Positions 1 to 64,000 of a stretch of DNA of 64,000 nucleotides are shown here, piece after piece. Under the pieces are notes generated by a model that worked only from the letters and a program-made list of their open reading frames with translations, had not been told where the DNA came from and made no database searches. The stretch covers positions 89,680-153,679 of the forward strand of contig CABMJJ010000009.1 of the NCBI GenBank assembly GCA_902386555.1, read 5' to 3'. Numbering within the stretch: the first letter of the stretch is position 1; each line of letters opens with the position of its first letter. The translations under genes were made by a program, and so were the position numbers. This DNA is from Candidatus Bilamarchaeum dharawalense. Its GTDB lineage: Archaea; Micrarchaeota; Micrarchaeia; Anstonellales; Bilamarchaeaceae.

Positions 1-897
1 CATGCTGGCTTTGACCAAATGTATAGCCAAGAAGATATTTTCCGAAATGCAGATTTCAGCGATATTCAGGATATGTTCGGAAGTTTTGGATTTGGAGATC
101 CTTTTGGTGGTTTCGGATCCATGTTTGGAGGGGGCAGAAGAAGACGGGAACACGGTGCCAACCTTGAAACCGGAATAGAGATATCATTGGAGGAAGCAGC
201 AAAGGGAGTAAAAAAGGACATTGATTACAGCAGAAGTAAGGCCTGTTCAAGATGTAGCGGAAGTGGAAGTGAACCGGGAAGTAGTAAAAAAACTTGCAGT
301 GTTTGTCAGGGTAAAGGCCAGGTCCAGCAAACACGACGAGTGGGACCCATGGCATTTTACACAGTAACAACCTGCAACAAATGTCGTGGAGAGGGAAGCT
401 CGGTTGAAAAACCATGCAAGGATTGTGGTGGCTCTGGTAAGGTTGGTTCGGCAGAACATATCAAAGTTAATATTCCAGCAGGAATTCATAGTGGAATGAG
501 CCTGAGATTGGATGATCTTGGGGAATATGGACGAGATGGCCCGGGAGATCTTTTTGTCAAGGTTTATGTAAAAGAACATGACAAATTTGAACGCAAGGAA
601 GATGACCTTTTTATTGAAATTCCAATAGGTTTTAGCAAGGCAGCCATCGGCGGATTAGTAGAAGTACCAACCCTATTTGGGAAGGCAGAATTAACCATAC
701 CAGCCGGAACCCAATCGCACACAATTTTTAGATTAAGAAATGAGGGGATGCCAAGATTGGGACGTAATGGAAAGGGAGATGAATTGGTTCGAGTTCTCAT
801 TGATGTTCCTAAAAAATTGTCAAAAAAACAAAAGGAATTGCTTGCACAATTCGATGAAGAAAGTAGGAAAGAGAGTAAATTTTTAGGAATTCTATAA
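1..897 (+). CDS. dnaJ: Chaperone DnaJ (Hsp40), N-terminus cut off by window edge
   Basis: This is the co-chaperone that delivers unfolded substrates to DnaK and stimulates its ATPase. The reading frame is open from base 1, so the N-terminal J domain lies outside the window. What remains starts in the Gly/Phe-rich linker. Four zinc-finger repeats follow (CSRCSGSG, CSVCQGKG, CNKCRGEG, CKDCGGSG), which is the complete set of a type I DnaJ. The C-terminal substrate-binding beta domains come next, with the typical GDLFVKVYV and FRLRNEGMP segments. dnaK would be expected upstream, outside the window. Family assignment is secure. Confidence 0.97.
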   Translation, partial: HAGFDQMYSQEDIFRNADFSDIQDMFGSFGFGDPFGGFGSMFGGGRRRREHGANLETGIEISLEEAAKGVKKDIDYSRSKACSRCSGSGSEPGSSKKTCSVCQGKGQVQQTRRVGPMAFYTVTTCNKCRGEGSSVEKPCKDCGGSGKVGSAEHIKVNIPAGIHSGMSLRLDDLGEYGRDGPGDLFVKVYVKEHDKFERKEDDLFIEIPIGFSKAAIGGLVEVPTLFGKAELTIPAGTQSHTIFRLRNEGMPRLGRNGKGDELVRVLIDVPKKLSKKQKELLAQFDEESRKESKFLGIL

Positions 898-947
898 TTT
901 CAAATAATGTCTGGGATTTAAATAACGTTTCACACAAAATACTGGTT

Positions 948-1886
948 ATGGCAACAGTATTAAGATACTCACCAGACGAACTCAAAACCATAAGAGAGTA
1001 CTTTGGTGGCAAACGACCAGTAAAAATGCCTGATCAGGCGCTTGCAGAGAGCATAAGAAGGGAAAATCCTGGCCTGGTCCCGTTTTTAAGAATGTCTGAC
1101 GAGAAAGACCTTTTTGCCAAATTACAAAGCGATCCCAGAATCAGAAAATTCTCATTTGTTATGTTCTTTCCTGTATTGGAAGGACATCTTGATTCAGATT
1201 TAAGGGAAGTGACAATAAGCATTGGACCAACCAGAACCCGAGGTTTTGCAGCAAGGATTTTGGTTGATGACAGGGATATGATAATTAAACCAATACAAAG
1301 TCCAGACGAACCAAAAATTGCGAAATTTGCAGGAGAACAGGGAATTGGTCCATTACAATATGAAACCATAGAACATTTTCTAACTGAAGAATTCCTACCT
1401 GGTAGTCCCTTTTCACAAATTTCTTCCAACATGAATGACGTTGCTGCCAGGGTAATTGGCTCACGGGTAGCAGATATTCTTACTATTTTACATAAAGCCG
1501 GAATTGTATTTAATGACGTTATCCTAGACGATGATATGGGTGGCAGTCATTTGTTGATAGACCCAGCTAACGGGATAAAACTTATTGATTTTGGTGTTTC
1601 CCTTGATTTGACTGCTTTCCCGAATTTAACCGATGAACAGGTTTACCGAGTTCTGCTTACCATGCCAGGAATAGGGGCGCTTATTCAATCTGGCATGATT
1701 GGAGATACTGCCTTGGAAGTTGAGATAGCTAGAATGAAAGAAGAAATAGGAATCAAACCCATACGAGAGCTTTTATTTACTGACGTTAGATTTGTACATG
1801 AAGGTGTGGGTATTACAAGCATGAAAAATAATATGGCAGCCCAGGCAATCTGGCGAGCTTTCGAAGCAAAATACCATATGGAATAG
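948..1886 (+). CDS. Protein-kinase-fold protein (RIO/Bud32-like), substrate unknown
   Basis: This 312-residue protein has the core of an atypical small-molecule or protein kinase. There is a beta3-like lysine in MIIKPI (about residue 106), a catalytic-loop-like HKAGIVFNDVILDDD segment (about 183-197) and a DFG-type metal motif, KLIDFGVS (about 210-217). The N-terminal 80 residues match nothing I recognise. A TATA-like ATTTAAATAAC about 25-30 bases before the ATG suggests its own leaderless or short-leader mRNA. It follows dnaJ on the same strand. A RIO/Bud32-like or aminoglycoside-phosphotransferase-like role is possible, but the substrate cannot be deduced. Confidence 0.6.
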   Translation: MATVLRYSPDELKTIREYFGGKRPVKMPDQALAESIRRENPGLVPFLRMSDEKDLFAKLQSDPRIRKFSFVMFFPVLEGHLDSDLREVTISIGPTRTRGFAARILVDDRDMIIKPIQSPDEPKIAKFAGEQGIGPLQYETIEHFLTEEFLPGSPFSQISSNMNDVAARVIGSRVADILTILHKAGIVFNDVILDDDMGGSHLLIDPANGIKLIDFGVSLDLTAFPNLTDEQVYRVLLTMPGIGALIQSGMIGDTALEVEIARMKEEIGIKPIRELLFTDVRFVHEGVGITSMKNNMAAQAIWRAFEAKYHME

Positions 1887-1889
1887 GAA

Positions 1890-1994
1890 TTATTTTTTCC
1901 TAGATTTTTTCTTTACTGGTTTCTTTTTTGCTACTTTCTTCTTTGGTTCAACACATTCACAATCACAGCAACAGCCCTTAGTAGATTTTTTCAT
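1890..1994 (-). CDS. 34-residue Cys-cluster, Lys-rich mini-protein
   Basis: A short ORF on the minus strand begins 24 bases after the Dim1 stop. It encodes a peptide with a CCCDCEC cluster at residues 8-14, followed by a tail made almost only of Lys, Pro, Val, Ala, Ser and Arg. Five cysteines within seven residues could bind a metal, and the basic tail could bind nucleic acid or the ribosome. Both are inferences. Composition and position downstream of ksgA on the same strand argue for a real gene. No Shine-Dalgarno sequence stands out. I do not recognise a family. Confidence 0.5.
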   Translation of the reverse strand: MKKSTKGCCCDCECVEPKKKVAKKKPVKKKSRKK

Positions 1995-2018
1995 GATTGG
2001 AACAGTACACCAAAAAAT

Positions 2019-2771
2019 TTAAACCTTATCTAAAATTTTTGCAATTTCAAGGCATTCTTCTTTTGTTAATGCTTTTGGTCTTTGCTTTAGAAAAGCTCCG
2101 AGCTTTTCGATTTCCTCTTTGGTGAACATTTTCGAATCCATCAATGCATTTCGAACAGTTTTGTTTTTATGTTGGAAAAGCCAACGGATGACATTCTCCT
2201 GTTTTTGGTTGAGACTCATGCCTGTTGGTCTGAGGACAATTATTGCAGAATCAACTATAGGCATTGGTCTGAAAAGATGACGAAGAACCGTGCGTTCGAG
2301 TTTTATATCAAAAGCAAGCTGTGATGTCACACTAAGACGACCATAGTTCCCATCGCCGGATTTGGCCACCATTTTTTCTGCGAATTCCTTCTGCACCATC
2401 AAAATTGCTTTTTCGATTTTTTGTTTTGCCAGTTTGAAAACAATGTCAGATGAAATATAGTAGGGGATGTTACCAATAACAATATCGCATCCTGGAAATT
2501 CCAATTCGAGAAAATCTGCTTCGACAATTTCAACATTTTCTTTGCTAAATTTCTCCCGAAGTATAGCAGCGAATTTTGGATCCAGTTCCACTGCAATTAT
2601 TTTTTTTGGCTTTTCGGCTAGTAAACAAGAGGTTAGACGACCGTCTCCGGGTCCAATTTCCAATATTGTTTTTCCAGAAACTTGGGCCAATTTTGCTTCC
2701 AGCTTGAGAATATTTTGGTCTTCAAGAAAACATTGTCCAAGTTTTTTGTTTCGGTCAGAGGATAATTTCAT
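2019..2771 (-). CDS. ksgA: 16S rRNA A1518/A1519-type dimethyltransferase Dim1/KsgA
   Basis: The enzyme dimethylates two adjacent adenosines near the 3' end of small-subunit rRNA, using S-adenosylmethionine, late in ribosome assembly. The GQCFLEDQ start, the SAM motif I LEIGPGDGRLT and the N6-adenine methyltransferase motif NIPYYISS are all present. The C-terminal helical domain is typical and the length of 250 residues fits. I chose the ATG at 2771 because an AAGGT ribosome-binding site precedes it. A TTG five codons upstream would also work. It overlaps the end of the DUF357 gene by 17 bases, so the two are probably translationally coupled. Confidence 0.95.
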   Translation of the reverse strand: MKLSSDRNKKLGQCFLEDQNILKLEAKLAQVSGKTILEIGPGDGRLTSCLLAEKPKKIIAVELDPKFAAILREKFSKENVEIVEADFLELEFPGCDIVIGNIPYYISSDIVFKLAKQKIEKAILMVQKEFAEKMVAKSGDGNYGRLSVTSQLAFDIKLERTVLRHLFRPMPIVDSAIIVLRPTGMSLNQKQENVIRWLFQHKNKTVRNALMDSKMFTKEEIEKLGAFLKQRPKALTKEECLEIAKILDKV

Positions 2772-3003
2772 CTTTCTTACCTTCAATCACAAGAACCGCA
2801 TCAATGAACCCATAGGCATAGTTGGCTGCACCAAATGAGGTAAAATAATCGCCTTTTTCGAAAAAATGTTTGGCATCTGCACCATAGTTTTCAACATACT
2901 CCATAACTTTTGGATATTTTTTATCTAGCTTTAGTTTCTTGAATGTGACAACTATTCGATCAAGTTTGTCAATGTCTTTTTTAGCGCGTTCTTCGGAATT
3001 CAT
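2755..3003 (-). CDS. DUF357 family small helical protein
   Basis: This 82-residue protein fits the archaeal DUF357 family, which is helical and often encoded next to the Dim1/KsgA gene. The conserved core is visible as YGADAKHFFEKGDYFTSF, followed by the ANYAYGFIDA helix. It lies between the nitroreductase gene (4-base overlap) and ksgA, so the three genes form one minus-strand operon. The family has no established function. Its steady association with ksgA suggests a link to ribosome maturation, but that is only inference. Confidence 0.85.
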   Translation of the reverse strand: MNSEERAKKDIDKLDRIVVTFKKLKLDKKYPKVMEYVENYGADAKHFFEKGDYFTSFGAANYAYGFIDAVLVIEGKKDEIIL

Positions 3004-3515
3004 ATTTCTTTCACCATATCTTTGATTGGACGACGAGTAGTTGACTTTATTGGTCCGTTTGGATAACCAATTGCAAGAATTGCAACTGGAACCTGGTACC
3101 CCATAAGATGAAGAATACGCGAGACTTCAAGTGGATCAAATGCACCCACCCACACTGAGGATACGCCTTCGGCAGTGGCTGCAAGTTGAGCATAGGTTGC
3201 AGCAATGGTTGCATCTTGAACAGAGTAAAGTTCAAAGCCACGGGCACCATATTTTGATTCGGAAATCATATGGTCAGCAACAAAAACTAAAACCAAGGGG
3301 ACATTTACGATGAATTCTTGGTAATCCGTAGCCGGAAGTAATGCTTCCCTGGTTTCCTGTGAATGGACCAGATAAATTTTGTAGGCCTGGAGATTACCAG
3401 CCGATGGGGCTCGCATTGCCGCATTGATTATATTCTTTATTTTGATGGCTTCCACTGGCTTATCTGAAAAATCACGAACAGAATGTCTTTTTTGAACAAC
3501 ATCGTAGAATTCCAT
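3000..3515 (-). CDS. Nitroreductase-family FMN flavoprotein
   Basis: This 171-residue protein belongs to the FMN-dependent nitroreductase superfamily. The KRHSVRDFSDKPVE opening and RAPSAGNLQAY provide FMN-phosphate contacts, and the ATYAQLAATAEGVSSVWVG helix and C-terminal IGYPN segment complete the fold. Such proteins are NAD(P)H-dependent reductases of quinones, nitro groups or flavins. The real substrate cannot be read from sequence. It is the first gene of the nitroreductase-DUF357-ksgA operon and overlaps the next gene by ATGA. Confidence 0.9.
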   Translation of the reverse strand: MEFYDVVQKRHSVRDFSDKPVEAIKIKNIINAAMRAPSAGNLQAYKIYLVHSQETREALLPATDYQEFIVNVPLVLVFVADHMISESKYGARGFELYSVQDATIAATYAQLAATAEGVSSVWVGAFDPLEVSRILHLMGYQVPVAILAIGYPNGPIKSTTRRPIKDMVKEI

Positions 3516-3567
3516 GAAAATGATTAGAGAGCATGAATTTAAAATAAAAGGAGATTGAAAATATGAG

Positions 3568-3683
3568 TGTCAGCAGCAGTGCAATTTCCCGCCCGGAGGG
3601 CAGTACTCATATCACCGTGAAGGGGCTTAACTTCTGAGTTCGAAACGGGATCAGGTGTTTCCCCCTACCTATGACCGCTGACA
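3568..3683 (-). rRNA. rrf: 5S ribosomal RNA
   Basis: Read on the minus strand, the region begins TGTCAGCGGTC and ends GCTGCTGACA. These close helix I, with TGTCAGC pairing to GCTGACA. Inside lie the conserved GGGGGAAACACC, CCCGTTTCGAACTCAG and GAAGTTAAGCCCC blocks of 5S rRNA. The length of 116 bases fits. A TATA-like TTTAAAAAG at about 3705-3714 lies roughly 26 bases before the first transcribed base, so the gene seems to have its own promoter. No 16S or 23S gene is next to it, so it stands alone. Confidence 0.95.
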
Positions 3684-3704
3684 AGAGGATATATGCTCTT
3701 ACCT

Positions 3705-3714
3705 CTTTTTAAAC
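3705..3714 (-). promoter_or_regulatory. TATA box of the 5S rRNA gene
   Basis: On the minus strand this reads GTTTAAAAAG, about 26 bases upstream of the first base of the 5S gene. That is the standard archaeal TATA spacing. It supports independent transcription of the isolated 5S gene. Confidence 0.6.
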
Positions 3715-3762
3715 ATTACTATAGACTTTCTATCATATATTTTTGTCAGTATAGGTGAAAAA

Positions 3763-4701
3763 ATGGGCTTTGATTTTATAGGTAACAGCTTCAACGAGTC
3801 AATTAACTTGCTAAAATCCGATTTTTCAGATATTTTCAAAGGATTTTTTATCATACAGTTTTTGGCATTGGTAGTTCTTGTTTTGGGTTTTGGATTAGCA
3901 ATAGCTCCCTATTTCCTACTCTTGCCAGCTGGAACGAGTTTGGGTGCAGGAGGAGTGCTTGGCCTTGGCTTGATATTCATTGTTGTTAGCATAATTGTAA
4001 TTATACTTGCAGTAATTTTCAGCAAAGTAATAGCATCTAGTTCGTATAATCTGGTAGATAGTAAATACAAAAAAGAACCGTTTGGTATGATAGGACAGAT
4101 TGGAGCAAATATTGTGCCCTACGTTTTCTATTTTATTGTAAACCTAGTGATCACACTGATAATATTGGGTCCATTCTATGCAGTATACTTTTTCATAAGT
4201 ACAGGAAGTGAACTAGCAGCATCTGATTCAAGCGGAGCAGGACTTGGAATGTATATGGCTGGAACTTTGATCGGGTTGGTATTACGAGGAATAATAACAA
4301 TTATAGCCTCAATACTCGGGCTATTCATCCAATTTGCAATTTTTGAAGTCATAGTAGCAAGAAAAGGAGTAATAGAGAGTTTTAAGCGCAGCTTTGATCT
4401 TGTAAAAGCCAATCTGCTTGAAACCGTATTATTCTCATTTGTACTTTCGTTGATTAGTTCGGTTATAATATTCGTAGTTTTGGTTATTGTAGTGATTGTG
4501 GCGATTATAATGGCCGTGGTATTTGGATTGGGTGCTGCGATGTTGTCAGCATCATTGGGAGCAGCATATGGTGTGCTCGTCCTAATTGTTCTAGCCATTG
4601 CCGGCGTCATAGCACTGATGATTCTAGCAGCACTTACGGCATTGCAGGATATTATCGAAATACCTGCTCAATATAGTTATTGGAAACAGATAAGCAAGTG
4701 A
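3763..4701 (+). CDS. Polytopic membrane protein of unknown function
   Basis: This 312-residue protein has about six hydrophobic helices separated by short loops. Two very long hydrophobic stretches lie near residues 25-90 and 220-300. The cytosolic-looking segment GVIESFKRSFDLVKANLLET resembles a motif common in archaeal DUF4013/DUF7544-like membrane proteins, but I cannot assign a family firmly. An AGGTGA ribosome-binding site precedes the ATG. The LysRS gene follows after four bases, so the two may be co-transcribed. Confidence 0.75.
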   Translation: MGFDFIGNSFNESINLLKSDFSDIFKGFFIIQFLALVVLVLGFGLAIAPYFLLLPAGTSLGAGGVLGLGLIFIVVSIIVIILAVIFSKVIASSSYNLVDSKYKKEPFGMIGQIGANIVPYVFYFIVNLVITLIILGPFYAVYFFISTGSELAASDSSGAGLGMYMAGTLIGLVLRGIITIIASILGLFIQFAIFEVIVARKGVIESFKRSFDLVKANLLETVLFSFVLSLISSVIIFVVLVIVVIVAIIMAVVFGLGAAMLSASLGAAYGVLVLIVLAIAGVIALMILAALTALQDIIEIPAQYSYWKQISK

Positions 4702-4705
4702 TGAA

Positions 4706-6223
4706 ATGTCAGAAAAACACATGCATTGGTCAGAATGGCTGGCCGAAAAAGTTATTCAGGAAAAAAAGGAACCATACGTAATCAGCGGTGGGATGACCAC
4801 TTCAGGTCCAGCTCACCTGGGCACACTTTGTGAATTTTTGTTTCCTTCAGTTATAAAGAAGGCAATTGAGAATAGAGGCAAAGAATGTAAATTTTATTTC
4901 GTGGCAGATATACTTGATGCCTTTGATGGAGTACCGGTGGAGATGGAAAGGTATTCGAAAGAACTTGGTCCCCATCTTGGAAAGCCACTTTGTAATGTTC
5001 CAGATCCAACTGGCCAGAGTAGAAGTTTTGGCGATCATTATCTTGATGAGGCTCGGGCTTTGATGGTGAAATTCGAAGTCCAACCTGAGATTATTAGGGT
5101 AAACGAATACTATGAACAAGGGAAATTCGATGAACACGCCAGGTTCTACCTTAAACATGACCAGGAATGCAGAAAAATAATAGAGGAAACCAGTGGTAAA
5201 GAAGAGAAAAAAGACTGGTCACCCATAATGCCCATTTGTGAAAAATGTGGCAGAATTGCAACCACCAGAGTCATTTCCCATGATGGGGAGACCTATGAGT
5301 ATGCCTGTGACAAGGATGTGAAATACACAAAAGGCTGCGGCCATGGTGGAAAAAACAAAATTGCAGATCACAGGTATAAAATTGTCTGGAGGCTGCACTG
5401 GCCAGCTTGGAAACAGGTATTCGGAACAACAATAGAAGGTGCAGGAATTGACCATCACACCAAAGGTGGATCGGAGGATACGTGTAAAGCCATTACCCTT
5501 GGTTTGATGAACAGGGAGTATCACATCCCATATAGATATGGGTTTATCCTATTTCAAGGAAAAAAGTATTCCAAATCAAAGGGAACTGGCATGGGCGTAC
5601 GGCAGATGGTGGTGCTTATTCCAGTTGAAATCATAAAATATATGCTTTTGAGACCGGATTTGGAAGAGAATATAGATATTGACCCAACCAGTCAAAATTT
5701 ACTTAGAACAATTGATGATTTCCAGGAAGCTGGAAAGTTAATTTTAACAGAAGATATGAGTAGAGCGGACAGAAAACGATTAATTGCCCACAATATGAGC
5801 ACCGATAAACCAAAATGGGCAGTACCATTTTTGGATGTCCTATTATATTACCAGATTTATCAGGATTGGAATGAAGTTGGCAGATTGACCAAAGACCCAG
5901 AGGGAGCGAATTACCTGAAGCAATATGTGGAAGCCTGGATCGCCCAGGAGTTCATACCCGAGGAATATAAATTCAAATATCAGCCAAATACTAAACCAGC
6001 AACTGAAAATGTAACAAAATTCCTTGCTAGCTTGAAAAGTGGTATGGATGCATTGGCAATCCACAATGGAGTTTTCGAATTTGCAAAGGCAAATGCAATC
6101 GAACCAAAACAGATGTTTGCTGAGCTATACGATGCGCTTATTTCAAAACCAAAGGGTCCACGAATAGGAAAACTAATAGATGCACTTGGAGTGGACCGAG
6201 TTAAGAAAGATTTTGGAGTCTAA
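4706..6223 (+). CDS. lysS: Class I lysyl-tRNA synthetase
   Basis: This enzyme charges tRNA-Lys. It is the class I type found in most archaea and a few bacteria. The HIGH-like signature is in TTSGPAHLGTL (about residues 31-41) and the KMSKS-like signature is KYSKSKG (about 288-294). A cysteine-rich zinc-like insertion (CEKCG ... CDKD ... CGHGG, about 174-213) lies between them, as usual. The length of 505 residues is normal. tsaC follows after three bases, so two genes for tRNA function share an operon. Confidence 0.97.
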   Translation: MSEKHMHWSEWLAEKVIQEKKEPYVISGGMTTSGPAHLGTLCEFLFPSVIKKAIENRGKECKFYFVADILDAFDGVPVEMERYSKELGPHLGKPLCNVPDPTGQSRSFGDHYLDEARALMVKFEVQPEIIRVNEYYEQGKFDEHARFYLKHDQECRKIIEETSGKEEKKDWSPIMPICEKCGRIATTRVISHDGETYEYACDKDVKYTKGCGHGGKNKIADHRYKIVWRLHWPAWKQVFGTTIEGAGIDHHTKGGSEDTCKAITLGLMNREYHIPYRYGFILFQGKKYSKSKGTGMGVRQMVVLIPVEIIKYMLLRPDLEENIDIDPTSQNLLRTIDDFQEAGKLILTEDMSRADRKRLIAHNMSTDKPKWAVPFLDVLLYYQIYQDWNEVGRLTKDPEGANYLKQYVEAWIAQEFIPEEYKFKYQPNTKPATENVTKFLASLKSGMDALAIHNGVFEFAKANAIEPKQMFAELYDALISKPKGPRIGKLIDALGVDRVKKDFGV

Positions 6224-6226
6224 ACC

Positions 6227-6787
6227 ATGGTCCTTATTTTAGATGAGAAAACTGCAATGGCGATAGAAGAAGCGATGCGCGTGCTTCAGGAGGGGGGAGT
6301 GTTGATTTACCCAACTGACACGCTCTATGGTATTGGAGGGGATGCTACTTCAGAAAAAACAGTGAAACGAATCCATAGAATAAAAAAAACCGATGAAAAA
6401 AAACCATTGTCTGTGATGATGGCAAGTCTGGAAATGATAAAAGAGTATTGTGAAGTGGATTCTGAACAGGAAAAAACATTAACAAAAAAGCTTCCCGGTC
6501 CGTATACTTTCCTACTCAGAATAAAGAAAAAAATTCCTGCCAGCAATGAGGGAAAGCTTGGAGTTAGAATTCCTGATAATGAATTCTGCCAGTTTCTCAG
6601 TAAGAAATTTGGTAAACCAATTATTACAACCAGCGCCAATATCACAAAACAGGTACCACCGACTACAATCGAAGAGGTAGATAAACAAATTCTAGAAGAA
6701 GTGGATTTGGCAGTGGATGGTGGAAAAACAAAGTATAAAAAAGCGTCTGATATTACGGACCTGGTTGAAGGAAAGAAGATCAGATAA
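6227..6787 (+). CDS. tsaC: L-threonylcarbamoyladenylate synthase, YrdC/TsaC type
   Basis: The protein makes threonylcarbamoyl-AMP from Thr, bicarbonate and ATP, the first step of the universal tRNA modification t6A37. The YrdC signature is clear: LIYPTDTLYGIG, KRIHRIKKTDEKKPLSVMM and ITTSANIT. At 186 residues it has only the YrdC domain and lacks the extra C-terminal Sua5 domain. It directly follows lysS, whose product charges a t6A-containing tRNA. Confidence 0.94.
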   Translation: MVLILDEKTAMAIEEAMRVLQEGGVLIYPTDTLYGIGGDATSEKTVKRIHRIKKTDEKKPLSVMMASLEMIKEYCEVDSEQEKTLTKKLPGPYTFLLRIKKKIPASNEGKLGVRIPDNEFCQFLSKKFGKPIITTSANITKQVPPTTIEEVDKQILEEVDLAVDGGKTKYKKASDITDLVEGKKIR

Positions 6788-6839
6788 TTCACTCTGAATT
6801 TGATGGGTGGAGGTAAAAATTATAAATCTTCTAGACTTT

Positions 6840-7262
6840 ATGAAATTCATGAAAAAGATAATTATTCCAGGGATTGCTACTGGAATCCTAATGCTTATAT
6901 TTGGGATGATATTCTCCATGGCCTTCGGTGCCCTATTTCCTTCTGTGAACGCAGAATATCAGAGTGTTCTGTTCAGACCATGGACTGACCCACTGATGAT
7001 GCTATTTTTTGCCTACCCTTTTGTACTTGGCATGATTCTTGCCTGGGTCTGGAACCATGTGAAAGTACTTTTCAAAGAAAAAGATTTCATCAGAAGAGGA
7101 TTGAGATTTGGGGTGACTGCGTGGGTTGTATTTACAATCCCAGGAATGTTTGTTTCTTATACAACTTTCCCAATTTCGCTCCTCATGGTACTGTCCTGGA
7201 CATTAAGTGGATTGGTGTATACATTGTGCGCAGGATTGGTACTTGCCAAGTTGAACAACTAG
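6840..7262 (+). CDS. Small membrane protein with four helices, unknown
   Basis: The product has about four hydrophobic segments: IIIPGIATGILMLIFGMIFS, an LMMLFFAYPFVLGMILAW region, TAWVVFTIPGMF and LLMVLSWTLSGLVYTLCAG. No family is recognised. The open frame reaches back to a GTG at 6807, but a TATA-like TATAAATC at 6821-6828 lies inside that extension. The true start is therefore probably the ATG at 6840, or the one at 6849, which would suit a leaderless mRNA. The 3' end overlaps the convergent FEN-1 gene by four bases. Confidence 0.65.
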   Translation: MKFMKKIIIPGIATGILMLIFGMIFSMAFGALFPSVNAEYQSVLFRPWTDPLMMLFFAYPFVLGMILAWVWNHVKVLFKEKDFIRRGLRFGVTAWVVFTIPGMFVSYTTFPISLLMVLSWTLSGLVYTLCAGLVLAKLNN

Positions 7263-8296
7263 AACCATTGATCCAGTTTGCTTTGAGCTAAACGCTCATT
7301 CATTATTTTTTGAAGGCTGGCTAGAGTGTTTTCTACTCGATCTTTAGAAAAATCATGCTGATCGATAAGAAGTTTTGTGATTTTCTCACCATTCACCCCG
7401 GTCCATTTTAGGTTTTCAACCGGTACATAGGGGGGATCAAGGAAAAGATGAAGAACCTCTTCCACATCAACTTCGAATTGATAATCATACTTTTGTTTGA
7501 CATATGCGATTACTGAGTCCAGGGTTCTGTTTTCCTTTACGATTTTTAATGCGGTCTTTGGACCCACTCGTTTAACTCCGTCATTGAAATCAGTACCGAG
7601 AAGTATACCCAGCATGATAAGATTATCACGACCAAGATCAAGGGAAGCCAGGGTTTCTTTAAGTTCTATTAATTCTGGCTCGACGAGGATGTAGCGATTC
7701 TGTCTTGGAACTTTTCTTCTTCCAGTAATGGACAGATTACGAACAAGGGTGGTTGAACCAAATAGCAAAGCATCATAATCCTGCGAAGCAGTTGCATGGG
7801 CAAGACCTTTCTGAACCATCAACGAGGCCTGGGCTTCTCCATCCGATGGTGCCTGCACAAACGGGACACCCATACCCTGGAGAAGAAGTTTGGTTTCGTC
7901 CACCATCTCTTTTGTTAGTTTAGATGTTGCCTGGGCGTATTTCTTCGCATCATCGTATCTGCCCTGTTCCAATGCTTCTTTCCATTTCTCTTCTGCTTTT
8001 TTCTTGATTTCAGATCGTTGAGTCTGAACTTTGTGCTTAAGATCACTTGGCTTACCATCAAAAACATAGACTGGTTTTATTCCACTTTCAATGAGTTTGC
8101 AAGTGCGATAGAACATACCGGAAAGATGGGCGGTAATGTTGCCCTTATAATCCATCAAAGGCATGCCGTCTTCCTGACGAATGGATGCTAAAAATTGGTA
8201 GAGCATGTTGTAGGCGTCTATGGCAATGATTTTACCGGAAAGCGATTCTAGCGATATGGTATGTTTGATACTAAGATCGCCAAGATCAACACCCAT
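7259..8296 (-). CDS. fen: Flap endonuclease 1 (FEN-1)
   Basis: A structure-specific 5' nuclease that removes flaps during Okazaki-fragment maturation and repair. The N-terminal MGVDLGDL, the AIDAYNMLYQFL block, the DGEAQAS acidic motif, the DYDALLFG motif and the helix-hairpin-helix GTDFNDGVKRVGPKTALKI are all present. The last residues, QSKLDQWF, form a PCNA-interacting QxxLxxWF box. The ATG at 8296 matches the conserved MGVD start. A TTG one codon upstream is less likely. A palindromic leader and a 31-codon ORF precede it. Confidence 0.97.
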   Translation of the reverse strand: MGVDLGDLSIKHTISLESLSGKIIAIDAYNMLYQFLASIRQEDGMPLMDYKGNITAHLSGMFYRTCKLIESGIKPVYVFDGKPSDLKHKVQTQRSEIKKKAEEKWKEALEQGRYDDAKKYAQATSKLTKEMVDETKLLLQGMGVPFVQAPSDGEAQASLMVQKGLAHATASQDYDALLFGSTTLVRNLSITGRRKVPRQNRYILVEPELIELKETLASLDLGRDNLIMLGILLGTDFNDGVKRVGPKTALKIVKENRTLDSVIAYVKQKYDYQFEVDVEEVLHLFLDPPYVPVENLKWTGVNGEKITKLLIDQHDFSKDRVENTLASLQKIMNERLAQSKLDQWF

Positions 8297-8391
8297 CAAA
8301 ACCCTCTATGCTCCTCTTCTTGGGGTTTTGTATGTCCTTGAACGACGTTTCGTTCAAGACAGTCTCGAACGTTCGAGGACATCCCCATCAT
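8296..8391 (-). CDS. Possible 31-residue ORF in the fen leader
   Basis: A minus-strand ORF starts at tandem ATG codons just after the MBF1 gene. Its TGA overlaps the fen ATG (TGATG), so translation could be coupled. The peptide has no recognisable motif, and most of its length coincides with the nested palindromes at 8332-8382. It could equally be a chance reading of a structured leader. Confidence is low. Confidence 0.25.
   Translation of the reverse strand: MMGMSSNVRDCLERNVVQGHTKPQEEEHRGF
8332..8382 (-). repeat. Nested inverted repeats, possible three-way RNA junction
   Basis: Three perfect pairings occur within 51 bases. The outer pair is ATGTCC/GGACAT (8332-8337 with 8377-8382). One inner hairpin is CTTGAACGA, loop, TCGTTCAAG (8337-8358), and the other is the 14-base palindrome CTCGAACGTTCGAG (8364-8377). 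In RNA they could fold as a three-way junction in the transcript linking the MBF1 gene to fen. It may be a processing signal, a small RNA or a protein-binding site. Confidence 0.55.
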
Positions 8392-8401
8392 ATGAAACAC
8401 G

Positions 8402-8884
8402 CTATTTCTCCTTTTTCTTTTTTGCATCTATCATGTCGCCCAATGTCGGAGGTTGGAAGTTTTTGGAAGATGGCTTGGATAGTGCCGGGGACATGGTACC
8501 AGCTACTTTTTCAACAAGTTTAATTCCCAACTCTTTTTCTAATTTTCTTGCAACTTCCATGGTTGGGGCGAGTCTTTCGTGTTCAATGGCATGAAGATAG
8601 CTTTCTTTTTCCTTTAATCTTTCGGCAACTACGGCGATGGGAAGACCCAGTTTTTCTCTTGCTGCGATTATGATTTTGCCATAGCCTTCAACAATTTCTT
8701 CACTGGATTCCATGGTTGTAGGAATTGAACGAACGATTGGTTCGCCTTCATCGTCATCATCAAGTCGCATGAGTATCTTACCGCTTCTCATACATCTACT
8801 GCAAGCCAGCATCTTGGCGCCTTCCACTAGAATCTGAGCACGCACTGGACCGTTTCCACAAATGTCACAAAAGAGCTCTGCCAT
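8402..8884 (-). CDS. Archaeal MBF1-type zinc-ribbon/HTH transcription factor
   Basis: The N-terminus is a zinc ribbon (CDICG, then CSRCMR). It is followed by an acidic linker (LDDDDEGEP) and a Cro/C1-type helix-turn-helix (about residues 72-128, including GLPIAVVAERLKEKESYLHA and EHERLAPTMEVARKLEKELG). This order matches archaeal multiprotein bridging factor 1, which in eukaryotes links TBP to regulators. The archaeal protein has also been linked to translation. A TATA region at about 8903-8915 is shared with the divergent protease gene. Confidence 0.92.
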   Translation of the reverse strand: MAELFCDICGNGPVRAQILVEGAKMLACSRCMRSGKILMRLDDDDEGEPIVRSIPTTMESSEEIVEGYGKIIIAAREKLGLPIAVVAERLKEKESYLHAIEHERLAPTMEVARKLEKELGIKLVEKVAGTMSPALSKPSSKNFQPPTLGDMIDAKKKKEK

Positions 8885-8899
8885 GATAGTTGTATTCTT

Positions 8900-8916
8900 C
8901 CATAAATATAAAAAGA
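8900..8916. promoter_or_regulatory. AT-rich core promoter shared by two divergent genes
   Basis: The segment centred on ATAAATATAAAAAG lies about 22-25 bases from the MBF1 start on one side and about 25-30 bases from the site-2 protease start on the other. Both genes would then have leaderless transcripts, and TBP could choose between directions on one AT-rich element. Inferred from spacing only. Confidence 0.45.
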
Positions 8917-8936
8917 CCTAACTTCGTAGCATATAC

Positions 8937-10292
8937 ATGATAATTATTCTATTATTGGTAGCCATAGCATTGCTTGCATTTTATGGCATACTACAGCTGG
9001 ACGTATCGGGACTGATAAAGTTTATTCTGGTAGTTGTGGAAATGATTATAGTCAGCCAAATTCTTATCAAAAAGTATAAACTACCAACCGAAATGGGATT
9101 GGTTTTATTGAAGAGTAAAAAAGGTATAGAACTGATTGAGAAATTGGCGCAACACGAAAAAATTTTCAATTATTTTGCAGACGTGGGTAGTTCCATATCC
9201 TATGGCTTACTTAGCCTGGTCTTGATGAAAAAAACAACCACCTGGAAGAGTCTTATACCTGGTTTGGTTCTATTGTTTTTTCTCTCCATATTTGTTGCAC
9301 CAATTGCATTATCATTTATTTTAAGCGTAGTAAAGGTAGGAGCAGTAGAAAAAACAGTGAGTGGGGTAACCGATAACCCCGGCACAGGATTACTTCTCGT
9401 GAGTTCGATTTTGCTTATCGGAGGCATGTTCCTGTTCATACTTTTTGGACTTGTTTTCTATGGTATTGTAATATTCAAAGCAGTTGTTACAACGCTTTTC
9501 TTTGGAACGGATACGCTGTCTCAAACTGCAGCAGGCGGAACGTTCTTGTTACCTGGCATAAATCTACCATTCTTCGAAGGTATTGCCGCACTTGCAATTG
9601 TAATGATAGTCCACGAAGTAGCCCATGCGGTTTTAGCCAGAATTGCAAAAGTACCAATCCTTTCTTCAGGTATTGTACTATTCGGAATAATCCCCATTGG
9701 AGCATTTGTAGAACCAGATGAAAAGAAGCTGGTGCGAGTAGAACCGGGAAAACAAACACGCGTGTTGGTGGCTGGTCCAACTGCCAATCTGATAACGTCC
9801 TTTGTTTTGTTTTTCCTATTTCTAGGATTTTTCTATGGAACCGTTGGATTCCGTGAAGAGGGATTGATGGTTGTGGCGGGTATGGCACCAGGAACAGTAA
9901 TATATCAAATAAATGACCAGGTGATAGATACCCAGAATTTTACGCCCATAAATCTTACTAAAAATAGCGAAGTAACTTTTATCACAAATAAGGGCAGTAT
10001 AACTAAAATGACAAATGAAACTGGCGATGTGGGGATACAGTACTATCCGATTTCAAAGAATTCCATATCCGCAGTTTACAACAATTGGGTGATGCAGTTT
10101 ATCTACATTGTTTTGGGGCTGAGTTTAGCACTTAACTTTGTAGTTGGGACAGTAAATATATTACCAATCCCCCTATTCGATGGTTTCAGAATAATAGATA
10201 TCAATGTGAAGAATAAGATGATTGTAAAAATAATCAGCTATGGTGCACTATTGTTTTTTGTGCTTAATTTCTTGCCACTGCTCTTCCATTAG
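8937..10292 (+). CDS. Site-2-type intramembrane zinc metalloprotease (M50)
   Basis: A 451-residue membrane protein with a buried HEVAH zinc motif (about residues 226-230) and the second M50 motif NILPIPLFDG (about 409-418), which supplies the third ligand. Several membrane helices precede the catalytic core. A PDZ-like segment (GMAPGTVIYQINDQVI) sits between the two motifs, as in RseP-like and archaeal S2P proteases. Such enzymes cut membrane-bound regulators or leftover signal peptides. The 3' end overlaps the convergent Lys/Pro-rich gene by 29 bases. Confidence 0.93.
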   Translation: MIIILLLVAIALLAFYGILQLDVSGLIKFILVVVEMIIVSQILIKKYKLPTEMGLVLLKSKKGIELIEKLAQHEKIFNYFADVGSSISYGLLSLVLMKKTTTWKSLIPGLVLLFFLSIFVAPIALSFILSVVKVGAVEKTVSGVTDNPGTGLLLVSSILLIGGMFLFILFGLVFYGIVIFKAVVTTLFFGTDTLSQTAAGGTFLLPGINLPFFEGIAALAIVMIVHEVAHAVLARIAKVPILSSGIVLFGIIPIGAFVEPDEKKLVRVEPGKQTRVLVAGPTANLITSFVLFFLFLGFFYGTVGFREEGLMVVAGMAPGTVIYQINDQVIDTQNFTPINLTKNSEVTFITNKGSITKMTNETGDVGIQYYPISKNSISAVYNNWVMQFIYIVLGLSLALNFVVGTVNILPIPLFDGFRIIDINVKNKMIVKIISYGALLFFVLNFLPLLFH

Positions 10293-12075
10293 TTCTTTTT
10301 TTGTTTTTCAAAACACCCAGCATATCCATCATAAAACGGTCGGTTTTTCTTCTTTTTTGTTCTGGTAGTGGTTTTGTTGCAGATTTTCGATCTGAATTTG
10401 GCACGGGTTTGGGAGCAACGACTTCTTGCAGTTTGGGTTTTGTATATTTTTCTGGTTTAATTTCATTGGGGACTGTTTTTGGTTTTTCTGGTTTGATCAT
10501 AGCATTGACAGGAATTTGTTTTGGTCCTTGTTTTTTTACTGGCTCGACTTCGGGTTTTTGTTGTTTTGGAACATCTGCTGGAGTGGCTCTTGTTTTAGGG
10601 TCGTGCTTTGGCTCGTCGGTTATTTTTACTACAACCTTGTTTGGCCTGGTTTGAACAGAAGGTTCTTGCACTTTCTTTGGTTTGGTGATTGTCTCACTAG
10701 AATGAACAGGAGATTTTGATTTAGGATTAACTGGGTGAATGGGAATGTCCGTTGGTGCAACTTTTCTTGTTTTTACTTGTTTTGGATGAATTTCTGGTTC
10801 TGTTTGTTTTGGTTTCTCTGGTTCTCTGATCTTTACTGGTTTTGATTGTTTTTCTGGCTTTAAAACAGGAACGTGGAATGGTTGACATGGTGTAGGATAG
10901 CAAGCTTTTGCATCCAATGAAGCCAATTTAGATGCAGAAACAGCTAGTAAACCCTCAGACATAACTGCAAATGAATGTTGCACTGGTATTGCTGGTCTGG
11001 ATGAAGACAGGGTGGGAACGATGGCTGGGCTGAGTATTGATTTGGGTGTAAACGATGGCTGGTCTTCGTCTGGGAACCCATACAGTTTGCCCCATAATTT
11101 GCGCTCAGTTGGATTCATAATCAGGCGCACGATCATGCTCTCTTCTTGTTTTATGCCATCGAACACAGGCGCTTGTGTAGTAGAAACAACAATAACCATT
11201 TGCTTTGAGTGAGAACTAGATTGGATAGAAGGTGGTGTTTGTTGAACAACATAAGAGAATGTTGCATCCCATTTGTCATCTCTTGATTTTTCAGAATCAA
11301 CCCAAAGCCCGCTTACAATTGCCAGTGCATCTTTTCCAGAGACTGTGTTGGGTGATGATGGAACCGGATTCGGTTGCTGGTTTGGAGTAGTGAGTTGGGT
11401 CAAAACAAGCGGCGGTGGGATATAAACAAAAGAATCAGAATAAACTTCCTGCGGGTGTAGCGAATCTGAAATGAATGACACTTTATTATCGCCATCCCCA
11501 GTCCAACTGCCGACTTTCAAAATAGAAACAGGATCCATGATTATTTTGGCATTATCCGAACCGCATCCGCCTTCTGGTTCTTTGGTAATGGAATCGCTAT
11601 CAACTCTTGAACCGGATTGCGGATAATTTGAACTGAGAGAAAAAGAAGTGGAACTATCACTGAATGTCAAATCCTGAGTATAACCGCGATCATATCTCCA
11701 GACCAAAGCAACCTCAATACCTGGAAGCATGGTTTTAAGGTAGGAATCAACATCTTCAAGTGTTAATTGGTCTGAACCAAGAAATTGTTGTTTTCCAGAT
11801 TTATCAGGAATGAATGGCAAACCCATCTGGACCACTTTGCCATCCACAACAGTAGCAAGATAGATTTGCCAACCCGCATTGGCTTCTTGCTTAAGATTAC
11901 CAAAAGCGGTTACTCCCTCTCCAAGGCCAGAATAGGCTTTTGTTTCAACTGAGGTCCCGTAGATTGTTTTAGTACTATCAAGGATAGTTTGATTGAAAAG
12001 TTCTGAACGAATGGCCCGCTGATCAACTACGCGGTTTCCATCGTGAACGATAATGCTTATTCTAGGGCCTCCCAT
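10264..12075 (-). CDS. Large unknown protein with Lys/Pro-rich disordered tail
   Basis: A 603-residue protein with no signal peptide and no obvious membrane helix. Residues 1-400 look folded, with beta-rich segments (for example ISIIVHDGNR and EVALVWRYDRG) and Ser/Asn-rich linkers. I recognise no domain. Residues from about 405 onward are strongly enriched in Lys, Pro, Glu, Val and Gln in loose repeats of the PEKPK/PKQ type. The end is very basic (KNKKRTNGRAVARN). The tail could bind DNA, RNA or an acidic surface, but that is inference. The minus-strand frame is supported by overall composition, since the antisense frames give Gly/Phe/Cys-rich nonsense. Confidence 0.75.
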   Translation of the reverse strand: MGGPRISIIVHDGNRVVDQRAIRSELFNQTILDSTKTIYGTSVETKAYSGLGEGVTAFGNLKQEANAGWQIYLATVVDGKVVQMGLPFIPDKSGKQQFLGSDQLTLEDVDSYLKTMLPGIEVALVWRYDRGYTQDLTFSDSSTSFSLSSNYPQSGSRVDSDSITKEPEGGCGSDNAKIIMDPVSILKVGSWTGDGDNKVSFISDSLHPQEVYSDSFVYIPPPLVLTQLTTPNQQPNPVPSSPNTVSGKDALAIVSGLWVDSEKSRDDKWDATFSYVVQQTPPSIQSSSHSKQMVIVVSTTQAPVFDGIKQEESMIVRLIMNPTERKLWGKLYGFPDEDQPSFTPKSILSPAIVPTLSSSRPAIPVQHSFAVMSEGLLAVSASKLASLDAKACYPTPCQPFHVPVLKPEKQSKPVKIREPEKPKQTEPEIHPKQVKTRKVAPTDIPIHPVNPKSKSPVHSSETITKPKKVQEPSVQTRPNKVVVKITDEPKHDPKTRATPADVPKQQKPEVEPVKKQGPKQIPVNAMIKPEKPKTVPNEIKPEKYTKPKLQEVVAPKPVPNSDRKSATKPLPEQKRRKTDRFMMDMLGVLKNKKRTNGRAVARN

Positions 12076-12158
12076 AGGCCAGAATAATGATGAAGAGGAT
12101 TAAAAAGAGATAGTAAAAAATCGAAAATTACGTCGGAAAGAAATGAATATGGAAAAAA

Positions 12159-14396
12159 TTATTTTCTTTTCTCGATTTCCAGGTGAATGGTTTTTACAAA
12201 TTCAGAGAGATTGGCATTGTGCGTTTCACTACCTTTTCTATCACGTATGGAAATTGTGTTTGAACCAACCTCCTGTTCACCAATGATTACCATGTAGGGA
12301 ACTTTTTGTTGCTGCCAATTTCTTATTTTCGCACCAACTGTCCCGGTTTTGTCTTCCAACTCAACACGAATTCCGTTTGCTCTTAGTTGGTCATAGACTT
12401 GCTTCGCATATTCTTTTTGATCATCGGAAACGGTAATTACTGCGACCTGAATAGGTGCAAGCCAGGTTGGGAATTTGCCCTCGAAGTGTTCCACCAAAAT
12501 TGCATAGAAACGCTCGACTGAACCATGAGCCACTGAGTGCAGCATTGCTGGATTGGCCTCTTTTCCATCCTTATCCACGAAAGTAACATCAAAACGCAAC
12601 GGCATCTGGAAATCAAGCTGCTCGGTTGCACATTGCCACGTTCTACCCAAAGAGTCCTTAATGTGAAAATCGATCTTTGGACCATAAAATGCGCCATCTC
12701 CTTCGTTAATTTTATATTTTTTACCCAATTTATCCAAGGCTTTTTTCAGTGCATTTTCTGCAATATCCCATTGTTCATCAGTTCCAAGCCTTTTTGGAGG
12801 TCTTGTGGAAAGCTCGAGAGTATACTCAAAGCCAAAGGTATGGTAGAATTCATCCAGATAACGTAATCTGGCCTCCACTTCCGATTCGATATCTTCCTGA
12901 GCACAGAAAACATGGGAATCGTCTTGGGTAAATGCCCTAACCCTAAATAGACCAGAGAGCACACCTGAAAACTCATGCCTGTGAACTAGACCAAGTTCAG
13001 CGAGTCTTAGCGGTAATTCACGATAGGATCTTCTGGTGTTTTTGAATATTATTATGGCACCGGGACAATTCATTGGTTTGACTCCATTTAATTTTCCATC
13101 AATTTGGGTGAAGTACATATTTTCCTTGTAATGATCCCAATGACCGGAATTTTTCCAAACTTCTGCATCCATAAGAATGGGGGTTCTGATTTCCACATGC
13201 CCATACTTATGATTAAGTTCTCGCCAGTATTTTTCCAATTCATTTCTGATAATCATACCCTTGGGATGGAAGAATGCCATACCAGGAGCAACATCATGAA
13301 CCGAAAATAAATCAAGCTGTAGACCGAGTTTCCTATGATCACGATCTTTTGCTTTTTCTTGAAGCTCGAGGAAGTTGGTTAGTGCTTCTTTTGTTGGGAA
13401 TGAGAATCCAGCAATTCTTTGTAATTGGGGCTTGGAAGAATCATTCAACCAGTAGGCACCCCCAACTCCAGCTAGATGAATTGCACGAAGTTCATTGGCA
13501 TTATCCAACAGGGGAACGAGAGATGGAACAGAGACCTCATCCATGCAGTAGAGATTCAGAAATGCGTGTTCTGGAAGTTTTTGTGCAAGCTCCAACAGAT
13601 AGGGTTCCTTTTGTTCAGCGAAAATTTTCTCAGCCTGTTCTTTGGAGACAAGTTTTTGAGTAATTGGATGGGATGTTGAGATAAAATTTTCCAATTCCTT
13701 TTGAAGTTCAGGTAGTTCTTTTGGTGATAATGAACGGTGCAGATCTATATCAACATAGAAGCCGTTCTCATTAAGCTGCATCAACCCAAGACCAACGTTT
13801 TTATCTTTCTGTTTAAGCAATGCTGCAATGGAGAGAGCGGTTGTTAACCGATAGGCGTTCTTATCTTTAGCAAACCCTCGGTTCTGAGGTTCTTCAAGCA
13901 TGACAGAATAGATAACTTCGTGTATGGTGTGGGCAGTTCCTGCTTTTGGTTTTCTTGTTGTTTCTCCTTTCGATTCGCCAATTGTTTTTGAAAGTTCAGA
14001 TAATGGATGGCCCTTGCATTTTAGTTCAAATTCCTTATACCAACCAAATTGGCTTTTGAACGTATTTGGAGTTACTGATTTTTTTGTTTCTTCATACAGT
14101 CTGGCAAGAATAGTAGGTGCGTCTTTTAGAGAGGCAAGATTGGAAGAAAGGTGAGCATATGGGTAGATCACCACATTCTGTGCTTTCACAGTTTCAAACA
14201 TTTTTTTGATTTCCACCACTGCTTCAGAAACTTCTTTTTGACTGTCTCCATTTTCAACAGCAGTAAAAACAACCAACACTTCTTCTACTTTTTTACCTTC
14301 CAAGTCTTCTTTGGTAACTTCATCTGCACCCTGTTTTACCGCAAGCTTTTTTGGCTTATAATAAATATAATCACAATGTAGTTTTAGTATTCTCAT
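12159..14396 (-). CDS. thrS: Threonyl-tRNA synthetase with archaeal editing domain and bacterial-like body
   Basis: A class II synthetase of 745 residues. Residues 1-145 form the archaeal D-Tyr-deacylase-like editing domain (IYPYAHLSSNLAS, FGWYKEFELKCKGHPLSEL). A middle part of about 150 residues then resembles a degenerate bacterial second editing domain, running into GAYWLNDSSKPQLQRIAGFSF. The catalytic core reads like bacterial ThrRS: AKDRDHRKLGLQLDLFS, PMNCPGAI, FRVRAFTQDDSHVF, YGPKIDFHI and ATEQLDFQMPLRFD. An anticodon-binding domain ends the protein. An AGGTGA site precedes the ATG. The domain combination is unusual (see findings). Confidence 0.95.
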   Translation of the reverse strand: MRILKLHCDYIYYKPKKLAVKQGADEVTKEDLEGKKVEEVLVVFTAVENGDSQKEVSEAVVEIKKMFETVKAQNVVIYPYAHLSSNLASLKDAPTILARLYEETKKSVTPNTFKSQFGWYKEFELKCKGHPLSELSKTIGESKGETTRKPKAGTAHTIHEVIYSVMLEEPQNRGFAKDKNAYRLTTALSIAALLKQKDKNVGLGLMQLNENGFYVDIDLHRSLSPKELPELQKELENFISTSHPITQKLVSKEQAEKIFAEQKEPYLLELAQKLPEHAFLNLYCMDEVSVPSLVPLLDNANELRAIHLAGVGGAYWLNDSSKPQLQRIAGFSFPTKEALTNFLELQEKAKDRDHRKLGLQLDLFSVHDVAPGMAFFHPKGMIIRNELEKYWRELNHKYGHVEIRTPILMDAEVWKNSGHWDHYKENMYFTQIDGKLNGVKPMNCPGAIIIFKNTRRSYRELPLRLAELGLVHRHEFSGVLSGLFRVRAFTQDDSHVFCAQEDIESEVEARLRYLDEFYHTFGFEYTLELSTRPPKRLGTDEQWDIAENALKKALDKLGKKYKINEGDGAFYGPKIDFHIKDSLGRTWQCATEQLDFQMPLRFDVTFVDKDGKEANPAMLHSVAHGSVERFYAILVEHFEGKFPTWLAPIQVAVITVSDDQKEYAKQVYDQLRANGIRVELEDKTGTVGAKIRNWQQQKVPYMVIIGEQEVGSNTISIRDRKGSETHNANLSEFVKTIHLEIEKRK

Positions 14397-14497
14397 AGTT
14401 TCACCTGTATAGGACTGTGGCTTCTTTATCTATAAAAAAATAAAAAGAGATCAGAATTCGATTGTTTATAAATATTGGTAACAAATCGACGGTGTTG

Positions 14498-14974
14498 TCA
14501 CGAAATATCCCGGGGGGAATAGGACCGGAATGAGACATTGAAATGGTGGAGGGGGACATGAAGATCCAATGTCTTGTCCCAACCAAAGGGAAATGTTTTT
14601 ATCCCAGGATGGATTGGACGTATGGACTCCACAAGATTATCAATGATAGTCCTGGCAAGCGATGGGTCTGCCACTTGATCGCTTAGATGGCCAAATGCAC
14701 CTACAACAATATCCGCAACGCCCAGCATCGCTCGGGCACGGACAATATCATCACGAACTGGAATCAAATTCAACCGATCATCGCCTTTTTCTGCACAGAC
14801 GAAAACCAGAAGAGCATTCTTCGATTCGGTCCTGCGGTTTGAATCATCAAGAAGCGGAAGCGCATTACCCAAACGTTCACGCAAAAGTCTTTCGGTTTGT
14901 TTTTGTTTAGCTGGGCTGCCATGTATGCCTGCTTCTAATCGCAGATCCCTAGCATGAAAACATAATAATTTCAT
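14498..14974 (-). CDS. Free-standing ThrRS-type tRNA editing domain
   Basis: This 158-residue protein aligns by eye with the N-terminal editing domain of archaeal ThrRS, including that of the neighbouring thrS. The shared blocks are VFVCAEKGDD, ADIVVGAFGHLSDQVADPSLA (compare YPYAHLSSNLA) and a closing PFGWDKTLDLHVPLHHF (compare FGWYKEFELKCKGHPLS). The archaeal domain hydrolyses Ser mischarged on tRNA-Thr, so a trans-editing role is the best guess. The His and Lys residues differ from the cis domain, so activity is uncertain. It lies upstream of thrS on the same strand, with a TATA-like sequence between them. Confidence 0.75.
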   Translation of the reverse strand: MKLLCFHARDLRLEAGIHGSPAKQKQTERLLRERLGNALPLLDDSNRRTESKNALLVFVCAEKGDDRLNLIPVRDDIVRARAMLGVADIVVGAFGHLSDQVADPSLARTIIDNLVESIRPIHPGIKTFPFGWDKTLDLHVPLHHFNVSFRSYSPRDIS

Positions 14975-15035
14975 AATCCCACATTTTGTGTTAATTTCTA
15001 AACTTATCTGTTCGTTTCATATATATTAGATTAAT

Positions 15036-15051
15036 TAGCAAATTTTTGCTA
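15036..15051. promoter_or_regulatory. Palindrome upstream of aminotransferase/Lrp operon, operator candidate
   Basis: TAGCAAA-TT-TTTGCTA is a 7-base inverted repeat just upstream of the TATA box of the aminotransferase gene. Lrp-family regulators bind such short AT-rich palindromes, and the operon encodes one. It is therefore a plausible autoregulatory site. Confidence 0.45.
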
Positions 15052-15064
15052 GAACACAAAGCTT

Positions 15065-15074
15065 TTTATATAAA
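15065..15074 (+). promoter_or_regulatory. TATA box of the aminotransferase-Lrp operon
   Basis: TTTATATAAA is centred about 24 bases before the ATG at 15094, the spacing expected for an archaeal leaderless transcript. Confidence 0.6.
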
Positions 15075-15093
15075 TTTATAAAAAATAGTAGAT

Positions 15094-15918
15094 ATGGAAC
15101 TTAAATATTTTCTAAAAAACAATGAGATATGCCCGATTTCAGAGGCAGTGATATCGCTTTTCAATATTGAACATAGCTATGGATTTGGAGTATACGAGAA
15201 TGTACGAGTGAAAAACAGTATCCCATTTTTCATAAACGACCATGTGGAGAGACTGTTCAAATCTGCTGAAGCAATAGGACTGGAACACCAGTTTACAGAA
15301 GATGGAATAATAAAGTGCACAAAACAATTAATAGAAAAACTGGAAATTAAAACATTGAATCTGAAAATGCTGCTAATAGGTGCGAAAGAAAGGAAAGATA
15401 GCTGTCTTTATGTTTTACCATTATCGCCTCATTTTCCTGATGAAAAATTTTATAGGGATGGGGTTAAAACCATAACAAAAAAGTATGAGCGTTGGTTGCC
15501 CCAGGCAAAAACTCTGAACATGCTTCCAAGCTATATATACTATTCTGAAGCAAAAAAGAACAACTGCTATGATGTCTTGTTTTTAGATAAAGACGACTGC
15601 ATAATTGAAGGGAGCAGAACTAATTTCTTTGCCATGACAGGTAAAACAATAATCACGGCACCTGAAGAAAGAGTTTTGAGCGGTGTAACACGAAAACATG
15701 TGATTACGGTGGCAAAAAAGAACGGCTATGATGTTCAAGAGAAAACAATAGCGATCAATGATCTAAAAAAATATCAGTCGGTTTTTCTTACAAGTACCTC
15801 AAGCAAAATTATGCCAGTGAGAATGATAGATAAAATGGAATTCGCTGGTCCAACAAAAGAACTGAAAGAGCTGATAAAAAATTTTGACGAATACCTAAAA
15901 TCTCAGGAGGCAGCGTAA
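15094..15918 (+). CDS. Class IV PLP aminotransferase (branched-chain/D-amino-acid/ADC-lyase type)
   Basis: A 274-residue fold-type IV PLP enzyme. The family pattern is visible: SYGFGVYENVRV, the PLP lysine region QAKTLNML, SEAKKNNCYDVLFLD, IIEGSRTNFF and VLSGVTR. Members include branched-chain aminotransferase, D-alanine aminotransferase and aminodeoxychorismate lyase, and the sequence alone does not separate them. Pairing with an Lrp-type regulator favours amino-acid metabolism. The stop overlaps the regulator start as TAATG. Confidence 0.88.
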   Translation: MELKYFLKNNEICPISEAVISLFNIEHSYGFGVYENVRVKNSIPFFINDHVERLFKSAEAIGLEHQFTEDGIIKCTKQLIEKLEIKTLNLKMLLIGAKERKDSCLYVLPLSPHFPDEKFYRDGVKTITKKYERWLPQAKTLNMLPSYIYYSEAKKNNCYDVLFLDKDDCIIEGSRTNFFAMTGKTIITAPEERVLSGVTRKHVITVAKKNGYDVQEKTIAINDLKKYQSVFLTSTSSKIMPVRMIDKMEFAGPTKELKELIKNFDEYLKSQEAA

Positions 15919-16886
15919 TGAGTTACGATCTGGACTTGGTAGACAGAAAGATTCTTTCGGAATTGGATACCAATGCAAGAATGAATTACAGTGAGATTGG
16001 GAAAAAGATTAGAGTGGCAAAGGAGACGGTAAAATATCGAATTGGCCAGTTGCAGAATAAAAAAATCATATCGGGTTTTTACACTGTACTGAATTTCTCT
16101 AAACTTGGTTTTACACTATATAGAACCTATATTCGCCTTCAGAACACCTCTCCGAAAATAGAAAATGAAATAGGGGAATATTTGATCAACTCAAAAAATA
16201 TCGCAATTTTCTATAGAACAAATGGACCATTTCAGATTGCCCTGGCCATATGGGCAAAAACACCATGGGAACATGAACAATTCTGGCTGAATTTCAAGAA
16301 TAAATTCGGTGAATATCTTGCAGACTACCATCTTTCAGTTATGGTGGAGTATTTGGAATTTACAAGATCCTACCTTTTACCATCTAAATCAAATGAAAAG
16401 AAAATTTTTACAACGATAATAAAAACCGAGCCCGAAACTCTTGACAAACTTGATTTTGCACTTTTGACTTTTTTATCTGACAATGCAAGAGCATCGTTAG
16501 TTGAAATTGCAAAAGAGCTGCGGATCAGTGTGGTTACTGCCCGTTACCGACTGAAAAATCTGATTAATAAGAAGGTGATAGTAGGATTCAGGCCCGTTTT
16601 CAATCTGAGCGCGCTTGGAAGAGAGTATTACAAGGTTGACCTGTGGTTTAGAAAATTCGATAATGCAAATGAAGTAATGCAAAAAATATTGTCCCACCCA
16701 AATGTCATTTACACAGAAAAAAGTCTTATTACCAGTGATTTTGAATTTGATGTGGAAGTAGAGAATTTCGAAAAATTCACGGAAATGATGGAATCTTTTA
16801 AAGCAAAATTCCCAGAGGATATCAGAACCTATAGATATTACTCGCTGGTTAAGAATCTGAAAACTAATTATGCGCCAGAACTTTGA
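15918..16886 (+). CDS. Tandem Lrp/AsnC-family transcription regulator
   Basis: A 322-residue protein made of two Lrp-like halves. The first winged helix is at about residues 4-50 (LDLVDRKILSELDTNARMNY, then IRVAKETVKYRIGQLQNKK). The second is at about 175-222 (LDKLDFALLTFLSDNARASL, then LRISVVTARYRLKNLINKK). Each is followed by a RAM/ACT-like alpha-beta segment. Typical Lrp proteins have one such unit in about 150 residues. It probably controls its own operon and amino-acid genes. It ends one base before the convergent LAGLIDADG-like gene. Confidence 0.88.
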   Translation: MSYDLDLVDRKILSELDTNARMNYSEIGKKIRVAKETVKYRIGQLQNKKIISGFYTVLNFSKLGFTLYRTYIRLQNTSPKIENEIGEYLINSKNIAIFYRTNGPFQIALAIWAKTPWEHEQFWLNFKNKFGEYLADYHLSVMVEYLEFTRSYLLPSKSNEKKIFTTIIKTEPETLDKLDFALLTFLSDNARASLVEIAKELRISVVTARYRLKNLINKKVIVGFRPVFNLSALGREYYKVDLWFRKFDNANEVMQKILSHPNVIYTEKSLITSDFEFDVEVENFEKFTEMMESFKAKFPEDIRTYRYYSLVKNLKTNYAPEL

Positions 16887-17387
16887 TTATTTTGATTTTA
16901 TATAATCAAACACTTTGTGATCCTTGAAAAGTTTAACATAATTTTTGATGAATGTTAAAAAAATTGCGGGCCTTTCAATAACAAGTCGATCGCCCCGGCG
17001 CCTGGCAACAAAACCTAATCTAAGCAACATCATTTCATCCTGTTTGGTAGCTGATCCGAATGACACGATACCGCGCTCATCAATGGTGCCTGCAGCGTCA
17101 AACATTCCAGCCAGGTAACTGGCTGCATATTCATTTAGATATTTGAATCGCTCCAATTCCTCTTCTTCAACCTGTTGAAAAAATTTCCTATAGGCAGTAT
17201 GATAGAAAAAGACCCGGTCTTCTCCAGTCAGAAGTTTTTCTGAAGTGATTAGTTGCTTATCTAAAACTTCTTTGGAAAATATTTCTAAAATGTTGCTATC
17301 GCCCCTGACACCAATACCCTCACTACAGCGAGACTTGCGCCAAAAACCGATGATGTAGGATAATTCAGGACTTAATTTGATCTTCAT
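16887..17387 (-). CDS. LAGLIDADG-fold protein with degenerate catalytic motifs
   Basis: This 166-residue protein has one recognisable LAGLIDADG helix, YLAGMFDAAGTID (about residues 89-101), followed by the usual beta strands and helices. The second acidic residue of the motif is Ala. The first repeat, YIIGFWRKSRCSEG (about 11-24), has lost both acidic residues. Homing-endonuclease cleavage is therefore unlikely, and a DNA- or RNA-binding regulator derived from a homing endonuclease fits better. It is not inside an intron or intein but in a small operon behind the 158-residue unknown gene. Confidence 0.7.
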   Translation of the reverse strand: MKIKLSPELSYIIGFWRKSRCSEGIGVRGDSNILEIFSKEVLDKQLITSEKLLTGEDRVFFYHTAYRKFFQQVEEEELERFKYLNEYAASYLAGMFDAAGTIDERGIVSFGSATKQDEMMLLRLGFVARRRGDRLVIERPAIFLTFIKNYVKLFKDHKVFDYIKSK

Positions 17388-17408
17388 TATGAAACCCCGC
17401 CCACCAAA

Positions 17409-17885
17409 TTAGGTCTTAACCTTCTTCTGGGTCTGATCTTTTTCCTCTTCTTTTTCAAACTTAACTGTCTTTTTTGCTGGGATACCAACATCCACGCGTC
17501 TAGATCCAGAAATAAACTCATTGATTTCCTCAGCCAGAAGTTCATCAACCTGTGCAGAAAACCATCTTGCGGTTTTAGCTGACATGTATGCTCTTTTGAA
17601 AATAGAGGTTAGCTCGTTTTTATCTGCTGTAGAAAAAGGCTCTTTATCTTCCTGAATTCGATTTTCAGCTAATTGTAAAATTTCTCCAAAACGCTTAACA
17701 TCAGTGTCACTTGCGCCACTGGCACTTAATGAAGTTAGAATACCTTTTGCAACTATTGCGTTTCTTTTACCTGTTCTTAAAAGAAGATTATCGAGTTTTT
17801 TTACGTCCTTATCACTAAGGCCGCCATTTTTTGCCGCATCAATCACACGTCGAGCGAATTGAAAAAATCCACCGATGAATTTCAT
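17409..17885 (-). CDS. Conserved-looking helical protein, unknown
   Basis: A 158-residue, mainly helical protein. A short hydrophobic start (MKFIGGFFQFARRVIDAAKN) precedes two similar helical units, one containing GGLSDKDVKKLDNLL and one GASDTDVKRFGEIL. That suggests an internal duplication. The C-terminus is charged and Lys/Glu-rich. No family is recognised. It lies 21 bases upstream of the LAGLIDADG-like gene, whose start has a purine-rich ribosome-binding site, so both are probably one transcript. It is divergent from purM. Confidence 0.65.
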   Translation of the reverse strand: MKFIGGFFQFARRVIDAAKNGGLSDKDVKKLDNLLLRTGKRNAIVAKGILTSLSASGASDTDVKRFGEILQLAENRIQEDKEPFSTADKNELTSIFKRAYMSAKTARWFSAQVDELLAEEINEFISGSRRVDVGIPAKKTVKFEKEEEKDQTQKKVKT

Positions 17886-17966
17886 CAGAGAGATAATACG
17901 AGTAAAGTTAATAAACTATTGCAAAAAAACCAACAGATTTTAAACCTCAAGAACGTAGTTGTTGAT

Positions 17967-18953
17967 ATGAAATATCAGATAGACGTAAGTCACGTTAAAA
18001 AAATCCAGAAAAGCATCTGGGATAAAATCAAATCTTCATTTTCATTCAGAAAGGGATATGGTGAACCAGTTCCTGTTTTTGGCCACTACGGTGGAATATT
18101 CAAATGCGGAGACCAGCAACTGGTCATACACACGGATGGAGTCGGGACTAAATTAATTGTTGCGCAGGAAGTTGGAATCTATAATACTGTTGGGATTGAT
18201 GCAGTTGCCATGTCAGTAAATGATATTCTTTGCGTTGGAGCAGAAGCACTTGTGGGTGTGGATTATATTGCCCTTGCAAAGGAAGATGATGAGTTGGTTA
18301 ACGAATTGATGGATGGACTGGTAAAAGGCGCGGAGGAAAGCAGCTGTGCTATTATTGGTGGTGAGACTGCCATTGTTCCGGATATTATTAAAGATGGAAA
18401 ACGACCATTTGACTTGACATTTACCGTAGTAGGTAGAGTGAAAAAACTTATTTTGGGTAGTGAGATTGTCAAGGGAGATGTTATTGTTGGATTGGAAAGT
18501 TCAGGAATTCATTCCAATGGCTATACCCTTGCTAGAAAAGCCCTGGATATTTCAAAATGGGGAAAGGAAATGCTTGTTCCAACCAGGATTTATGCGAGCA
18601 CTGTTTCTGAAGTTATTGATGCCTGCGATGTTCATGGGATTGCCCACATAACAGGTGGTGGGTTTTCCAAATTAACAAGATTGAATCAGAATGTTGGTTT
18701 CAAATTAACAGATATGCCTAAACCCAAGCCAATTTTTGAAGCACTTCATGAAAAAGTCGGGGATGTGAAAGCAATGCACCAGACCTTTAACATGGGCGTT
18801 GGCATGGCGATAATTTTACCAGAAGACCGAGCTGGCACTGTCATGAACATTGCTAAAAAACACGGTGTTGAAGCGTCCATCATTGGGAATATTACAGACA
18901 AAAAAGGAGTTTGGCTGATGGATGGGAAAAAGGAACTGGATTTGACACTTTAA
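17967..18953 (+). CDS. purM: Phosphoribosylformylglycinamidine cyclo-ligase (AIR synthetase)
   Basis: Fifth step of purine synthesis: ATP-dependent closure of the imidazole ring of AIR. The PurM signatures are IHTDGVGTKLIVAQEVG, GIDAVAMSVNDILCVGAEAL, GGETAIVPD and GIHSNGYTLARKAL. The open frame runs back to 17859, but an ATTTTAAACC TATA-like box at about 17936-17945 lies inside that extension, and alignment begins at MKYQIDVSH. I therefore set the start at 17967 (328 residues), probably leaderless. No other purine genes are nearby. Confidence 0.95.
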   Translation: MKYQIDVSHVKKIQKSIWDKIKSSFSFRKGYGEPVPVFGHYGGIFKCGDQQLVIHTDGVGTKLIVAQEVGIYNTVGIDAVAMSVNDILCVGAEALVGVDYIALAKEDDELVNELMDGLVKGAEESSCAIIGGETAIVPDIIKDGKRPFDLTFTVVGRVKKLILGSEIVKGDVIVGLESSGIHSNGYTLARKALDISKWGKEMLVPTRIYASTVSEVIDACDVHGIAHITGGGFSKLTRLNQNVGFKLTDMPKPKPIFEALHEKVGDVKAMHQTFNMGVGMAIILPEDRAGTVMNIAKKHGVEASIIGNITDKKGVWLMDGKKELDLTL

Positions 18954-19588
18954 TCTTTACCAACTAGTTCAGCTTCCACAATTTCCGCAACTCCTCTGAC
19001 GCCGTCCCATTTCTTATTCCATTTTTTGATTTTTATTCGTTTTTTGAAAAAAGGAGCGTCAGTAACAAATGTTTCGCCTTCACCACCCTCTAGAAATGGA
19101 TGGACATTTTTTACTTTCGCTTCAACCAGTTTTTTTAGTGGTTCACCAAGAAACTTTTCATCCAGACCTTCAGCAGAAACTGCAATAACAAAAATCTCCA
19201 TGGTGTCAAGCATTTTTTTTAGTTGATGTTCATCAGCATGCCAAAGAGGAGCAAAACTTTTTATGTTAAGCTCGCTGGCGATATCGTCCAATCTTGATTT
19301 TTGGTAGGTACTGGCAACTGCACCAGAAACTATTGCCTCAACTTTGAGTTTTTTGAATGTTTTTACCAACTGGTCACGCCAATTTTCTTCTGTTGTTTCC
19401 ACGAAGATTTGTTCCAGACCCATTGCCCTAGCCTGAAGCTCGGTAACGTGAATATTCGGATGGTGAAACATCATGGAGTATTCGGGTGGTTTTACTGTGA
19501 TCAGAATTGGTTTGTAGCCCTGTTCCAATGCCCAACCTGCAGCATGGGTTGAATCCTTGCCTCCAGAAAAAAGAACAGCTACGCGCAT
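18950..19588 (-). CDS. dph6: Diphthine-ammonia ligase family (DPH6)
   Basis: ATP-dependent amidation of diphthine on elongation factor 2, the last step of diphthamide synthesis. The N-terminal PP-loop VLFSGGKDSTHAA, the TELQARAMG segment, EAIVSGAVASTYQKSRLD and the C-terminal HPFLEGGEGETFVTDAPFF are diagnostic of this family. The length of 212 residues is normal for archaea. It overlaps the convergent purM gene by four bases. Confidence 0.92.
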   Translation of the reverse strand: MRVAVLFSGGKDSTHAAGWALEQGYKPILITVKPPEYSMMFHHPNIHVTELQARAMGLEQIFVETTEENWRDQLVKTFKKLKVEAIVSGAVASTYQKSRLDDIASELNIKSFAPLWHADEHQLKKMLDTMEIFVIAVSAEGLDEKFLGEPLKKLVEAKVKNVHPFLEGGEGETFVTDAPFFKKRIKIKKWNKKWDGVRGVAEIVEAELVGKD

Positions 19589-19620
19589 GTTTTTATTTTC
19601 TAGTTGCGAACCTTTAAAAC

Positions 19621-20400
19621 ATGATAAAATTAGTCATATTCGACTTAGATGGTGTAATCTATCGTGGGAACACTCTCATTAAAGGAGCTGACAAAACAGT
19701 GAAATTGCTCAAATCCCGAGGCATAAAAACCGCCTATCTTACCAATGCCTGTAGCCGATCAAGAAAAGGGAGAATATGCAAAATGATTGAACTGGGCCTA
19801 ACTGCAGAGGAAAACGAAATGTTCACCACATCCTATGCGGTTTCGCACTATATTCTGGAAAACTACCCAAAAGCAAAACGAAAAGTTTACTATGTTGGCC
19901 AGAAAGGTGTGGAAGAAGAATTGAAACTCCATAAAATAGCGGTTGTGGACCATAAAAAAGCAGACATTGTGGTTGTTGGATGGGATCCGGATTTCAATTA
20001 CAAGAAAATGACCGAAGCCTACAGGGCAGTGGCAAGAGGAGCAGAATTTATCGCAACCAACACAGATACAACTTTTCCTGTGGAAGACGGATACAAACCA
20101 GGTGCAGGAGCAATGGTTGCCTCCATTGCCTGTGCAAGCGGAAAAAAACCAAAGATTGTAGGTAAACCAAACATTTTCATTCTGAAGATGATCCTGGAAA
20201 GATTTAAGGTGAAGAAAAGTGAAGTCTTGATGGTGGGGGATAGACTGGAAACAGATATTGCATTCGGCAAAAAAGCAGGGATAAAAACTGCGCTTGTTTT
20301 AACCGGTGTTTCAAAAAAAGAGGATGTGAAAAAAATAAAACCAGATTATATTTTCAAGTCCATTGCTGACTTACCTTCAATCTTCCATCAGATCGCGTAG
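19621..20400 (+). CDS. HAD-superfamily IIA phosphatase (NagD-like)
   Basis: A 259-residue HAD hydrolase. Motif I is FDLDGVIYRG, motif II is AYLTNACSRS, motif III lies near KPNIFILKMI, and motif IV is MVGDRLETDIAFGKKAG. The C2-type cap between motifs II and III marks the NagD/PNPase/phosphoglycolate-like IIA class. Physiological substrate is unknown. In archaea, sugar or glycerol phosphates are typical. The 3' end overlaps the convergent zinc-ribbon gene. Confidence 0.9.
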   Translation: MIKLVIFDLDGVIYRGNTLIKGADKTVKLLKSRGIKTAYLTNACSRSRKGRICKMIELGLTAEENEMFTTSYAVSHYILENYPKAKRKVYYVGQKGVEEELKLHKIAVVDHKKADIVVVGWDPDFNYKKMTEAYRAVARGAEFIATNTDTTFPVEDGYKPGAGAMVASIACASGKKPKIVGKPNIFILKMILERFKVKKSEVLMVGDRLETDIAFGKKAGIKTALVLTGVSKKEDVKKIKPDYIFKSIADLPSIFHQIA

Positions 20401-20682
20401 CATGTCATTATCGCTGCTATCCGAACTTGTTGAACCGAATAGACTTTCATCAAGATCAGGAATTGAATTGCTTGAATCCTCAGTGGATTGCGTGGAAAGA
20501 TGGTTGAGTGGATTGGTTTGGGATGCACTGGTATCAACTAGACTGTAATTTATTTGAAGTGCACTGCCGCATTTTGAACACTTGCCAGCTATGAGCAATT
20601 CTTTCATATCAAGGTCGCTGGAGATTTGGATATTTGATTCGTTACCACAATTTGTGCATCTTATCGATCTTTTGAGGTCCAT
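20377..20682 (-). CDS. Small zinc-ribbon protein with Ser/Asp-rich tail
   Basis: A 101-residue protein. A CTNCG and a CSKCG pair, 25 residues apart, form a zinc ribbon in the first half. The second half is low-complexity Ser/Asp/Asn, probably disordered, ending in an acidic DNDMLRDLMED. No family is recognised. It lies directly downstream of nothing on its own strand except the cyclo-ligase gene 40 bases upstream. Confidence 0.65.
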   Translation of the reverse strand: MDLKRSIRCTNCGNESNIQISSDLDMKELLIAGKCSKCGSALQINYSLVDTSASQTNPLNHLSTQSTEDSSNSIPDLDESLFGSTSSDSSDNDMLRDLMED

Positions 20683-20722
20683 CTGATCACTAATTAGCCA
20701 TACTCTTCGATATTTATTAAGT

Positions 20723-21274
20723 TTACTGGATGGTCCTTTTATCAGTTATTATGCAGTTCATTCGCTGATCGTTCTCGTGAACAGGTAGTTTATCGATAAT
20801 CTGGAAGTCAAAACAAATGCCAATGCGAAAGGCCTTACAATCCGAAAGATAGCGATCGTAATAGCCCTTACCATAGCCAAGACGATGCATGCAAAGACCA
20901 AAGGTAACGCCAGGCACAATGATAATATCCGGACATTGTTCGAAGGGTGTATCCTTGGATTTTGGTTCCATTATTCCGAATTTACCTTGAACCAGGTCAT
21001 CAAATGATTGGAATTTGTAAAATGCAATTTTCTGACCAGTTACTGGCACCAGAACCTGTTTTCCTTCTTTTATGGCACGTTCAATCATTTTTTTAGTGTC
21101 AACTTCGCTTCCCTTGGTCATGTAAAAAGCAACTATCTTAGCCTCTGGAAATTTTGGATGGGATAGGAGCCGTTCTAAAATTTTATCACTTAATTTTTCA
21201 ATCTCATCTTTAGAAAGTGCGTTTCTTTTTGCAAGAATTTGTTTCCGAATTTCATTCTTCAGATGAGTTACCAT
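20723..21274 (-). CDS. 5-formyltetrahydrofolate cyclo-ligase family protein
   Basis: The family closes 5-formyl-THF to methenyl-THF with ATP. Its signatures are VAFYMTKGSEVDT, the IIVPGVTFG segment and RLGYGKGYYDRYL. The length of 183 residues from the ATG at 21274 is normal. Because many archaea use tetrahydromethanopterin or modified folates, the true substrate is not certain. The adjacent zinc-ribbon gene follows on the same strand. Confidence 0.92.
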   Translation of the reverse strand: MVTHLKNEIRKQILAKRNALSKDEIEKLSDKILERLLSHPKFPEAKIVAFYMTKGSEVDTKKMIERAIKEGKQVLVPVTGQKIAFYKFQSFDDLVQGKFGIMEPKSKDTPFEQCPDIIIVPGVTFGLCMHRLGYGKGYYDRYLSDCKAFRIGICFDFQIIDKLPVHENDQRMNCIITDKRTIQ

Positions 21275-21311
21275 CACAATTGAATCGTATTGAAGAGTTA
21301 AAAAAGATTGG

Positions 21312-21887
21312 ATGGTAGCTATGGATATGGATTCATTGGTAAATTATATTTTCGAAACAGGAATGCTCAAAAAAGTTGCTAGAAGCGGATGGTGGACGGA
21401 AAGTGTAAAATACCCTGAAACCGTTGCGGAACATAGTTTTCGGACAGCAGTGATTGCATTTATTCTTGCCAAACTGGAAGGCCACAGCGACGAGACAGCA
21501 AACAGAATCTGCACTGCATCTGTTTTCCATGATGTTCATGAAACAAGGATACTTGATTTGAACAAGCTGGTGGCCAGGTACATTGACCTTGGAGAGAAGT
21601 TGGAAAGAAAAGTTGAGAAAGAACAAATGGCACCGCTACCCAAAGAGGTCAGCAATGCGATAGTCAAAACACTTGGATTAACAGACGCTGAGAAAAAGAT
21701 CTTGAAAGATGCGGATTATTTGGAATGCGCATTTCAAGCAAAGGAGTATGCGGACATTGGATATCAAACATTAAGTTGGCTTGATAGGATAGAGGGGAAA
21801 CTTCAGACAGCCAGTGCGAAAAAACTAATTAAAAAAATAAAAAAAGCTAAAGCAAGAAGCTGGAGAGATGGGTTGAAAAAATTGTAA
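21312..21887 (+). CDS. HD-domain phosphohydrolase (YfbR/HDDC2-like 5'-deoxynucleotidase)
   Basis: A 191-residue HD protein. The metal-binding residues appear in order: AEHSFRTA, SVFHDVHETRILDL and the late Asp in DADYLE. The N-terminal KKVARSGW segment is typical of the YfbR/HDDC2 group, which removes phosphate from deoxynucleoside monophosphates. Three candidate starts lie at 21312, 21321 and 21327. The first is used here. Confidence 0.88.
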   Translation: MVAMDMDSLVNYIFETGMLKKVARSGWWTESVKYPETVAEHSFRTAVIAFILAKLEGHSDETANRICTASVFHDVHETRILDLNKLVARYIDLGEKLERKVEKEQMAPLPKEVSNAIVKTLGLTDAEKKILKDADYLECAFQAKEYADIGYQTLSWLDRIEGKLQTASAKKLIKKIKKAKARSWRDGLKKL

Positions 21888-21932
21888 CCAGCCCTATATT
21901 TGAAAAACTAACCGGTTGATATTTTGTTGATG

Positions 21933-22011
21933 AAACCGCGTTCCGCGGTTTGTGGTGTGGAGCGTAGCTCCGCAATCAAACGGTTTTTGGGCACTTTTTC
22001 CTAAAAAGTGC
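21933..22011 (+). repeat. Three tandem hairpins in leader of the DRG-type GTPase
   Basis: Three perfect hairpins follow one another. AAACCGCG-TTC-CGCGGTTT spans 21933-21951. GGAGC-GTA-GCTCC spans 21959-21971. GCACTTTTT-CCT-AAAAAGTGC spans 21991-22011. The last ends 12 bases before the ATG. Each has a three-base loop. The array could be an RNA element controlling the GTPase gene, or a small repetitive element inserted between genes. Confidence 0.6.
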
Positions 22012-22023
22012 AGGGAAACAAAA

Positions 22024-23100
22024 ATGGGAATGCAGGAAAAATTAAAGGAGCTTGAAGACGAGCTTGCGCGAACACAAAAGAACAAGGCTACCGAATACCA
22101 TATCGGAATTATCAAATCAAAGATAGCCCAATTAAGAAGAGAAGTTCTTGCACCGAAAAAACACGGAGCAAGTGCAGGTGGATTTGATGTTAAGAAAAGC
22201 GGGGATGCAACCGTTGCTATCATTGGTTTGCCAAGCGTGGGTAAATCAACTTTACTTAACAAACTAACAAATGCAGAATCAAAAACTGCAGCCTATGCTT
22301 TTACCACACTTAAATGTATTCCTGGCGTGATGGAATACAATCAAACCAAAATCCAGATCCTGGATCTTCCTGGAATTATTGAAGGAGCAAAGGATGGAAA
22401 AGGAAGGGGAAGAGAAGTAATTGCAGTTGCCAGAAGTTCAGATCTTATTCTTATTATCATCGAAGCTGCAAATCCAAAACAAATGAGGGTTATTGAAACA
22501 GAACTTTATGGTTTTGGCATAAGAATAAACAGCCGAAGACCACGTGCCTCAATTGGGAAACAGGCACGGGGAGGGGTGGTGATAAACTCCACAGTCCCCC
22601 TTACTAAAATAACTGAAAAGGAGATTCGTGCTGCCATGAGCGGTTTTAGCATTTTTAATGCCAATGTGGTTCTCAAGGATGATATGACCATTGATGAATT
22701 CATTGACATATTGGAAGGGAATAGAACCTACATCCCTGCCATAATTGCACTGAACAAATGCGATCTTGTCAAAGAGCTTCCAAAACTCCCTTACCCTTAT
22801 ATACCGATAATAGCTGAAAGCGGAAAAGGAATTGACGAATTGAAAAAAGCGATTTACGAAAAATTAGACTTGATTAACATTTATACTAAAAAAAGAGGGG
22901 AAAATGCAGACCTAACCGAGCCATTGGTAGTAAGAAGATGGATCAGTGTGGGGGAGGTCTGCGAAAAGCTCCACCGTGATTTGAAAAAAGATTTTAGATA
23001 TGCATTGGTCTGGGGGAAAAGTGTTAAACATCAGCCGCAGAGAGTAGGGTTGTACCATACCATGGAAAGCGGCGACATAATACAAATAGTAAAAAGGTAA
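22024..23100 (+). CDS. DRG-family GTP-binding protein (OBG/DRG type with TGS domain)
   Basis: A translation-associated GTPase of the archaeal/eukaryotic DRG family. The N-terminal coiled coil (KLKELEDELARTQKNKATEY) is followed by G1 GLPSVGKSTLLN, G3 DLPGIIEGAKDGKGRG and G4 NKCD. A C-terminal TGS domain (INIYTKKRGENADLTEPLVV to GDIIQIVKR) closes the protein. Length is 358 residues. The open frame extends to 21952, but the extension runs through the hairpin array, and family alignment starts at MGMQEKLKELEDEL. Confidence 0.95.
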   Translation: MGMQEKLKELEDELARTQKNKATEYHIGIIKSKIAQLRREVLAPKKHGASAGGFDVKKSGDATVAIIGLPSVGKSTLLNKLTNAESKTAAYAFTTLKCIPGVMEYNQTKIQILDLPGIIEGAKDGKGRGREVIAVARSSDLILIIIEAANPKQMRVIETELYGFGIRINSRRPRASIGKQARGGVVINSTVPLTKITEKEIRAAMSGFSIFNANVVLKDDMTIDEFIDILEGNRTYIPAIIALNKCDLVKELPKLPYPYIPIIAESGKGIDELKKAIYEKLDLINIYTKKRGENADLTEPLVVRRWISVGEVCEKLHRDLKKDFRYALVWGKSVKHQPQRVGLYHTMESGDIIQIVKR

Positions 23101-23136
23101 AAAAGAAGATTAACCCCAGGTTTCACAAACTAACAA

Positions 23137-23487
23137 CTATTTCTTAGCTGTTTTTGCTACTGGTTGTACTGGAGTTGTTGGTTGAACCGAAGGGGTTGGG
23201 GGTGTCTTCTTGTTTTTCACAATAAAGAAGTACAGCGCAGCTCCAAGCCAATGACCAAGGAATACAACAAGACACCAGAGTAATTTTTCATTGTCAGTTG
23301 CAAAATCTTTTCTGGTTAGAGCATCGATTAACATCCAAATCCAGAAAACAAAGAATAGCAATGCCAGAAGAAAAACTACGCAGTAGATAAGCATCATAAC
23401 TCCGTAGAAGCCAGCCATTATCCCCATAAGACCTGCAGCTGCACCGGCACCTGCTGCACTTGACATATATGGTAGCAATTGAATCAT
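23137..23487 (-). CDS. Small membrane protein with PLDc_N-like core
   Basis: A 116-residue protein with two or three hydrophobic helices. The middle reads FWIWMLIDALTRKDF, a gap, then LLWCLVVFLGHWLGAALYFF. This resembles the two-helix phospholipase-D-nuclease N-terminal (PLDc_N) module, which is common as a stand-alone membrane protein. A Pro/Thr-rich cytosolic tail follows. Function is unknown. Confidence 0.72.
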   Translation of the reverse strand: MIQLLPYMSSAAGAGAAAGLMGIMAGFYGVMMLIYCVVFLLALLFFVFWIWMLIDALTRKDFATDNEKLLWCLVVFLGHWLGAALYFFIVKNKKTPPTPSVQPTTPVQPVAKTAKK

Positions 23488-23539
23488 GGGATGTAATTAC
23501 GTTAAACTTATATTTAAAGATTAACATGGAAAACAAATT

Positions 23540-23800
23540 ATGGTCACCAAAGAAGAAATCCAAAAGGTAATGGACTGGTGCGAGAAAACAAAAAAAGAAA
23601 GAAATCGACTTTATGTTATTGAGAGAAATCCATTTCGAGACGAAATAGATTGGATGAGAAGATTTATTCTTATTGAAATAGACAGACCAAAGGAAAGTGC
23701 CTCCAAGAATAACCTGGTCTACGATTCATTGCTAAAGCAATTGTGGCAGCACATGAATGGTGATTGGAGAAAAATAGAACCGGATATAAGAATCGGTTAA
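23540..23800 (+). CDS. Small hypothetical protein
   Basis: An 86-residue, charged, probably cytosolic protein. No motif is recognised. The reading frame is supported by balanced composition, a start at 23540 a short distance after an AT-rich promoter-like stretch (about 23505-23520), and a clean gap to the next gene. It ends 48 bases before the signal peptide of the large surface protein and may share its transcript. Confidence 0.55.
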   Translation: MVTKEEIQKVMDWCEKTKKERNRLYVIERNPFRDEIDWMRRFILIEIDRPKESASKNNLVYDSLLKQLWQHMNGDWRKIEPDIRIG

Positions 23801-23847
23801 TGTGGCAAGCAGGAAAGAATTTAAACAACAAAAGGAGTAGCACTAAC

Positions 23848-26800
23848 ATGAGGGTGAAGACACTACTATTTCTATTTCTTCTAAGCACGATTATTCTTGC
23901 ATCCGCTGACAGGGTGGACGCAATTAAGGATAAATTTGAGGGCATACACAAGAACAGGTTTGATGTTAAAGAACTGACAAAAGCGGATATGGGAGTGGAT
24001 CTCAAGGACCTGCAAATCTACCAACTACTTAGTTATGAAACGATGCCGCCCAAAGAAAGTTTTATCATAGAACGCGAAGGGGAGATTTATGCTGTTGATG
24101 ACTTTCCCTATAAAGATAACGACGAACTCGCTATCCTATATGTTGCAACAACAGACGCAGAGTTATTTCATATAAGAAAGATATTGAATTCTGCAAAGGA
24201 CATACCAGGAGATGTTGAAAAAAGATGGTTTTCGGATATAGAAGCTCCAACCAGTAAGGGAAATAGATTTATTGCATATACCTGGAGCGAAGTGAATGGT
24301 GTACTCGCAAAATGGACAGTAATCACGAAAAAAGGAAAAGTTAGTAAGGTAAATTGGGAGGTACTTGCAGTTGGAGTTGGAAATGCAGAAATGGATTGGG
24401 AAAGAGGCGGGCCATTGGCTGGCCAGAAGTCAGAAAAAATATTTGAAGAGCCTTCCAAACAAACCCAGGAATTATACCCGTCCCAAATAATAACCGTAAA
24501 TGATAGTTATGTAGATATTTTATGGACAGAAACCGAAACAACGGTCCAGCCGGTTCAGGTTACTCTTTCGGGTTTTGATCCAAGTTCAGAAGTTCAGATC
24601 AGCGTGGTTTTGTTTGCATTGCCCCCAAATGGGATGAGTTCGACAATAGCGCAAACAGTTAACACAACGACAATAACAACTGATGGATCAGGAAATTATG
24701 TTTGGACTTTCACTGCTCCAGAGGATAGCCACACTGGAGTTGGGGATATACGCGCAATGCAGGTTAGCAACCCAACGAAAAACGCGTCGTTCTATAATTC
24801 AAAAAATAACACAATTTGTAGTGGTTATGCCTCCAGTTGTTATTTTATAATAGAAAAGATAGCACAGAGAAATTCCAGTGATGATTCTTTCAACTGCAGA
24901 GCGTATTATTTCGATGTATCCTTTGGCTGGAACAAAACAAGAGCAAATGAATATGCCAATGACAGTGCCTATGCCTGTGCATACGCCTATGACATAGACA
25001 TGCTAGATTGGGGATTCCAATCTCCAGATCCAGACCAATCCTTCCAGATATTCATAACAAACGGAGCAGATACTTCATCAGCATGGTTTGACCCAGGCCA
25101 AAACGCACCGCAAGATGTACCAGGAAATGCGCATTCGCATGGAGGAAGCAGTGGGAGATTTTGTACGAGAACTGACCTTAATTCTATTATAACTGGCTAT
25201 GGCTGGCAGTTTGAAAGCGAACGAATGATGCAGTATATTGTTATTGAACATGAATTTTACCATAATGCCCAATATGGTGCAAATGGATGGGACGGAGACA
25301 GCACCAATGTTGAAGGATTGGCAAGAAACAGCGAAAGCATCGCCTATCCAAATGGAAGCAGGTGGGTAAATGGTTCACTTAGGGCATCTACACTAACTCA
25401 GCACAATAGTTATCTTGCAAATCCAGACCGGTCGCTGAGCTCTTTTTCCTATACCTATTCACTTCCCTGGGGTTACATATACCAGGAAAATGGAATGGAT
25501 GTACTCCGAGCTCTTGAAGGTAATCTTACTGATTATTCCGACTATGATCCAAGCTATTCAAATTATGATGTTGGACTGCCAGGTGTTCTAAACCCAGTTC
25601 TTGCTGACCTTCCTGGCACCCACAATAGTTTTGGTGAAGTGATAGCTGATCTTGGTGTGGCTTTGGCTACAAGAAAGTATAGTTGGGGAGATGTTTACGG
25701 AAATAACCAACAAAACTGGAGCACCTACGAGAACGCAGTTACAAAAACAACTCCCAGTTGGAATATAACTAGTTCGTCTATTTCAGGTTCAGTTTACAGA
25801 TGGGGACTTGATTTTGTAAATGTATTAAATCCGTCATTCACAAATATTACGATTTTTTTTAATGGTGCAGATGCCACTGATTTTGCTGTTTATCTGGTAA
25901 CAAAAAACGGCACAGATTATACAACAGAACAACTTAGTTTAAACGTAGATAATGCAGGCAGCCTGACTTTGAGCAACACGTCGGAATATGATGAGGGAAC
26001 GCTAGTAGTTGCAAGAAACTCATCTGCAGGTTCCAGTACAGAGTCCTATGCATTAGCTCTTGTGGGTGATAACTCAGGCCACAATATAGCAGTAACCCAG
26101 ATAGAATACACTCCTGATATTGTTATTATTGGCGGAACGGTAAATGTAACTGCCGCCATATGGAATTTAGGATCCGAAAACGAAAGCAATATTGAAGTGA
26201 GACTACTTCAGAATGGTACGCCCTATGCAAATACTTCGATTACAAGTCTTCAATCAGGTGCACTGACAACTGTTTCATTCAACTGGAGTAACACCAGTGC
26301 TCCAGGCATCTATAATCTCACAGTATATGCTGTTCCGGTTACAAATGAAACAATCCTAAGCGATAATCAGCTAGGGCAGAACATTCTCGTTACTGGCAGC
26401 AGGATAATCCTTGTGGATGATGACGGAGGGGGTAGCTATGAAACATATTTCTCCAATGCACTAACAGCAAACAATTATAGTCATTTGAATTGGAATGTGG
26501 TTAACTCAGGTACACCCCCCAGTACATTGTTGGAACAATTTCAGATTGTGGTTTGGTTCACTGGAGAAGATTACATAGATACTCTTACTTCCGATGAAAA
26601 ATTAGTTCTTCAAAGCTATTTGGATGCGAATAAGAGCCTATTTCTATCTGGCCAGGAAGTAGGATACCAATCAGGTGGCACTACATTTTACACTAATTAT
26701 CTGAAGGCAACCTATGTCAGGGATGACACCAACATAAACAGTGTAATCGGTGTCACCAACGACCCAATAACCAATGGCATGACACTTGGTTTAAGCGGTG

Positions 26801-29800
26801 GTGATGGCGCCAATGACAACAGTTGGCCAGATGAAATTGCCCCCAATACAGAGGCCAGTGGGATATTCAATTATTCAGGAGATGGATATGGTGGATTAAA
26901 GTACAATGCAACTTACCAACTTGTTTACCTCTCATTCAATTTTGAAACAATAAACTCTGCAACAAACAGAAATAATTTGATGAAGAAGATAGTAGAGTGG
27001 TTGGATGTTGTACCGCCCAATAATCTTTCCATTACTATCAACAATGGAAACGGAAGTACGATCAACACGACAGTGAGTTTAACTTTAAGTGCAGGTGATG
27101 CAACTGCGATGCAGTGTCACTATTCAAACAATGGATCTGGATATGCAGAATATGAAAATTACGCAACAACAAAAATATGGAACCTGACTGCAGAACCAGG
27201 AACCAAAACTGTTTATTACCAGTGCAGGGATGCTCATGGGAATGACGCAGCTCCGGTAAATGCATCCATAGAACTTAATGCCACCTGGCCAGGTGATGGG
27301 GGAACAGAGATTCAGCAGAACCTTCCCGGAGGCTATGAACCAAGTGGCATTGTTTGGCATCCGCATTTCAATTCATTATTTTTAGTTAGCGATGGAGGCA
27401 CAATAAGCAGAATGGATGTTGATGGCGAAAATGTGGTTAATTGGAATGTTGGGGGAGATTTCGAAGGAATTGCAGTTGCAAACCAGAATTCCGATTACGT
27501 GTATGTCGCTGTGGAATATCCGTTTAGAATAATTAAATTTGACGGGTCACTCGGAACAGTATCTGCAGAGGTAGATCTAACAGGAGTTGTGCCTGCAACC
27601 ATCAATCCAAATTCAGGGATAGAGGGAGTTGCCTACGTTCCAAATGGCGATCATCCCTATCCCAATGCTCCATCTGGTGGGTTGTTTTATTTTGGAGTAC
27701 AGGAGAATGGAAAGATATATGTAGTCAATGTAAGTTTTGCATCAGGTACTGCAAGTTTGGTTGATTCATTCACTCCGGTGGTTAATAGAACGGATATTTC
27801 AGATTTGTATTTCAGCACTGAAACAAAAATATTGTATGTATTATATGATACTGACAATCGTATAAGAGAGATTAGAACGAATAATAGTTTTGTTGCAGAA
27901 TATCTTGCGCCTGGGCTCAACCAGGAGGGCATAACTTTGTTGCCTGCCTGCCCAAATACTGAAACAACAATGTTCATAGCAGAGGATTCAGGAAGGGTTA
28001 TGAGGTATGAGAACTACCCGATAGATTGCCAGCATATGGATCCTGAATCAAACATCCATTTGGTTCCGCCAACACTTGGAAACAATTCTGTTACAAATCA
28101 AAATTGGGCATTCATAAATGCAACATTTGTCGAGACCAATGAGGATTCTTGTTGGGTAGACTGGAACAATGGCACCCAAACAAATATTTCCATGACAATG
28201 GTTGGATCAAATTGTTATGTTAATATCACAGATCAACCAGATGGCGTGATGAGCTATGTTGTTTATTTGAATGACAGTGCAGGAAACCTCATCAGCAATG
28301 GGACTTTTTATCTTACAATGGATACGCACGCTCCGCAATTGACTATAGAATCCCCTGAGCCCAGGGGGTATAACACCAGTACTCTGGACTTAAATTTTAC
28401 AGTTTCTTACTATAATTCCTGTTGGTACGTGCTTAATGCTGTCACCCACCAGTTGATTGGCTGTGCCAATACAACCATATCAGCACCAGAAGGTAACAAT
28501 CAATTAATTTTATATGCAAATAACTCGCTTGGAACTGAGAACTCGGCAAATGTTAGTTTTGTGGTGGATACTACGCCACCAACCATACTTCTAAACAGGC
28601 CAGTGGAAAAGTATAATTCTTCAAATGTAAATATTACCTATAACTTTACTGCCGTGGACTTGTTTTCAGCACTAATAAACTGTTCGGTTTTTGAAGATGA
28701 TTTATTAGTTGGAACTGTCGAGATTCTTAACAACAGCCCATACAACATGACGAATAATAATCGACCAGAAGGCAGACATAATTGGACAGTAAACTGTACT
28801 GACGAACTTGGCAACAGCAATGGTAGCGAAACAAGAAATTATACTGTTGATATTCATGCACCTGAAATCGAGCTAACCGGGCCAGACTCTGGAACCCATT
28901 CCAACAACAGCAGTGTAGCTTTGAATTTTTCAGTAACTGATAATCTGGATCCAATATTCTATTGCAATACCACGATGGATGGTTCAAACCAAACAAATGC
29001 TAGTATGGTAAATGGTACCTACTCCAGAATATACAGCTTATCGCAAGGACTGCATATTTGGAGTGTTGGATGTTGGGACCACACAGGAAATATGGCAACA
29101 AGCGGAACACGAAATTTTACCATTGATACCATCGGACCGGTGATGGGAGTTGTCGGGCCAATAAACGGATACTATTCCAATGGTTCTAGTTTTTGGTTGA
29201 ATGTAAGCACTAATGATAGCTATTCTCCGCCAATGAATTGCTCGGTCTATCTGAACCAAACGATGTTTGGATTAGGCAGTCTGGTAGCAAATAATTCCTA
29301 CGCTGTTTTTAAGATTGAAAACATGCCAAATGGAACCCATAGCTGGAATATGACATGTGTGGATTTGGTTGGAAACAGAAACTGGACTGGAACAAGAACA
29401 TTCGTGATTGATGGTAGTCTGCCAACTGTGAATTTGGTTTCTCCAACCTCAGGTACAAGCACAACAAATAGAACGCCGGGCTTTAGCTTCAATTTCACCG
29501 ATGCATACTCTCCAAATGCAACTTGTGTGCTTTATGTTGGAGGATCAAATGTTGGTTCCGCAACAGTAAACAATGCAACCAATGCAACAATAACATCAAC
29601 CACCCTAGCAACTGGTACCCAAAATTGGTTCGTACGATGCACTGACCTGGCAGGAAACACAGCAGATTCGGCTACACGATCAATAATCATAAGCTCCACC
29701 GGCGGTAGTAAAGGGGGATCGGGTGGCGGCGGAGGCGGTGGTGGAGGGGGTGGCGGCGGTGCTGGTGGCGGAGGGGCTACTGACACTGATAGAAACACCA

Positions 29801-30267
29801 CAATATCTCACCAGGATATTGCACAGGTGATCTGTACCTCTGATACACAATGTAAAAACAACGAAGCATGCCTTGGAAGCAGGTGCATACCAGTAACTGG
29901 TTTGTGCGGCTTCGCAGCAAATCATACCTGGAACTATTACGAGTGTTGTTATGATGAAATGTGCGGGCCTAACCAGATATGTAACAACTACAGTTGCGAA
30001 AATCATGCACCCATAGTAGTACCACAGAATCTATCGATTGGAAAAATTAAACTTGTCAGTGTTTTGATGGCGAATGAACCACCAAAAAAAGAAAATGGAG
30101 ATTTGATTGTTGTAGGTCAGATAGGTACGATAGTGATTGTACTTTTATTGGTGCTATGGCTCATATTTACAATAGGAAAAGACTGGAAGCCAAAGATAAA
30201 TATTGGTAAACAAGCACCTGTGAAAAAATGGAAGCAACGGAAAGAAAACTATCCAGACCAAATCTAA
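23848..30267 (+). CDS. Giant surface-anchored metalloprotease-like protein
   Basis: A 2139-residue exported protein. A signal peptide covers about residues 1-20 (VKTLLFLFLLSTIILASA). A zinc-protease-like HEFYH motif lies at 468-472, with EGLA at 489-492 supplying a likely third ligand, as in M30-type gluzincins. After it come a CARDB-like domain (about 750-850), an immune-inhibitor/ThuA-like module (about 850-1050), an SdiA-regulated-like beta-propeller (about 1150-1400) and several Ig-like repeats with T-P-P-T or H-A-P linkers. Then follow a poly-Gly hinge (about 1952-1975), a Cys-rich knot and one C-terminal membrane helix (about 2090-2110) with a basic tail. Asn-x-Ser/Thr sites are very frequent. 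The frame opens at 23764, but the signal peptide fixes the start at 23848. Confidence 0.85.
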   Translation: MRVKTLLFLFLLSTIILASADRVDAIKDKFEGIHKNRFDVKELTKADMGVDLKDLQIYQLLSYETMPPKESFIIEREGEIYAVDDFPYKDNDELAILYVATTDAELFHIRKILNSAKDIPGDVEKRWFSDIEAPTSKGNRFIAYTWSEVNGVLAKWTVITKKGKVSKVNWEVLAVGVGNAEMDWERGGPLAGQKSEKIFEEPSKQTQELYPSQIITVNDSYVDILWTETETTVQPVQVTLSGFDPSSEVQISVVLFALPPNGMSSTIAQTVNTTTITTDGSGNYVWTFTAPEDSHTGVGDIRAMQVSNPTKNASFYNSKNNTICSGYASSCYFIIEKIAQRNSSDDSFNCRAYYFDVSFGWNKTRANEYANDSAYACAYAYDIDMLDWGFQSPDPDQSFQIFITNGADTSSAWFDPGQNAPQDVPGNAHSHGGSSGRFCTRTDLNSIITGYGWQFESERMMQYIVIEHEFYHNAQYGANGWDGDSTNVEGLARNSESIAYPNGSRWVNGSLRASTLTQHNSYLANPDRSLSSFSYTYSLPWGYIYQENGMDVLRALEGNLTDYSDYDPSYSNYDVGLPGVLNPVLADLPGTHNSFGEVIADLGVALATRKYSWGDVYGNNQQNWSTYENAVTKTTPSWNITSSSISGSVYRWGLDFVNVLNPSFTNITIFFNGADATDFAVYLVTKNGTDYTTEQLSLNVDNAGSLTLSNTSEYDEGTLVVARNSSAGSSTESYALALVGDNSGHNIAVTQIEYTPDIVIIGGTVNVTAAIWNLGSENESNIEVRLLQNGTPYANTSITSLQSGALTTVSFNWSNTSAPGIYNLTVYAVPVTNETILSDNQLGQNILVTGSRIILVDDDGGGSYETYFSNALTANNYSHLNWNVVNSGTPPSTLLEQFQIVVWFTGEDYIDTLTSDEKLVLQSYLDANKSLFLSGQEVGYQSGGTTFYTNYLKATYVRDDTNINSVIGVTNDPITNGMTLGLSGGDGANDNSWPDEIAPNTEASGIFNYSGDGYGGLKYNATYQLVYLSFNFETINSATNRNNLMKKIVEWLDVVPPNNLSITINNGNGSTINTTVSLTLSAGDATAMQCHYSNNGSGYAEYENYATTKIWNLTAEPGTKTVYYQCRDAHGNDAAPVNASIELNATWPGDGGTEIQQNLPGGYEPSGIVWHPHFNSLFLVSDGGTISRMDVDGENVVNWNVGGDFEGIAVANQNSDYVYVAVEYPFRIIKFDGSLGTVSAEVDLTGVVPATINPNSGIEGVAYVPNGDHPYPNAPSGGLFYFGVQENGKIYVVNVSFASGTASLVDSFTPVVNRTDISDLYFSTETKILYVLYDTDNRIREIRTNNSFVAEYLAPGLNQEGITLLPACPNTETTMFIAEDSGRVMRYENYPIDCQHMDPESNIHLVPPTLGNNSVTNQNWAFINATFVETNEDSCWVDWNNGTQTNISMTMVGSNCYVNITDQPDGVMSYVVYLNDSAGNLISNGTFYLTMDTHAPQLTIESPEPRGYNTSTLDLNFTVSYYNSCWYVLNAVTHQLIGCANTTISAPEGNNQLILYANNSLGTENSANVSFVVDTTPPTILLNRPVEKYNSSNVNITYNFTAVDLFSALINCSVFEDDLLVGTVEILNNSPYNMTNNNRPEGRHNWTVNCTDELGNSNGSETRNYTVDIHAPEIELTGPDSGTHSNNSSVALNFSVTDNLDPIFYCNTTMDGSNQTNASMVNGTYSRIYSLSQGLHIWSVGCWDHTGNMATSGTRNFTIDTIGPVMGVVGPINGYYSNGSSFWLNVSTNDSYSPPMNCSVYLNQTMFGLGSLVANNSYAVFKIENMPNGTHSWNMTCVDLVGNRNWTGTRTFVIDGSLPTVNLVSPTSGTSTTNRTPGFSFNFTDAYSPNATCVLYVGGSNVGSATVNNATNATITSTTLATGTQNWFVRCTDLAGNTADSATRSIIISSTGGSKGGSGGGGGGGGGGGGGAGGGGATDTDRNTTISHQDIAQVICTSDTQCKNNEACLGSRCIPVTGLCGFAANHTWNYYECCYDEMCGPNQICNNYSCENHAPIVVPQNLSIGKIKLVSVLMANEPPKKENGDLIVVGQIGTIVIVLLLVLWLIFTIGKDWKPKINIGKQAPVKKWKQRKENYPDQI

Positions 30268-30773
30268 TTACTTGACTCGATCGATATCTTTTTGATATTT
30301 TTTAATTCTCTTAATTTTACCAACGCCGATGCAGACAGTTTTTTCTCCAAAATTATGGTCAGTTTTGGAGTTGGATAGATATCCGGGTCATCAGTAACAA
30401 TCTGCCTTATACTTATCCTAGCATCTGCAATGATTTTTGTCACTGCACTCACAATCCCGACTGAATGGGGTTCGGATTCGATCTCAAGAACTTCAAAACC
30501 AAGATGTTTTGCCACACCGCTTATGAACGCTTTCGGTACCAGACCGTCAAATATTCCGAAAAGTTCTTTCACTTCTGAGATCATCTGCGCAGTCTCAATC
30601 ACAACACGACGGTCCACATCAAGTGATCTTGCTATTTTTGCAGGGCTAAGTTCAATTTCACCACAGTAGATTTTGGCGGATTTGTCCACCCGAAGACCAT
30701 ATTTTAGCAAAAGCTCGGCCACCTTTTTGCGCATTGGATAACGTAAAAACGCATCTTCCAGAATAGGATACAT
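30264..30773 (-). CDS. trpY: TrpY-like repressor: HTH plus ACT domain
   Basis: A regulator of about 169 residues. The N-terminal half holds a helix-turn-helix (SPAKIARSLDVDRRVVIETA), and the C-terminal half is an ACT amino-acid-binding domain (HSVGIVSAVTKIIADARISI onward). In Methanothermobacter, TrpY has this architecture, lies divergent from the trp operon and binds TGTACA boxes. Here the gene is divergent from trpE, and two TGTACA boxes overlap its own start region. I chose the ATG at 30773. ATGs at 30782 and 30812 are possible, but the TATA spacing favours the shorter form. Confidence 0.85.
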   Translation of the reverse strand: MYPILEDAFLRYPMRKKVAELLLKYGLRVDKSAKIYCGEIELSPAKIARSLDVDRRVVIETAQMISEVKELFGIFDGLVPKAFISGVAKHLGFEVLEIESEPHSVGIVSAVTKIIADARISIRQIVTDDPDIYPTPKLTIILEKKLSASALVKLRELKNIKKISIESSN

Positions 30774-30775
30774 AA

Positions 30776-30791
30776 TGTACATTTTTGTACA
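30776..30791. promoter_or_regulatory. Paired TGTACA boxes, TrpY operator
   Basis: TGTACA-TTTT-TGTACA forms a perfect inverted repeat, extended by one base on each side to ATGTACA/TGTACAT. TGTACA is the published TRP-box consensus for TrpY of Methanothermobacter. The repeat overlaps the inferred transcription start of the regulator gene and lies 67 bases before trpE. Confidence 0.8.
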
Positions 30792-30797
30792 TAAAAG

Positions 30798-30809
30798 CTT
30801 TAAATATAT
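30798..30809. promoter_or_regulatory. TATA element between trpY and trpE
   Basis: CTTTAAATATAT is positioned to place a minus-strand start about 25 bases away, near the trpY ATG. The AT-rich box also reads as a TATA element on the plus strand, which would start trpE mRNA near 30830. One or both directions may use it. Confidence 0.5.
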
Positions 30810-30858
30810 CATTGGTGCTAGAAGTATAGAAAGTGTGTAAATCGCAAAAGGTGGAAAA

Positions 30859-32187
30859 ATGATATATAAGGAACTAAAACTAACGCTTAACCCATACCAG
30901 CTCTATTTGCTGGTCAACAGACAGTATCGGGAAACATTCTTGCTTGAATCATTAGAAGGTAAAGAAAAACTTGCAAGGTTTTCATTCATCGGATTTAGCC
31001 CGAAAAAAATGATCAGTGCTAAAGGGAAGGTAGTTCAGGTAGACGGTGAAGAGTTTGACTCTCCACAACCAATCCGAACACTTGCAGATAATATACCCAG
31101 GATTAAAATAGACAAGGAAGGATTTACTGGTGGGGCAGTTGGTTATTTCGCCTATGATTATGTAAGGAATTTAGAAAAACTGCCAGAAAAAACAAAAGAT
31201 GATATAAAATTTCCTGATTTTGAGTTTGGTATTTTCGATGATTGCATAATATATGATCAGCGAAACCGAACAGTGCACTATCTTGGTCATGGTGAAGACA
31301 GATCAACTGAGATTATGGCTCTTACAAAGGAAGATGCTTTCTCTGGACCATTTGAAGCTGGAAATCCAAAATCAAACATGGACGAGGATGAATTTGAAAA
31401 AGCTGTTGGGATAGCAAAGGAAAGAATAGTTGACGGGGACATATTCCAGGTTGTTTTATCCAGGAGATACACCGTACCCTATGAAGGCAACCTATTACGA
31501 TTTTACAATTATTTAAAGCAGACCAATCCTTCACCCTATATGTATTGTTTGAACTTTGGTGAGAGGAAAATAATTGGATCCAGTCCAGAGAACTTGGTAC
31601 GAGTTGAAGGAAAAAAAATAGATAGTTATGCCACGCTTGCAGGAACCATGCCACGGGGAAAAACTGCAGAAGAAGACCGGATGTTTGAACAAAAACTCCT
31701 CAATGATGAAAAAGAAAAAGCAGAACATCTTATGCTTGTTGACCTTACTAGAAATGATTTGGGGAAAGTTTCAAGTTCTGGTTCTGTTTCGGTTCCTGAA
31801 TTAATGGAGGTTCACAAATATCACCATGTCCAGCATCTAAGCTCCCACGTATGCGGCGAACTGGCCGATGGTAAGGATTGTTTTGATGTTTTTGATTCCA
31901 TCTTCCCAGCAGGAACGTTGAGTGGTGCGCCAAAAGTGCGGGCCATGGAAATAATCGAGGAATTGGAAAAAAACCGACGTGGAGCCTATGGCGGTGCAGT
32001 TGGATACTTTTCATTCAATAGAAACTGTGATTTTGCCATCACCATAAGGACACTGATAGCCCAGCGACAAAACGCCTATGTCCAGGCAGGGGCTGGAATA
32101 GTCTACGATTCTGTTCCTGAAAAAGAATACCAGGAAACTGAGAACAAAATGCGCTCGATCATGCAGGCGCTTGAGGTGAGATTTTGA
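30859..32187 (+). CDS. trpE: Anthranilate synthase component I
   Basis: Converts chorismate plus ammonia or Gln to anthranilate. The 442-residue chain has the Trp feedback motif LLES (about residue 29), the [12 protein letters not shown] segment and [19 protein letters not shown] near the active site. The [15 protein letters not shown] and [19 protein letters not shown] ends are present. A GGTGG ribosome-binding site precedes the ATG. First gene of a tightly packed six-gene trp operon. Confidence 0.97.
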
Positions 32188-32753
32188 TAGTTATCATAGA
32201 TAATTACGATTCTTTTGTCTACAACCTTTCCCAGTATGTTAGTGAGCTTGAATCACGAGTTTCGGTTTACAGAAATGATCAGATTACAATAAACAAAATA
32301 ACAGAGCTAAAACCAAAAGCAATTATCCTTTCACCTGGTCCTGGCCACCCAGCCAACAGACGGGATTTTGGTGTATGCGCAGATATTCTTGATCGGCTTA
32401 CTGAAACAAAAATACTTGGGGTGTGCCTTGGCCACCAGGGAATAATCCATTATTTTGGCGGTGAAGTTAGCAAAAACAAGCCAATGCACGGTAAAACAAG
32501 CATAATAGAACACAATGGAACTGGAATTTTCAAAAATGTAGAAAAAAAATTGCAAGTAATGCGCTATCATTCGCTTGCAGGAACAAAAATCCCAGACTGC
32601 CTAGAGGTAACTGCCAGAAGCCTAGATGACAATACAGTGATGGCAGTCCAGCACAGAACACTTCCAATTTATGGTGTACAATTCCACCCAGAGAGCATAA
32701 TGACTCATGATGGGAAAAAAATCTTACAAAATTTCCTGGAGTTGGCGCCATGA
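32184..32753 (+). CDS. trpG: Anthranilate synthase component II (glutamine amidotransferase)
   Basis: Class I glutamine amidotransferase of 189 residues that supplies ammonia to TrpE. The catalytic triad is present: Cys in GVCLGHQ, and His and Glu in VQFHPESI. The opening [18 protein letters not shown] is diagnostic of TrpG/PabA. The start is a TTG overlapping the trpE stop as TTGA. No ATG lies in the right place. It ends overlapping trpD by ATGA. Confidence 0.96.
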   Translation: MIVIIDNYDSFVYNLSQYVSELESRVSVYRNDQITINKITELKPKAIILSPGPGHPANRRDFGVCADILDRLTETKILGVCLGHQGIIHYFGGEVSKNKPMHGKTSIIEHNGTGIFKNVEKKLQVMRYHSLAGTKIPDCLEVTARSLDDNTVMAVQHRTLPIYGVQFHPESIMTHDGKKILQNFLELAP

Positions 32754-33799
32754 ACTTACTGCAAAAGCTCATCGAAAAAAATAACCTCACAAAAGAAGAA
32801 GCAATGGCAATGATGAGTCAAATAATGAATGGAAGCTGCAGCACTGGGCAGATGGCAGCTTTGCTAGTTGCCCTGAAAATGAAGGGAGAAACAAGAGAGG
32901 AGATAGCCGCATTTGCGGAAGTGATGAGAGAAAATGCTAGACGCATCATGCCAAAGGTGGATAGACAGAGACTAGTTGACACCTGCGGAACTGGTGGGGA
33001 CTCTTCAAATACATTCAACATATCAACAACTGCTGCTTTCATTGCTGCTGGAGCAGAAGTCAAAATTGCAAAACATGGTAACCGTTCAGTCTCAAGTAGC
33101 TGTGGTTCGGCAGATGTACTTGAACAGCTCGGAGTAAAAATGCTTGAACCACCGAATGTTGAAACATGCATAGAAAAAATCGGCATAGGATTCATGTTTG
33201 CACCATATTTCCACCCGGCAATGAAACATGTTGCTCCAGTTAGAAAGGAATTGGGAGTTAGAACGGTTTTCAATATTCTTGGGCCGCTCACTAATCCTGC
33301 CGGTGCACAGGCTCAGATTCTTGGCGTGTTTGATCCACTGCTCATTCCGACAATGGCAGATGCACTTGCTAAACTAAGCACAAAAAGAGCACTTGTCGTC
33401 CATTCTGACGGGATGGATGAAATTGGATTAGGTAGGACAAAAATTGCAGAACTCAAAAATGGCAGTGTGGAAGAATATGAATTGGATGGAAGTGAATTTG
33501 GATTTAAACAAACTGAAATACCAAAAGCCAGTTCCAAAGAGGAAAGTGCCAGAATACTGTTAGATGTACTTCATGGAAAAAATGACGCTGCTAAAGATGT
33601 GGCAACCCTGAATGCAGCTGGTGCAATTTACGTTGGCGGAATGGCAAACTCCATTGAGCAGGGTATTGGTAAGGCTAGTGACTCCATTGATTCTGGAAAT
33701 GCTTTGGCAAAACTAGAACAGATGATAAAATTCGGAGATGTAAAAAATGAGAATTGTTTACTTAATCTAAATCAGAATTTAGATAAGGTGGAAAAATGA
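32750..33799 (+). CDS. trpD: Anthranilate phosphoribosyltransferase
   Basis: Joins anthranilate to PRPP. The 349-residue sequence has DTCGTGGDSSNTFNISTTAA, the KHGNRSVSSSCGSADVLE PRPP/anthranilate loop and the FNILGPLTNPA block. Start and stop overlap both neighbours by four bases (ATGA), as elsewhere in the operon. Confidence 0.97.
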   Translation: MNLLQKLIEKNNLTKEEAMAMMSQIMNGSCSTGQMAALLVALKMKGETREEIAAFAEVMRENARRIMPKVDRQRLVDTCGTGGDSSNTFNISTTAAFIAAGAEVKIAKHGNRSVSSSCGSADVLEQLGVKMLEPPNVETCIEKIGIGFMFAPYFHPAMKHVAPVRKELGVRTVFNILGPLTNPAGAQAQILGVFDPLLIPTMADALAKLSTKRALVVHSDGMDEIGLGRTKIAELKNGSVEEYELDGSEFGFKQTEIPKASSKEESARILLDVLHGKNDAAKDVATLNAAGAIYVGGMANSIEQGIGKASDSIDSGNALAKLEQMIKFGDVKNENCLLNLNQNLDKVEK

Positions 33800-34563
33800 A
33801 TCTTCTTGACAAATTTATAGAACATGCAGAGGAAAATATAGAAAATGGCTATTACAATATCAGGTCAAAGGCAGTGGGACCTAAATCTTCACTGGTCCAG
33901 CGGATCAGATCGCAAGGATTCGTTGTCATAAGTGAGATAAAACATGCCTCCCCTTCCGGCGAGTACTCTTTTGATGAGATGGATGTTGAAAGCTCGGCAA
34001 TGACTTTCATGAAAAGTGGGGCTGATGCTATTTCAGTTGTTGTGGAGCCAAAAATATTCAAGGGGAATATATTAGATGTGCCACTGGCAAAAAAAACAGG
34101 ACTACCGGTGCTGTTCAAAGATTTCATAATCGAGCGAAAACAAATTGAAGCTGCAAGGAATGTTGGAGCAGATGCAATACTATTGATAGTAAAAGTCGCC
34201 AAAAAACTTGAGCTGGATCTTGATGAGCTTATTGCAATAGCGCATGAAAATGAACTTGAGGTAGTGCTCGAGAGTTATGACGAAGATGAGATGAAAATAG
34301 CTCTAGGAACAAAGGCAGATGTTCTAGGCATAAATAACCGAGATCTTGACACTCTCAAAATTGACATTGAAAGGACAAAAAGAATTCTTGAGCACGTGGG
34401 CAGGATAAACAGACCAGTAATAAGCGAGAGTGGTATCAGAAATGCAGCTGATGTTGCATTTGTTAGATCAGCAGGCGCAAGCGGGGTACTGGTTGGTACA
34501 GCCATCTGGAGATCGGAGGATATTGGGGAAAAAATAAAAGAACTCAGAGGTGGGGCAAAATGA
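33796..34563 (+). CDS. trpC: Indole-3-glycerol phosphate synthase
   Basis: A single (beta/alpha)8 barrel of 255 residues that decarboxylates and cyclises Cd[42 protein letters not shown] and VISESGIRN are all present. It is not fused to TrpF: the chain ends at the normal barrel boundary. The overlaps with trpD and trpB are four bases each. Confidence 0.96.
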
Positions 34564-35732
34564 ACAGATACTTTGGACAGTATGGAGGCCAGTTCGTGCC
34601 AGAAACACTAGTGCCTGCACTTGCAGAACTCGAACATGCATACGAAAAGATGAGTAGCGATGAAAAATTTCAAAACGAACTTGCAGGATATCTTAAACAT
34701 TATGCAGGACGCGAAACTCCACTTTACTTTGCCAAGAGATTAAGCGAGATGATTGGTGGGGCAAAAATTTATCTGAAACGCGAGGACTTGCTCCATACGG
34801 GAGCACACAAGATAAACAATGCACTTGGTCAGGCGCTACTTGCCAAAAAGATGGGTAAAAAAAGAATAATTGCAGAAACTGGCGCAGGTCAGCATGGTGT
34901 TGCAACTGCAACAGTTGCAGCTCTGTTTGGAATGGAATGTGATGTTTATATGGGTAAAGTAGATGTCGAGCGTCAGGCACCAAATGTTTATCGGATGAAA
35001 TTGCTTGGAGCGAAAGTGAAGGTAGTAGAAACTGGCTCGCGAACTCTTAAGGACGCGATAAATGACGCAATGCGTGACTACACTGCAAATTTCAAAACAA
35101 CCCATTATCTTATTGGCTCTGCCCTCGGACCACATCCCTACCCAACCATTGTACGGAACTTTCAATCTGTTATCGGCAGGGAAGCTAGAAAACAGATTAG
35201 TTTAGCCGAAAAAAAACTGCCAGACTACCTCATTGCATGTGTTGGCGGAGGAAGCAATGCCATTGGACTTTTCCATCCGTTTTTGAGTGATGATAAAGAA
35301 CAAATAAACATGATAGGGGTTGAGGCAGGGGGAGATGGAAAAAAACATGCTGCAAGACTTTGCGGAGATGGAAAAAAAGGAGTACTGCATGGAATGCTGA
35401 CCTATTTACTCCAAGATGAGAATGGGCAGATAAAGGACACTCATTCTGTTTCAGCAGGCTTGGACTATCCTGCAGTTGGACCGGAACACTCTTTGTTTGG
35501 TGATAATGGCAGGGTGAAATATGTTGCAATAAAAGATGATGAAGCTCTTGATGCATTCCATCTTTTGTCATCTACTGAAGGGATCGTGCCTGCGCTTGAA
35601 AGCGCTCATGCTGTTGCCCATGCGATTAAAATAGCAAAAGAACTTGGACCTGACAAAGTGATGATTGTTAACCTGTCTGGCCGCGGGGATAAGGATGTGG
35701 ATCATGTAAGACGATTGGAGGGAATATTATGA
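34560..35732 (+). CDS. trpB: Tryptophan synthase beta subunit
   Basis: PLP enzyme joining indole and Ser. The PLP lysine is in [15 protein letters not shown]. The [14 protein letters not shown] loop, the [12 protein letters not shown] phosphate loop and the [14 protein letters not shown] region follow. At 390 residues with the TrpB1-type sequence, it should pair with the adjacent TrpA rather than act alone. Confidence 0.97.
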
Positions 35733-36532
35733 AGCTAGATGGTTTATTCGGTAATGGAACTGTATTTATGCCCTATGTCTGCTGTGGCGATCCTTCAGAA
35801 GAATTCACGCTAAGACTTGTTCAAACATTGGTTGCAAATGGAGCAGATGCAATCGAACTAGGCATTCCATTCTCTGACCCGATTGCCGATGGAAAAATAA
35901 TACAGGCTGCATCAAGCCGCTCACTTGCCAATGGAATGACACCTAAAAAAGCAATTGGAATGATCACAAAACTTAGAACGCAGAACATAAAAGTGCCGAT
36001 ATTTGTGATGACCTATTATAATATTGTTTATTCCAATGGAATCGAAAAGTTCGTGAAGGAAATACAGATAGCTGGTGCGAATGGCCTTATAGTACCAGAT
36101 GTTACTCTTGATGAATCAGGCGAACTTGAGGGGATATGCAAAAAGCACGGAATCGATCTAATTTATTTTATTACACCCAATACCCCACCTGAGCGATTGA
36201 AAAAGATTACTAAAAAAGCAAACGGGTTTTTGTATGCAGTATCTGTCCTTGGAACAACAGGAACGAGAGAGCAGAATGCACCAGAAGCAATTGAACTCGT
36301 AAAAAGAGCAAAACAGATCACAGCTATACCTATTGTAGCTGGATTTGGAATATCCAATGAAAAACAAGCTGCAGAGTTTGCAGACGCAGGAGCCAGTGGG
36401 ATAATAATCGGTAGCAGATTAATCGAAATTTATTCGAACCAGAGTGACATGGAAGGAAAACTTCGCGAGGTAGCAAAATTCACAGATAGAATAAAAAAAG
36501 CCATTCGGAGTGGTGGTCGGGATGATACATAG
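35729..36532 (+). CDS. trpA: Tryptophan synthase alpha subunit
   Basis: Cleaves indole-3-glycerol phosphate to indole and glyceraldehyde-3-phosphate. Key parts of the barrel are present: the catalytic Glu region [27 protein letters not shown] and the [12 protein letters not shown] loop. Length is 267 residues. It is the last trp gene, and its stop sits against the TATA box of the aro operon. Confidence 0.96.
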
Positions 36533-36543
36533 ATATATAAATG
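36533..36543 (+). promoter_or_regulatory. TATA box of the aromatic (aro) operon
   Basis: ATATATAAATG-like sequence immediately after the trpA stop. A start about 25 bases downstream (near 36568) would place the leader ORF close to the mRNA 5' end and give an untranslated or leader region of about 180 bases before aroF. It indicates that the aro genes are transcribed separately from trp. Confidence 0.6.
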
Positions 36544-36572
36544 ACTTAATTCCAAATTTACTAACCAAAAAA

Positions 36573-36691
36573 GTGGTTCAAATGACGATAGCTCGAAGTA
36601 GATGGCAAAACTTCTTCTATTATTTCAGCTTTAGCTATCGCTATCAGGAGAACCACAAATAACGTCTGAATCTTTTTGGGGTTTTCCTGAT
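36573..36691 (+). promoter_or_regulatory. Candidate attenuator: mutually exclusive RNA pairings around leader ORF
   Basis: Segment 1 (GTGGTTC 36573-36579 and CGATAGCT 36586-36593) pairs perfectly with segment 2 (AGCTATCG 36633-36640 and GAACCAC 36650-36656). Segment 2 (ATCAGGAGAACC, 36643-36654) pairs instead over 12 bases with segment 3 (GGTTTTCCTGAT, 36680-36691), with one G-U. The two foldings cannot coexist, because 36650-36654 is used in both. A T5 run at 36672-36677 lies in the loop of the second hairpin. This is the arrangement of a ribosome-controlled attenuator. Which form stops transcription is not clear. Confidence 0.6.
36582..36662 (+). CDS. 26-residue aromatic-rich leader peptide of the aro operon
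   Basis: The ORF encodes a peptide in which nine of the 14 residues from Trp8 to Tyr21 are aromatic: one Trp, four Phe and four Tyr, including FFYYF. It starts about 14 bases after the predicted transcription start and ends 83 bases before the first gene of the operon that makes precursors of all three aromatic amino acids, plus Phe and Tyr themselves. It lies between the pairing arms of the alternative RNA hairpins. The Shine-Dalgarno is weak (GTGGT). It is best read as a stalling leader rather than a functional protein. Confidence 0.7.
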   Translation: MTIARSRWQNFFYYFSFSYRYQENHK

Positions 36692-36745
36692 GCTATGACA
36701 ACTAGAGGTAGTGATAGGTTTTGAAAAAAATGAGGTGAAATATTA

Positions 36746-37558
36746 ATGAAAGGAATAAAATTGGCCGGATTGAACGGCAATGGAAGAACAATCGTAAAAG
36801 TGGGCAATGTAAAAGTTGGTCAAGATTTTACAATTATTGCAGGCCCCTGTAGCGTGGAAAGTGAAGAGCAGTTGCTTGAAACTGCCAGAGCAGTAAAGGA
36901 AGCAGGAGCGGACATGCTCCGCGGAGGAGCATTCAAACCAAGAACTTCGCCCTACGCCTTCCAGGGACTTGGTCTTAGGGGATTGAAAATTCTTGAAAAA
37001 GCAAGAGAGGAAACAGGCTTGCCAATTGTCACCGAAGTAATTGATACACGGGACGTATCATGGGTCTGTGAGTACGCAGATGTTCTTCAGATTGGTGCTA
37101 GGAATATGCAAAATTTCTCGCTACTGAAGGAGGTGGGCAAGGCCAACAAACCCATTTTACTCAAACGAGGAATGCACTCCACAATCGAAGAATGGTTGAA
37201 CTGTGCCGAGTACATTCTAAATGACGGCAATCCAGATGTTATTCTTTGCGAAAGAGGGATTAGAACATTCGAAACCTACACTAGAAACACATTAGATTTG
37301 AGCGCAGTACCAGCAGCAAAAGAGCTTACCCACCTGCCAGTCATTACAGATCCAACCCATGGAACCGGGAGACTCAGTCTGATTCCACCCATGAGCCTTG
37401 CTTCGGTTGCATGTGGAGCAGACGGGATAATTGTTGAAGTTCATAGAAACCCACCGGAAGCATTGAGTGATAAGGATCAGGCACTAACTCCGCCTCAATT
37501 TGCAGATATGACCAGAAAGGTAAGGCAGCTTAAGAAATGCATGGGGGGAGTGAAATGA
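36746..37558 (+). CDS. aroF: 3-deoxy-7-phosphoheptulonate (DAHP) synthase, type I-beta
   Basis: First step of the shikimate pathway, condensing PEP with erythrose-4-phosphate. The 270-residue chain has [39 protein letters not shown] and TDPTHGTGR, all typical of the short AroF/KdsA-like type I-beta class. There is no N-terminal ferredoxin-like or chorismate-mutase regulatory domain, so allosteric control by Tyr or Phe is not evident. That makes control through the leader more meaningful. GAGGTGA precedes the ATG. Confidence 0.97.
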
Positions 37559-38571
37559 GAGTATTGACATTGAACGGCACAACTGGAAGCTGTGATATTG
37601 TTCTCGGAGATTCGATTGAAAATCTGAAAAGCCATTGCGAAAATCAACGAATAGTTGTTGTTACAGATGAGAATGTTAGGAGAGTGCATGGCGACAAACT
37701 AGATGGAATGGAAATGATAGAAATTGGTCTTGGAGAAGAAAACAAAAACCTAGTGACTGTTGAAAAGATTTACAAAAAACTCCTTGATTTGGAAATTGAC
37801 AAAAGCACCATGATGATTGGTGTTGGCGGCGGAATCGTTTGTGATGTTACTGGTTTTGCCGCATCAACGTATGTTAGAGGTTTACAGTTTGGATTTGTAC
37901 CAACCACACTACTTGCCCAGGTTGATGCAAGCATAGGTGGAAAGAATGGAGTCAATTTGGAGGGCTACAAGAACCTGGTTGGACTCATTAGACAGCCCAG
38001 GTTCTGCCTATGTGATTTTGAAATGCTTAAAACACTGCCGCCAGTTGAGTTGAGATGCGGAATGGCCGAAGTGATCAAACATGCAGCCATAGGAGACGAG
38101 GCACTTTTTTCATATCTTGAAGCTAATGTGGAAAAGGTACTTTCACTCCACAGAACATCCATAGAAAAAATAGTTCATGATTCCATAGTGGTGAAATTAA
38201 CCATTGTGAAAAAAGATGAACTGGAAAAAGGAGAAAGGATGAAGTTGAATTTTGGCCATACCATTGGACATGCCATAGAGAAAACAACACAGAAAAAACA
38301 TGGGGAAGCAGTGGCCATAGGAATGGTTGCATCAGCAAATCTGTCAGTTGCAAGAGGAATGCTTCAGAAAAAAGATGCTGAAAGACTTGAAAACCTGATA
38401 AAACAATTCGGATTGCCAACAACCATACCTGCGAAAGACAGTTTGATGGAGGCCATTAGAAAGGATAAGAAAAAATCTGGTCAAAAAATCAAAATGGCCC
38501 TTCTGGAAGGGATAGGCAAGGCAAAGATCACGGAAATTGAATTGGAGGCTGTTGTCAATGATCTGTGTTAG
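37555..38571 (+). CDS. aroB: 3-dehydroquinate synthase
   Basis: NAD- and metal-dependent cyclisation of DAHP. The signatures are [53 protein letters not shown] and the His ligand in [11 protein letters not shown]. The ATG at 37555 overlaps the aroF stop as ATGA and gives 338 residues. A longer frame from 37537 is less likely. Classical bacterial/eukaryal-type AroB, not the archaeal AroB' alternative. Confidence 0.96.
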
Positions 38572-39205
38572 CATTGCTGAGCCAACAGTAGACAAATGCA
38601 TAATGGCACTGGCTGGACTAGAAATGGCTGAGATCAGGTTAGATAAATTGGCAATGGCTGAGCGGGACAAAGCAAATAGGATATTCGCACAGCCACTAAA
38701 ATTGATTGCAACGTGTAGGCCAGAAGCAGGCGATGAGAAGATCAGGAAGAAAATGCTACTGGATGCGATTGAAGCCGGGGCATCTTTTGTAGATATTGAA
38801 GTGGAGACAAGTGATGAATACAAAAGGGAGATTTTAGTAAAGGCAAAAACAAAAAACTGCAGGATTATTGTTTCATTCCACGACCACAAAAAAACCCCAG
38901 CAAAAGCAGAACTTGACCAGATAGTTAATTGGTGTTTTCAATCTGGAGCGGATATAGCCAAAATAGCATGTCAGGTTAATTCAGACAGAGATAATGCCAG
39001 ACTACTTGGACTTTTGGATAATGAAAGAAAGATGGTTGTTATTGGCATGGGCAGAAAAGGAAGAATAACACGCATAGTTGCACCGCTGTTAGGAAGCATA
39101 TTCACATTTGCCTCTCTTGAAAAAGGAAAAGAAACTGCAGAGGGACAGTTGACAAAGGCAGAACTGGAGGACATACTGAAAAAAGTGGGTGATGCCAATG
39201 ACTAG
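38558..39205 (+). CDS. aroD: 3-dehydroquinate dehydratase, type I
   Basis: Schiff-base (type I) dehydroquinase of about 215 residues. AEIRLDKL, LIATCRPEAGD, the FVDIEVET strand and the catalytic Lys in GADIAKIACQV are visible, with the His in VSFHDHKKTP. The start at 38558 (ATGATCTGT) matches the family start ICVSIAEP and overlaps aroB by 14 bases. Confidence 0.95.
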   Translation: MICVSIAEPTVDKCIMALAGLEMAEIRLDKLAMAERDKANRIFAQPLKLIATCRPEAGDEKIRKKMLLDAIEAGASFVDIEVETSDEYKREILVKAKTKNCRIIVSFHDHKKTPAKAELDQIVNWCFQSGADIAKIACQVNSDRDNARLLGLLDNERKMVVIGMGRKGRITRIVAPLLGSIFTFASLEKGKETAEGQLTKAELEDILKKVGDAND

Positions 39206-40517
39206 GATATTTTCAATTGTTGGCAATCCAGTATTACACAGTAAAAGTCCGCAGATGCATAATGCAGCATTTAATGAAAAAAACATAGATGCAGTGTACA
39301 CCAGACTAGCTGCAGAAAGTGCGGAACAGGCACTGGAAATAGCAAAAGAAATCGGCATGGAAGGAATGAATGTCACCACACCATTCAAAGAGGATATGAC
39401 AAAACTTGTGGAGATGGATGAGACTGCAAAAAAAGTAGGTGCAGTGAATACAGTTCTTATGAAAGATGGAAAAGTATTGGGCACTAACACTGACGTAAAT
39501 GGAGTAATGGGGGCATTAAACAAAAAATTAGATGGCAAAAAAGCCATTGTGCTCGGAGGAGGAGGGGCAGCAAGAGCAGCAGCGGTTGCGCTTATCGTGC
39601 TTGGAGCTAAGGTAACCGTGGTCAATAGAACAGCAGAAAAAGCCAAGGCAATTGCAAATGCATTAGGCTGCAGCCATGCTGAATTATCAGATATGGAAGA
39701 AGAAATACCGGGAACAGATGTCCTGGTTTCAACAATTAGTACTGGCAACCGGGTCATTCAACCAAGATTTCTTGAAAAAAATATGATTGTACTTGATGCC
39801 AATTATGCAATTGAATCCCAATTGTTGAAAGATGCAAAAAATACAGGGTGCAGGACAATTGATGGCAAGGAATGGCTTCTCCATCAAGGTGTTAAAGCAT
39901 TCGAGCTTTTCACTGGAGAAACAGCTCCGCTAGCAGTCATGAGAAGTGCAATCGAAACAAAAACAAAAAAGAAAACGAACATTGCACTTGTTGGCATGAT
40001 GGGAACTGGTAAAACAGCATTGGCAGAGAGTTTAGCAAAACAAACAAGCAGGAGAATTGTTGATACAGATAGGGAGATAGAGAAAATAGCAGGTGGAAGA
40101 GTTCAGGAAATATTTAGAAAATACGGCGAGAAGGAATTTAGAAAATTGGAACGTGAGGAAATCAAAAAACTTGGAGAAGTAAAAGACAGCATAATAGCTT
40201 GCGGTGGCGGGGTAGTGGTTGACCCAAAAAATGCAACTGTTCTTAGAGAAAATTCAACTGTTGTTTGGTTATGGGCAAATCCAGAAACAATAGGAAAACG
40301 GGTAAGCGGACAAACGCGCCCTTTGCTTAATGTAAACGATAGGGGCAATGCGATTGAACAAATTTTAGAGGAGAGAAAAGGGCTTTATGCTAAAGCATCG
40401 GACCTGATTGTGCCAACAAACCAAGCAAGTCCAGAACAAATTTCAAAGAGGGTTTTGAATGAGAAAATGCATGATGGGGATCCAAAACCCCAAGCAGTAA
40501 ACAGGAGAGGGTTTTGA
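39198..40517 (+). CDS. aroEK: Fused shikimate dehydrogenase - shikimate kinase (AroE-AroK)
   Basis: One chain carries two enzymes. Residues 1-255 are shikimate dehydrogenase: GNPVLHSKSPQMHN, GMNVTTPFKED, GAVNTVL, GGGGAARAAAVAL and the NRT motif for NADP. Residues 265-425 are a bacterial-type P-loop shikimate kinase: VGMMGTGKTALAESLA, DTDREIEK, FRKYGEKEFRKLE, ACGGGVV and QTRPLL. The linker is Lys/Thr-rich. Most archaea use an unrelated GHMP shikimate kinase. The ATG at 39198 overlaps the aroD stop. An in-frame ATG at 39192 is possible. Confidence 0.95.
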   Translation: MTRIFSIVGNPVLHSKSPQMHNAAFNEKNIDAVYTRLAAESAEQALEIAKEIGMEGMNVTTPFKEDMTKLVEMDETAKKVGAVNTVLMKDGKVLGTNTDVNGVMGALNKKLDGKKAIVLGGGGAARAAAVALIVLGAKVTVVNRTAEKAKAIANALGCSHAELSDMEEEIPGTDVLVSTISTGNRVIQPRFLEKNMIVLDANYAIESQLLKDAKNTGCRTIDGKEWLLHQGVKAFELFTGETAPLAVMRSAIETKTKKKTNIALVGMMGTGKTALAESLAKQTSRRIVDTDREIEKIAGGRVQEIFRKYGEKEFRKLEREEIKKLGEVKDSIIACGGGVVVDPKNATVLRENSTVVWLWANPETIGKRVSGQTRPLLNVNDRGNAIEQILEERKGLYAKASDLIVPTNQASPEQISKRVLNEKMHDGDPKPQAVNRRGF

Positions 40518-40521
40518 ATGA
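40447..40521 (+). repeat. 16-base direct repeat at the aroEK/aroA junction
   Basis: AGAGGGTTTTGAATGA occurs at 40447-40462 and again at 40506-40521. The second copy holds the aroEK stop and aroA start (TGAATG). The first copy is read in another frame inside the kinase tail. The pattern suggests a small duplication that lengthened the kinase C-terminus. Confidence 0.6.
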
Positions 40522-41792
40522 AAATAATGCCAGGTAATATCAAAGGAGAGATAACTGCACCACCATCAAAAAGTATGATGCAGCGAGCAGTTGCAATAGC
40601 AGCCTTAGCCAATGGCACTACGGAGATAACCAACCCATCTTTCTGTGATGATTCACTTGCCTCAATAGAGATAGCAAGGGCACTCGGAGCAGAAGTGGAT
40701 GTTCACCAGGATATGGTGAAAATTTCCAGTGGGGTAAATGAAGTGAAATCTGTGCTGAACTGCAATGAGTCAGGCCTTTGCATGAGGATGTTCAGTCCAA
40801 TTGCAGCACTCTTTGACAAGCAACTAACAATAACTGGAACAGGATCTTTGTTATCACGACCAGTTGGAATGATAGAAGAACCTTTGAAGAGATTAGGAGT
40901 AGATGTGAAAACAAATAACGGAGTACCACCCGTTAAAGTAACCGGTCCAATGCACGGTGGCCAGATAACTGTTGATGGAGGTGTCAGTTCGCAATTTCTA
41001 AGCGGGTTGCTTATCGCATTGCCATTATGCAAAGAAGATTCCGAGGTGGATATTTTGGATTTGAAAAGCAAGGATTATGTGTCCATGACTGAATCTATGA
41101 TTTTGCTGTTTGGAGCCAACATCTGGATTGATGATGAAATGAAAAAAGCAAGTGTTAGTGGCAATCAACAGTACATTGGTAAGAAATACAGAGTGGAAGG
41201 AGATTGGTCAGGTGCTGCATTTATGCTGGTGGCTGGAGCAATTGCTGGAGAGGTAAACATAAACCAACTGGAAAGTAGCATCCAACCAGACCAGATGATA
41301 AAAAGTGCCTTGGTGGATGCAGGGGCAGAATTGGAATTCAACAATAATGAGGTTTTTGTATCAAGAGGAGAACTCAGAGCATTTGAATTTGATGCAACGA
41401 ATTCGCCGGATTTGTTTCCACCACTTGTTGCCTTGGCCTGTAATTGTAAAGGAAAGACAATCATCCATGGGGTGAGCAGATTAGCCCATAAGGAAAGCAA
41501 CAGAGCGCAGGTACTTGTGAATGAATTCACGAGAATGGGAGCGGAGATCAGAATTGATGGCGATAGAATGGAGATTATGGGAAAGCCATTGAAAGGGGGG
41601 ACTGTGGATTCCAACGGTGACCATAGAATCGCAATGGCATGTGCAATTGCTGCACTGAGATCAGAATTAGGAGTAGAGATCAGACACCCGGAATGCGTAT
41701 CAAAATCATACCCGAAATTTTTCCAGGATTTGAAGAGGATAAGCAATGAAGAAGGTTTGAGGGACCTGGGTCTCTCAGGTGAACAAAAATGA
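40518..41792 (+). CDS. aroA: 5-enolpyruvylshikimate-3-phosphate synthase
   Basis: Transfers enolpyruvate from PEP to shikimate-3-phosphate. The 424-residue chain has APPSKSMMQRAVAIAALA, the NCNESGLCMRMF loop, SSQFLSGLLIALPL, LVAGAIAGEV and DHRIAMACAIAAL. The loop is NESGLCMRM rather than the bacterial GNAGTAMRP, as in other archaeal-like enzymes. Starts directly after the aroEK stop and overlaps aroC by four bases. Confidence 0.96.
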   Translation: MKIMPGNIKGEITAPPSKSMMQRAVAIAALANGTTEITNPSFCDDSLASIEIARALGAEVDVHQDMVKISSGVNEVKSVLNCNESGLCMRMFSPIAALFDKQLTITGTGSLLSRPVGMIEEPLKRLGVDVKTNNGVPPVKVTGPMHGGQITVDGGVSSQFLSGLLIALPLCKEDSEVDILDLKSKDYVSMTESMILLFGANIWIDDEMKKASVSGNQQYIGKKYRVEGDWSGAAFMLVAGAIAGEVNINQLESSIQPDQMIKSALVDAGAELEFNNNEVFVSRGELRAFEFDATNSPDLFPPLVALACNCKGKTIIHGVSRLAHKESNRAQVLVNEFTRMGAEIRIDGDRMEIMGKPLKGGTVDSNGDHRIAMACAIAALRSELGVEIRHPECVSKSYPKFFQDLKRISNEEGLRDLGLSGEQK

Positions 41793-42745
41793 ACACTTTT
41801 GGAAGATTGTTTAGAATTAGTATATTTGGAGAGTCCCACGGTCCATGTGTTGGGGTGGTTATTGACGGCTGCCCAGCAGGATTGCCATTAAATGAACAGG
41901 ACTTTCGAGAGGATTTACAGAGAAGACGAGGTGGAGCAAAGGGCACAACCCCACGAAAAGAAGATGACTTGCCGCTGATTAAAAGCGGAGTATTCAACGG
42001 CAAAACCACTGGTGCGCCAATTGCAATTGAATTTGAAAACAAAAATGTGGATTCAAGTTCCTATGAAAAAATAAAGAATACACCAAGACCAGGACATGCG
42101 GACCTTGTTGCATCGCAAAAGTTCCATGGTCTAAATGATTACAGAGGCGGTGGCCATTTCTCAGGAAGATTAACCGTGGCACTTGTGGCTGCGGGAGTGG
42201 TTGCAAAAAAGATTATTGCACCAGCCAGAGCAGATGCCAGGTTAATTGAAGTCGGTGGAAGCAAAATTGAAGATGCAATGAAGGAAGGAGATTCTGTTGG
42301 CGGAGTAGTAGAGTGCAAAGTGAACACACTCCCAGTTGGACTTGGAGAACCGTTTTTTGATTCTGTTGAATCTTTGATCAGTCATCTGGTATTTGCAGTA
42401 CCAGCAATAAAGGGCATAGAATTCGGAACCGGATTTGCATGTACAAAAATGAAAGGTAGTGAATGCAATGATGCAATCCTGGATGTAAGCGGAAAAACTG
42501 CAACCAACAATGCAGGGGGGATAAACGGGGGGATAACCAATGGCAATGAACTTGTTTTCCGGATTGCAGTAAAACCAACTTCAAGCATAAACAAACCAGG
42601 CAGAACTGTGGACCTGACAACAGGAAAGCAGACGGAAATACAGGTTGACGGGAGACATGATGGCTGCATAGCACTACGGATGCCAGTCATAGTTGAAGCG
42701 GCCACTGCGATTGTGCTTGCAGATCTAATGCTTCTTGAAAAATAA
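41789..42745 (+). CDS. aroC: Chorismate synthase
   Basis: FMN-dependent elimination giving chorismate. RISIFGESHGPCVGVVIDG, QRRRGGAKGTTPRKE, NTPRPGHADLVA and DYRGGGHFSGRLTVA are the diagnostic regions. NAGGINGGITNG appears later. At 318 residues the protein is shorter than the usual 350-390, mainly because of trimmed insertions. No catalytic motif is missing by eye. The 3' end overlaps the region upstream of pheA but not its coding start. Confidence 0.95.
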   Translation: MNTFGRLFRISIFGESHGPCVGVVIDGCPAGLPLNEQDFREDLQRRRGGAKGTTPRKEDDLPLIKSGVFNGKTTGAPIAIEFENKNVDSSSYEKIKNTPRPGHADLVASQKFHGLNDYRGGGHFSGRLTVALVAAGVVAKKIIAPARADARLIEVGGSKIEDAMKEGDSVGGVVECKVNTLPVGLGEPFFDSVESLISHLVFAVPAIKGIEFGTGFACTKMKGSECNDAILDVSGKTATNNAGGINGGITNGNELVFRIAVKPTSSINKPGRTVDLTTGKQTEIQVDGRHDGCIALRMPVIVEAATAIVLADLMLLEK

Positions 42746-42758
42746 GGAGGTAATGAAA

Positions 42759-43814
42759 ATGGAATTGGGAGAATTGAGGAAAAAAATAGATTTGATAGAT
42801 TCTGAGATAGTTAAACTGCTTAATAGAAGAATGGAATTTGCACTCAGAACAAAAAAACTGAAACAACAGGTAACCGATGCCAGTAGAGAAGAAGAAGTGA
42901 TGAATAAAGTGAAAAAACATCGTGGCTTGATAAAACCTGAATTTACTGAAAAGGTTTACCGCGAGATACTAGGCGAATCAGAAAGATTGCAGGAACAAAA
43001 CCCGAAATTAGTTGGTTTTCAAGGTGAACACGGTGCCTATAGTGAAGTCGCAGTACGAGAATTGAATAGACTGTGGGTGGCAATACCATGTGCAGAATTT
43101 GCCGAAGTTTTTGGCGGGGTGGCCAATGGCCAGTTGGACATGGGAATTGTACCTGTTGAAAATTCATTGGGTGGGGCGGTTACCCAGGTGAATGATCTAC
43201 TAATGGAAACAGAACTCAAGATTATCGGTGAAATAAAAGTACCGATTCACCATTGCCTTCTCACATTACCAGAAACAGATTACCGGGAAATAAAAGTAGT
43301 TTATTCCCATCCTCAAGCCTTATCACAATGTCGAGGGTTTGTTGCAAGAAATAAGTTGGAACCAAGACCATACTATGATACTGCCGGAGCTGCAATGATG
43401 ATTTCCAATGAAAGACCTGCGGCAGCTGCTGCCATAGCCAGCAAGCTTTGCGCTGACATCTATGGCCTGGAGGTTCTGAAAGAAAATATTGAAGACCACG
43501 AATCCAATATGACAAGATTTGTTTTACTTTCAAGGGAGAAGAGTGTAGAAAAGGGAGACAAATGTTCCATAGTATTTTCAACAGCACACAAATCCGGAGC
43601 ATTGTTCAATGTGTTGAAAGTTTTCTCCAATGCAGGAATAAATCTTACAAGAATAGAGTCAAGACCAATAACCAAAGACCCTGGTAAATTTGGTTTTCTT
43701 CTTGATTTCCAAGGTTCAGACCAGGATAGGAAGGTAACTGATGCAATGGACAGAGTGAAAAAGGAAACAGCAATGTTCAAGTTTTTAGGATGCTACAAGG
43801 AGGCAAAAGAATGA
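42759..43814 (+). CDS. pheA: Bifunctional chorismate mutase - prephenate dehydratase
   Basis: P-protein of 351 residues. Residues 1-85 are an AroQ chorismate mutase (ELRKKIDLIDSEIVKLLNRR). About 92-265 are prephenate dehydratase (GFQGEHGAYSEVAV, VPVENSLGGAVTQVNDLL, ESNMTRFVLLSR). A C-terminal ACT domain with the Phe-binding ESRP motif (LTRIESRPI) follows, so Phe feedback is likely. AAGGAGGT lies seven bases before the ATG at 42759, which decides this start over earlier ATGs. Confidence 0.96.
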   Translation: MELGELRKKIDLIDSEIVKLLNRRMEFALRTKKLKQQVTDASREEEVMNKVKKHRGLIKPEFTEKVYREILGESERLQEQNPKLVGFQGEHGAYSEVAVRELNRLWVAIPCAEFAEVFGGVANGQLDMGIVPVENSLGGAVTQVNDLLMETELKIIGEIKVPIHHCLLTLPETDYREIKVVYSHPQALSQCRGFVARNKLEPRPYYDTAGAAMMISNERPAAAAAIASKLCADIYGLEVLKENIEDHESNMTRFVLLSREKSVEKGDKCSIVFSTAHKSGALFNVLKVFSNAGINLTRIESRPITKDPGKFGFLLDFQGSDQDRKVTDAMDRVKKETAMFKFLGCYKEAKE

Positions 43815-44584
43815 AAATTGCAATTATTGGCACTGGCAAAATGGGATCATGGCTAGCCAAGGAGCTTTCCGAAGATCATGAAATTGCGGTCTATGATCGA
43901 GAGGTCAAGCGGGTAAAAGAACTCCGAATTGGTAACGTATTGGATGCCTTGGATGAACTGGAAACATTTGCACCGGATTTACTGATAAATGCCGTGAGCT
44001 TACAAAATACAGTGCAGGTATTTGAAGATGTAGAAAAATATATAGACAAAAAATGCATGATCTGTGATGTTGCTTCCATAAAAGGCGAAATTCCAAAACA
44101 CTATGAAAAATCAGGAAGACGGTTTGTTTCAGTCCACCCCATGTTTGGACCAACATTTGCAAACGTGGAGGCACTTTCAGATGAAAATATGGTAATAATC
44201 AATGAATCTGATCTTGAGGGTGCTAAACTATTTGAGAATCTTGCAAAAAAAGTTGGGCTGAATATTTTCCATTACACCTTCAAGGAACACGATGAAATGA
44301 TGGCCTACTCGCTTACCCTGCCATTTGCTTCAACAATGGTTTTTGCAGCATCCATGGATTCGAAAGCTGTGCCTGGTACCACGTTCAAAAAACATAGAAC
44401 AATTGCGAAGGGACTTCTATCGGAGGAAGATCACTTATTGGCAGAGATTTTATTTAACAAATACTCGCTGGTGCAATTGGAAAGGGTAACTGCCAGATTG
44501 GAATTTCTGAAACATGTGATAAAAGGAAGGGATTACGAAGAAGCAAAAAAGTTCTTCGACAAATTAAGAAAGAATGTTGGGTGA
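43811..44584 (+). CDS. tyrA: Prephenate/arogenate dehydrogenase
   Basis: NAD(P)-dependent decarboxylating dehydrogenase leading to Tyr. The Rossmann start is MKIAIIGTGKMGSWLAKEL. VHPMFGPTFAN and the EHDEMMAYSLTLPFA helix are typical of TyrA. Length is 257 residues from the ATG at 43811, which overlaps the pheA stop as ATGA and has a GGAGG box. No ACT domain follows. Whether prephenate or arogenate is used cannot be read. Confidence 0.93.
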   Translation: MKIAIIGTGKMGSWLAKELSEDHEIAVYDREVKRVKELRIGNVLDALDELETFAPDLLINAVSLQNTVQVFEDVEKYIDKKCMICDVASIKGEIPKHYEKSGRRFVSVHPMFGPTFANVEALSDENMVIINESDLEGAKLFENLAKKVGLNIFHYTFKEHDEMMAYSLTLPFASTMVFAASMDSKAVPGTTFKKHRTIAKGLLSEEDHLLAEILFNKYSLVQLERVTARLEFLKHVIKGRDYEEAKKFFDKLRKNVG

Positions 44585-44585
44585 A

Positions 44586-45641
44586 ATGATGGTTGATTTC
44601 TACGATCTTGCTGAAAAAGCACTGGCAATGGAAAGAGCAGGGAAAAAGGTAATACGCCTGAATGTTGGGGATACTAACCTGCCAACGCCCAGGTGTGCAG
44701 TGGATGCGGCAATTAATAGCATAAGCACCACCAAGGCAGGCTATGGTCCAGCAGCAGGCTTGGAGGAATTTAGAAAGAAAATCGCAGAACGAGAGAAATG
44801 TAAAATAGAAAATGTGGTTGTTGGACCGGGTGTGAAAGCATTACTATTTGGCCTGCTATCCATTATCGGAAAGAAACGAGTATTTCTTCCAAAACCCTAT
44901 TGGCCAGCTTTTGAGATGATTTCGAAAAAACATGGCCTGCAGATTGTACCTTTGGAAACAACAATGGAAACAAACTGGGAATTCGAAATTCCGAAATTAA
45001 CTGCGGAAGATGCGATTATCATTTGTAACCCACTTAATCCAACCAGTACTGTTTACGATGAGGAATTGATTAGAAAGACAATAAAAAAAGCAAATGAAGT
45101 AGGTGCAGAGGTTATTCTTGATGAGACCTACAAAGGGCTTGTATTCAAGGAGATACCTGGATATGAAAATGCCATAAGATTACGTTCATTTTCAAAGGAA
45201 TTTTCCATGGAAGGATGGAGACTGGGTTATGCCGTGGCACCAAAAGAGATTGTTGATAAAATAACAAAATTCAACCAGATAACAATAACCTGTGTGCCTC
45301 AGTTCATCCAAAAAGCAGGCCTAGCATGCTTGGAAAATGAAAAAGGAATACTTCAAGATAATAGAAAAATTTGGATGGAACGTACGGCACTTGCCCAAAA
45401 GATGCTTGCAAAAACAGGATTTGAGTTTGCAAAACCAAATGCTGGGATGTATATTTTTGTCACCCATCCGAAAATAACAGATGGAGATAACTTTGCTGAA
45501 AAACTGCTTGAACAGGGGGTGGTGGTAGCACCAGGAAGCGAATTTGGTTGTAGGAGATTTGTTAGAATTTGCACAAACAAGAATAGTGTGGAATTAGAAG
45601 ATGCTATAAACAAAATAGTGCATCAACTAACACATTTATAA
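44586..45641 (+). CDS. Class I/II aminotransferase, probably aromatic
   Basis: Fold-type I PLP aminotransferase of about 351 residues. LNVGDTNLPTP, AAGLEEFRKKIAEREK, NPLNPTSTVYDEEL, ILDETYKGLVF and the PLP lysine in LRSFSKEFSMEGWRLGYA are clear. As the last gene of the aro-Phe-Tyr operon, it most likely transaminates phenylpyruvate and hydroxyphenylpyruvate. Two adjacent ATGs (44586, 44589) could serve. Confidence 0.92.
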   Translation: MMVDFYDLAEKALAMERAGKKVIRLNVGDTNLPTPRCAVDAAINSISTTKAGYGPAAGLEEFRKKIAEREKCKIENVVVGPGVKALLFGLLSIIGKKRVFLPKPYWPAFEMISKKHGLQIVPLETTMETNWEFEIPKLTAEDAIIICNPLNPTSTVYDEELIRKTIKKANEVGAEVILDETYKGLVFKEIPGYENAIRLRSFSKEFSMEGWRLGYAVAPKEIVDKITKFNQITITCVPQFIQKAGLACLENEKGILQDNRKIWMERTALAQKMLAKTGFEFAKPNAGMYIFVTHPKITDGDNFAEKLLEQGVVVAPGSEFGCRRFVRICTNKNSVELEDAINKIVHQLTHL

Positions 45642-45663
45642 ATGTTTTAATAGATAATAAATT

Positions 45664-46980
45664 ATGGCAAAAGCAAGCACATACCCTAGAGAATTTGATG
45701 ATTCAGCAAAAAGCGCTTATAGAATGAAGATGGCCGGTTTGGCAACAGCCCTACCTGAAGGGATCATGAAGAGAATGAGGGCGGGAGAATCACTGTCCAT
45801 GGCTGGAACATTCAAGACCCAGCGAATGCTCGATAGAGAAGCAACTGCAGCCAAAGATTTCCAATTAGCATTGAGGGAACTGGGATTGGAAGTTTTTGCA
45901 GATGAGAAATTCAATGTCATGTTAAGAGAGGTGTTTATCAACGGAGGGGTGTTCTTTGATGCACCTGGCGAGGTAATAATGACAGGACCTTTGGTGGCAA
46001 AGGGGAGGATAGGAACTCTTGAGATCGCATCTGCAGCACTTGCAAAACACGAAAATGGCTGTTGCTGTTATGCGCCAAAGAGACATGTTGGAAACGGAAC
46101 ATACTTGCCACCGAACATAGTACTCGATATGACCGACATATTGGATACTGCCATTTATCGAATTAACCTATTTAGATTTGGAGAATATGAACCCATATCC
46201 AGTTTTGCCATGAGTTCGCGAGAGGTAAGGGGCCCTGTCCCCAGTCCAACTGAACTAAGACGAAGATTGGATATTTTAACATCTGATCATCCATCCAGAC
46301 AAGAGTTAGAACAACTCATGAGGATCTGGAATTTAGACAGTGCCCAAGCATCCAATGCAATATTCGGATTGAGAAATATGGGAAGGAGTATTGGTACATT
46401 ACAACAAGAGGATGATGTTGCACACACCATCGAATATTGTAATGCACTAGGAAGAATGTTTGCCCTATATAATGTAATCCAGCATCTTGAACTAAGAAGA
46501 AGATTTGGACCAAATCCAGATTATGACACGGTAACCACTGAATTAATGGCAAAAAGAGCTGCTCTGAGCACAATATCCTGGCTGGCAGACCTTGGTTATG
46601 GGGATACTACCTTGAGATTAGGTGAAATCTATTTTGCTGCTGCAAGTGGACAATTTGATCCAGATTCTGTATCCGTATTCAGTCAATTTGGAATGGGACC
46701 TATCATGAGCAGTGTGGTTGTAGCTGCAGAGAGTAATTATGATGCAATACACCAATTTGCCAATGCAGATCCACAAAAGATAGCAGCTGCAGCAAGAAAT
46801 GCGTTGGATGTTATTTTTAGACAATTAACAGGAAAGACATTTGTAAAAGCTCATCCCGGGGTGGAGGGAATTGTAGAGGAAGTAAGGCAGTTTGTACCAC
46901 TTCCACCGGACAAGCTTCCTCTTGTAGCAGAGATGTGGAAGAGAAAAGACGAATACATGTTCACCAGATACTTGGATTAA
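45664..46980 (+). CDS. 438-residue protein of unknown function
   Basis: A mostly helical, probably cytosolic protein. The beta-rich middle (FFDAPGEVIMTGPLVAKGRIG) leads to a CCCYAPKRHVG cluster at about residues 133-143, which could bind a metal or be redox active. The second half is helical and rich in Ala, Leu and Arg. No family is recognised. It starts 22 bases after the aromatic aminotransferase, downstream of a TTTATAAATG TATA-like sequence at about 45636-45645. It may therefore have its own promoter. Confidence 0.65.
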   Translation: MAKASTYPREFDDSAKSAYRMKMAGLATALPEGIMKRMRAGESLSMAGTFKTQRMLDREATAAKDFQLALRELGLEVFADEKFNVMLREVFINGGVFFDAPGEVIMTGPLVAKGRIGTLEIASAALAKHENGCCCYAPKRHVGNGTYLPPNIVLDMTDILDTAIYRINLFRFGEYEPISSFAMSSREVRGPVPSPTELRRRLDILTSDHPSRQELEQLMRIWNLDSAQASNAIFGLRNMGRSIGTLQQEDDVAHTIEYCNALGRMFALYNVIQHLELRRRFGPNPDYDTVTTELMAKRAALSTISWLADLGYGDTTLRLGEIYFAAASGQFDPDSVSVFSQFGMGPIMSSVVVAAESNYDAIHQFANADPQKIAAAARNALDVIFRQLTGKTFVKAHPGVEGIVEEVRQFVPLPPDKLPLVAEMWKRKDEYMFTRYLD

Positions 46981-47018
46981 GTCGATAGGTTAAAAAAAGA
47001 AAACTGCGATGTCGATCC

Positions 47019-49745
47019 ATGCAACCACCAGCACCCCAGCAAATAAAGCAACAAGCTCCAAGCATGACTGGCCAGAAAATTGCAGCCTATGTTTCCCAGG
47101 CAGAAGAAAGTGAAGAGTTTTGGGCTGCCATCATAGTTTTTTTTGGAGTGCTAATGCTTCTGTCAACAATTGCATTTTATCCGATTTATGTTGTTTTTGG
47201 TTTGGCTGCACTGTGCGGTGCAATTGCATCAAAAAAACCTGCCATTGGTGTTATCCTAGGGGTATTGTTTGGATTGCCTGCAGTCCTTTACCAATCCGCA
47301 GTTTTTGCATGGTTCTACCTGCTTGTGATTGTTTTGGTTTTGTTCCAAGCATTCACAAATTGGATGGTCATCGCGGTCCTTGAAATTCTTGTTATGGCTC
47401 CGTTCGCGTTCCAGGGATTTCCATTCATAGGGTATATTACGATAGCTGGAATGAGCATGGGTGCATTGTTTTTTGGTTCCAAGAAAAGTCTTGCCATCTC
47501 ACTATCTGCAGTGATTGCAATCCTATTATTGTCATCCATTTGGGCCATGGACAACAGTGCCTACATGCCCCTTAATCTCAAAAATTATCAACCAGGAAAA
47601 GCAGAATTGCAATTTAGCAAGCCAGCCGTGGACATAATGAATATGGGTTCGGAAATAGGAAAATCCATTGGAAAACTCTTTGATCTTAAAAATTTATCAG
47701 TGATGGCATCCTCCATAGGTTTTATTTTTGGACGAATAATTGACTTGGCGCTTAAGGATTCATTGATAATTCAACTTTTGGGTTGGGGAATTGCACTTTA
47801 TCTTTTAGGCTGGCTTCCACCGAAGATAAAAAAGCATTCGCAGATTATTTCTTCCGTAGTACTTTTGATTACAATTCCAGTGAACTATATTGCATCCACC
47901 ATGTACGGGGTGTCGTTTAGATTTGAATTTATAGGTGGAATTGTTCTTGCCATGGTGGCCCTTGGCGCAATGGAACACTTTGGATTGAACATAAGCAAAG
48001 AATCCGAACTTGATAGAAAAGAGAAAATGAAGTCCTATGGCAAATTCGGAATGAGTGATGTTTCGGCTGGTGGCGAAGAAAGATCAATGGATGATGTTGG
48101 TGGCTATGAAGACATAAAAAAAGAACTTCGCGATGCCATCATAATGCCATTGGAGAAAAAAGAAATTGCCTTTGCCTACGGTATAAAACCGCCTGCCGGT
48201 ATTCTCTTGTTTGGACCGCCAGGTACTGGTAAAACCATGCTCATGAGAGCACTTGCAAAAGAACTCAAATATAATTTTATAGAGGTTAGATGTTCACAAA
48301 TTTTATCCCAATGGTATGGTGAATCGGAAAAAAATGTTGCTGAGATATTTTCAAATGCAAGGAAAAACGCACCAACGGTTTTGTTCTTTGATGAAATAGA
48401 TAGCATAGCAAAAAGACGTGGTGCTGACTCCATGGATACGGTTGGTCCGCGTGTTTTGACAACCATATTGCAGGAAATAGACGGGGGAACAAAGAGCAAA
48501 GCCACGGTTATGGTTATTGGGGCAACAAACCTGCCCAATGAACTTGACCCGGCACTCATAAGACCAGGAAGACTGGATAAAATAATTTACATGCACCTAC
48601 CTGACCCTGAAGCAAGAAAAGCGATTATCAATGGGTACATAAAAAAAATGAAGAAGGATATTCAGCCAAAGGACCTGGACATGGATGTGGTAGTCAAAAA
48701 AACAGAACGATTCTCTGGTGCAGATATGAAGAACGTGGTGACTGAAGCCCAGAGACTGGCAGCCAGGGAAGCCACAGACAAGGGAGTGGTCGTTCCCATC
48801 ACCATGGCACATTTCCTCAGAGTTCTTGAAGCTGTAAAACCAAGCACTGGTCTTTCCCAGCTGGATATGTATGAGCAGTTCAAACTCGACTTTGAAAGAA
48901 GAGTTGGAGCCGATAAAGGAAAGCAGGAAGAAACGGCAAAAGAATCTGCGGTAAAATGGTCGGATGTTGCTGGTATGGATGACATCAAGAAAGCCCTGCT
49001 TGAAGCAATTGAACTACCGCTGTTGCATGAAGCTGATATGAAGGAATTCAAAGTAAAACCAAGCAAAGGTATTCTTTTGTTCGGGCCGCCAGGTACTGGT
49101 AAAACTTTGATAGTTAGGGCAGCAGCAAATGAATTGAAAGCATCCTTCCAAGCACTTAGTGCTGCTGAGGTTATGAAAAAGGGATATACCCAGGCAATGG
49201 GTGTTATCAAGGAAGCATTCAATCGCGCTCGAGAAAATCCACCTGGAATTATTTTTGTTGATGAAATTGAAACCTTTGCCCCGGCTCGTGGTGCTGGCGG
49301 ATCATCTGAGATTCTTGGCCAATTCCTAACTGAGATGGACGGGGTGAAGGGACAGAAAGGGGTCCTGGTTATTGCCGCAACCAACAAACCAGCTTTGATG
49401 GATGCTGCCATCATGAGACCAGGCAGATTTGATAAAATATTCTTTATCCCACCACCAGATATGGCAGGCCGAGTGGAGATGTTTAGGATTCATTTGGCTT
49501 CGTTTGCTGAAAAAGTGGATCTCAAACTTTTAGCAGAGATGACACCAGGATTTAGCGGTGCGGATATTGCAGACATTTGCCAGAATGTTAAGATGAAAGC
49601 ACTGCGATCCAAATTAGAGGGAAAACCTGAGGAAATTTCAACCAAATCAGTTATCAGCGTAATAAAAACAAGAAGACCTTCGGTAACTCAGGATATCTTA
49701 GAAGAATATAAAAAGTTCATGGAAAACTACGGCGAAAGAAGATAA
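47019..49745 (+). CDS. Membrane-anchored double AAA+ ATPase (CDC48-like)
   Basis: A 908-residue protein. The first ~330 residues contain about nine or ten membrane helices. Two AAA modules follow. D1 has Walker A GPPGTGKT at about 399-406 and Walker B LFFDEIDS near 455. D2 has Walker A GPPGTGKT at about 689-696 and Walker B IFVDEIE near 745. Both have second-region and arginine-finger segments (RPGRLDK, RPGRFDK). The AAA pair reads like archaeal CDC48/VAT, but the N-terminal substrate-binding domain is replaced by the membrane region. It probably extracts or unfolds membrane proteins. Confidence 0.92.
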   Translation: MQPPAPQQIKQQAPSMTGQKIAAYVSQAEESEEFWAAIIVFFGVLMLLSTIAFYPIYVVFGLAALCGAIASKKPAIGVILGVLFGLPAVLYQSAVFAWFYLLVIVLVLFQAFTNWMVIAVLEILVMAPFAFQGFPFIGYITIAGMSMGALFFGSKKSLAISLSAVIAILLLSSIWAMDNSAYMPLNLKNYQPGKAELQFSKPAVDIMNMGSEIGKSIGKLFDLKNLSVMASSIGFIFGRIIDLALKDSLIIQLLGWGIALYLLGWLPPKIKKHSQIISSVVLLITIPVNYIASTMYGVSFRFEFIGGIVLAMVALGAMEHFGLNISKESELDRKEKMKSYGKFGMSDVSAGGEERSMDDVGGYEDIKKELRDAIIMPLEKKEIAFAYGIKPPAGILLFGPPGTGKTMLMRALAKELKYNFIEVRCSQILSQWYGESEKNVAEIFSNARKNAPTVLFFDEIDSIAKRRGADSMDTVGPRVLTTILQEIDGGTKSKATVMVIGATNLPNELDPALIRPGRLDKIIYMHLPDPEARKAIINGYIKKMKKDIQPKDLDMDVVVKKTERFSGADMKNVVTEAQRLAAREATDKGVVVPITMAHFLRVLEAVKPSTGLSQLDMYEQFKLDFERRVGADKGKQEETAKESAVKWSDVAGMDDIKKALLEAIELPLLHEADMKEFKVKPSKGILLFGPPGTGKTLIVRAAANELKASFQALSAAEVMKKGYTQAMGVIKEAFNRARENPPGIIFVDEIETFAPARGAGGSSEILGQFLTEMDGVKGQKGVLVIAATNKPALMDAAIMRPGRFDKIFFIPPPDMAGRVEMFRIHLASFAEKVDLKLLAEMTPGFSGADIADICQNVKMKALRSKLEGKPEEISTKSVISVIKTRRPSVTQDILEEYKKFMENYGERR

Positions 49746-49760
49746 TTTTTTCTTTATTTT
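49746..49760 (+). terminator. T-rich terminator candidate
   Basis: TTTTTTCTTTATTTT directly follows the stop of the membrane AAA gene. T-rich runs on the coding strand are typical archaeal terminators. Confidence 0.45.
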
Positions 49761-49894
49761 AGCTTAGAAGTCAAAATGAAATTAGTTGAACATAAAAACG
49801 AATAGTTGATTTTCAATGGTAGATCAGCAAATGACCCGGTCCTTTTTAGTGACATAACTTTATAAACCTCTAAAACCAAAAAAATACTAATTCG

Positions 49895-49914
49895 GCCAGC
49901 ATAGATGCTAGCCA
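49895..49914 (+). promoter_or_regulatory. Leader hairpin upstream of the small HTH locus
   Basis: GGCCAGCAT-AG-ATGCTAGCC forms a nine-pair hairpin with one mismatch. It lies between a TATA-like CTTTATAAAC (about 49858-49867) and a GAGGTGA ribosome-binding site (about 49926-49932), so it would be in the 5' leader of the transcript. Confidence 0.45.
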
Positions 49915-49938
49915 AATAAAAAACCGAGGTGAATGAAA

Positions 49939-49995
49939 ATGACAAAAGTTGGTGGACATCTTTTGGGCGATAAAGGGTGTTTTGAAATCCAGTAA
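49939..49995 (+). CDS. 18-residue ORF with strong ribosome-binding site
   Basis: The best Shine-Dalgarno site in this locus, GAGGTGA, serves this very short ORF (alternatively from the ATG at 49933), not the HTH frame. It ends with a TAA inside the HTH frame. It may be a leader peptide, or the true 5' end of the HTH gene joined by a +1 shift. The peptide has no recognised motif. Confidence 0.35.
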   Translation: MTKVGGHLLGDKGCFEIQ

Positions 49996-50191
49996 TGCAA
50001 AAAAGAGAAAGACTAGTTTTAGAAATACAAGGGCAGGGCGACCGAACTGCTTGGAAAATTTCGAAAGGGAGAGGCTATTAGAAGCGTATTATAGTCGACC
50101 GTATAGCCTCCGGCAACTTGCAGATATGTTTGGAGTGTCAAGGATGACTGTCTGGCGCACTGTGATGCAAACAGAACCGGTGATGCTATGA
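49949..50191 (+). CDS. Small helix-turn-helix protein, start uncertain
   Basis: The frame encodes a basic N-terminal part and a C-terminal HTH (YSLRQLADMFGVSRMTVWRT) of the type found in resolvases, sigma factors and small regulators. No ATG is available upstream of the HTH. TTG at 49949 or GTG at 49952 would be needed, without a well-placed ribosome-binding site. Frameshifting from the overlapping 18-residue ORF is an alternative. The stop overlaps the next gene as ATGA. Confidence 0.55.
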   Translation: MVDIFWAIKGVLKSSNAKKRKTSFRNTRAGRPNCLENFERERLLEAYYSRPYSLRQLADMFGVSRMTVWRTVMQTEPVML

Positions 50192-50490
50192 CAGTTGCTG
50201 CAAGAGTTGCTGATGGATCAGACCAAAAAGTTGGCGACAAAACCAGAAGAGAGTTTAGCGTTGTTGTAGGCAATGGACCAACCCGTCCTCAGGATAGAAC
50301 CCCGGCAGGGAGAACTTTCGGCGGGGCATGTTTTTTTGGAGCAGGTGAACCATTGCCTGGTGAAGGATTGTGGACTAAGCCAAAAAACGACAATGGAAAT
50401 GGTGGGCCAACAAAAAAGAATGACGATAGAAAAACCGGACCGCCAGAAGTAGACGGTGTGGATACAAGTATGATGCACATTGGCCCGTGA
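50188..50490 (+). CDS. 100-residue Gly/Pro/Asp-rich hypothetical protein
   Basis: Translationally coupled to the HTH gene by ATGA. The first 30 residues are ordinary. The remainder is rich in Gly, Pro, Asn, Asp and Lys and is probably disordered, ending in MMHIGP. No family is recognised. It ends one base before the convergent methyltransferase gene. Coding is supported mainly by the coupling and by a fully open frame. Confidence 0.5.
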   Translation: MTVAARVADGSDQKVGDKTRREFSVVVGNGPTRPQDRTPAGRTFGGACFFGAGEPLPGEGLWTKPKNDNGNGGPTKKNDDRKTGPPEVDGVDTSMMHIGP

Positions 50491-51006
50491 TTATCTTGAA
50501 AAAATAAAAACGATCTGGTTTTCGATGGTTTTGGTAAGGTCGACTCGAAAATCAGAAAATTCTTTTTTTAATTTTTCAGCATCTTTTTCAGGAATGGACA
50601 ATAGGTAAAAACCACCATCCTGAAGAACACGTTTCAACTCATTTTTGTAATTGTGCCTTTCAGCATCAGAAAGCCTAGAATAGCAGCAAACATCAAGAGC
50701 AACATCAAAATATTCTCTTTCAAAATGCCAGAAATCATTGATGCTGTGAGAGTGGGAAGTAACTCCGTGAAGATCAAGATCTGGAATAGAATCCTGGTCT
50801 ACACAATGAACTTCAAAACCACGTTCAGCAAAATAAACCGCATTACGTCCGTTGCCACCGCCGATATCAATCATTCGCCCAAAAGAGATATTTTTTGATC
50901 TCAAAAAGTCGTAGAGAAAAATTGCTGCCTGGTTGGGTGGCTCGATTTTTGGCTTGTGAACTCTAATGTCTTGATTTCTTGCCCAAGGAGAATCAGGAGT
51001 TTCCAT
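50491..51006 (-). CDS. Class I SAM-dependent methyltransferase (TehB-like)
   Basis: A 171-residue Rossmann methyltransferase. Motif I is MIDIGGGNGRNAVYFAERG and the acidic residue after strand 2 is in VHCVDQD. Motif IV is near YFDVALDVCCYSRL, and a closing VLQDGGFYLLSIPE strand is present. The small size and SAM motif resemble TehB-like or general small-molecule methyltransferases. Substrate is unknown. Confidence 0.85.
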   Translation of the reverse strand: METPDSPWARNQDIRVHKPKIEPPNQAAIFLYDFLRSKNISFGRMIDIGGGNGRNAVYFAERGFEVHCVDQDSIPDLDLHGVTSHSHSINDFWHFEREYFDVALDVCCYSRLSDAERHNYKNELKRVLQDGGFYLLSIPEKDAEKLKKEFSDFRVDLTKTIENQIVFIFSR

Positions 51007-51095
51007 GTTTAATATTAGGAAGATAGAAATTAAAATGCAGTGAGTTGAAAAATAGAAAATAAAAAGGACCGAGGTCCTTTTTGAATCTCCTCCTA

Positions 51096-53081
51096 TTAGA
51101 TTAAATTCAAACTTTTTGCAATTACCAGGCCAGCGAATACCAACGAGACCGTGTTAACTACTTTAATCAACGCGTTAAGCGCTGGACCAGCAGTGTCTTT
51201 TAACGGATCTCCAACTGTGTCACCGACAACAGCAGCTTTGTGAGCATCGCTTCCCTTGCCACCATGGTGTCCCTGTTCGATATACTTCTTTGCATTATCC
51301 CAGGCAGCACCAGCGGTTGTCATCATCAAAGCAAGCATAAGCCCACCTGCAATAACACCAGCCAGCAAACCACCCAGAGCAGCTGCACCGAACAGATAAC
51401 CAACAAGCAATGGAGTAAGTACTGCCAGAATACCTGGAAGCGCAAGTTCTCTCAATGCTGTTGCAGTTGCAATGTCAACGCACTTGGCATAATCTGCTCT
51501 GCCAGTACCTGCCATAAGGCCTTTTATTTCCTTGAATTGTCTTCTTACTTCTTCCACAATCTGGAATGCTGCTCTTCCAACAGCCAAAACAAGTAGGCTG
51601 GAGAAGATAAATGGTAGAAGGGCTCCGACAAACAAACCAACCACAACCGGAGTACTTAGTAGGTTTATGTCTGTAAGATGGGCCTCTTCAGCATAGGCGA
51701 CAAACAAAGCAAGAGCACCGAGTGCTGCACCACCTATTGCATAACCTTTGGTGGTTGCCTTTGTTGTGTTACCAACAGCATCCAGTGCATCTGTTATTTT
51801 CCTAACAGACTCTGGAAGATGAGACATTTCCGCAATGCCACCTGCATTGTCAGTGATTGGACCATAGGCATCTATGGCGATTACAATGGCGCTCAGTGAA
51901 AGCATTGCTGCTGCAGCAAGCCCAACACCGTAGAGCCCACCAATCATATAGGAAATTATAATTGCTGCCAGGATAACCAATGTAGGAAGTGCAGTGGATT
52001 CCATACCAACTGCAAGACCAGAAATTAGATTGGTACCCGCACCAGTTGTTGCCGCCTTGGCAACAGATTTGACTGGACCAAATTCTGTTGAAGTGTAGTA
52101 TTCACTAATTACAAACAGTAATAGTGTTACAATGGCACCCAACATCACAGGTACAAACAGGGTCATGGCAGGAACAGAAAGAGCCAGGCTTGTCAGGTAG
52201 AAGTAAGCGAATACAATCATGAGAAGTGCGCTTACGATAATACCTTGATAAAATGCTGGCATGATTTTGTTGCCCTTGCCAATTCTGACAAACAAAGAAC
52301 CAAGAATGCTAGCCAGAACACCCAGAGCTGCAATTCCAAGTGGAATTTGAACCAGGAGTGGTTCGACCAGTGTCAAACCAATTAGCATGGATGCAATCAC
52401 AGTGACCACGAATGACTCAAAAACATCTGCGGCCATACCTGCGCAGTCACCCACATTGTCACCAACATTATCTGCAATAACTGCAGGATTTCTTGGGTCA
52501 TCTTCTGGAATTCCTTTTTCCACCTTACCAACCAGGTCAGCACCAACATCTGCTGCCTTGGTATAGATACCACCGCCCACACGGGCAAATAGTGATATGA
52601 GTGAAGCACCAAACCCGTAGCCGATCAATGGTGTCAGACTTCCAAAGTACATGTATAATACTGAGACACCGATAAGTCCAAGACCAGCTAGAGCCATTCC
52701 AGTTACAGCACCACCTTTAAATGAAAGACCAAGTGCTTGACTGAGACCTTTTTTTGCAGCTTCAGCAACGCGAACATTTGCGCGAACCGAAACCTGCATT
52801 CCAATATAACCTGCAAGAGCTGATGAGACAACACCAACCAGGAATGCAATAGCCATTTGTTGATTAACAAAAAACCACATGACCACAAATAGTACTAATA
52901 CTATTGGAGCAAGCGTTTTGTATTGTCGAGTTAGAAAAGCATTTGCACCTTCTTGGATTGCCTTTGCAATCTCTCGCATTTTGTCATTTCCGCTGGGTTC
53001 ATTGATTACCTTATACGCTAAATAGGCAGCGTATAAAAGTGTCAACACACCAGCACCTAATGCCAGTAATACTGCTTCCAT
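51096..53081 (-). CDS. hppA: Membrane-bound H+-translocating pyrophosphatase, K+-independent type
   Basis: Pumps protons with the energy of pyrophosphate hydrolysis. The 661-residue protein has about 16 helices. The substrate loops are DVGADLVGKVEKGIPEDDPR and DNVGDNVGDCAGMAADVFES, plus a C-terminal VVGDTVGDPLKDTAGP. The K+-site reads GNTTKATTKG; Lys at this position marks the K+-independent class in this family. AGGTGA precedes the ATG. A 34-codon ORF ends on the start codon (TAATG). Confidence 0.97.
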   Translation of the reverse strand: MEAVLLALGAGVLTLLYAAYLAYKVINEPSGNDKMREIAKAIQEGANAFLTRQYKTLAPIVLVLFVVMWFFVNQQMAIAFLVGVVSSALAGYIGMQVSVRANVRVAEAAKKGLSQALGLSFKGGAVTGMALAGLGLIGVSVLYMYFGSLTPLIGYGFGASLISLFARVGGGIYTKAADVGADLVGKVEKGIPEDDPRNPAVIADNVGDNVGDCAGMAADVFESFVVTVIASMLIGLTLVEPLLVQIPLGIAALGVLASILGSLFVRIGKGNKIMPAFYQGIIVSALLMIVFAYFYLTSLALSVPAMTLFVPVMLGAIVTLLLFVISEYYTSTEFGPVKSVAKAATTGAGTNLISGLAVGMESTALPTLVILAAIIISYMIGGLYGVGLAAAAMLSLSAIVIAIDAYGPITDNAGGIAEMSHLPESVRKITDALDAVGNTTKATTKGYAIGGAALGALALFVAYAEEAHLTDINLLSTPVVVGLFVGALLPFIFSSLLVLAVGRAAFQIVEEVRRQFKEIKGLMAGTGRADYAKCVDIATATALRELALPGILAVLTPLLVGYLFGAAALGGLLAGVIAGGLMLALMMTTAGAAWDNAKKYIEQGHHGGKGSDAHKAAVVGDTVGDPLKDTAGPALNALIKVVNTVSLVFAGLVIAKSLNLI

Positions 53082-53185
53082 TAATTCACCTTTTCTTTGC
53101 TAATTTTCGCTTCTGTTCCGTTAATTTTTCCGTTTGCACGAAAAAATAGGAAACACGAAAATGCAAAATCAAATTTGAGATTCAT
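53081..53185 (-). CDS. 34-residue upstream ORF coupled to hppA
   Basis: A GGTGA site five bases before an ATG opens a 34-codon ORF whose TAA overlaps the hppA ATG. The first half has six Phe among residues 5-15 and is hydrophobic; the second half is charged. A TATA-like TTTTTAAAC at about 53211-53222 would start the mRNA just before it. It may be a regulatory upstream ORF or a tiny membrane peptide. Confidence 0.4.
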   Translation of the reverse strand: MNLKFDFAFSCFLFFRANGKINGTEAKISKEKVN

Positions 53186-53342
53186 CAATTCACCAGATAA
53201 AAATAGGTAAATGTTTAAAAATCCGGTGTTTAGTGCTGCCATGGAAAAAATTAACTGTCATAAGTTACGTCGAAATTAGCAGGCGGTCAGATTTAAAAAG
53301 TCATTGTATTAAAGGAAGAGATATCCATGCAGTGGTGATTTA

Positions 53343-53738
53343 ATGGGACTTTTCGATAAAATATTAGGTGGAAAGAACGAACAATCAGATGTGCCGGATT
53401 TGGAAGATTTGATGCAAGCCGAAGGCGATGTTGTAAGTCCTCCTGCTGATTTCTATGTGAAGAAAGTAGAATTGAGAAATGAGGGTGACGGTGACCTTGT
53501 TTTAAAAGAACTCGGCCAAAAGAATATTGTTATTTTAGATGTCAACCCACTAAAGAATCAGCCAAATAGACTTAAGACAATTCTTTCGAAACTAAGAAGC
53601 TACAGTGGAAAGATTAACGGTGATGTCGCAGCATTGGCAAACGACACAAAAACCGCATTGATCCTTTTGACACCAGCTAATGTAAAGATTGTAAAATCTA
53701 AACCAAAAGCAAAACCAGGTTCAACAGTAATTTCTTAA
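53343..53738 (+). CDS. sepF: SepF-like cell-division protein
   Basis: Membrane anchor for FtsZ in archaea that divide with FtsZ. The N-terminal MGLFDKILGGK is an amphipathic membrane-binding helix. An acidic linker and the SepF core (about residues 38-115) follow, with KNIVILDVNPLKNQPNRLKT and NGDVAALANDTKTALILLTP. Length is 131 residues. GGTGA precedes the ATG. It is convergent with scpA across a T-rich gap. Confidence 0.88.
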   Translation: MGLFDKILGGKNEQSDVPDLEDLMQAEGDVVSPPADFYVKKVELRNEGDGDLVLKELGQKNIVILDVNPLKNQPNRLKTILSKLRSYSGKINGDVAALANDTKTALILLTPANVKIVKSKPKAKPGSTVIS

Positions 53739-53756
53739 TTTTTTTATTTATATTTT
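53736..53756. terminator. T/A-rich terminator between sepF and scpA
   Basis: The 18-base gap between the convergent stops is almost entirely T and A (TTTTTTTATTTATATTTTC-like). It offers T-runs for sepF, and possibly A/T-rich release for scpA on the other strand. Confidence 0.45.
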
Positions 53757-54464
53757 CTAATTCGATTTACTTAGAAGGCGAATAAAAATTTCCCCATATA
53801 ATTTGTCCTGCTTAATATCAACCTTGCCAAACTGCACTAGATGCAGAAGGCATATGAGAGAATAGATTAATTGGCGGGAATCGGAATTGTGAGTAACCTT
53901 AGAAAAGAGGGACCACCCTTCACTGTCCGTATTGGCACGAATATCGGTTAGAAGAAGATCCATATCTTTTTCGATATCATGCTCGGTTAATTCCATATCT
54001 ATTGTTTCCATTATCGCTCCGCGTGGAATATGCACTCGCTCCACTTCATCGTATTTGATTATCCTTTCCATTTCGCCAATAAGCTCATCAAGAGTAATCT
54101 GGCGCTTGGGAGGAATTCGTGAACTAAGTGCAAGCATTGGAATTTCACTTATGGCAGTAGGATCTGGTTCGCCATCGGGCATGAACTCAGAAATCTCGGA
54201 TTGATAATTAATAAATTTCAGATAGTTGCTTTTATATTTTAGTAAAATAGAAGCTGCGAGGATAACATTTGCCTGGAGACCGAAATCCATGCTTTCCATT
54301 TCGCGAACTTTTTTTATGAAAGCGTCTGCAAGTTGAAGAAGATCAATATTCCAAGGATCTATGCTATGGGAAGAGATGGACTCAAGAAGAACGTCCTTCC
54401 AGGTCGGTTTGGACACCATTGACTCAAAGTACTGGGTAGTTTGAATCTGCATCTGGTTCGCCAT
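53757..54464 (-). CDS. scpA: Segregation and condensation protein A
   Basis: Kleisin subunit that bridges the heads of SMC. The start PTWKDVLLESISSHSIDPWNIDLLQLADAFIK-region (residues 20-50) is the classic ScpA N-terminal SMC-binding segment. The ASILLKYKS helix and a C-terminal winged helix (SRQLIYSLICLLHLVQFGKV) are present. Length is 235 residues. scpB and smc are not in the window. A TATA-like TATATAAGAA precedes the start. Confidence 0.93.
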   Translation of the reverse strand: MANQMQIQTTQYFESMVSKPTWKDVLLESISSHSIDPWNIDLLQLADAFIKKVREMESMDFGLQANVILAASILLKYKSNYLKFINYQSEISEFMPDGEPDPTAISEIPMLALSSRIPPKRQITLDELIGEMERIIKYDEVERVHIPRGAIMETIDMELTEHDIEKDMDLLLTDIRANTDSEGWSLFSKVTHNSDSRQLIYSLICLLHLVQFGKVDIKQDKLYGEIFIRLLSKSN

Positions 54465-54523
54465 AATTCTTATATACCTATTTCCTTTATATAGTTATAC
54501 CGAATCGTGGGGCGTGTTATTTT

Positions 54524-55612
54524 ATGGAAATAAAACAGACTTTAATATTGGAGACAACTGACTCTGTGTCAAAGGCGTTGCCGCAGCTTGATGAACATCC
54601 AGCGGTTATAGTTACCAAAAAAGGTAGGTATTATGGGATAATTGACCATCATAGTTTGAGTCAGAATGTTCGAGAACCCCACAACACAAAATGTGAAACA
54701 GTCGTGGTTCGACCACCAGTACTTTTTGAAACTGCACAGATGTTTGATCAAATGGAAGCATTTCTCACTGGACATTACAAAGCGCTTCCGGTGATTAACA
54801 AGGACCATCGTCCACTGGGTATCACCACCAGAGTGGAACTTCTGAAGGAGATGGTAAAAAATAAAATGATACCTCAACTTTCAGTTTCAGAAATAATGAG
54901 CAGCCCTGTTCAAACTGTGGATGAAAAGGACAGTGTTGGAACAGTAAAACGCATTATGAAAGAAAGCAGACTCAGAAGATTGGTGGTAACAAGCAATGAT
55001 AGTCTGATCGGCATTGTCTCGGCCTATGATGTTGGTGCATGGTCCAACAGACCTAATCTGTTTTCAACAGGCAGAAAGGACATAAAACACCTTCAGATCA
55101 ACGTTGATGGAATGAGGATATCTGAATTCCTAAGGCCGGATGTGGCACTTGTTGAAGAAGGAGCTAATGTTCAAGCCGCAGTGAAGAAAATGGTTGATAA
55201 ACAGGTTTCCGCAGTGATTATTACATCTGAAGGAAAACCAGTTGGTGTGCTCTCTGCACTTGATATATTCAAAACAGTTCACGAAATGACCAAGGATGGA
55301 ATTAGAATCAATGTTGCTGGGCTGAATGATGATAACATGAACCATTACAATCACATAAACGATAAAATTGGTCATGTTCTTGAAAAATATATAAAAACAT
55401 TCAACATTAGGAATTGTAACGTACATGTGAAGGAAGGAAAATCTTCATTCGATGTGAATTTGAATTTTGACACTGATCACGGTCACCTGTCCATGAAAAG
55501 CGAGGGTGAGTTCCTAAAAGAATGTATTGACGAAGTTGCTGAAGAAGCAGATATAGTTCTTGGAAAGAAAAGAGAGAAAGTAAAACCAAAAATAAAGCGG
55601 AGGGAAGATTAG
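54524..55612 (+). CDS. Four-CBS-domain protein with ribosome-hibernation-like C-terminus
   Basis: A 362-residue protein. CBS motifs occur at about residues 8-60, 62-112, 120-172 and 200-252 (for example VSEIMSSPVQTVDEKDSVGT and ISEFLRPDVALVEEGANVQA), forming two Bateman modules that likely sense adenine nucleotides. Residues about 280-345 (NDKIGHVLEKYIKTFN, VHVKEGKSSFDVNLNF, MKSEGEFLKECIDEVAEEAD) resemble the HPF/RaiA ribosome-associated fold. The end is Lys/Arg-rich. The pilin-like gene begins on the next base. Confidence 0.8.
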   Translation: MEIKQTLILETTDSVSKALPQLDEHPAVIVTKKGRYYGIIDHHSLSQNVREPHNTKCETVVVRPPVLFETAQMFDQMEAFLTGHYKALPVINKDHRPLGITTRVELLKEMVKNKMIPQLSVSEIMSSPVQTVDEKDSVGTVKRIMKESRLRRLVVTSNDSLIGIVSAYDVGAWSNRPNLFSTGRKDIKHLQINVDGMRISEFLRPDVALVEEGANVQAAVKKMVDKQVSAVIITSEGKPVGVLSALDIFKTVHEMTKDGIRINVAGLNDDNMNHYNHINDKIGHVLEKYIKTFNIRNCNVHVKEGKSSFDVNLNFDTDHGHLSMKSEGEFLKECIDEVAEEADIVLGKKREKVKPKIKRRED

Positions 55613-56065
55613 ATGAAAGGACAAGTTAGCACAGAACTTTTAGTCATTGTTGGTTTTGTTCTATTGATATTTATTCCATTGCTGGTGCTGGTCTATCTAA
55701 AGGCAAATGACGCAAACCAGCAGATTGCATCCTACCAGGCAGAGCTGGCAGTTTCAAGACTTGGCTCTTTGGCAAATTCAATTGGGAGTCTTGGTACCAG
55801 TAGTGAGGTTATCACTGATGTGTACGTACCGCCAAACACAGTTTCATTGAGTACCAATGATGCAGGACGTGGTGGTGAGATTGTCCTAAAAATTGAAACC
55901 GGCCAAGGCCAAACTGAGATTGTTGAAGTTGTCAAATATCCAATAGATGGTGTTGGTACCATCGTTGACAAAACAACTGCTGGCGGTTGGGTTAAGATAA
56001 AAATAAGCTCGACCTACCAGGGTACTGGCAACGAAGCACACATCAAAATAGAAAGAGTCATTTAA
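55613..56065 (+). CDS. Pilin-like protein with class III signal peptide
   Basis: A 150-residue protein starting MKGQVSTELLVIVGFVLLIF. The QVSTEL segment after Gly3 fits the archaeal class III (QxSxExxxL) signal, cut by the EppA-type peptidase before a hydrophobic assembly helix. The rest is a small beta-rich ectodomain. Such proteins form pili or pilus-like surface fibres. No secretion ATPase gene is nearby. The 3' end overlaps the convergent radical SAM gene by eight bases. Confidence 0.82.
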   Translation: MKGQVSTELLVIVGFVLLIFIPLLVLVYLKANDANQQIASYQAELAVSRLGSLANSIGSLGTSSEVITDVYVPPNTVSLSTNDAGRGGEIVLKIETGQGQTEIVEVVKYPIDGVGTIVDKTTAGGWVKIKISSTYQGTGNEAHIKIERVI

Positions 56066-57089
56066 TTTTTATACATTGTTTTTTGTAATTTCTAAGAATC
56101 CAACAACCACCCATGCAAAGTTTTGTTGCGTTACATTTGGCACAGGATGGATCTGACTTCCATTCGTAATTTCTATATCGTGAGAATTTCTTTTGCCAAA
56201 TTATCTGGAGTGGCTCTGTCAGCCCATTTCCTTCCACCCAGTCCTCGCTGTCACCCTGTTCCGGGCAACCTCTAATCGTACCATCCACCCCAATGGTCAT
56301 CACAGTGAATCCAACTGGGCAGTAGACAGGAAGATCACGAACCGTATATCCTGGAGTGTAGGGCAGTGATTCACAGAGCATAATTTTGACTTGTTTCCTT
56401 TTTCTAAGAGCATGTATTTCACCGAGGATTTCATTTAGAGGTCTTGTGAGACTAACTTTGTTGTCCAACGCATTACCTATTGGCAAAAGAGGATTCAGAC
56501 GCCAAAGATCGATTTTTTCATTTACCAGGAGATTATGAAGATCAGGAAGAGAATACTGATTCAAGGCCATTAGAGTTGTTGAGATAACCACAGCAGATTT
56601 GCCGCGAATAAGCTTGATGGCATTGAAAACATGATCAAAACTTTTCGAATTGCGCCTTATTTTATTGTGAATTTCCTTGGGGCCATCCAGACTTAGCATG
56701 AAGGTGACTACCCCAGCCTTGATCAATCTATCAACCAAAGATTTATCTAATAATAATCCGTTTGTTGCAAGAGTAACTTTTAATCCTTTTTTTGAAGCGT
56801 AGGCGATAATTTCAACAAGATCTTTTCGAATAAGTGGTTCTCCACCGGTGATGGCAAAAATGCTAATACCAAAATCTGCAGCCTGGTTGATTAGGGACTT
56901 GATTTGCGCAGTTGTCAGCTCATTCTTTAGCTGATGTTTTGTCACTCCGCAATGGACACAATCGAATATGCATCGTTTGGTGGCTTCCCAACCTAACATG
57001 GTTGGCGGGGGTAGCTCTAATCCAGTTTGGTACCTGGCAGAAAGAGCCTTGCGGTATTTCCAGCTTTGGGATAGGATGTTTTTGGGCAA
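56058..57089 (-). CDS. SPASM-domain radical SAM enzyme, probable peptide maturase
   Basis: A 343-residue radical SAM protein. The CxxxCxxC cluster is CIFDCVHC at residues 40-47, followed by the ITGGEPL SAM-binding motif. The C-terminus (about 265-340) is a full SPASM domain: CPVGF, a GVDGTIRGCPEQ segment, then CAKCNATKLCMGGCW and a last Cys. SPASM enzymes of this PqqE/AlbA/MftC type usually modify ribosomal peptides. The start is TTG at 57089 with a GGTGA box, 12 bases after the second short peptide gene. Two related short peptides and a TrmB regulator precede it in one operon. Confidence 0.92.
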   Translation of the reverse strand: MPKNILSQSWKYRKALSARYQTGLELPPPTMLGWEATKRCIFDCVHCGVTKHQLKNELTTAQIKSLINQAADFGISIFAITGGEPLIRKDLVEIIAYASKKGLKVTLATNGLLLDKSLVDRLIKAGVVTFMLSLDGPKEIHNKIRRNSKSFDHVFNAIKLIRGKSAVVISTTLMALNQYSLPDLHNLLVNEKIDLWRLNPLLPIGNALDNKVSLTRPLNEILGEIHALRKRKQVKIMLCESLPYTPGYTVRDLPVYCPVGFTVMTIGVDGTIRGCPEQGDSEDWVEGNGLTEPLQIIWQKKFSRYRNYEWKSDPSCAKCNATKLCMGGCWILRNYKKQCIKIK

Positions 57090-57101
57090 CGGGTCACCGA
57101 A

Positions 57102-57212
57102 TTATTGTGGAATGGGTCCCATGTAATCCACTGTCGGACGTTCTTCGATCTTGGTTTTTTTAGGCATTTTTTTAATTGGTCTTTTCGGTTTTGGTTTTTT
57201 CTTTTTTACCAT
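57102..57212 (-). CDS. 36-residue peptide B, candidate precursor
   Basis: A very basic N-terminus (Lys/Pro-rich, residues 1-15) leads into a core that matches peptide A: M-P-K-K, three residues, Glu23, then R-P-T-V-D-Y-M-G-P at 25-33, ending I-P-Q. Ten of 18 core positions are identical to peptide A and the spacing is the same. It has no cysteine. The gene sits 12 bases before the SPASM radical SAM gene and 4 bases after peptide A. The most likely role is substrate of that enzyme. Confidence 0.72.
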   Translation of the reverse strand: MVKKKKPKPKRPIKKMPKKTKIEERPTVDYMGPIPQ

Positions 57213-57216
57213 AGAA

Positions 57217-57369
57217 TCACTTCAATCCGATGAATTTCTTGATTTTATCAAACAAAGATAGTGGCTTTACCACTGGGGCTGACGGTGCGTCATCAATTGG
57301 AGGCCCCATATAGGCTACCTGAGGCTTCATTTCCATTGCTGATTTTTTTGGCATCTGATTTTTTCCCAT
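57217..57369 (-). CDS. 50-residue peptide A, candidate precursor
   Basis: The core M-P-K-K (6-9), Glu13, K-P-Q-V-A-Y-M-G-P (15-23) parallels peptide B. After the core the peptide continues with an Asp/Ala/Pro linker and an amphipathic C-terminal helix (LSLFDKIKKFIGLK), which could be a membrane-active or leader-like recognition segment. It starts four bases after the TrmB regulator stop. No cysteine is present. Conserved Glu and Tyr, seven residues apart, are natural cross-link candidates. Confidence 0.72.
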   Translation of the reverse strand: MGKNQMPKKSAMEMKPQVAYMGPPIDDAPSAPVVKPLSLFDKIKKFIGLK

Positions 57370-57373
57370 AGTA

Positions 57374-58108
57374 TCATCTCTTTTTAGCTAATTTCCAAAG
57401 AATGTTGAATTGTTTCCGGTTTACATCTGCAGCTTCTTTACTTTTAATCATAACTGCATGCATGGGACTTCCCCAAACAAGAAACACGACCTTATCCCCA
57501 TAGACATAGGTTGGATTTGGATTAAAGAACTCGATTGGCAGAAGACGGTATTCTGATTGGGGGCCAGAAAAGAATTCAGTTGCACCTTCAAACGACAGGA
57601 GTTTTTCCCTGAGATTGAATTTTCTAAGATCATTTATGTATTTTTCAGTGGCAGGCTGATCATATTCCTTAAATTTAGATTCGTCCACTCCGAAGATGAG
57701 AGCAGTTTCTCTTGTACGCTTCATATGATCCAACATGTCACGAAGGATGGTTCGAACAACATTCTTGCCCTTGTAGACCTCTACAAATGTTTCATCCTTG
57801 GGCATCAGAGAAACTTTCTTTAGATCAGGTACCATCTGTTCGAGCCTGGATTTCATATCCTCAGCATAGACCACCAACTGTTCTGGTGGAAGTGCTTGAA
57901 AATTCTTTTTGCCTTCCTTAACAACATAGCTGACAAAACCTTTCTCAAGAAGACGATCCAATGCGTCATAGCACACCTGTCTGTGCATTCCAGTTCTTTC
58001 AGCTAATATATTGACAGTAATAGAATCGCTCATTAGAAGTTTTAGGTAAACTTCAACCTCATTGTTAGTGAGGCCAAGCTCTTTGAGGAGGTTTTTGTCG
58101 ACTGGCAT
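57374..58108 (-). CDS. TrmB-family transcription regulator
   Basis: A 244-residue protein. The N-terminal winged helix (LKELGLTNNEVEVYLKLLMS to TGMHRQVCYDALDRLLEKGF) is typical of TrmB-type regulators. It is followed by a coiled segment and a C-terminal alpha/beta ligand-binding domain resembling the phospholipase-D-like TrmB part. It is first in the operon with peptides A and B and the radical SAM gene, and is divergent from a second radical SAM gene, so it could control both sides. Confidence 0.9.
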   Translation of the reverse strand: MPVDKNLLKELGLTNNEVEVYLKLLMSDSITVNILAERTGMHRQVCYDALDRLLEKGFVSYVVKEGKKNFQALPPEQLVVYAEDMKSRLEQMVPDLKKVSLMPKDETFVEVYKGKNVVRTILRDMLDHMKRTRETALIFGVDESKFKEYDQPATEKYINDLRKFNLREKLLSFEGATEFFSGPQSEYRLLPIEFFNPNPTYVYGDKVVFLVWGSPMHAVMIKSKEAADVNRKQFNILWKLAKKR

Positions 58109-58195
58109 GACAGATTAGTGGGTAAAAACAAATAAAAGCTTTCGTAAAAAAATTTACGACAACTAATTAAATAGGTCTGACCGCACAACAACATT

Positions 58196-59176
58196 ATGAA
58201 CCACACAACACTACCAAAAGTGCTCTCGATTAACATAGTAAAAGCTCGGGTAGATGGTAAACCCGGCAAACGTGCTCAGTTAGTACTCAATACCGGTGAA
58301 TGCCAGTATGCTGCAGAACGAAGAAGAGAAAAAAGAAAGGCGTGCGAATTTTGTGCATTCCACGATCAAAAACCATCAGAACACGGGATCCCATTTGGTG
58401 ATGCGATACATATGGCAACAAACGTTGCCCGGGTGGATGCAATCGAGCTCCTTATGAGCGGCGGGTCCCTATTGGATCAACGACAGGTGGCTAAAGAACA
58501 GTTAGGCGAACTGCTTGGTTTGATACCCCAATCTCAAATTCGCACGGTTCTATTAGAATCTCGGCCAGAGTTTATCACCAATGAAAGTTTACTATTTGTA
58601 TTGAGACACCTGACCACCGTGCAAAATCCGCATCAACCAATGAATTTGGAAGTTGCCATAGGAGTGGAAACCTATGATGACCACATTAGATGCGAGGAAC
58701 TTGGCAAGGGATTTGCCTTTAATAAATTCTTAGCTGCTGCAGGGCAAATAACTGCAAATGGAGCAACACCAGTAGCCTATTTGCTAACGGGATTGCCAAT
58801 GTTTGATGAAACAAGTGCACGTCACGATTTGTTTAGAGCAGCAATGAAGATTGATGAATTTAGCAGACTGTTTGGCCAATTAATTCCAGGATATAGATAT
58901 CCAACATCTTCACCAGTTCGAATTTGTATTGAATCGTTTTTCCCAGTTGAAGGAGTTACCACCTTGGCAGCAGGCAGTTATCTTACGCCAGCATTTGTAG
59001 CAGGAGTTGTAAGGGGGATAATGGAGAAATTTGGACTGGAAATTTATATAGCAACTTCAAGTGAAAACACTGGTGCTCAGCACCCACTTACTGAATTTAA
59101 ACAACTGTTCGAAAGATTCAACGAAAGCCAAGATATTCGCCATTTGGATGCAATAATTAGAGGGAGAGCAGAATGA
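58196..59176 (+). CDS. Radical SAM protein of the RaSEA/Elp3-like group
   Basis: A 326-residue radical SAM protein whose cluster has an unusual spacing (CQYAAERRREKRKACEFC, C-x13-C-x2-C). The later blocks LLMSGGSLLDQRQV, VLLESRPEFITNESL and LEVAIGVETYDDHIR resemble the TIGR01210/RaSEA family, which works with ArcS to make archaeosine in tRNA. No arcS or tgtA is nearby, so another substrate, possibly peptides of the divergent operon, cannot be excluded. It overlaps the next gene by ATGA. Confidence 0.75.
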   Translation: MNHTTLPKVLSINIVKARVDGKPGKRAQLVLNTGECQYAAERRREKRKACEFCAFHDQKPSEHGIPFGDAIHMATNVARVDAIELLMSGGSLLDQRQVAKEQLGELLGLIPQSQIRTVLLESRPEFITNESLLFVLRHLTTVQNPHQPMNLEVAIGVETYDDHIRCEELGKGFAFNKFLAAAGQITANGATPVAYLLTGLPMFDETSARHDLFRAAMKIDEFSRLFGQLIPGYRYPTSSPVRICIESFFPVEGVTTLAAGSYLTPAFVAGVVRGIMEKFGLEIYIATSSENTGAQHPLTEFKQLFERFNESQDIRHLDAIIRGRAE

Positions 59177-60033
59177 AACGAGAACGAGTAATCTCTCTTC
59201 ATGATACAAGAAATGATTCCTTTGATCCAAAGGAGCACATCAATTTTCTTAAGAATGCACAAAGGAATGCTGCATTTAGAAAAGCATTTGACACTCTAGC
59301 ACCAGACCGCTTGGTCTTAGACGTTGGAACAGGCTCCGGAATTATGGCTATTTATGCCGCGCTGGCCGGAGCACGAAAAGTTATCGCAGTTGAGAAAGAT
59401 GAAAGAATGGCTAGAGTTGCCATGGCAAATATCAGAAGACATAGGCTAGAGAATAGAATTAAACTAATTGTAGGTGACGCCCTAGAATTAACACATGGCA
59501 ACCTTCCACCAGTGGATATTTTGATCGGTGAGATGCTTAGTACGTGGTGCGTTGTTGAACCTCAGGTACCGATTTTCAGGCATTTGCTTGGGGTTGTTGA
59601 TGGTAATCCTATAATAATTCCAAAACGAATCTCAAACTATGTGGAAGGTGTTCAGACTCAATTTGGGGATAGTGAAGGGGTGGTAGTAATTCCAACTACT
59701 TATTTTGAACTTGAAAGTACGCATCCAAAAGCAAAAAAAATGACGTCTAGGGTAATTGCTTCTGAAATAGGATTTTCCAATGATATGGTATTGGATGTGT
59801 CGATCCAAATTTCTCTGCGTGCTCTGCACCCGGGAATAGTAAACGCATTAAGACTTACATCGATAACAGAAACCTGCGATGGGATAACATTCAACCCAAG
59901 AGATGATACAATGCCAAGGATGATTGTTCCATTACCAGAAGAAATTCGACTTGGCACTGGCCAGATGATCAGTTTGGCGATTCAATACACCTATGGAGCA
60001 GGATGGGAAAATTTTGTAGTCAGACAAAATTAA
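59173..60033 (+). CDS. PRMT-like methyltransferase
   Basis: A 286-residue Rossmann methyltransferase. Motif I is LVLDVGTGSGIMAIYAALAG, the post-I acid is in AVEKDERMARVA, and a PRMT-type double-E loop is visible as GEMLSTWCVVE (two Glu with eight residues between). A beta-barrel-like C-terminal part follows, as in arginine methyltransferases. The substrate is unknown. It is coupled to the preceding radical SAM gene by ATGA and overlaps the convergent pyrC by four bases. Confidence 0.8.
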   Translation: MKRERVISLHDTRNDSFDPKEHINFLKNAQRNAAFRKAFDTLAPDRLVLDVGTGSGIMAIYAALAGARKVIAVEKDERMARVAMANIRRHRLENRIKLIVGDALELTHGNLPPVDILIGEMLSTWCVVEPQVPIFRHLLGVVDGNPIIIPKRISNYVEGVQTQFGDSEGVVVIPTTYFELESTHPKAKKMTSRVIASEIGFSNDMVLDVSIQISLRALHPGIVNALRLTSITETCDGITFNPRDDTMPRMIVPLPEEIRLGTGQMISLAIQYTYGAGWENFVVRQN

Positions 60034-61217
60034 ACAAAACAATATTCCCTGTAGACTATTTTTCCGCTTTTTATTACTGTGTGAACTTTTCCCTTGAATT
60101 CTATTCCTTCAAAAGGAGACCATTTGCATTTTGTTTCCAATTCGCTGGTATCAACCTTCCAGACTTTTTTCGGATCAACAATGGTAATATCTCCTATGAA
60201 TCCTTTCTTGATTTGCCCTTTTTTCTCAATGTTGAAAATACTTGCAACCTGTTCGCTCATTTTTGGAATAAGCCATAGTTTATCAATAAAACCAAGATCG
60301 CAACCTTTCAACATAAGTGCCAAACTTGTTTCAAGACCAGGAAACCCAGCTGAGCCGCTTTCCTTATCTTCAATGGTATGGGGAGCATGATCAGTGGCAA
60401 TGCAATCGACATTTTCCAAGGATTTCCATAGATGGATTCGTTTTTGTTCACTGCGTAGAGGAGGATAGACCTTACCCATGGGACCAAGTCTTTCAAGATC
60501 ATTGGTTGAGAGGAAAAGATAGTGGGGCGCAACCTCAACAGTACAGTTTTTGCTTCTGATAGCCAGGTCGATTTCTTTTTTTGTTGAAGCATGGGCAATG
60601 TGTATTTTACGCTTGTGTTTGTTTGCCAGAGAAATTGCATTTTCAACTGTTGCATAGGTCTTTCCCAGGTTAATCTCTTCATCTGGAGAGTGATCAGACG
60701 CATGGAGAACAATGGGTCGTTCTGCAGGAAAATTTACAAAATGTTTTTCAAGTGAATTTTGGTTTTTTAGAACCAACATGCCAGTTGTTTCGCCAAGATA
60801 GAGCTTCAGGGACGGGGGATTTGCCTTTTTCACTTCATCGAAATTATCATCAGTGCCACCAAAATGGAATAGAACATCACAAACCGCCTTTTGCTTTGCA
60901 AGTTTCATCTTTTCTTCTAGCCTTTCCTTGGTAGTTGTGGGAGTAGTATTGTTAGGCATATCCATTACTGTGGTAAACCCGCCGGCAATTGCTGCTCTGC
61001 TTCCAGTTGTAAAATCTTCCTTGTGGGTGGCGCCCGGTTCACGTAGATGAACATGGGGATCGATAAGTCCAGGGAGAACAAGCATTCCGCTGGCGTCAAT
61101 TTTCTCAGTTCCTTTGAGGTTGGTACCAATATCAACGATGATTCCATTATCAATCAGAATATCCTTTTTGACAAATTTATCTCCAATGAAAACAGTACCG
61201 CTTTGAATAAGAAGCAT
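60030..61217 (-). CDS. pyrC: Dihydroorotase
   Basis: Cyclises carbamoyl-aspartate in pyrimidine synthesis. The amidohydrolase metal motifs are LPGLIDPHVHLREPG, VLHASDHS, IHIAHAS and IATDHAPHT. ESGSAGFPGLETSL is typical of dihydroorotase rather than allantoinase. Length is 395 residues. Other pyrimidine genes are not nearby. Confidence 0.93.
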   Translation of the reverse strand: MLLIQSGTVFIGDKFVKKDILIDNGIIVDIGTNLKGTEKIDASGMLVLPGLIDPHVHLREPGATHKEDFTTGSRAAIAGGFTTVMDMPNNTTPTTTKERLEEKMKLAKQKAVCDVLFHFGGTDDNFDEVKKANPPSLKLYLGETTGMLVLKNQNSLEKHFVNFPAERPIVLHASDHSPDEEINLGKTYATVENAISLANKHKRKIHIAHASTKKEIDLAIRSKNCTVEVAPHYLFLSTNDLERLGPMGKVYPPLRSEQKRIHLWKSLENVDCIATDHAPHTIEDKESGSAGFPGLETSLALMLKGCDLGFIDKLWLIPKMSEQVASIFNIEKKGQIKKGFIGDITIVDPKKVWKVDTSELETKCKWSPFEGIEFKGKVHTVIKSGKIVYREYCFV

Positions 61218-61247
61218 AATATGAAAAAACAGGTAAAAAATAATAAA

Positions 61248-61925
61248 CTAGATGCTAAATACCCCAGATTGAATCAGCTGCCCACCGGATATTTTTGGCA
61301 TTGTTGTCTTGGCCATCTCCATTGCCTGCTCCAGTTGGTCTGTTGCTACTGAAGGTGGATGATAGATAAGTAACAGGGCTTTTTTTGTCTCAATGGTAAC
61401 TGAGGTCCTTGCCGAATCTGCAGTTGGCGCGCCAAAAATGCCAAGCGAGTCACGGGTTACAATGCGATTGGCTGCATTGAGTTTTCTACCTCCGATTCCC
61501 TCGTAATATTCACCTTCTTTTCCAATGTCAAGAATAATTTTACCATTAATTTTTTCAGCATTGTAAATACCGCAGGGATGACCAAATGTCATCGAAATTA
61601 TATTGTTGCAGTCAACCAGGGCGTTTATTCTGTAGATTGAACCGTTCAGAATCCTTCGGATAAGAGCTTCACCGGATGGACGCTCTTTTGTTGGATCTAT
61701 CCCAACAGAAGAAAATAACTGACGAACGCCCTTGATCAGTGGATCTGTTGCGAGGGAATCAGTGGTGGTAAATTTTTTTTTCACTAAATCCGTGGTTTTA
61801 GTCAGAGTTGCTTCCAATTCTGGATTTGTCTTTTCCACTTTTACATTGTCAAAAACCAAATAACCGAGGGTAAGACCATGAAGTTTTTGAGAGTCTCCAG
61901 TACTGAATTCAAACATGGGCATCAT
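61248..61925 (-). CDS. B3/B4-domain protein (PheRS-beta-like tRNA-binding/editing fold)
   Basis: A 225-residue stand-alone B3/B4 domain. RRILNGSIYRINALVDCNNI, TFGHPCGIYNAEKI and GGRKLNAANRIVTRDSLGIFG are the recognisable segments. In PheRS beta this fold binds and edits Tyr-tRNA-Phe. Free-standing versions are widespread and of unclear role, and may clear mischarged tRNA. It follows the TPR-AAA gene by 15 bases on the same strand. Confidence 0.85.
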   Translation of the reverse strand: MMPMFEFSTGDSQKLHGLTLGYLVFDNVKVEKTNPELEATLTKTTDLVKKKFTTTDSLATDPLIKGVRQLFSSVGIDPTKERPSGEALIRRILNGSIYRINALVDCNNIISMTFGHPCGIYNAEKINGKIILDIGKEGEYYEGIGGRKLNAANRIVTRDSLGIFGAPTADSARTSVTIETKKALLLIYHPPSVATDQLEQAMEMAKTTMPKISGGQLIQSGVFSI

Positions 61926-61940
61926 TCCTATTTCAAAAAA

Positions 61941-63677
61941 CTAGATTACTAACCTTCCGGGTTCTGTAACTATCACTATTAAACGCAAAAATACAAGAAT
62001 CAGTTCTTTTCGAGCTCGGTAAATAATTTTATTGTACCATTCATTTCTGCTGTTGATGGTACCAAGCAAATCTCTGAATGCTTCTTTTTCACCAGGACCC
62101 ATTTTACTGTCAGTAACTTTTTTGTGTTCCTTGCCATCCACCATGGTAATTTCCTCCTGCTTGCCAATTTGTTTTTTGGCCTGTTCATACCAGGGTGGAA
62201 GTGAGGAACGTTTCTTGATAATTGCTTGAACAAAATCTCCCATGGTAACGGGTCTCTGTTGAACCTGTTTTCTTGCAAGCTCTTCTGCCTGCTCCTTTGG
62301 CATGCCACCTTTTACAAGTTCTTCGATCTTTTTCTCAATACCCAGAAATGCTTCTCTCCATGGAATGGTTGCGGCATCATCCACAATGGACTTGAGATCT
62401 GCAGATGCATACCCAAGAGTTGAAGCACCAAGAAGATTGAATGGAACAAATGCCCCAAGTGGCCTTTTTTTAGCATGCATTTTCAGTATGGAAACACCGG
62501 AAGTGTAATCAGGCTCGGGAAGGTAAATTGTTTTGCTAAAACGACCAGAACGTCTTAATGCAGGGTCAACATCCCAGGGTGCGTTTGTAGCTGCAATAAT
62601 AAGCACATTTTGGTTGTTGGCTTCAACACCATCCATCTCATAAAGCATCTGGTTAACTGCCATCTTCATGTACTGCTGGCCTTCCTGCTGGTCTCTTCTG
62701 CCACCTATGGCTTCAACTTCATCAAAGAACAAAAGACATGGTGAGTTTTTTCTTGCAAGTTCAAATACCTTGTGGATATTTTTTTCAGTATTACCAACAT
62801 ACATGTCCAGTAAATCAGATAATTTAGCATTAATGAAACCAGCTTGGCATTCGCCTGCAGCTGCCTTAACAATAAATGTTTTTCCACAACCAGGCGGACC
62901 ATACATCAAAATTCCGCCACCACCCAATTTACCATATTTTCTGGCAAGCTCGGGATTTCTCATTGGATAGACGACTGCTTCACGGATTTCTTCTTTCATT
63001 TTTGCCATGCCAGCTACGTCATTAAATGTCATGTTTGGTTTGGAAAGCATTTTTATGTCTGCCGTGCCCCCCTCCCCACCTTTTCCTTCCTGATCTTTCT
63101 TGGAACGGGCACTGTCCAAATGGGTTTTTGCTTCAGTGAGTTCTGGATTTAGTTCGAGAGCCTTTTCATAATCAGTAATGGCACTGGACATGGAACCTGC
63201 ATATTCAAATGCAAGACCTCGAAGATGGTAGGCTTCAGCAAAATCTGCCTTAAGAGAAATAACTTTGGTGAAATCCTCAACTGCCTTTTCGTATTCTTCA
63301 ATGGAAGCATAGGACAAACCACGGTTGTAGAAGGCCTTTAGATAATTTGGATTGAGGGTTATGGCCTTGTCATAGTCTTTTATTGCACTTTGAAAATCCT
63401 GCTTTCTATAGAAGGCATCACCACGATTATTGTAGATAATCGGGTTCTGGGGATCAAGTTCCATGGATTTTGTGTAATCGGCAATGGATTTATCGAAATT
63501 TTTAAGTTGGTAATAGGATAGGGCACGGTTGAAATAGGCTTCTGAAAAAACAGGATTGAGAAGAATGGCCATGTTATAATTTTCTATGGCTTTGTCAAAG
63601 TCGCCTTTCTCATAATAGTCATTACCCATTTGATAGTAGGTTTTTGCGTCTGTTGGATTGGGTTTTCTTTCCACCAT
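61941..63677 (-). CDS. TPR-AAA+ ATPase fusion
   Basis: A 578-residue protein. Residues about 12-215 contain six TPR repeats (for example YYQMGNDYYEKGDFDKAIEN and AYYNRALSYY-like helices). A Gly/Lys linker leads to one AAA module at about 235-420, with Walker A MYGPPGCGKT, Walker B LLFFDEVEAIGG and the RRSGRFSK arginine-finger region. The module resembles Vps4/spastin/CDC48 type. The helical tail ends in a hydrophobic IIYRARKELILVFLRLIVIV stretch, possibly a membrane anchor. An AAA unfoldase that picks clients through TPRs is likely. Confidence 0.9.
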   Translation of the reverse strand: MVERKPNPTDAKTYYQMGNDYYEKGDFDKAIENYNMAILLNPVFSEAYFNRALSYYQLKNFDKSIADYTKSMELDPQNPIIYNNRGDAFYRKQDFQSAIKDYDKAITLNPNYLKAFYNRGLSYASIEEYEKAVEDFTKVISLKADFAEAYHLRGLAFEYAGSMSSAITDYEKALELNPELTEAKTHLDSARSKKDQEGKGGEGGTADIKMLSKPNMTFNDVAGMAKMKEEIREAVVYPMRNPELARKYGKLGGGGILMYGPPGCGKTFIVKAAAGECQAGFINAKLSDLLDMYVGNTEKNIHKVFELARKNSPCLLFFDEVEAIGGRRDQQEGQQYMKMAVNQMLYEMDGVEANNQNVLIIAATNAPWDVDPALRRSGRFSKTIYLPEPDYTSGVSILKMHAKKRPLGAFVPFNLLGASTLGYASADLKSIVDDAATIPWREAFLGIEKKIEELVKGGMPKEQAEELARKQVQQRPVTMGDFVQAIIKKRSSLPPWYEQAKKQIGKQEEITMVDGKEHKKVTDSKMGPGEKEAFRDLLGTINSRNEWYNKIIYRARKELILVFLRLIVIVTEPGRLVI

Positions 63678-63736
63678 AGTTTCACTTGAGTACGCACTTT
63701 AGTTTATGTTGTAGGACATCTTTTTTAATCCTTCAT

Positions 63737-64000
<264 letters not shown>

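Follow-up and report, generated by a model that had tools for sequence, protein, structure and literature searches.

The closest described family of the enzyme treated here is TIGR04133, a group of bacterial radical SAM enzymes with partner lipoproteins (TIGR04134); this pairing was tested on three bacterial loci (see below). In NCBIfam, this pair of enzyme and lipoprotein is named as a "hypothetical equivalog" only, and no paper on TIGR04133 or on the radical SAM-associated lipoprotein was found in the literature searched. Other SPASM radical SAM enzymes act at tyrosine residues, among them MftC and PqqE, the latter with the spacing E-x3-Y. PlpX, an enzyme of spliceotide maturation, excises tyramine at Xaa-Tyr-Gly (PMC11002830, PMC10533398); it works without a leader, and a short XYG tag can be enough (PMC10533398). 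For archaea, the experimentally validated RiPPs are reported to be lanthipeptides from Haloarchaea only, and radical SAM-modified archaeal RiPPs are described as predictions (PMC12144867).

The locus described here belongs to Candidatus Bilamarchaeum dharawalense. The window, i.e. the whole stretch of DNA that was analysed, comprises 64,000 nt (CABMJJ010000009.1, positions 89,680-153,679 of the forward strand). On its minus strand, a TrmB gene is followed by the genes of peptide A, peptide B, and a SPASM radical SAM enzyme; the gaps are, in this order, 4, 4 and 12 bases, and the distance between the TrmB and the radical SAM gene is 284 bases. A sequence-only reading of this DNA had given coordinates, lengths, strand and all these spacings exactly. 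The features of the operon are:

57374..58108, minus strand: TrmB-type HTH regulator, 244 aa, first gene of the operon (Pfam TrmB, 53.7 bits)
57373..57378, minus strand: Shine-Dalgarno-like GATGAT preceding peptide A
57217..57369, minus strand: peptide A, 50 aa, MGKNQMPKKSAMEMKPQVAYMGPPIDDAPSAPVVKPLSLFDKIKKFIGLK, candidate substrate with a helix-like C-terminal tail
57301..57324, minus strand: motif copy A, P-Q-V-A-Y-M-G-P, which aligns with MVAYGPGP, MMAYGPGP and FMVYGPAP of the relatives' partner proteins
57216..57221, minus strand: Shine-Dalgarno-like AGTGAT preceding peptide B
57102..57212, minus strand: peptide B, 36 aa, MVKKKKPKPKRPIKKMPKKTKIEERPTVDYMGPIPQ, candidate substrate with 13 Lys+Arg residues
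57114..57137, minus strand: motif copy B, P-T-V-D-Y-M-G-P, which aligns with MVDYGPMP of the G306 partner
57094..57098, minus strand: Shine-Dalgarno-like GGTGA preceding the TTG start of the radical SAM gene
56058..57089, minus strand: SPASM radical SAM enzyme, 343 aa, TTG start (Pfam Radical_SAM and SPASM)

The Shine-Dalgarno-like elements lie 3-4 bases 5' of the starts of peptide A, peptide B, and the radical SAM gene. Besides TrmB and the two peptides, the latter gene has one more neighbour in the window, a convergent pilin-like ORF (55613-56065, plus strand); its 150-aa protein starts with MKGQVSTELLVIVGFVLLIF, which resembles an archaeal class III (pilin-type) signal peptide. Further observations in the window are an unusual fusion of a CBS-domain protein to a C-terminal Ribosomal_S30AE-like domain (54524-55612, plus strand), a divergent RaSEA-like archaeosine radical SAM protein (58196-59176, plus strand; 77 bits, family cut-off 212), and a 5S rRNA gene (3568-3682, minus strand; Rfam RF00001, 77 bits).

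Peptides A and B are identical at 11 of 18 core positions; ten had been counted in the sequence-only reading, whose own pattern gives 11. The score of their ungapped local alignment is 62, a value reached by one of 5000 residue-shuffled pairs. Among the identical residues, nine have degenerate codons; at six of these, A and B use different synonymous codons, and the six comprise all five such positions of PxVxYMGP. Conservation is thus at the level of the protein rather than of the DNA, i.e. selection acted on the protein. The codon log-odds (0.41 bits per codon for A, 0.45 for B) rank in the top 1% of the 212 window ORFs that start with ATG and encode 30-60 aa. Based on these signals, the two previously uncalled short ORFs are most likely genuine genes, and their products are paralogues. 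Neither has a family match in Pfam or NCBIfam, and only a single genome is known to have them. A scan of 301 genomes of the phylum for the DNA pattern of PxVxYMGP gave just these two sites; both this pattern and the full 18-residue core, when used as search handles, were found here alone. A single further YMGP match in the organism's own genome lies in an ORF lacking the V-x context and was judged to be due to chance. An amphipathic tail was rejected as a special feature of peptide A, since helical moments as high as its own are obtained when the residues of the tail are shuffled.

The enzyme scores 96 bits with Pfam Radical_SAM and 29 bits with SPASM. It possesses the CxxxCxxC motif (C40, C44, C47) as well as all seven SPASM cysteines (C257, C275, C316, C319, C325, C329, C339). 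An AlphaFold model had a mean pLDDT of 75 and a pTM of 0.82, the SPASM part being weak; its best PDB matches were SuiB, PqqE and SkfB, so that the closest structural matches of the predicted fold are peptide-modifying SPASM enzymes. Among 18950 families, TIGR04133 scored highest, with 175 bits for the window enzyme, 196-247 bits for its archaeal relatives, and 617 bits for a true member, compared to an NCBIfam cut-off of 425.

The window enzyme is absent from 16 genomes of the same genus, where the best matches are remote radical SAM proteins. Within the phylum, full-length relatives exist in G274 (39% identity) and G273 (34%) only. A profile of these three enzymes (A1), run on genomes around named Nanoarchaeota and Thermoplasmatota loci, gave a single strong new match in each case, G306 with 445 bits and G742 with 430 bits, the next best match having about 214 bits; a search at the level of the order yielded G1254 as well. 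No close enzyme was detected in Omnitrophota, and viral contigs gave remote radical SAM matches only. In a tree of 43 radical SAM proteins, the window enzyme groups with G274, G306 and G742 (clade A, support 100/98), and G273 groups with G1254 (clade B, 100/100). Both clades and the bacterial TIGR04133 members constitute a single supported set of 14 rows (98/97). For each enzyme of clades A and B, TIGR04133 is the best NCBIfam model, always below the cut-off; for G274 and the clade B enzymes, the mycofactocin family is second-best. The window enzyme is the most divergent one of clade A (35-40% identity to the others, branch 1.46), and it does not have the relatives' CC pair ahead of the G-x-D-G segment (TACCIG in the relatives, TVMTIG here).

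In G274, G306 and G742, the enzyme is directly preceded by a small two-TM protein of 68-111 aa, whose tail contains xYGPxP once or twice: the G274 partner (111 aa) has PFMVYGPAPHP and the C-terminal PTMAYGPAPR, the G306 partner (78 aa) has PMVAYGPGPMVDYGPMPPVS, and the G742 partner (68 aa) ends with TMMAYGPGPA. These three proteins are homologues at 38-41% identity, Y-G-P-x-P is invariant among them, and none has a Pfam family above its cut-off. The motif contexts of the window peptides are V-A-Y-M-G-P-P and V-D-Y-M-G-P-I-P; in both copies, Y-M-G-P is one residue longer than the relatives' Y-G-P. Outside the motif, no homology of the window peptides to the two-TM partners was detectable, nor do they contain a TM segment. 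A TrmB gene was not seen in the upstream stretches of about 1.4 kb beside the three relatives' enzymes. Judged from these alignments, the conserved part is Tyr-(Met)-Gly-Pro, and not the Glu/Tyr pair or MPKK. It is our guess that the Met insertion in the motif and the divergence of the enzyme belong together. Of the two candidate modification sites proposed initially, the Y-M-G-P part has a counterpart in the relatives, which have Tyr-(Met)-Gly-Pro in common, whereas the Glu/Tyr pair has none. Absence of the core beside homologous radical SAM genes had been named as a refutation of the initial proposal; taken literally, this applies to the full 18-residue core, which is absent elsewhere, but not to its YGP part. 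According to the positive-inside rule, Lys/Arg-rich loops are related to membrane topology; because such a loop lies between the two TM segments of the partners, this arrangement suggests that the motif tail faces outwards.

The frequency of the motif was determined for 98 radical SAM loci, by searching for ORFs of less than 250 aa which have their stop at most 1000 bases from the CxxxCxxC codons and contain YGPxP or YMGP. Exactly three loci (G274, G306, G742) have such an upstream ORF; it is absent from the other 95, which are mixed radical SAM enzymes including clade B. Since G274 had been the first to attract notice and had contributed to the definition of the motif, it was left out of the Fisher test; G306 and G742 had been found blind, via the enzyme profile alone. 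The comparison of these two loci (2/2) with the others (0/95) gave p = 2e-4. The proposal that the peptides are substrates of the SPASM enzyme is very probably right, considering that a small protein with Y-G-P-x-P is encoded upstream of the enzyme in each of the three nearest relatives and that two of them were identified via the enzyme alone. An ORF with LYGPG(R/K)HYGR beside another group of archaeal radical SAM enzymes (L023, L025, L026, L031) was not counted, because the adjoining enzyme comes from a different part of the tree and the string is inside a conserved multi-TM protein.

For the clade B enzymes (G273, G1254), a YGP partner was not found upstream; they were kept among the negatives. 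Divergently transcribed from the genes of these enzymes is that of a conserved two-TM protein without YGP (L107 1209-1625, minus strand, in G1254; L022 2569-2826, plus strand, in G273), which has I-Y-A or V-Y-A directly after the first TM segment and is possibly the clade B partner. At a distance of 5 kb from its clade B enzyme, G273 encodes a protease-like surface protein of 1971 aa (L045 10702-16617, minus strand) with AIYGTPEAG just past the N-terminal anchor; this string has the bacterial YGTP form.

In plasmid records, three lipoproteins were found beside TIGR04133-type enzymes; they contain CYGMP (Treponema), CEYGSP (Parabacteroides) and CEYGTP (Phocaeicola), i.e. a motif xYG[T/S/M]P located at the lipobox or shortly past it. 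Two of the three exceed the TIGR04134 cut-off and the third carries this name in its record. An xYGxP partner is found beside the enzyme in three archaeal relatives and at three bacterial loci, the window having Y-M-G-P instead; taken together, the bacterial loci and the archaeal partners indicate a tendency, in this part of the tree, for the enzyme gene to adjoin that of a protein held in the membrane, with xYG(x)P close to its anchor. The window peptides themselves have neither a family match to TIGR04134 nor a lipobox. An Aureibacter plasmid (L054 2201-2914, plus strand) harbours three tandem DUF1843 genes of 56 aa, starting with MYQVLYAAGIREA, MYLPMYAASIREA and MIIQPYGAGIREA, directly 5' of a radical SAM gene and a methyltransferase gene; this trio is a candidate precursor family with xY[A/G].

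The operon, the paralogy, the coding signal, the complete cluster ligands, the clade membership and the motif co-occurrence were computed here. As the best explanation, we propose with a probability of roughly two in three that the adjacent SPASM radical SAM enzyme has peptides A and B, both made by the ribosome, as its substrates. It would recognise the V-[A/D]-Y-M-G-P segment and would most likely modify its Tyr. By analogy, the reaction is most likely a Tyr-centred H-abstraction leading to a cross-link, an excision or a side-chain oxidation. Enzyme and substrate would represent an archaeal branch of TIGR04133-type systems, in which a radical SAM enzyme is combined with a membrane-anchored partner: in the relatives, xYGPxP belongs to the tail of a small protein with two TM segments, and in bacteria xYGxP lies close to the lipid-bearing Cys of a lipoprotein. 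Since the motif is thus carried by anchored proteins in the archaeal relatives and in bacteria, what these systems usually produce is probably a protein that stays in the membrane and exposes a modified Tyr site on the cell surface. In the window, two short, soluble, cationic peptides under a TrmB regulator would replace the anchor, and the motif would have gained a Met. Neither in the window nor in the stretches around the three relatives does a protease, an exporter/transporter or an RRE gene adjoin the radical SAM gene; a secreted classic RiPP is therefore not indicated, though these functions may be supplied in trans, and a modified peptide that stays inside the cell or is displayed on the envelope would be the better fit. 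For this reason, and because TIGR04133 enzymes have partner lipoproteins with a similar YGxP motif, calling the locus a candidate new RiPP-type system was too strong. Several findings speak against our explanation: the window's Y-M-G-P differs from Y-G-P, its enzyme is divergent and without the CC pair, its peptides lack a TM segment and resemble the two-TM partners in the motif only, clade B has no upstream YGP partner, the peptides occur in one genome, and 0/16 same-genus genomes possess the enzyme. That a motif is common to the bacterial pair and to architecturally unrelated archaeal partners points at a substrate site, and with 36 and 50 aa the peptides are short, expressible test substrates which make the reaction directly testable. 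More tentatively, and with considerable doubt, one may envisage a cross-domain class of radical SAM systems with envelope-retained products, in which a Tyr-Gly-Pro-type site is rewritten (perhaps into a reactive ketoamide, through the splicing out of tyramine) on small membrane-anchored proteins of several archaeal groups and on bacterial lipoproteins, the window archaeon using two free peptides with a Tyr-Met-Gly-Pro site.

A specific form of the chemistry, PlpX-like excision of tyramine at the motif, by which the membrane-anchored relatives would display a reactive ketoamide, appears unlikely. The relatives' motif is literally X-Y-G (V-Y-G, A-Y-G, D-Y-G; E-Y-G and C-Y-G in bacteria), as would suit an enzyme that acts leader-free on a short XYG tag (PMC10533398); however, the window has Y-M-G and not Y-G, there is no adjoining PlpY-like RRE gene and no Nif11 or nitrile-hydratase leader, and XYG is so short that many proteins contain it by chance. 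We likewise give little credence to an accessory or anchoring role of the peptides, as recognition partner, chaperone or membrane tether of an enzyme that acts on another protein or on a small molecule. The SPASM enzymes in the score list include several that do not mature peptides (AhbC, AhbD, NirJ and BlsE) and the relatives' partners are membrane hairpins, but a short tail motif, present once or twice per locus in otherwise differing carriers, is expected of a substrate site and not of a folded partner. A PQQ-like cross-link between Glu and Tyr, or another one inside the 18-residue core, is improbable: the two residues are kept between A and B and PqqE is among the structural matches, but they are 7 apart here versus E-x3-Y, the PqqE family score is 101 bits versus a cut-off of 381, and the Glu is found at that place in 0/5 motif copies of the relatives. 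With neither this Glu, seven residues before the Tyr, nor the MPKK start present in any relative, a PQQ-like link of the Glu and Tyr that the sequence-only reading had put forward as modification sites loses its basis. That the ORFs are due to chance or decay and resemble each other in YMGP owing to a recent duplication is highly improbable, as the single genome and the missing family matches are outweighed by the synonymous differences between their codons, a codon bias in the top 1%, the ribosome-binding sites, the close spacing of the genes, and the recurrence of the motif in relatives.

A comparison with known systems places the preferred reading, in which both peptides are substrates, as follows. 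With RiPPs in general, the window shares a short genetically encoded peptide adjoining a putative modifying enzyme. Sactipeptides and ranthipeptides differ, as neither A nor B contains a Cys donor; this absence of Cys agrees with the earlier statement that the locus is not a thioether system. The PQQ system (PqqA/PqqE) is similar with respect to a small peptide containing Glu and Tyr and to the fold match, but the Glu is not kept in relatives, the spacing is different, and no PqqD gene adjoins. Mycofactocin (MftA/MftC) likewise combines a small peptide with a SPASM enzyme, MftC acting on Val-Tyr; in contrast, the window Tyr is internal, the precursor does not end in Val-Tyr, no MftB chaperone gene is adjoining, and the MftC score is 116 bits versus a cut-off of 265. 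Spliceotides (PlpX/PlpY) also rely on a SPASM radical SAM enzyme, and X-Y-G occurs in the relatives' partners as well, whereas the window has A-Y-M-G and D-Y-M-G, no adjoining RRE gene (PlpY) and no Nif11-type leader. The greatest similarity is to TIGR04133/TIGR04134 of Bacteroidota and Treponema: it is the best-scoring enzyme family, belongs to one well-supported set in the tree, has an adjacent small partner with Y-G-x-P where the archaeal systems have Y-G-x-P or Y-(M)-G-P, and also lacks an adjacent protease or exporter. The differences are the score of 175 bits versus the cut-off of 425, the two-TM proteins of the archaeal relatives and soluble peptides of the window in place of lipoproteins, the extra Met in the motif, and the TrmB regulator. 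On the basis of sequence comparison, the window system would work like TIGR04133/TIGR04134 without being a member by cut-off, and is best filed as a new archaeal variant.
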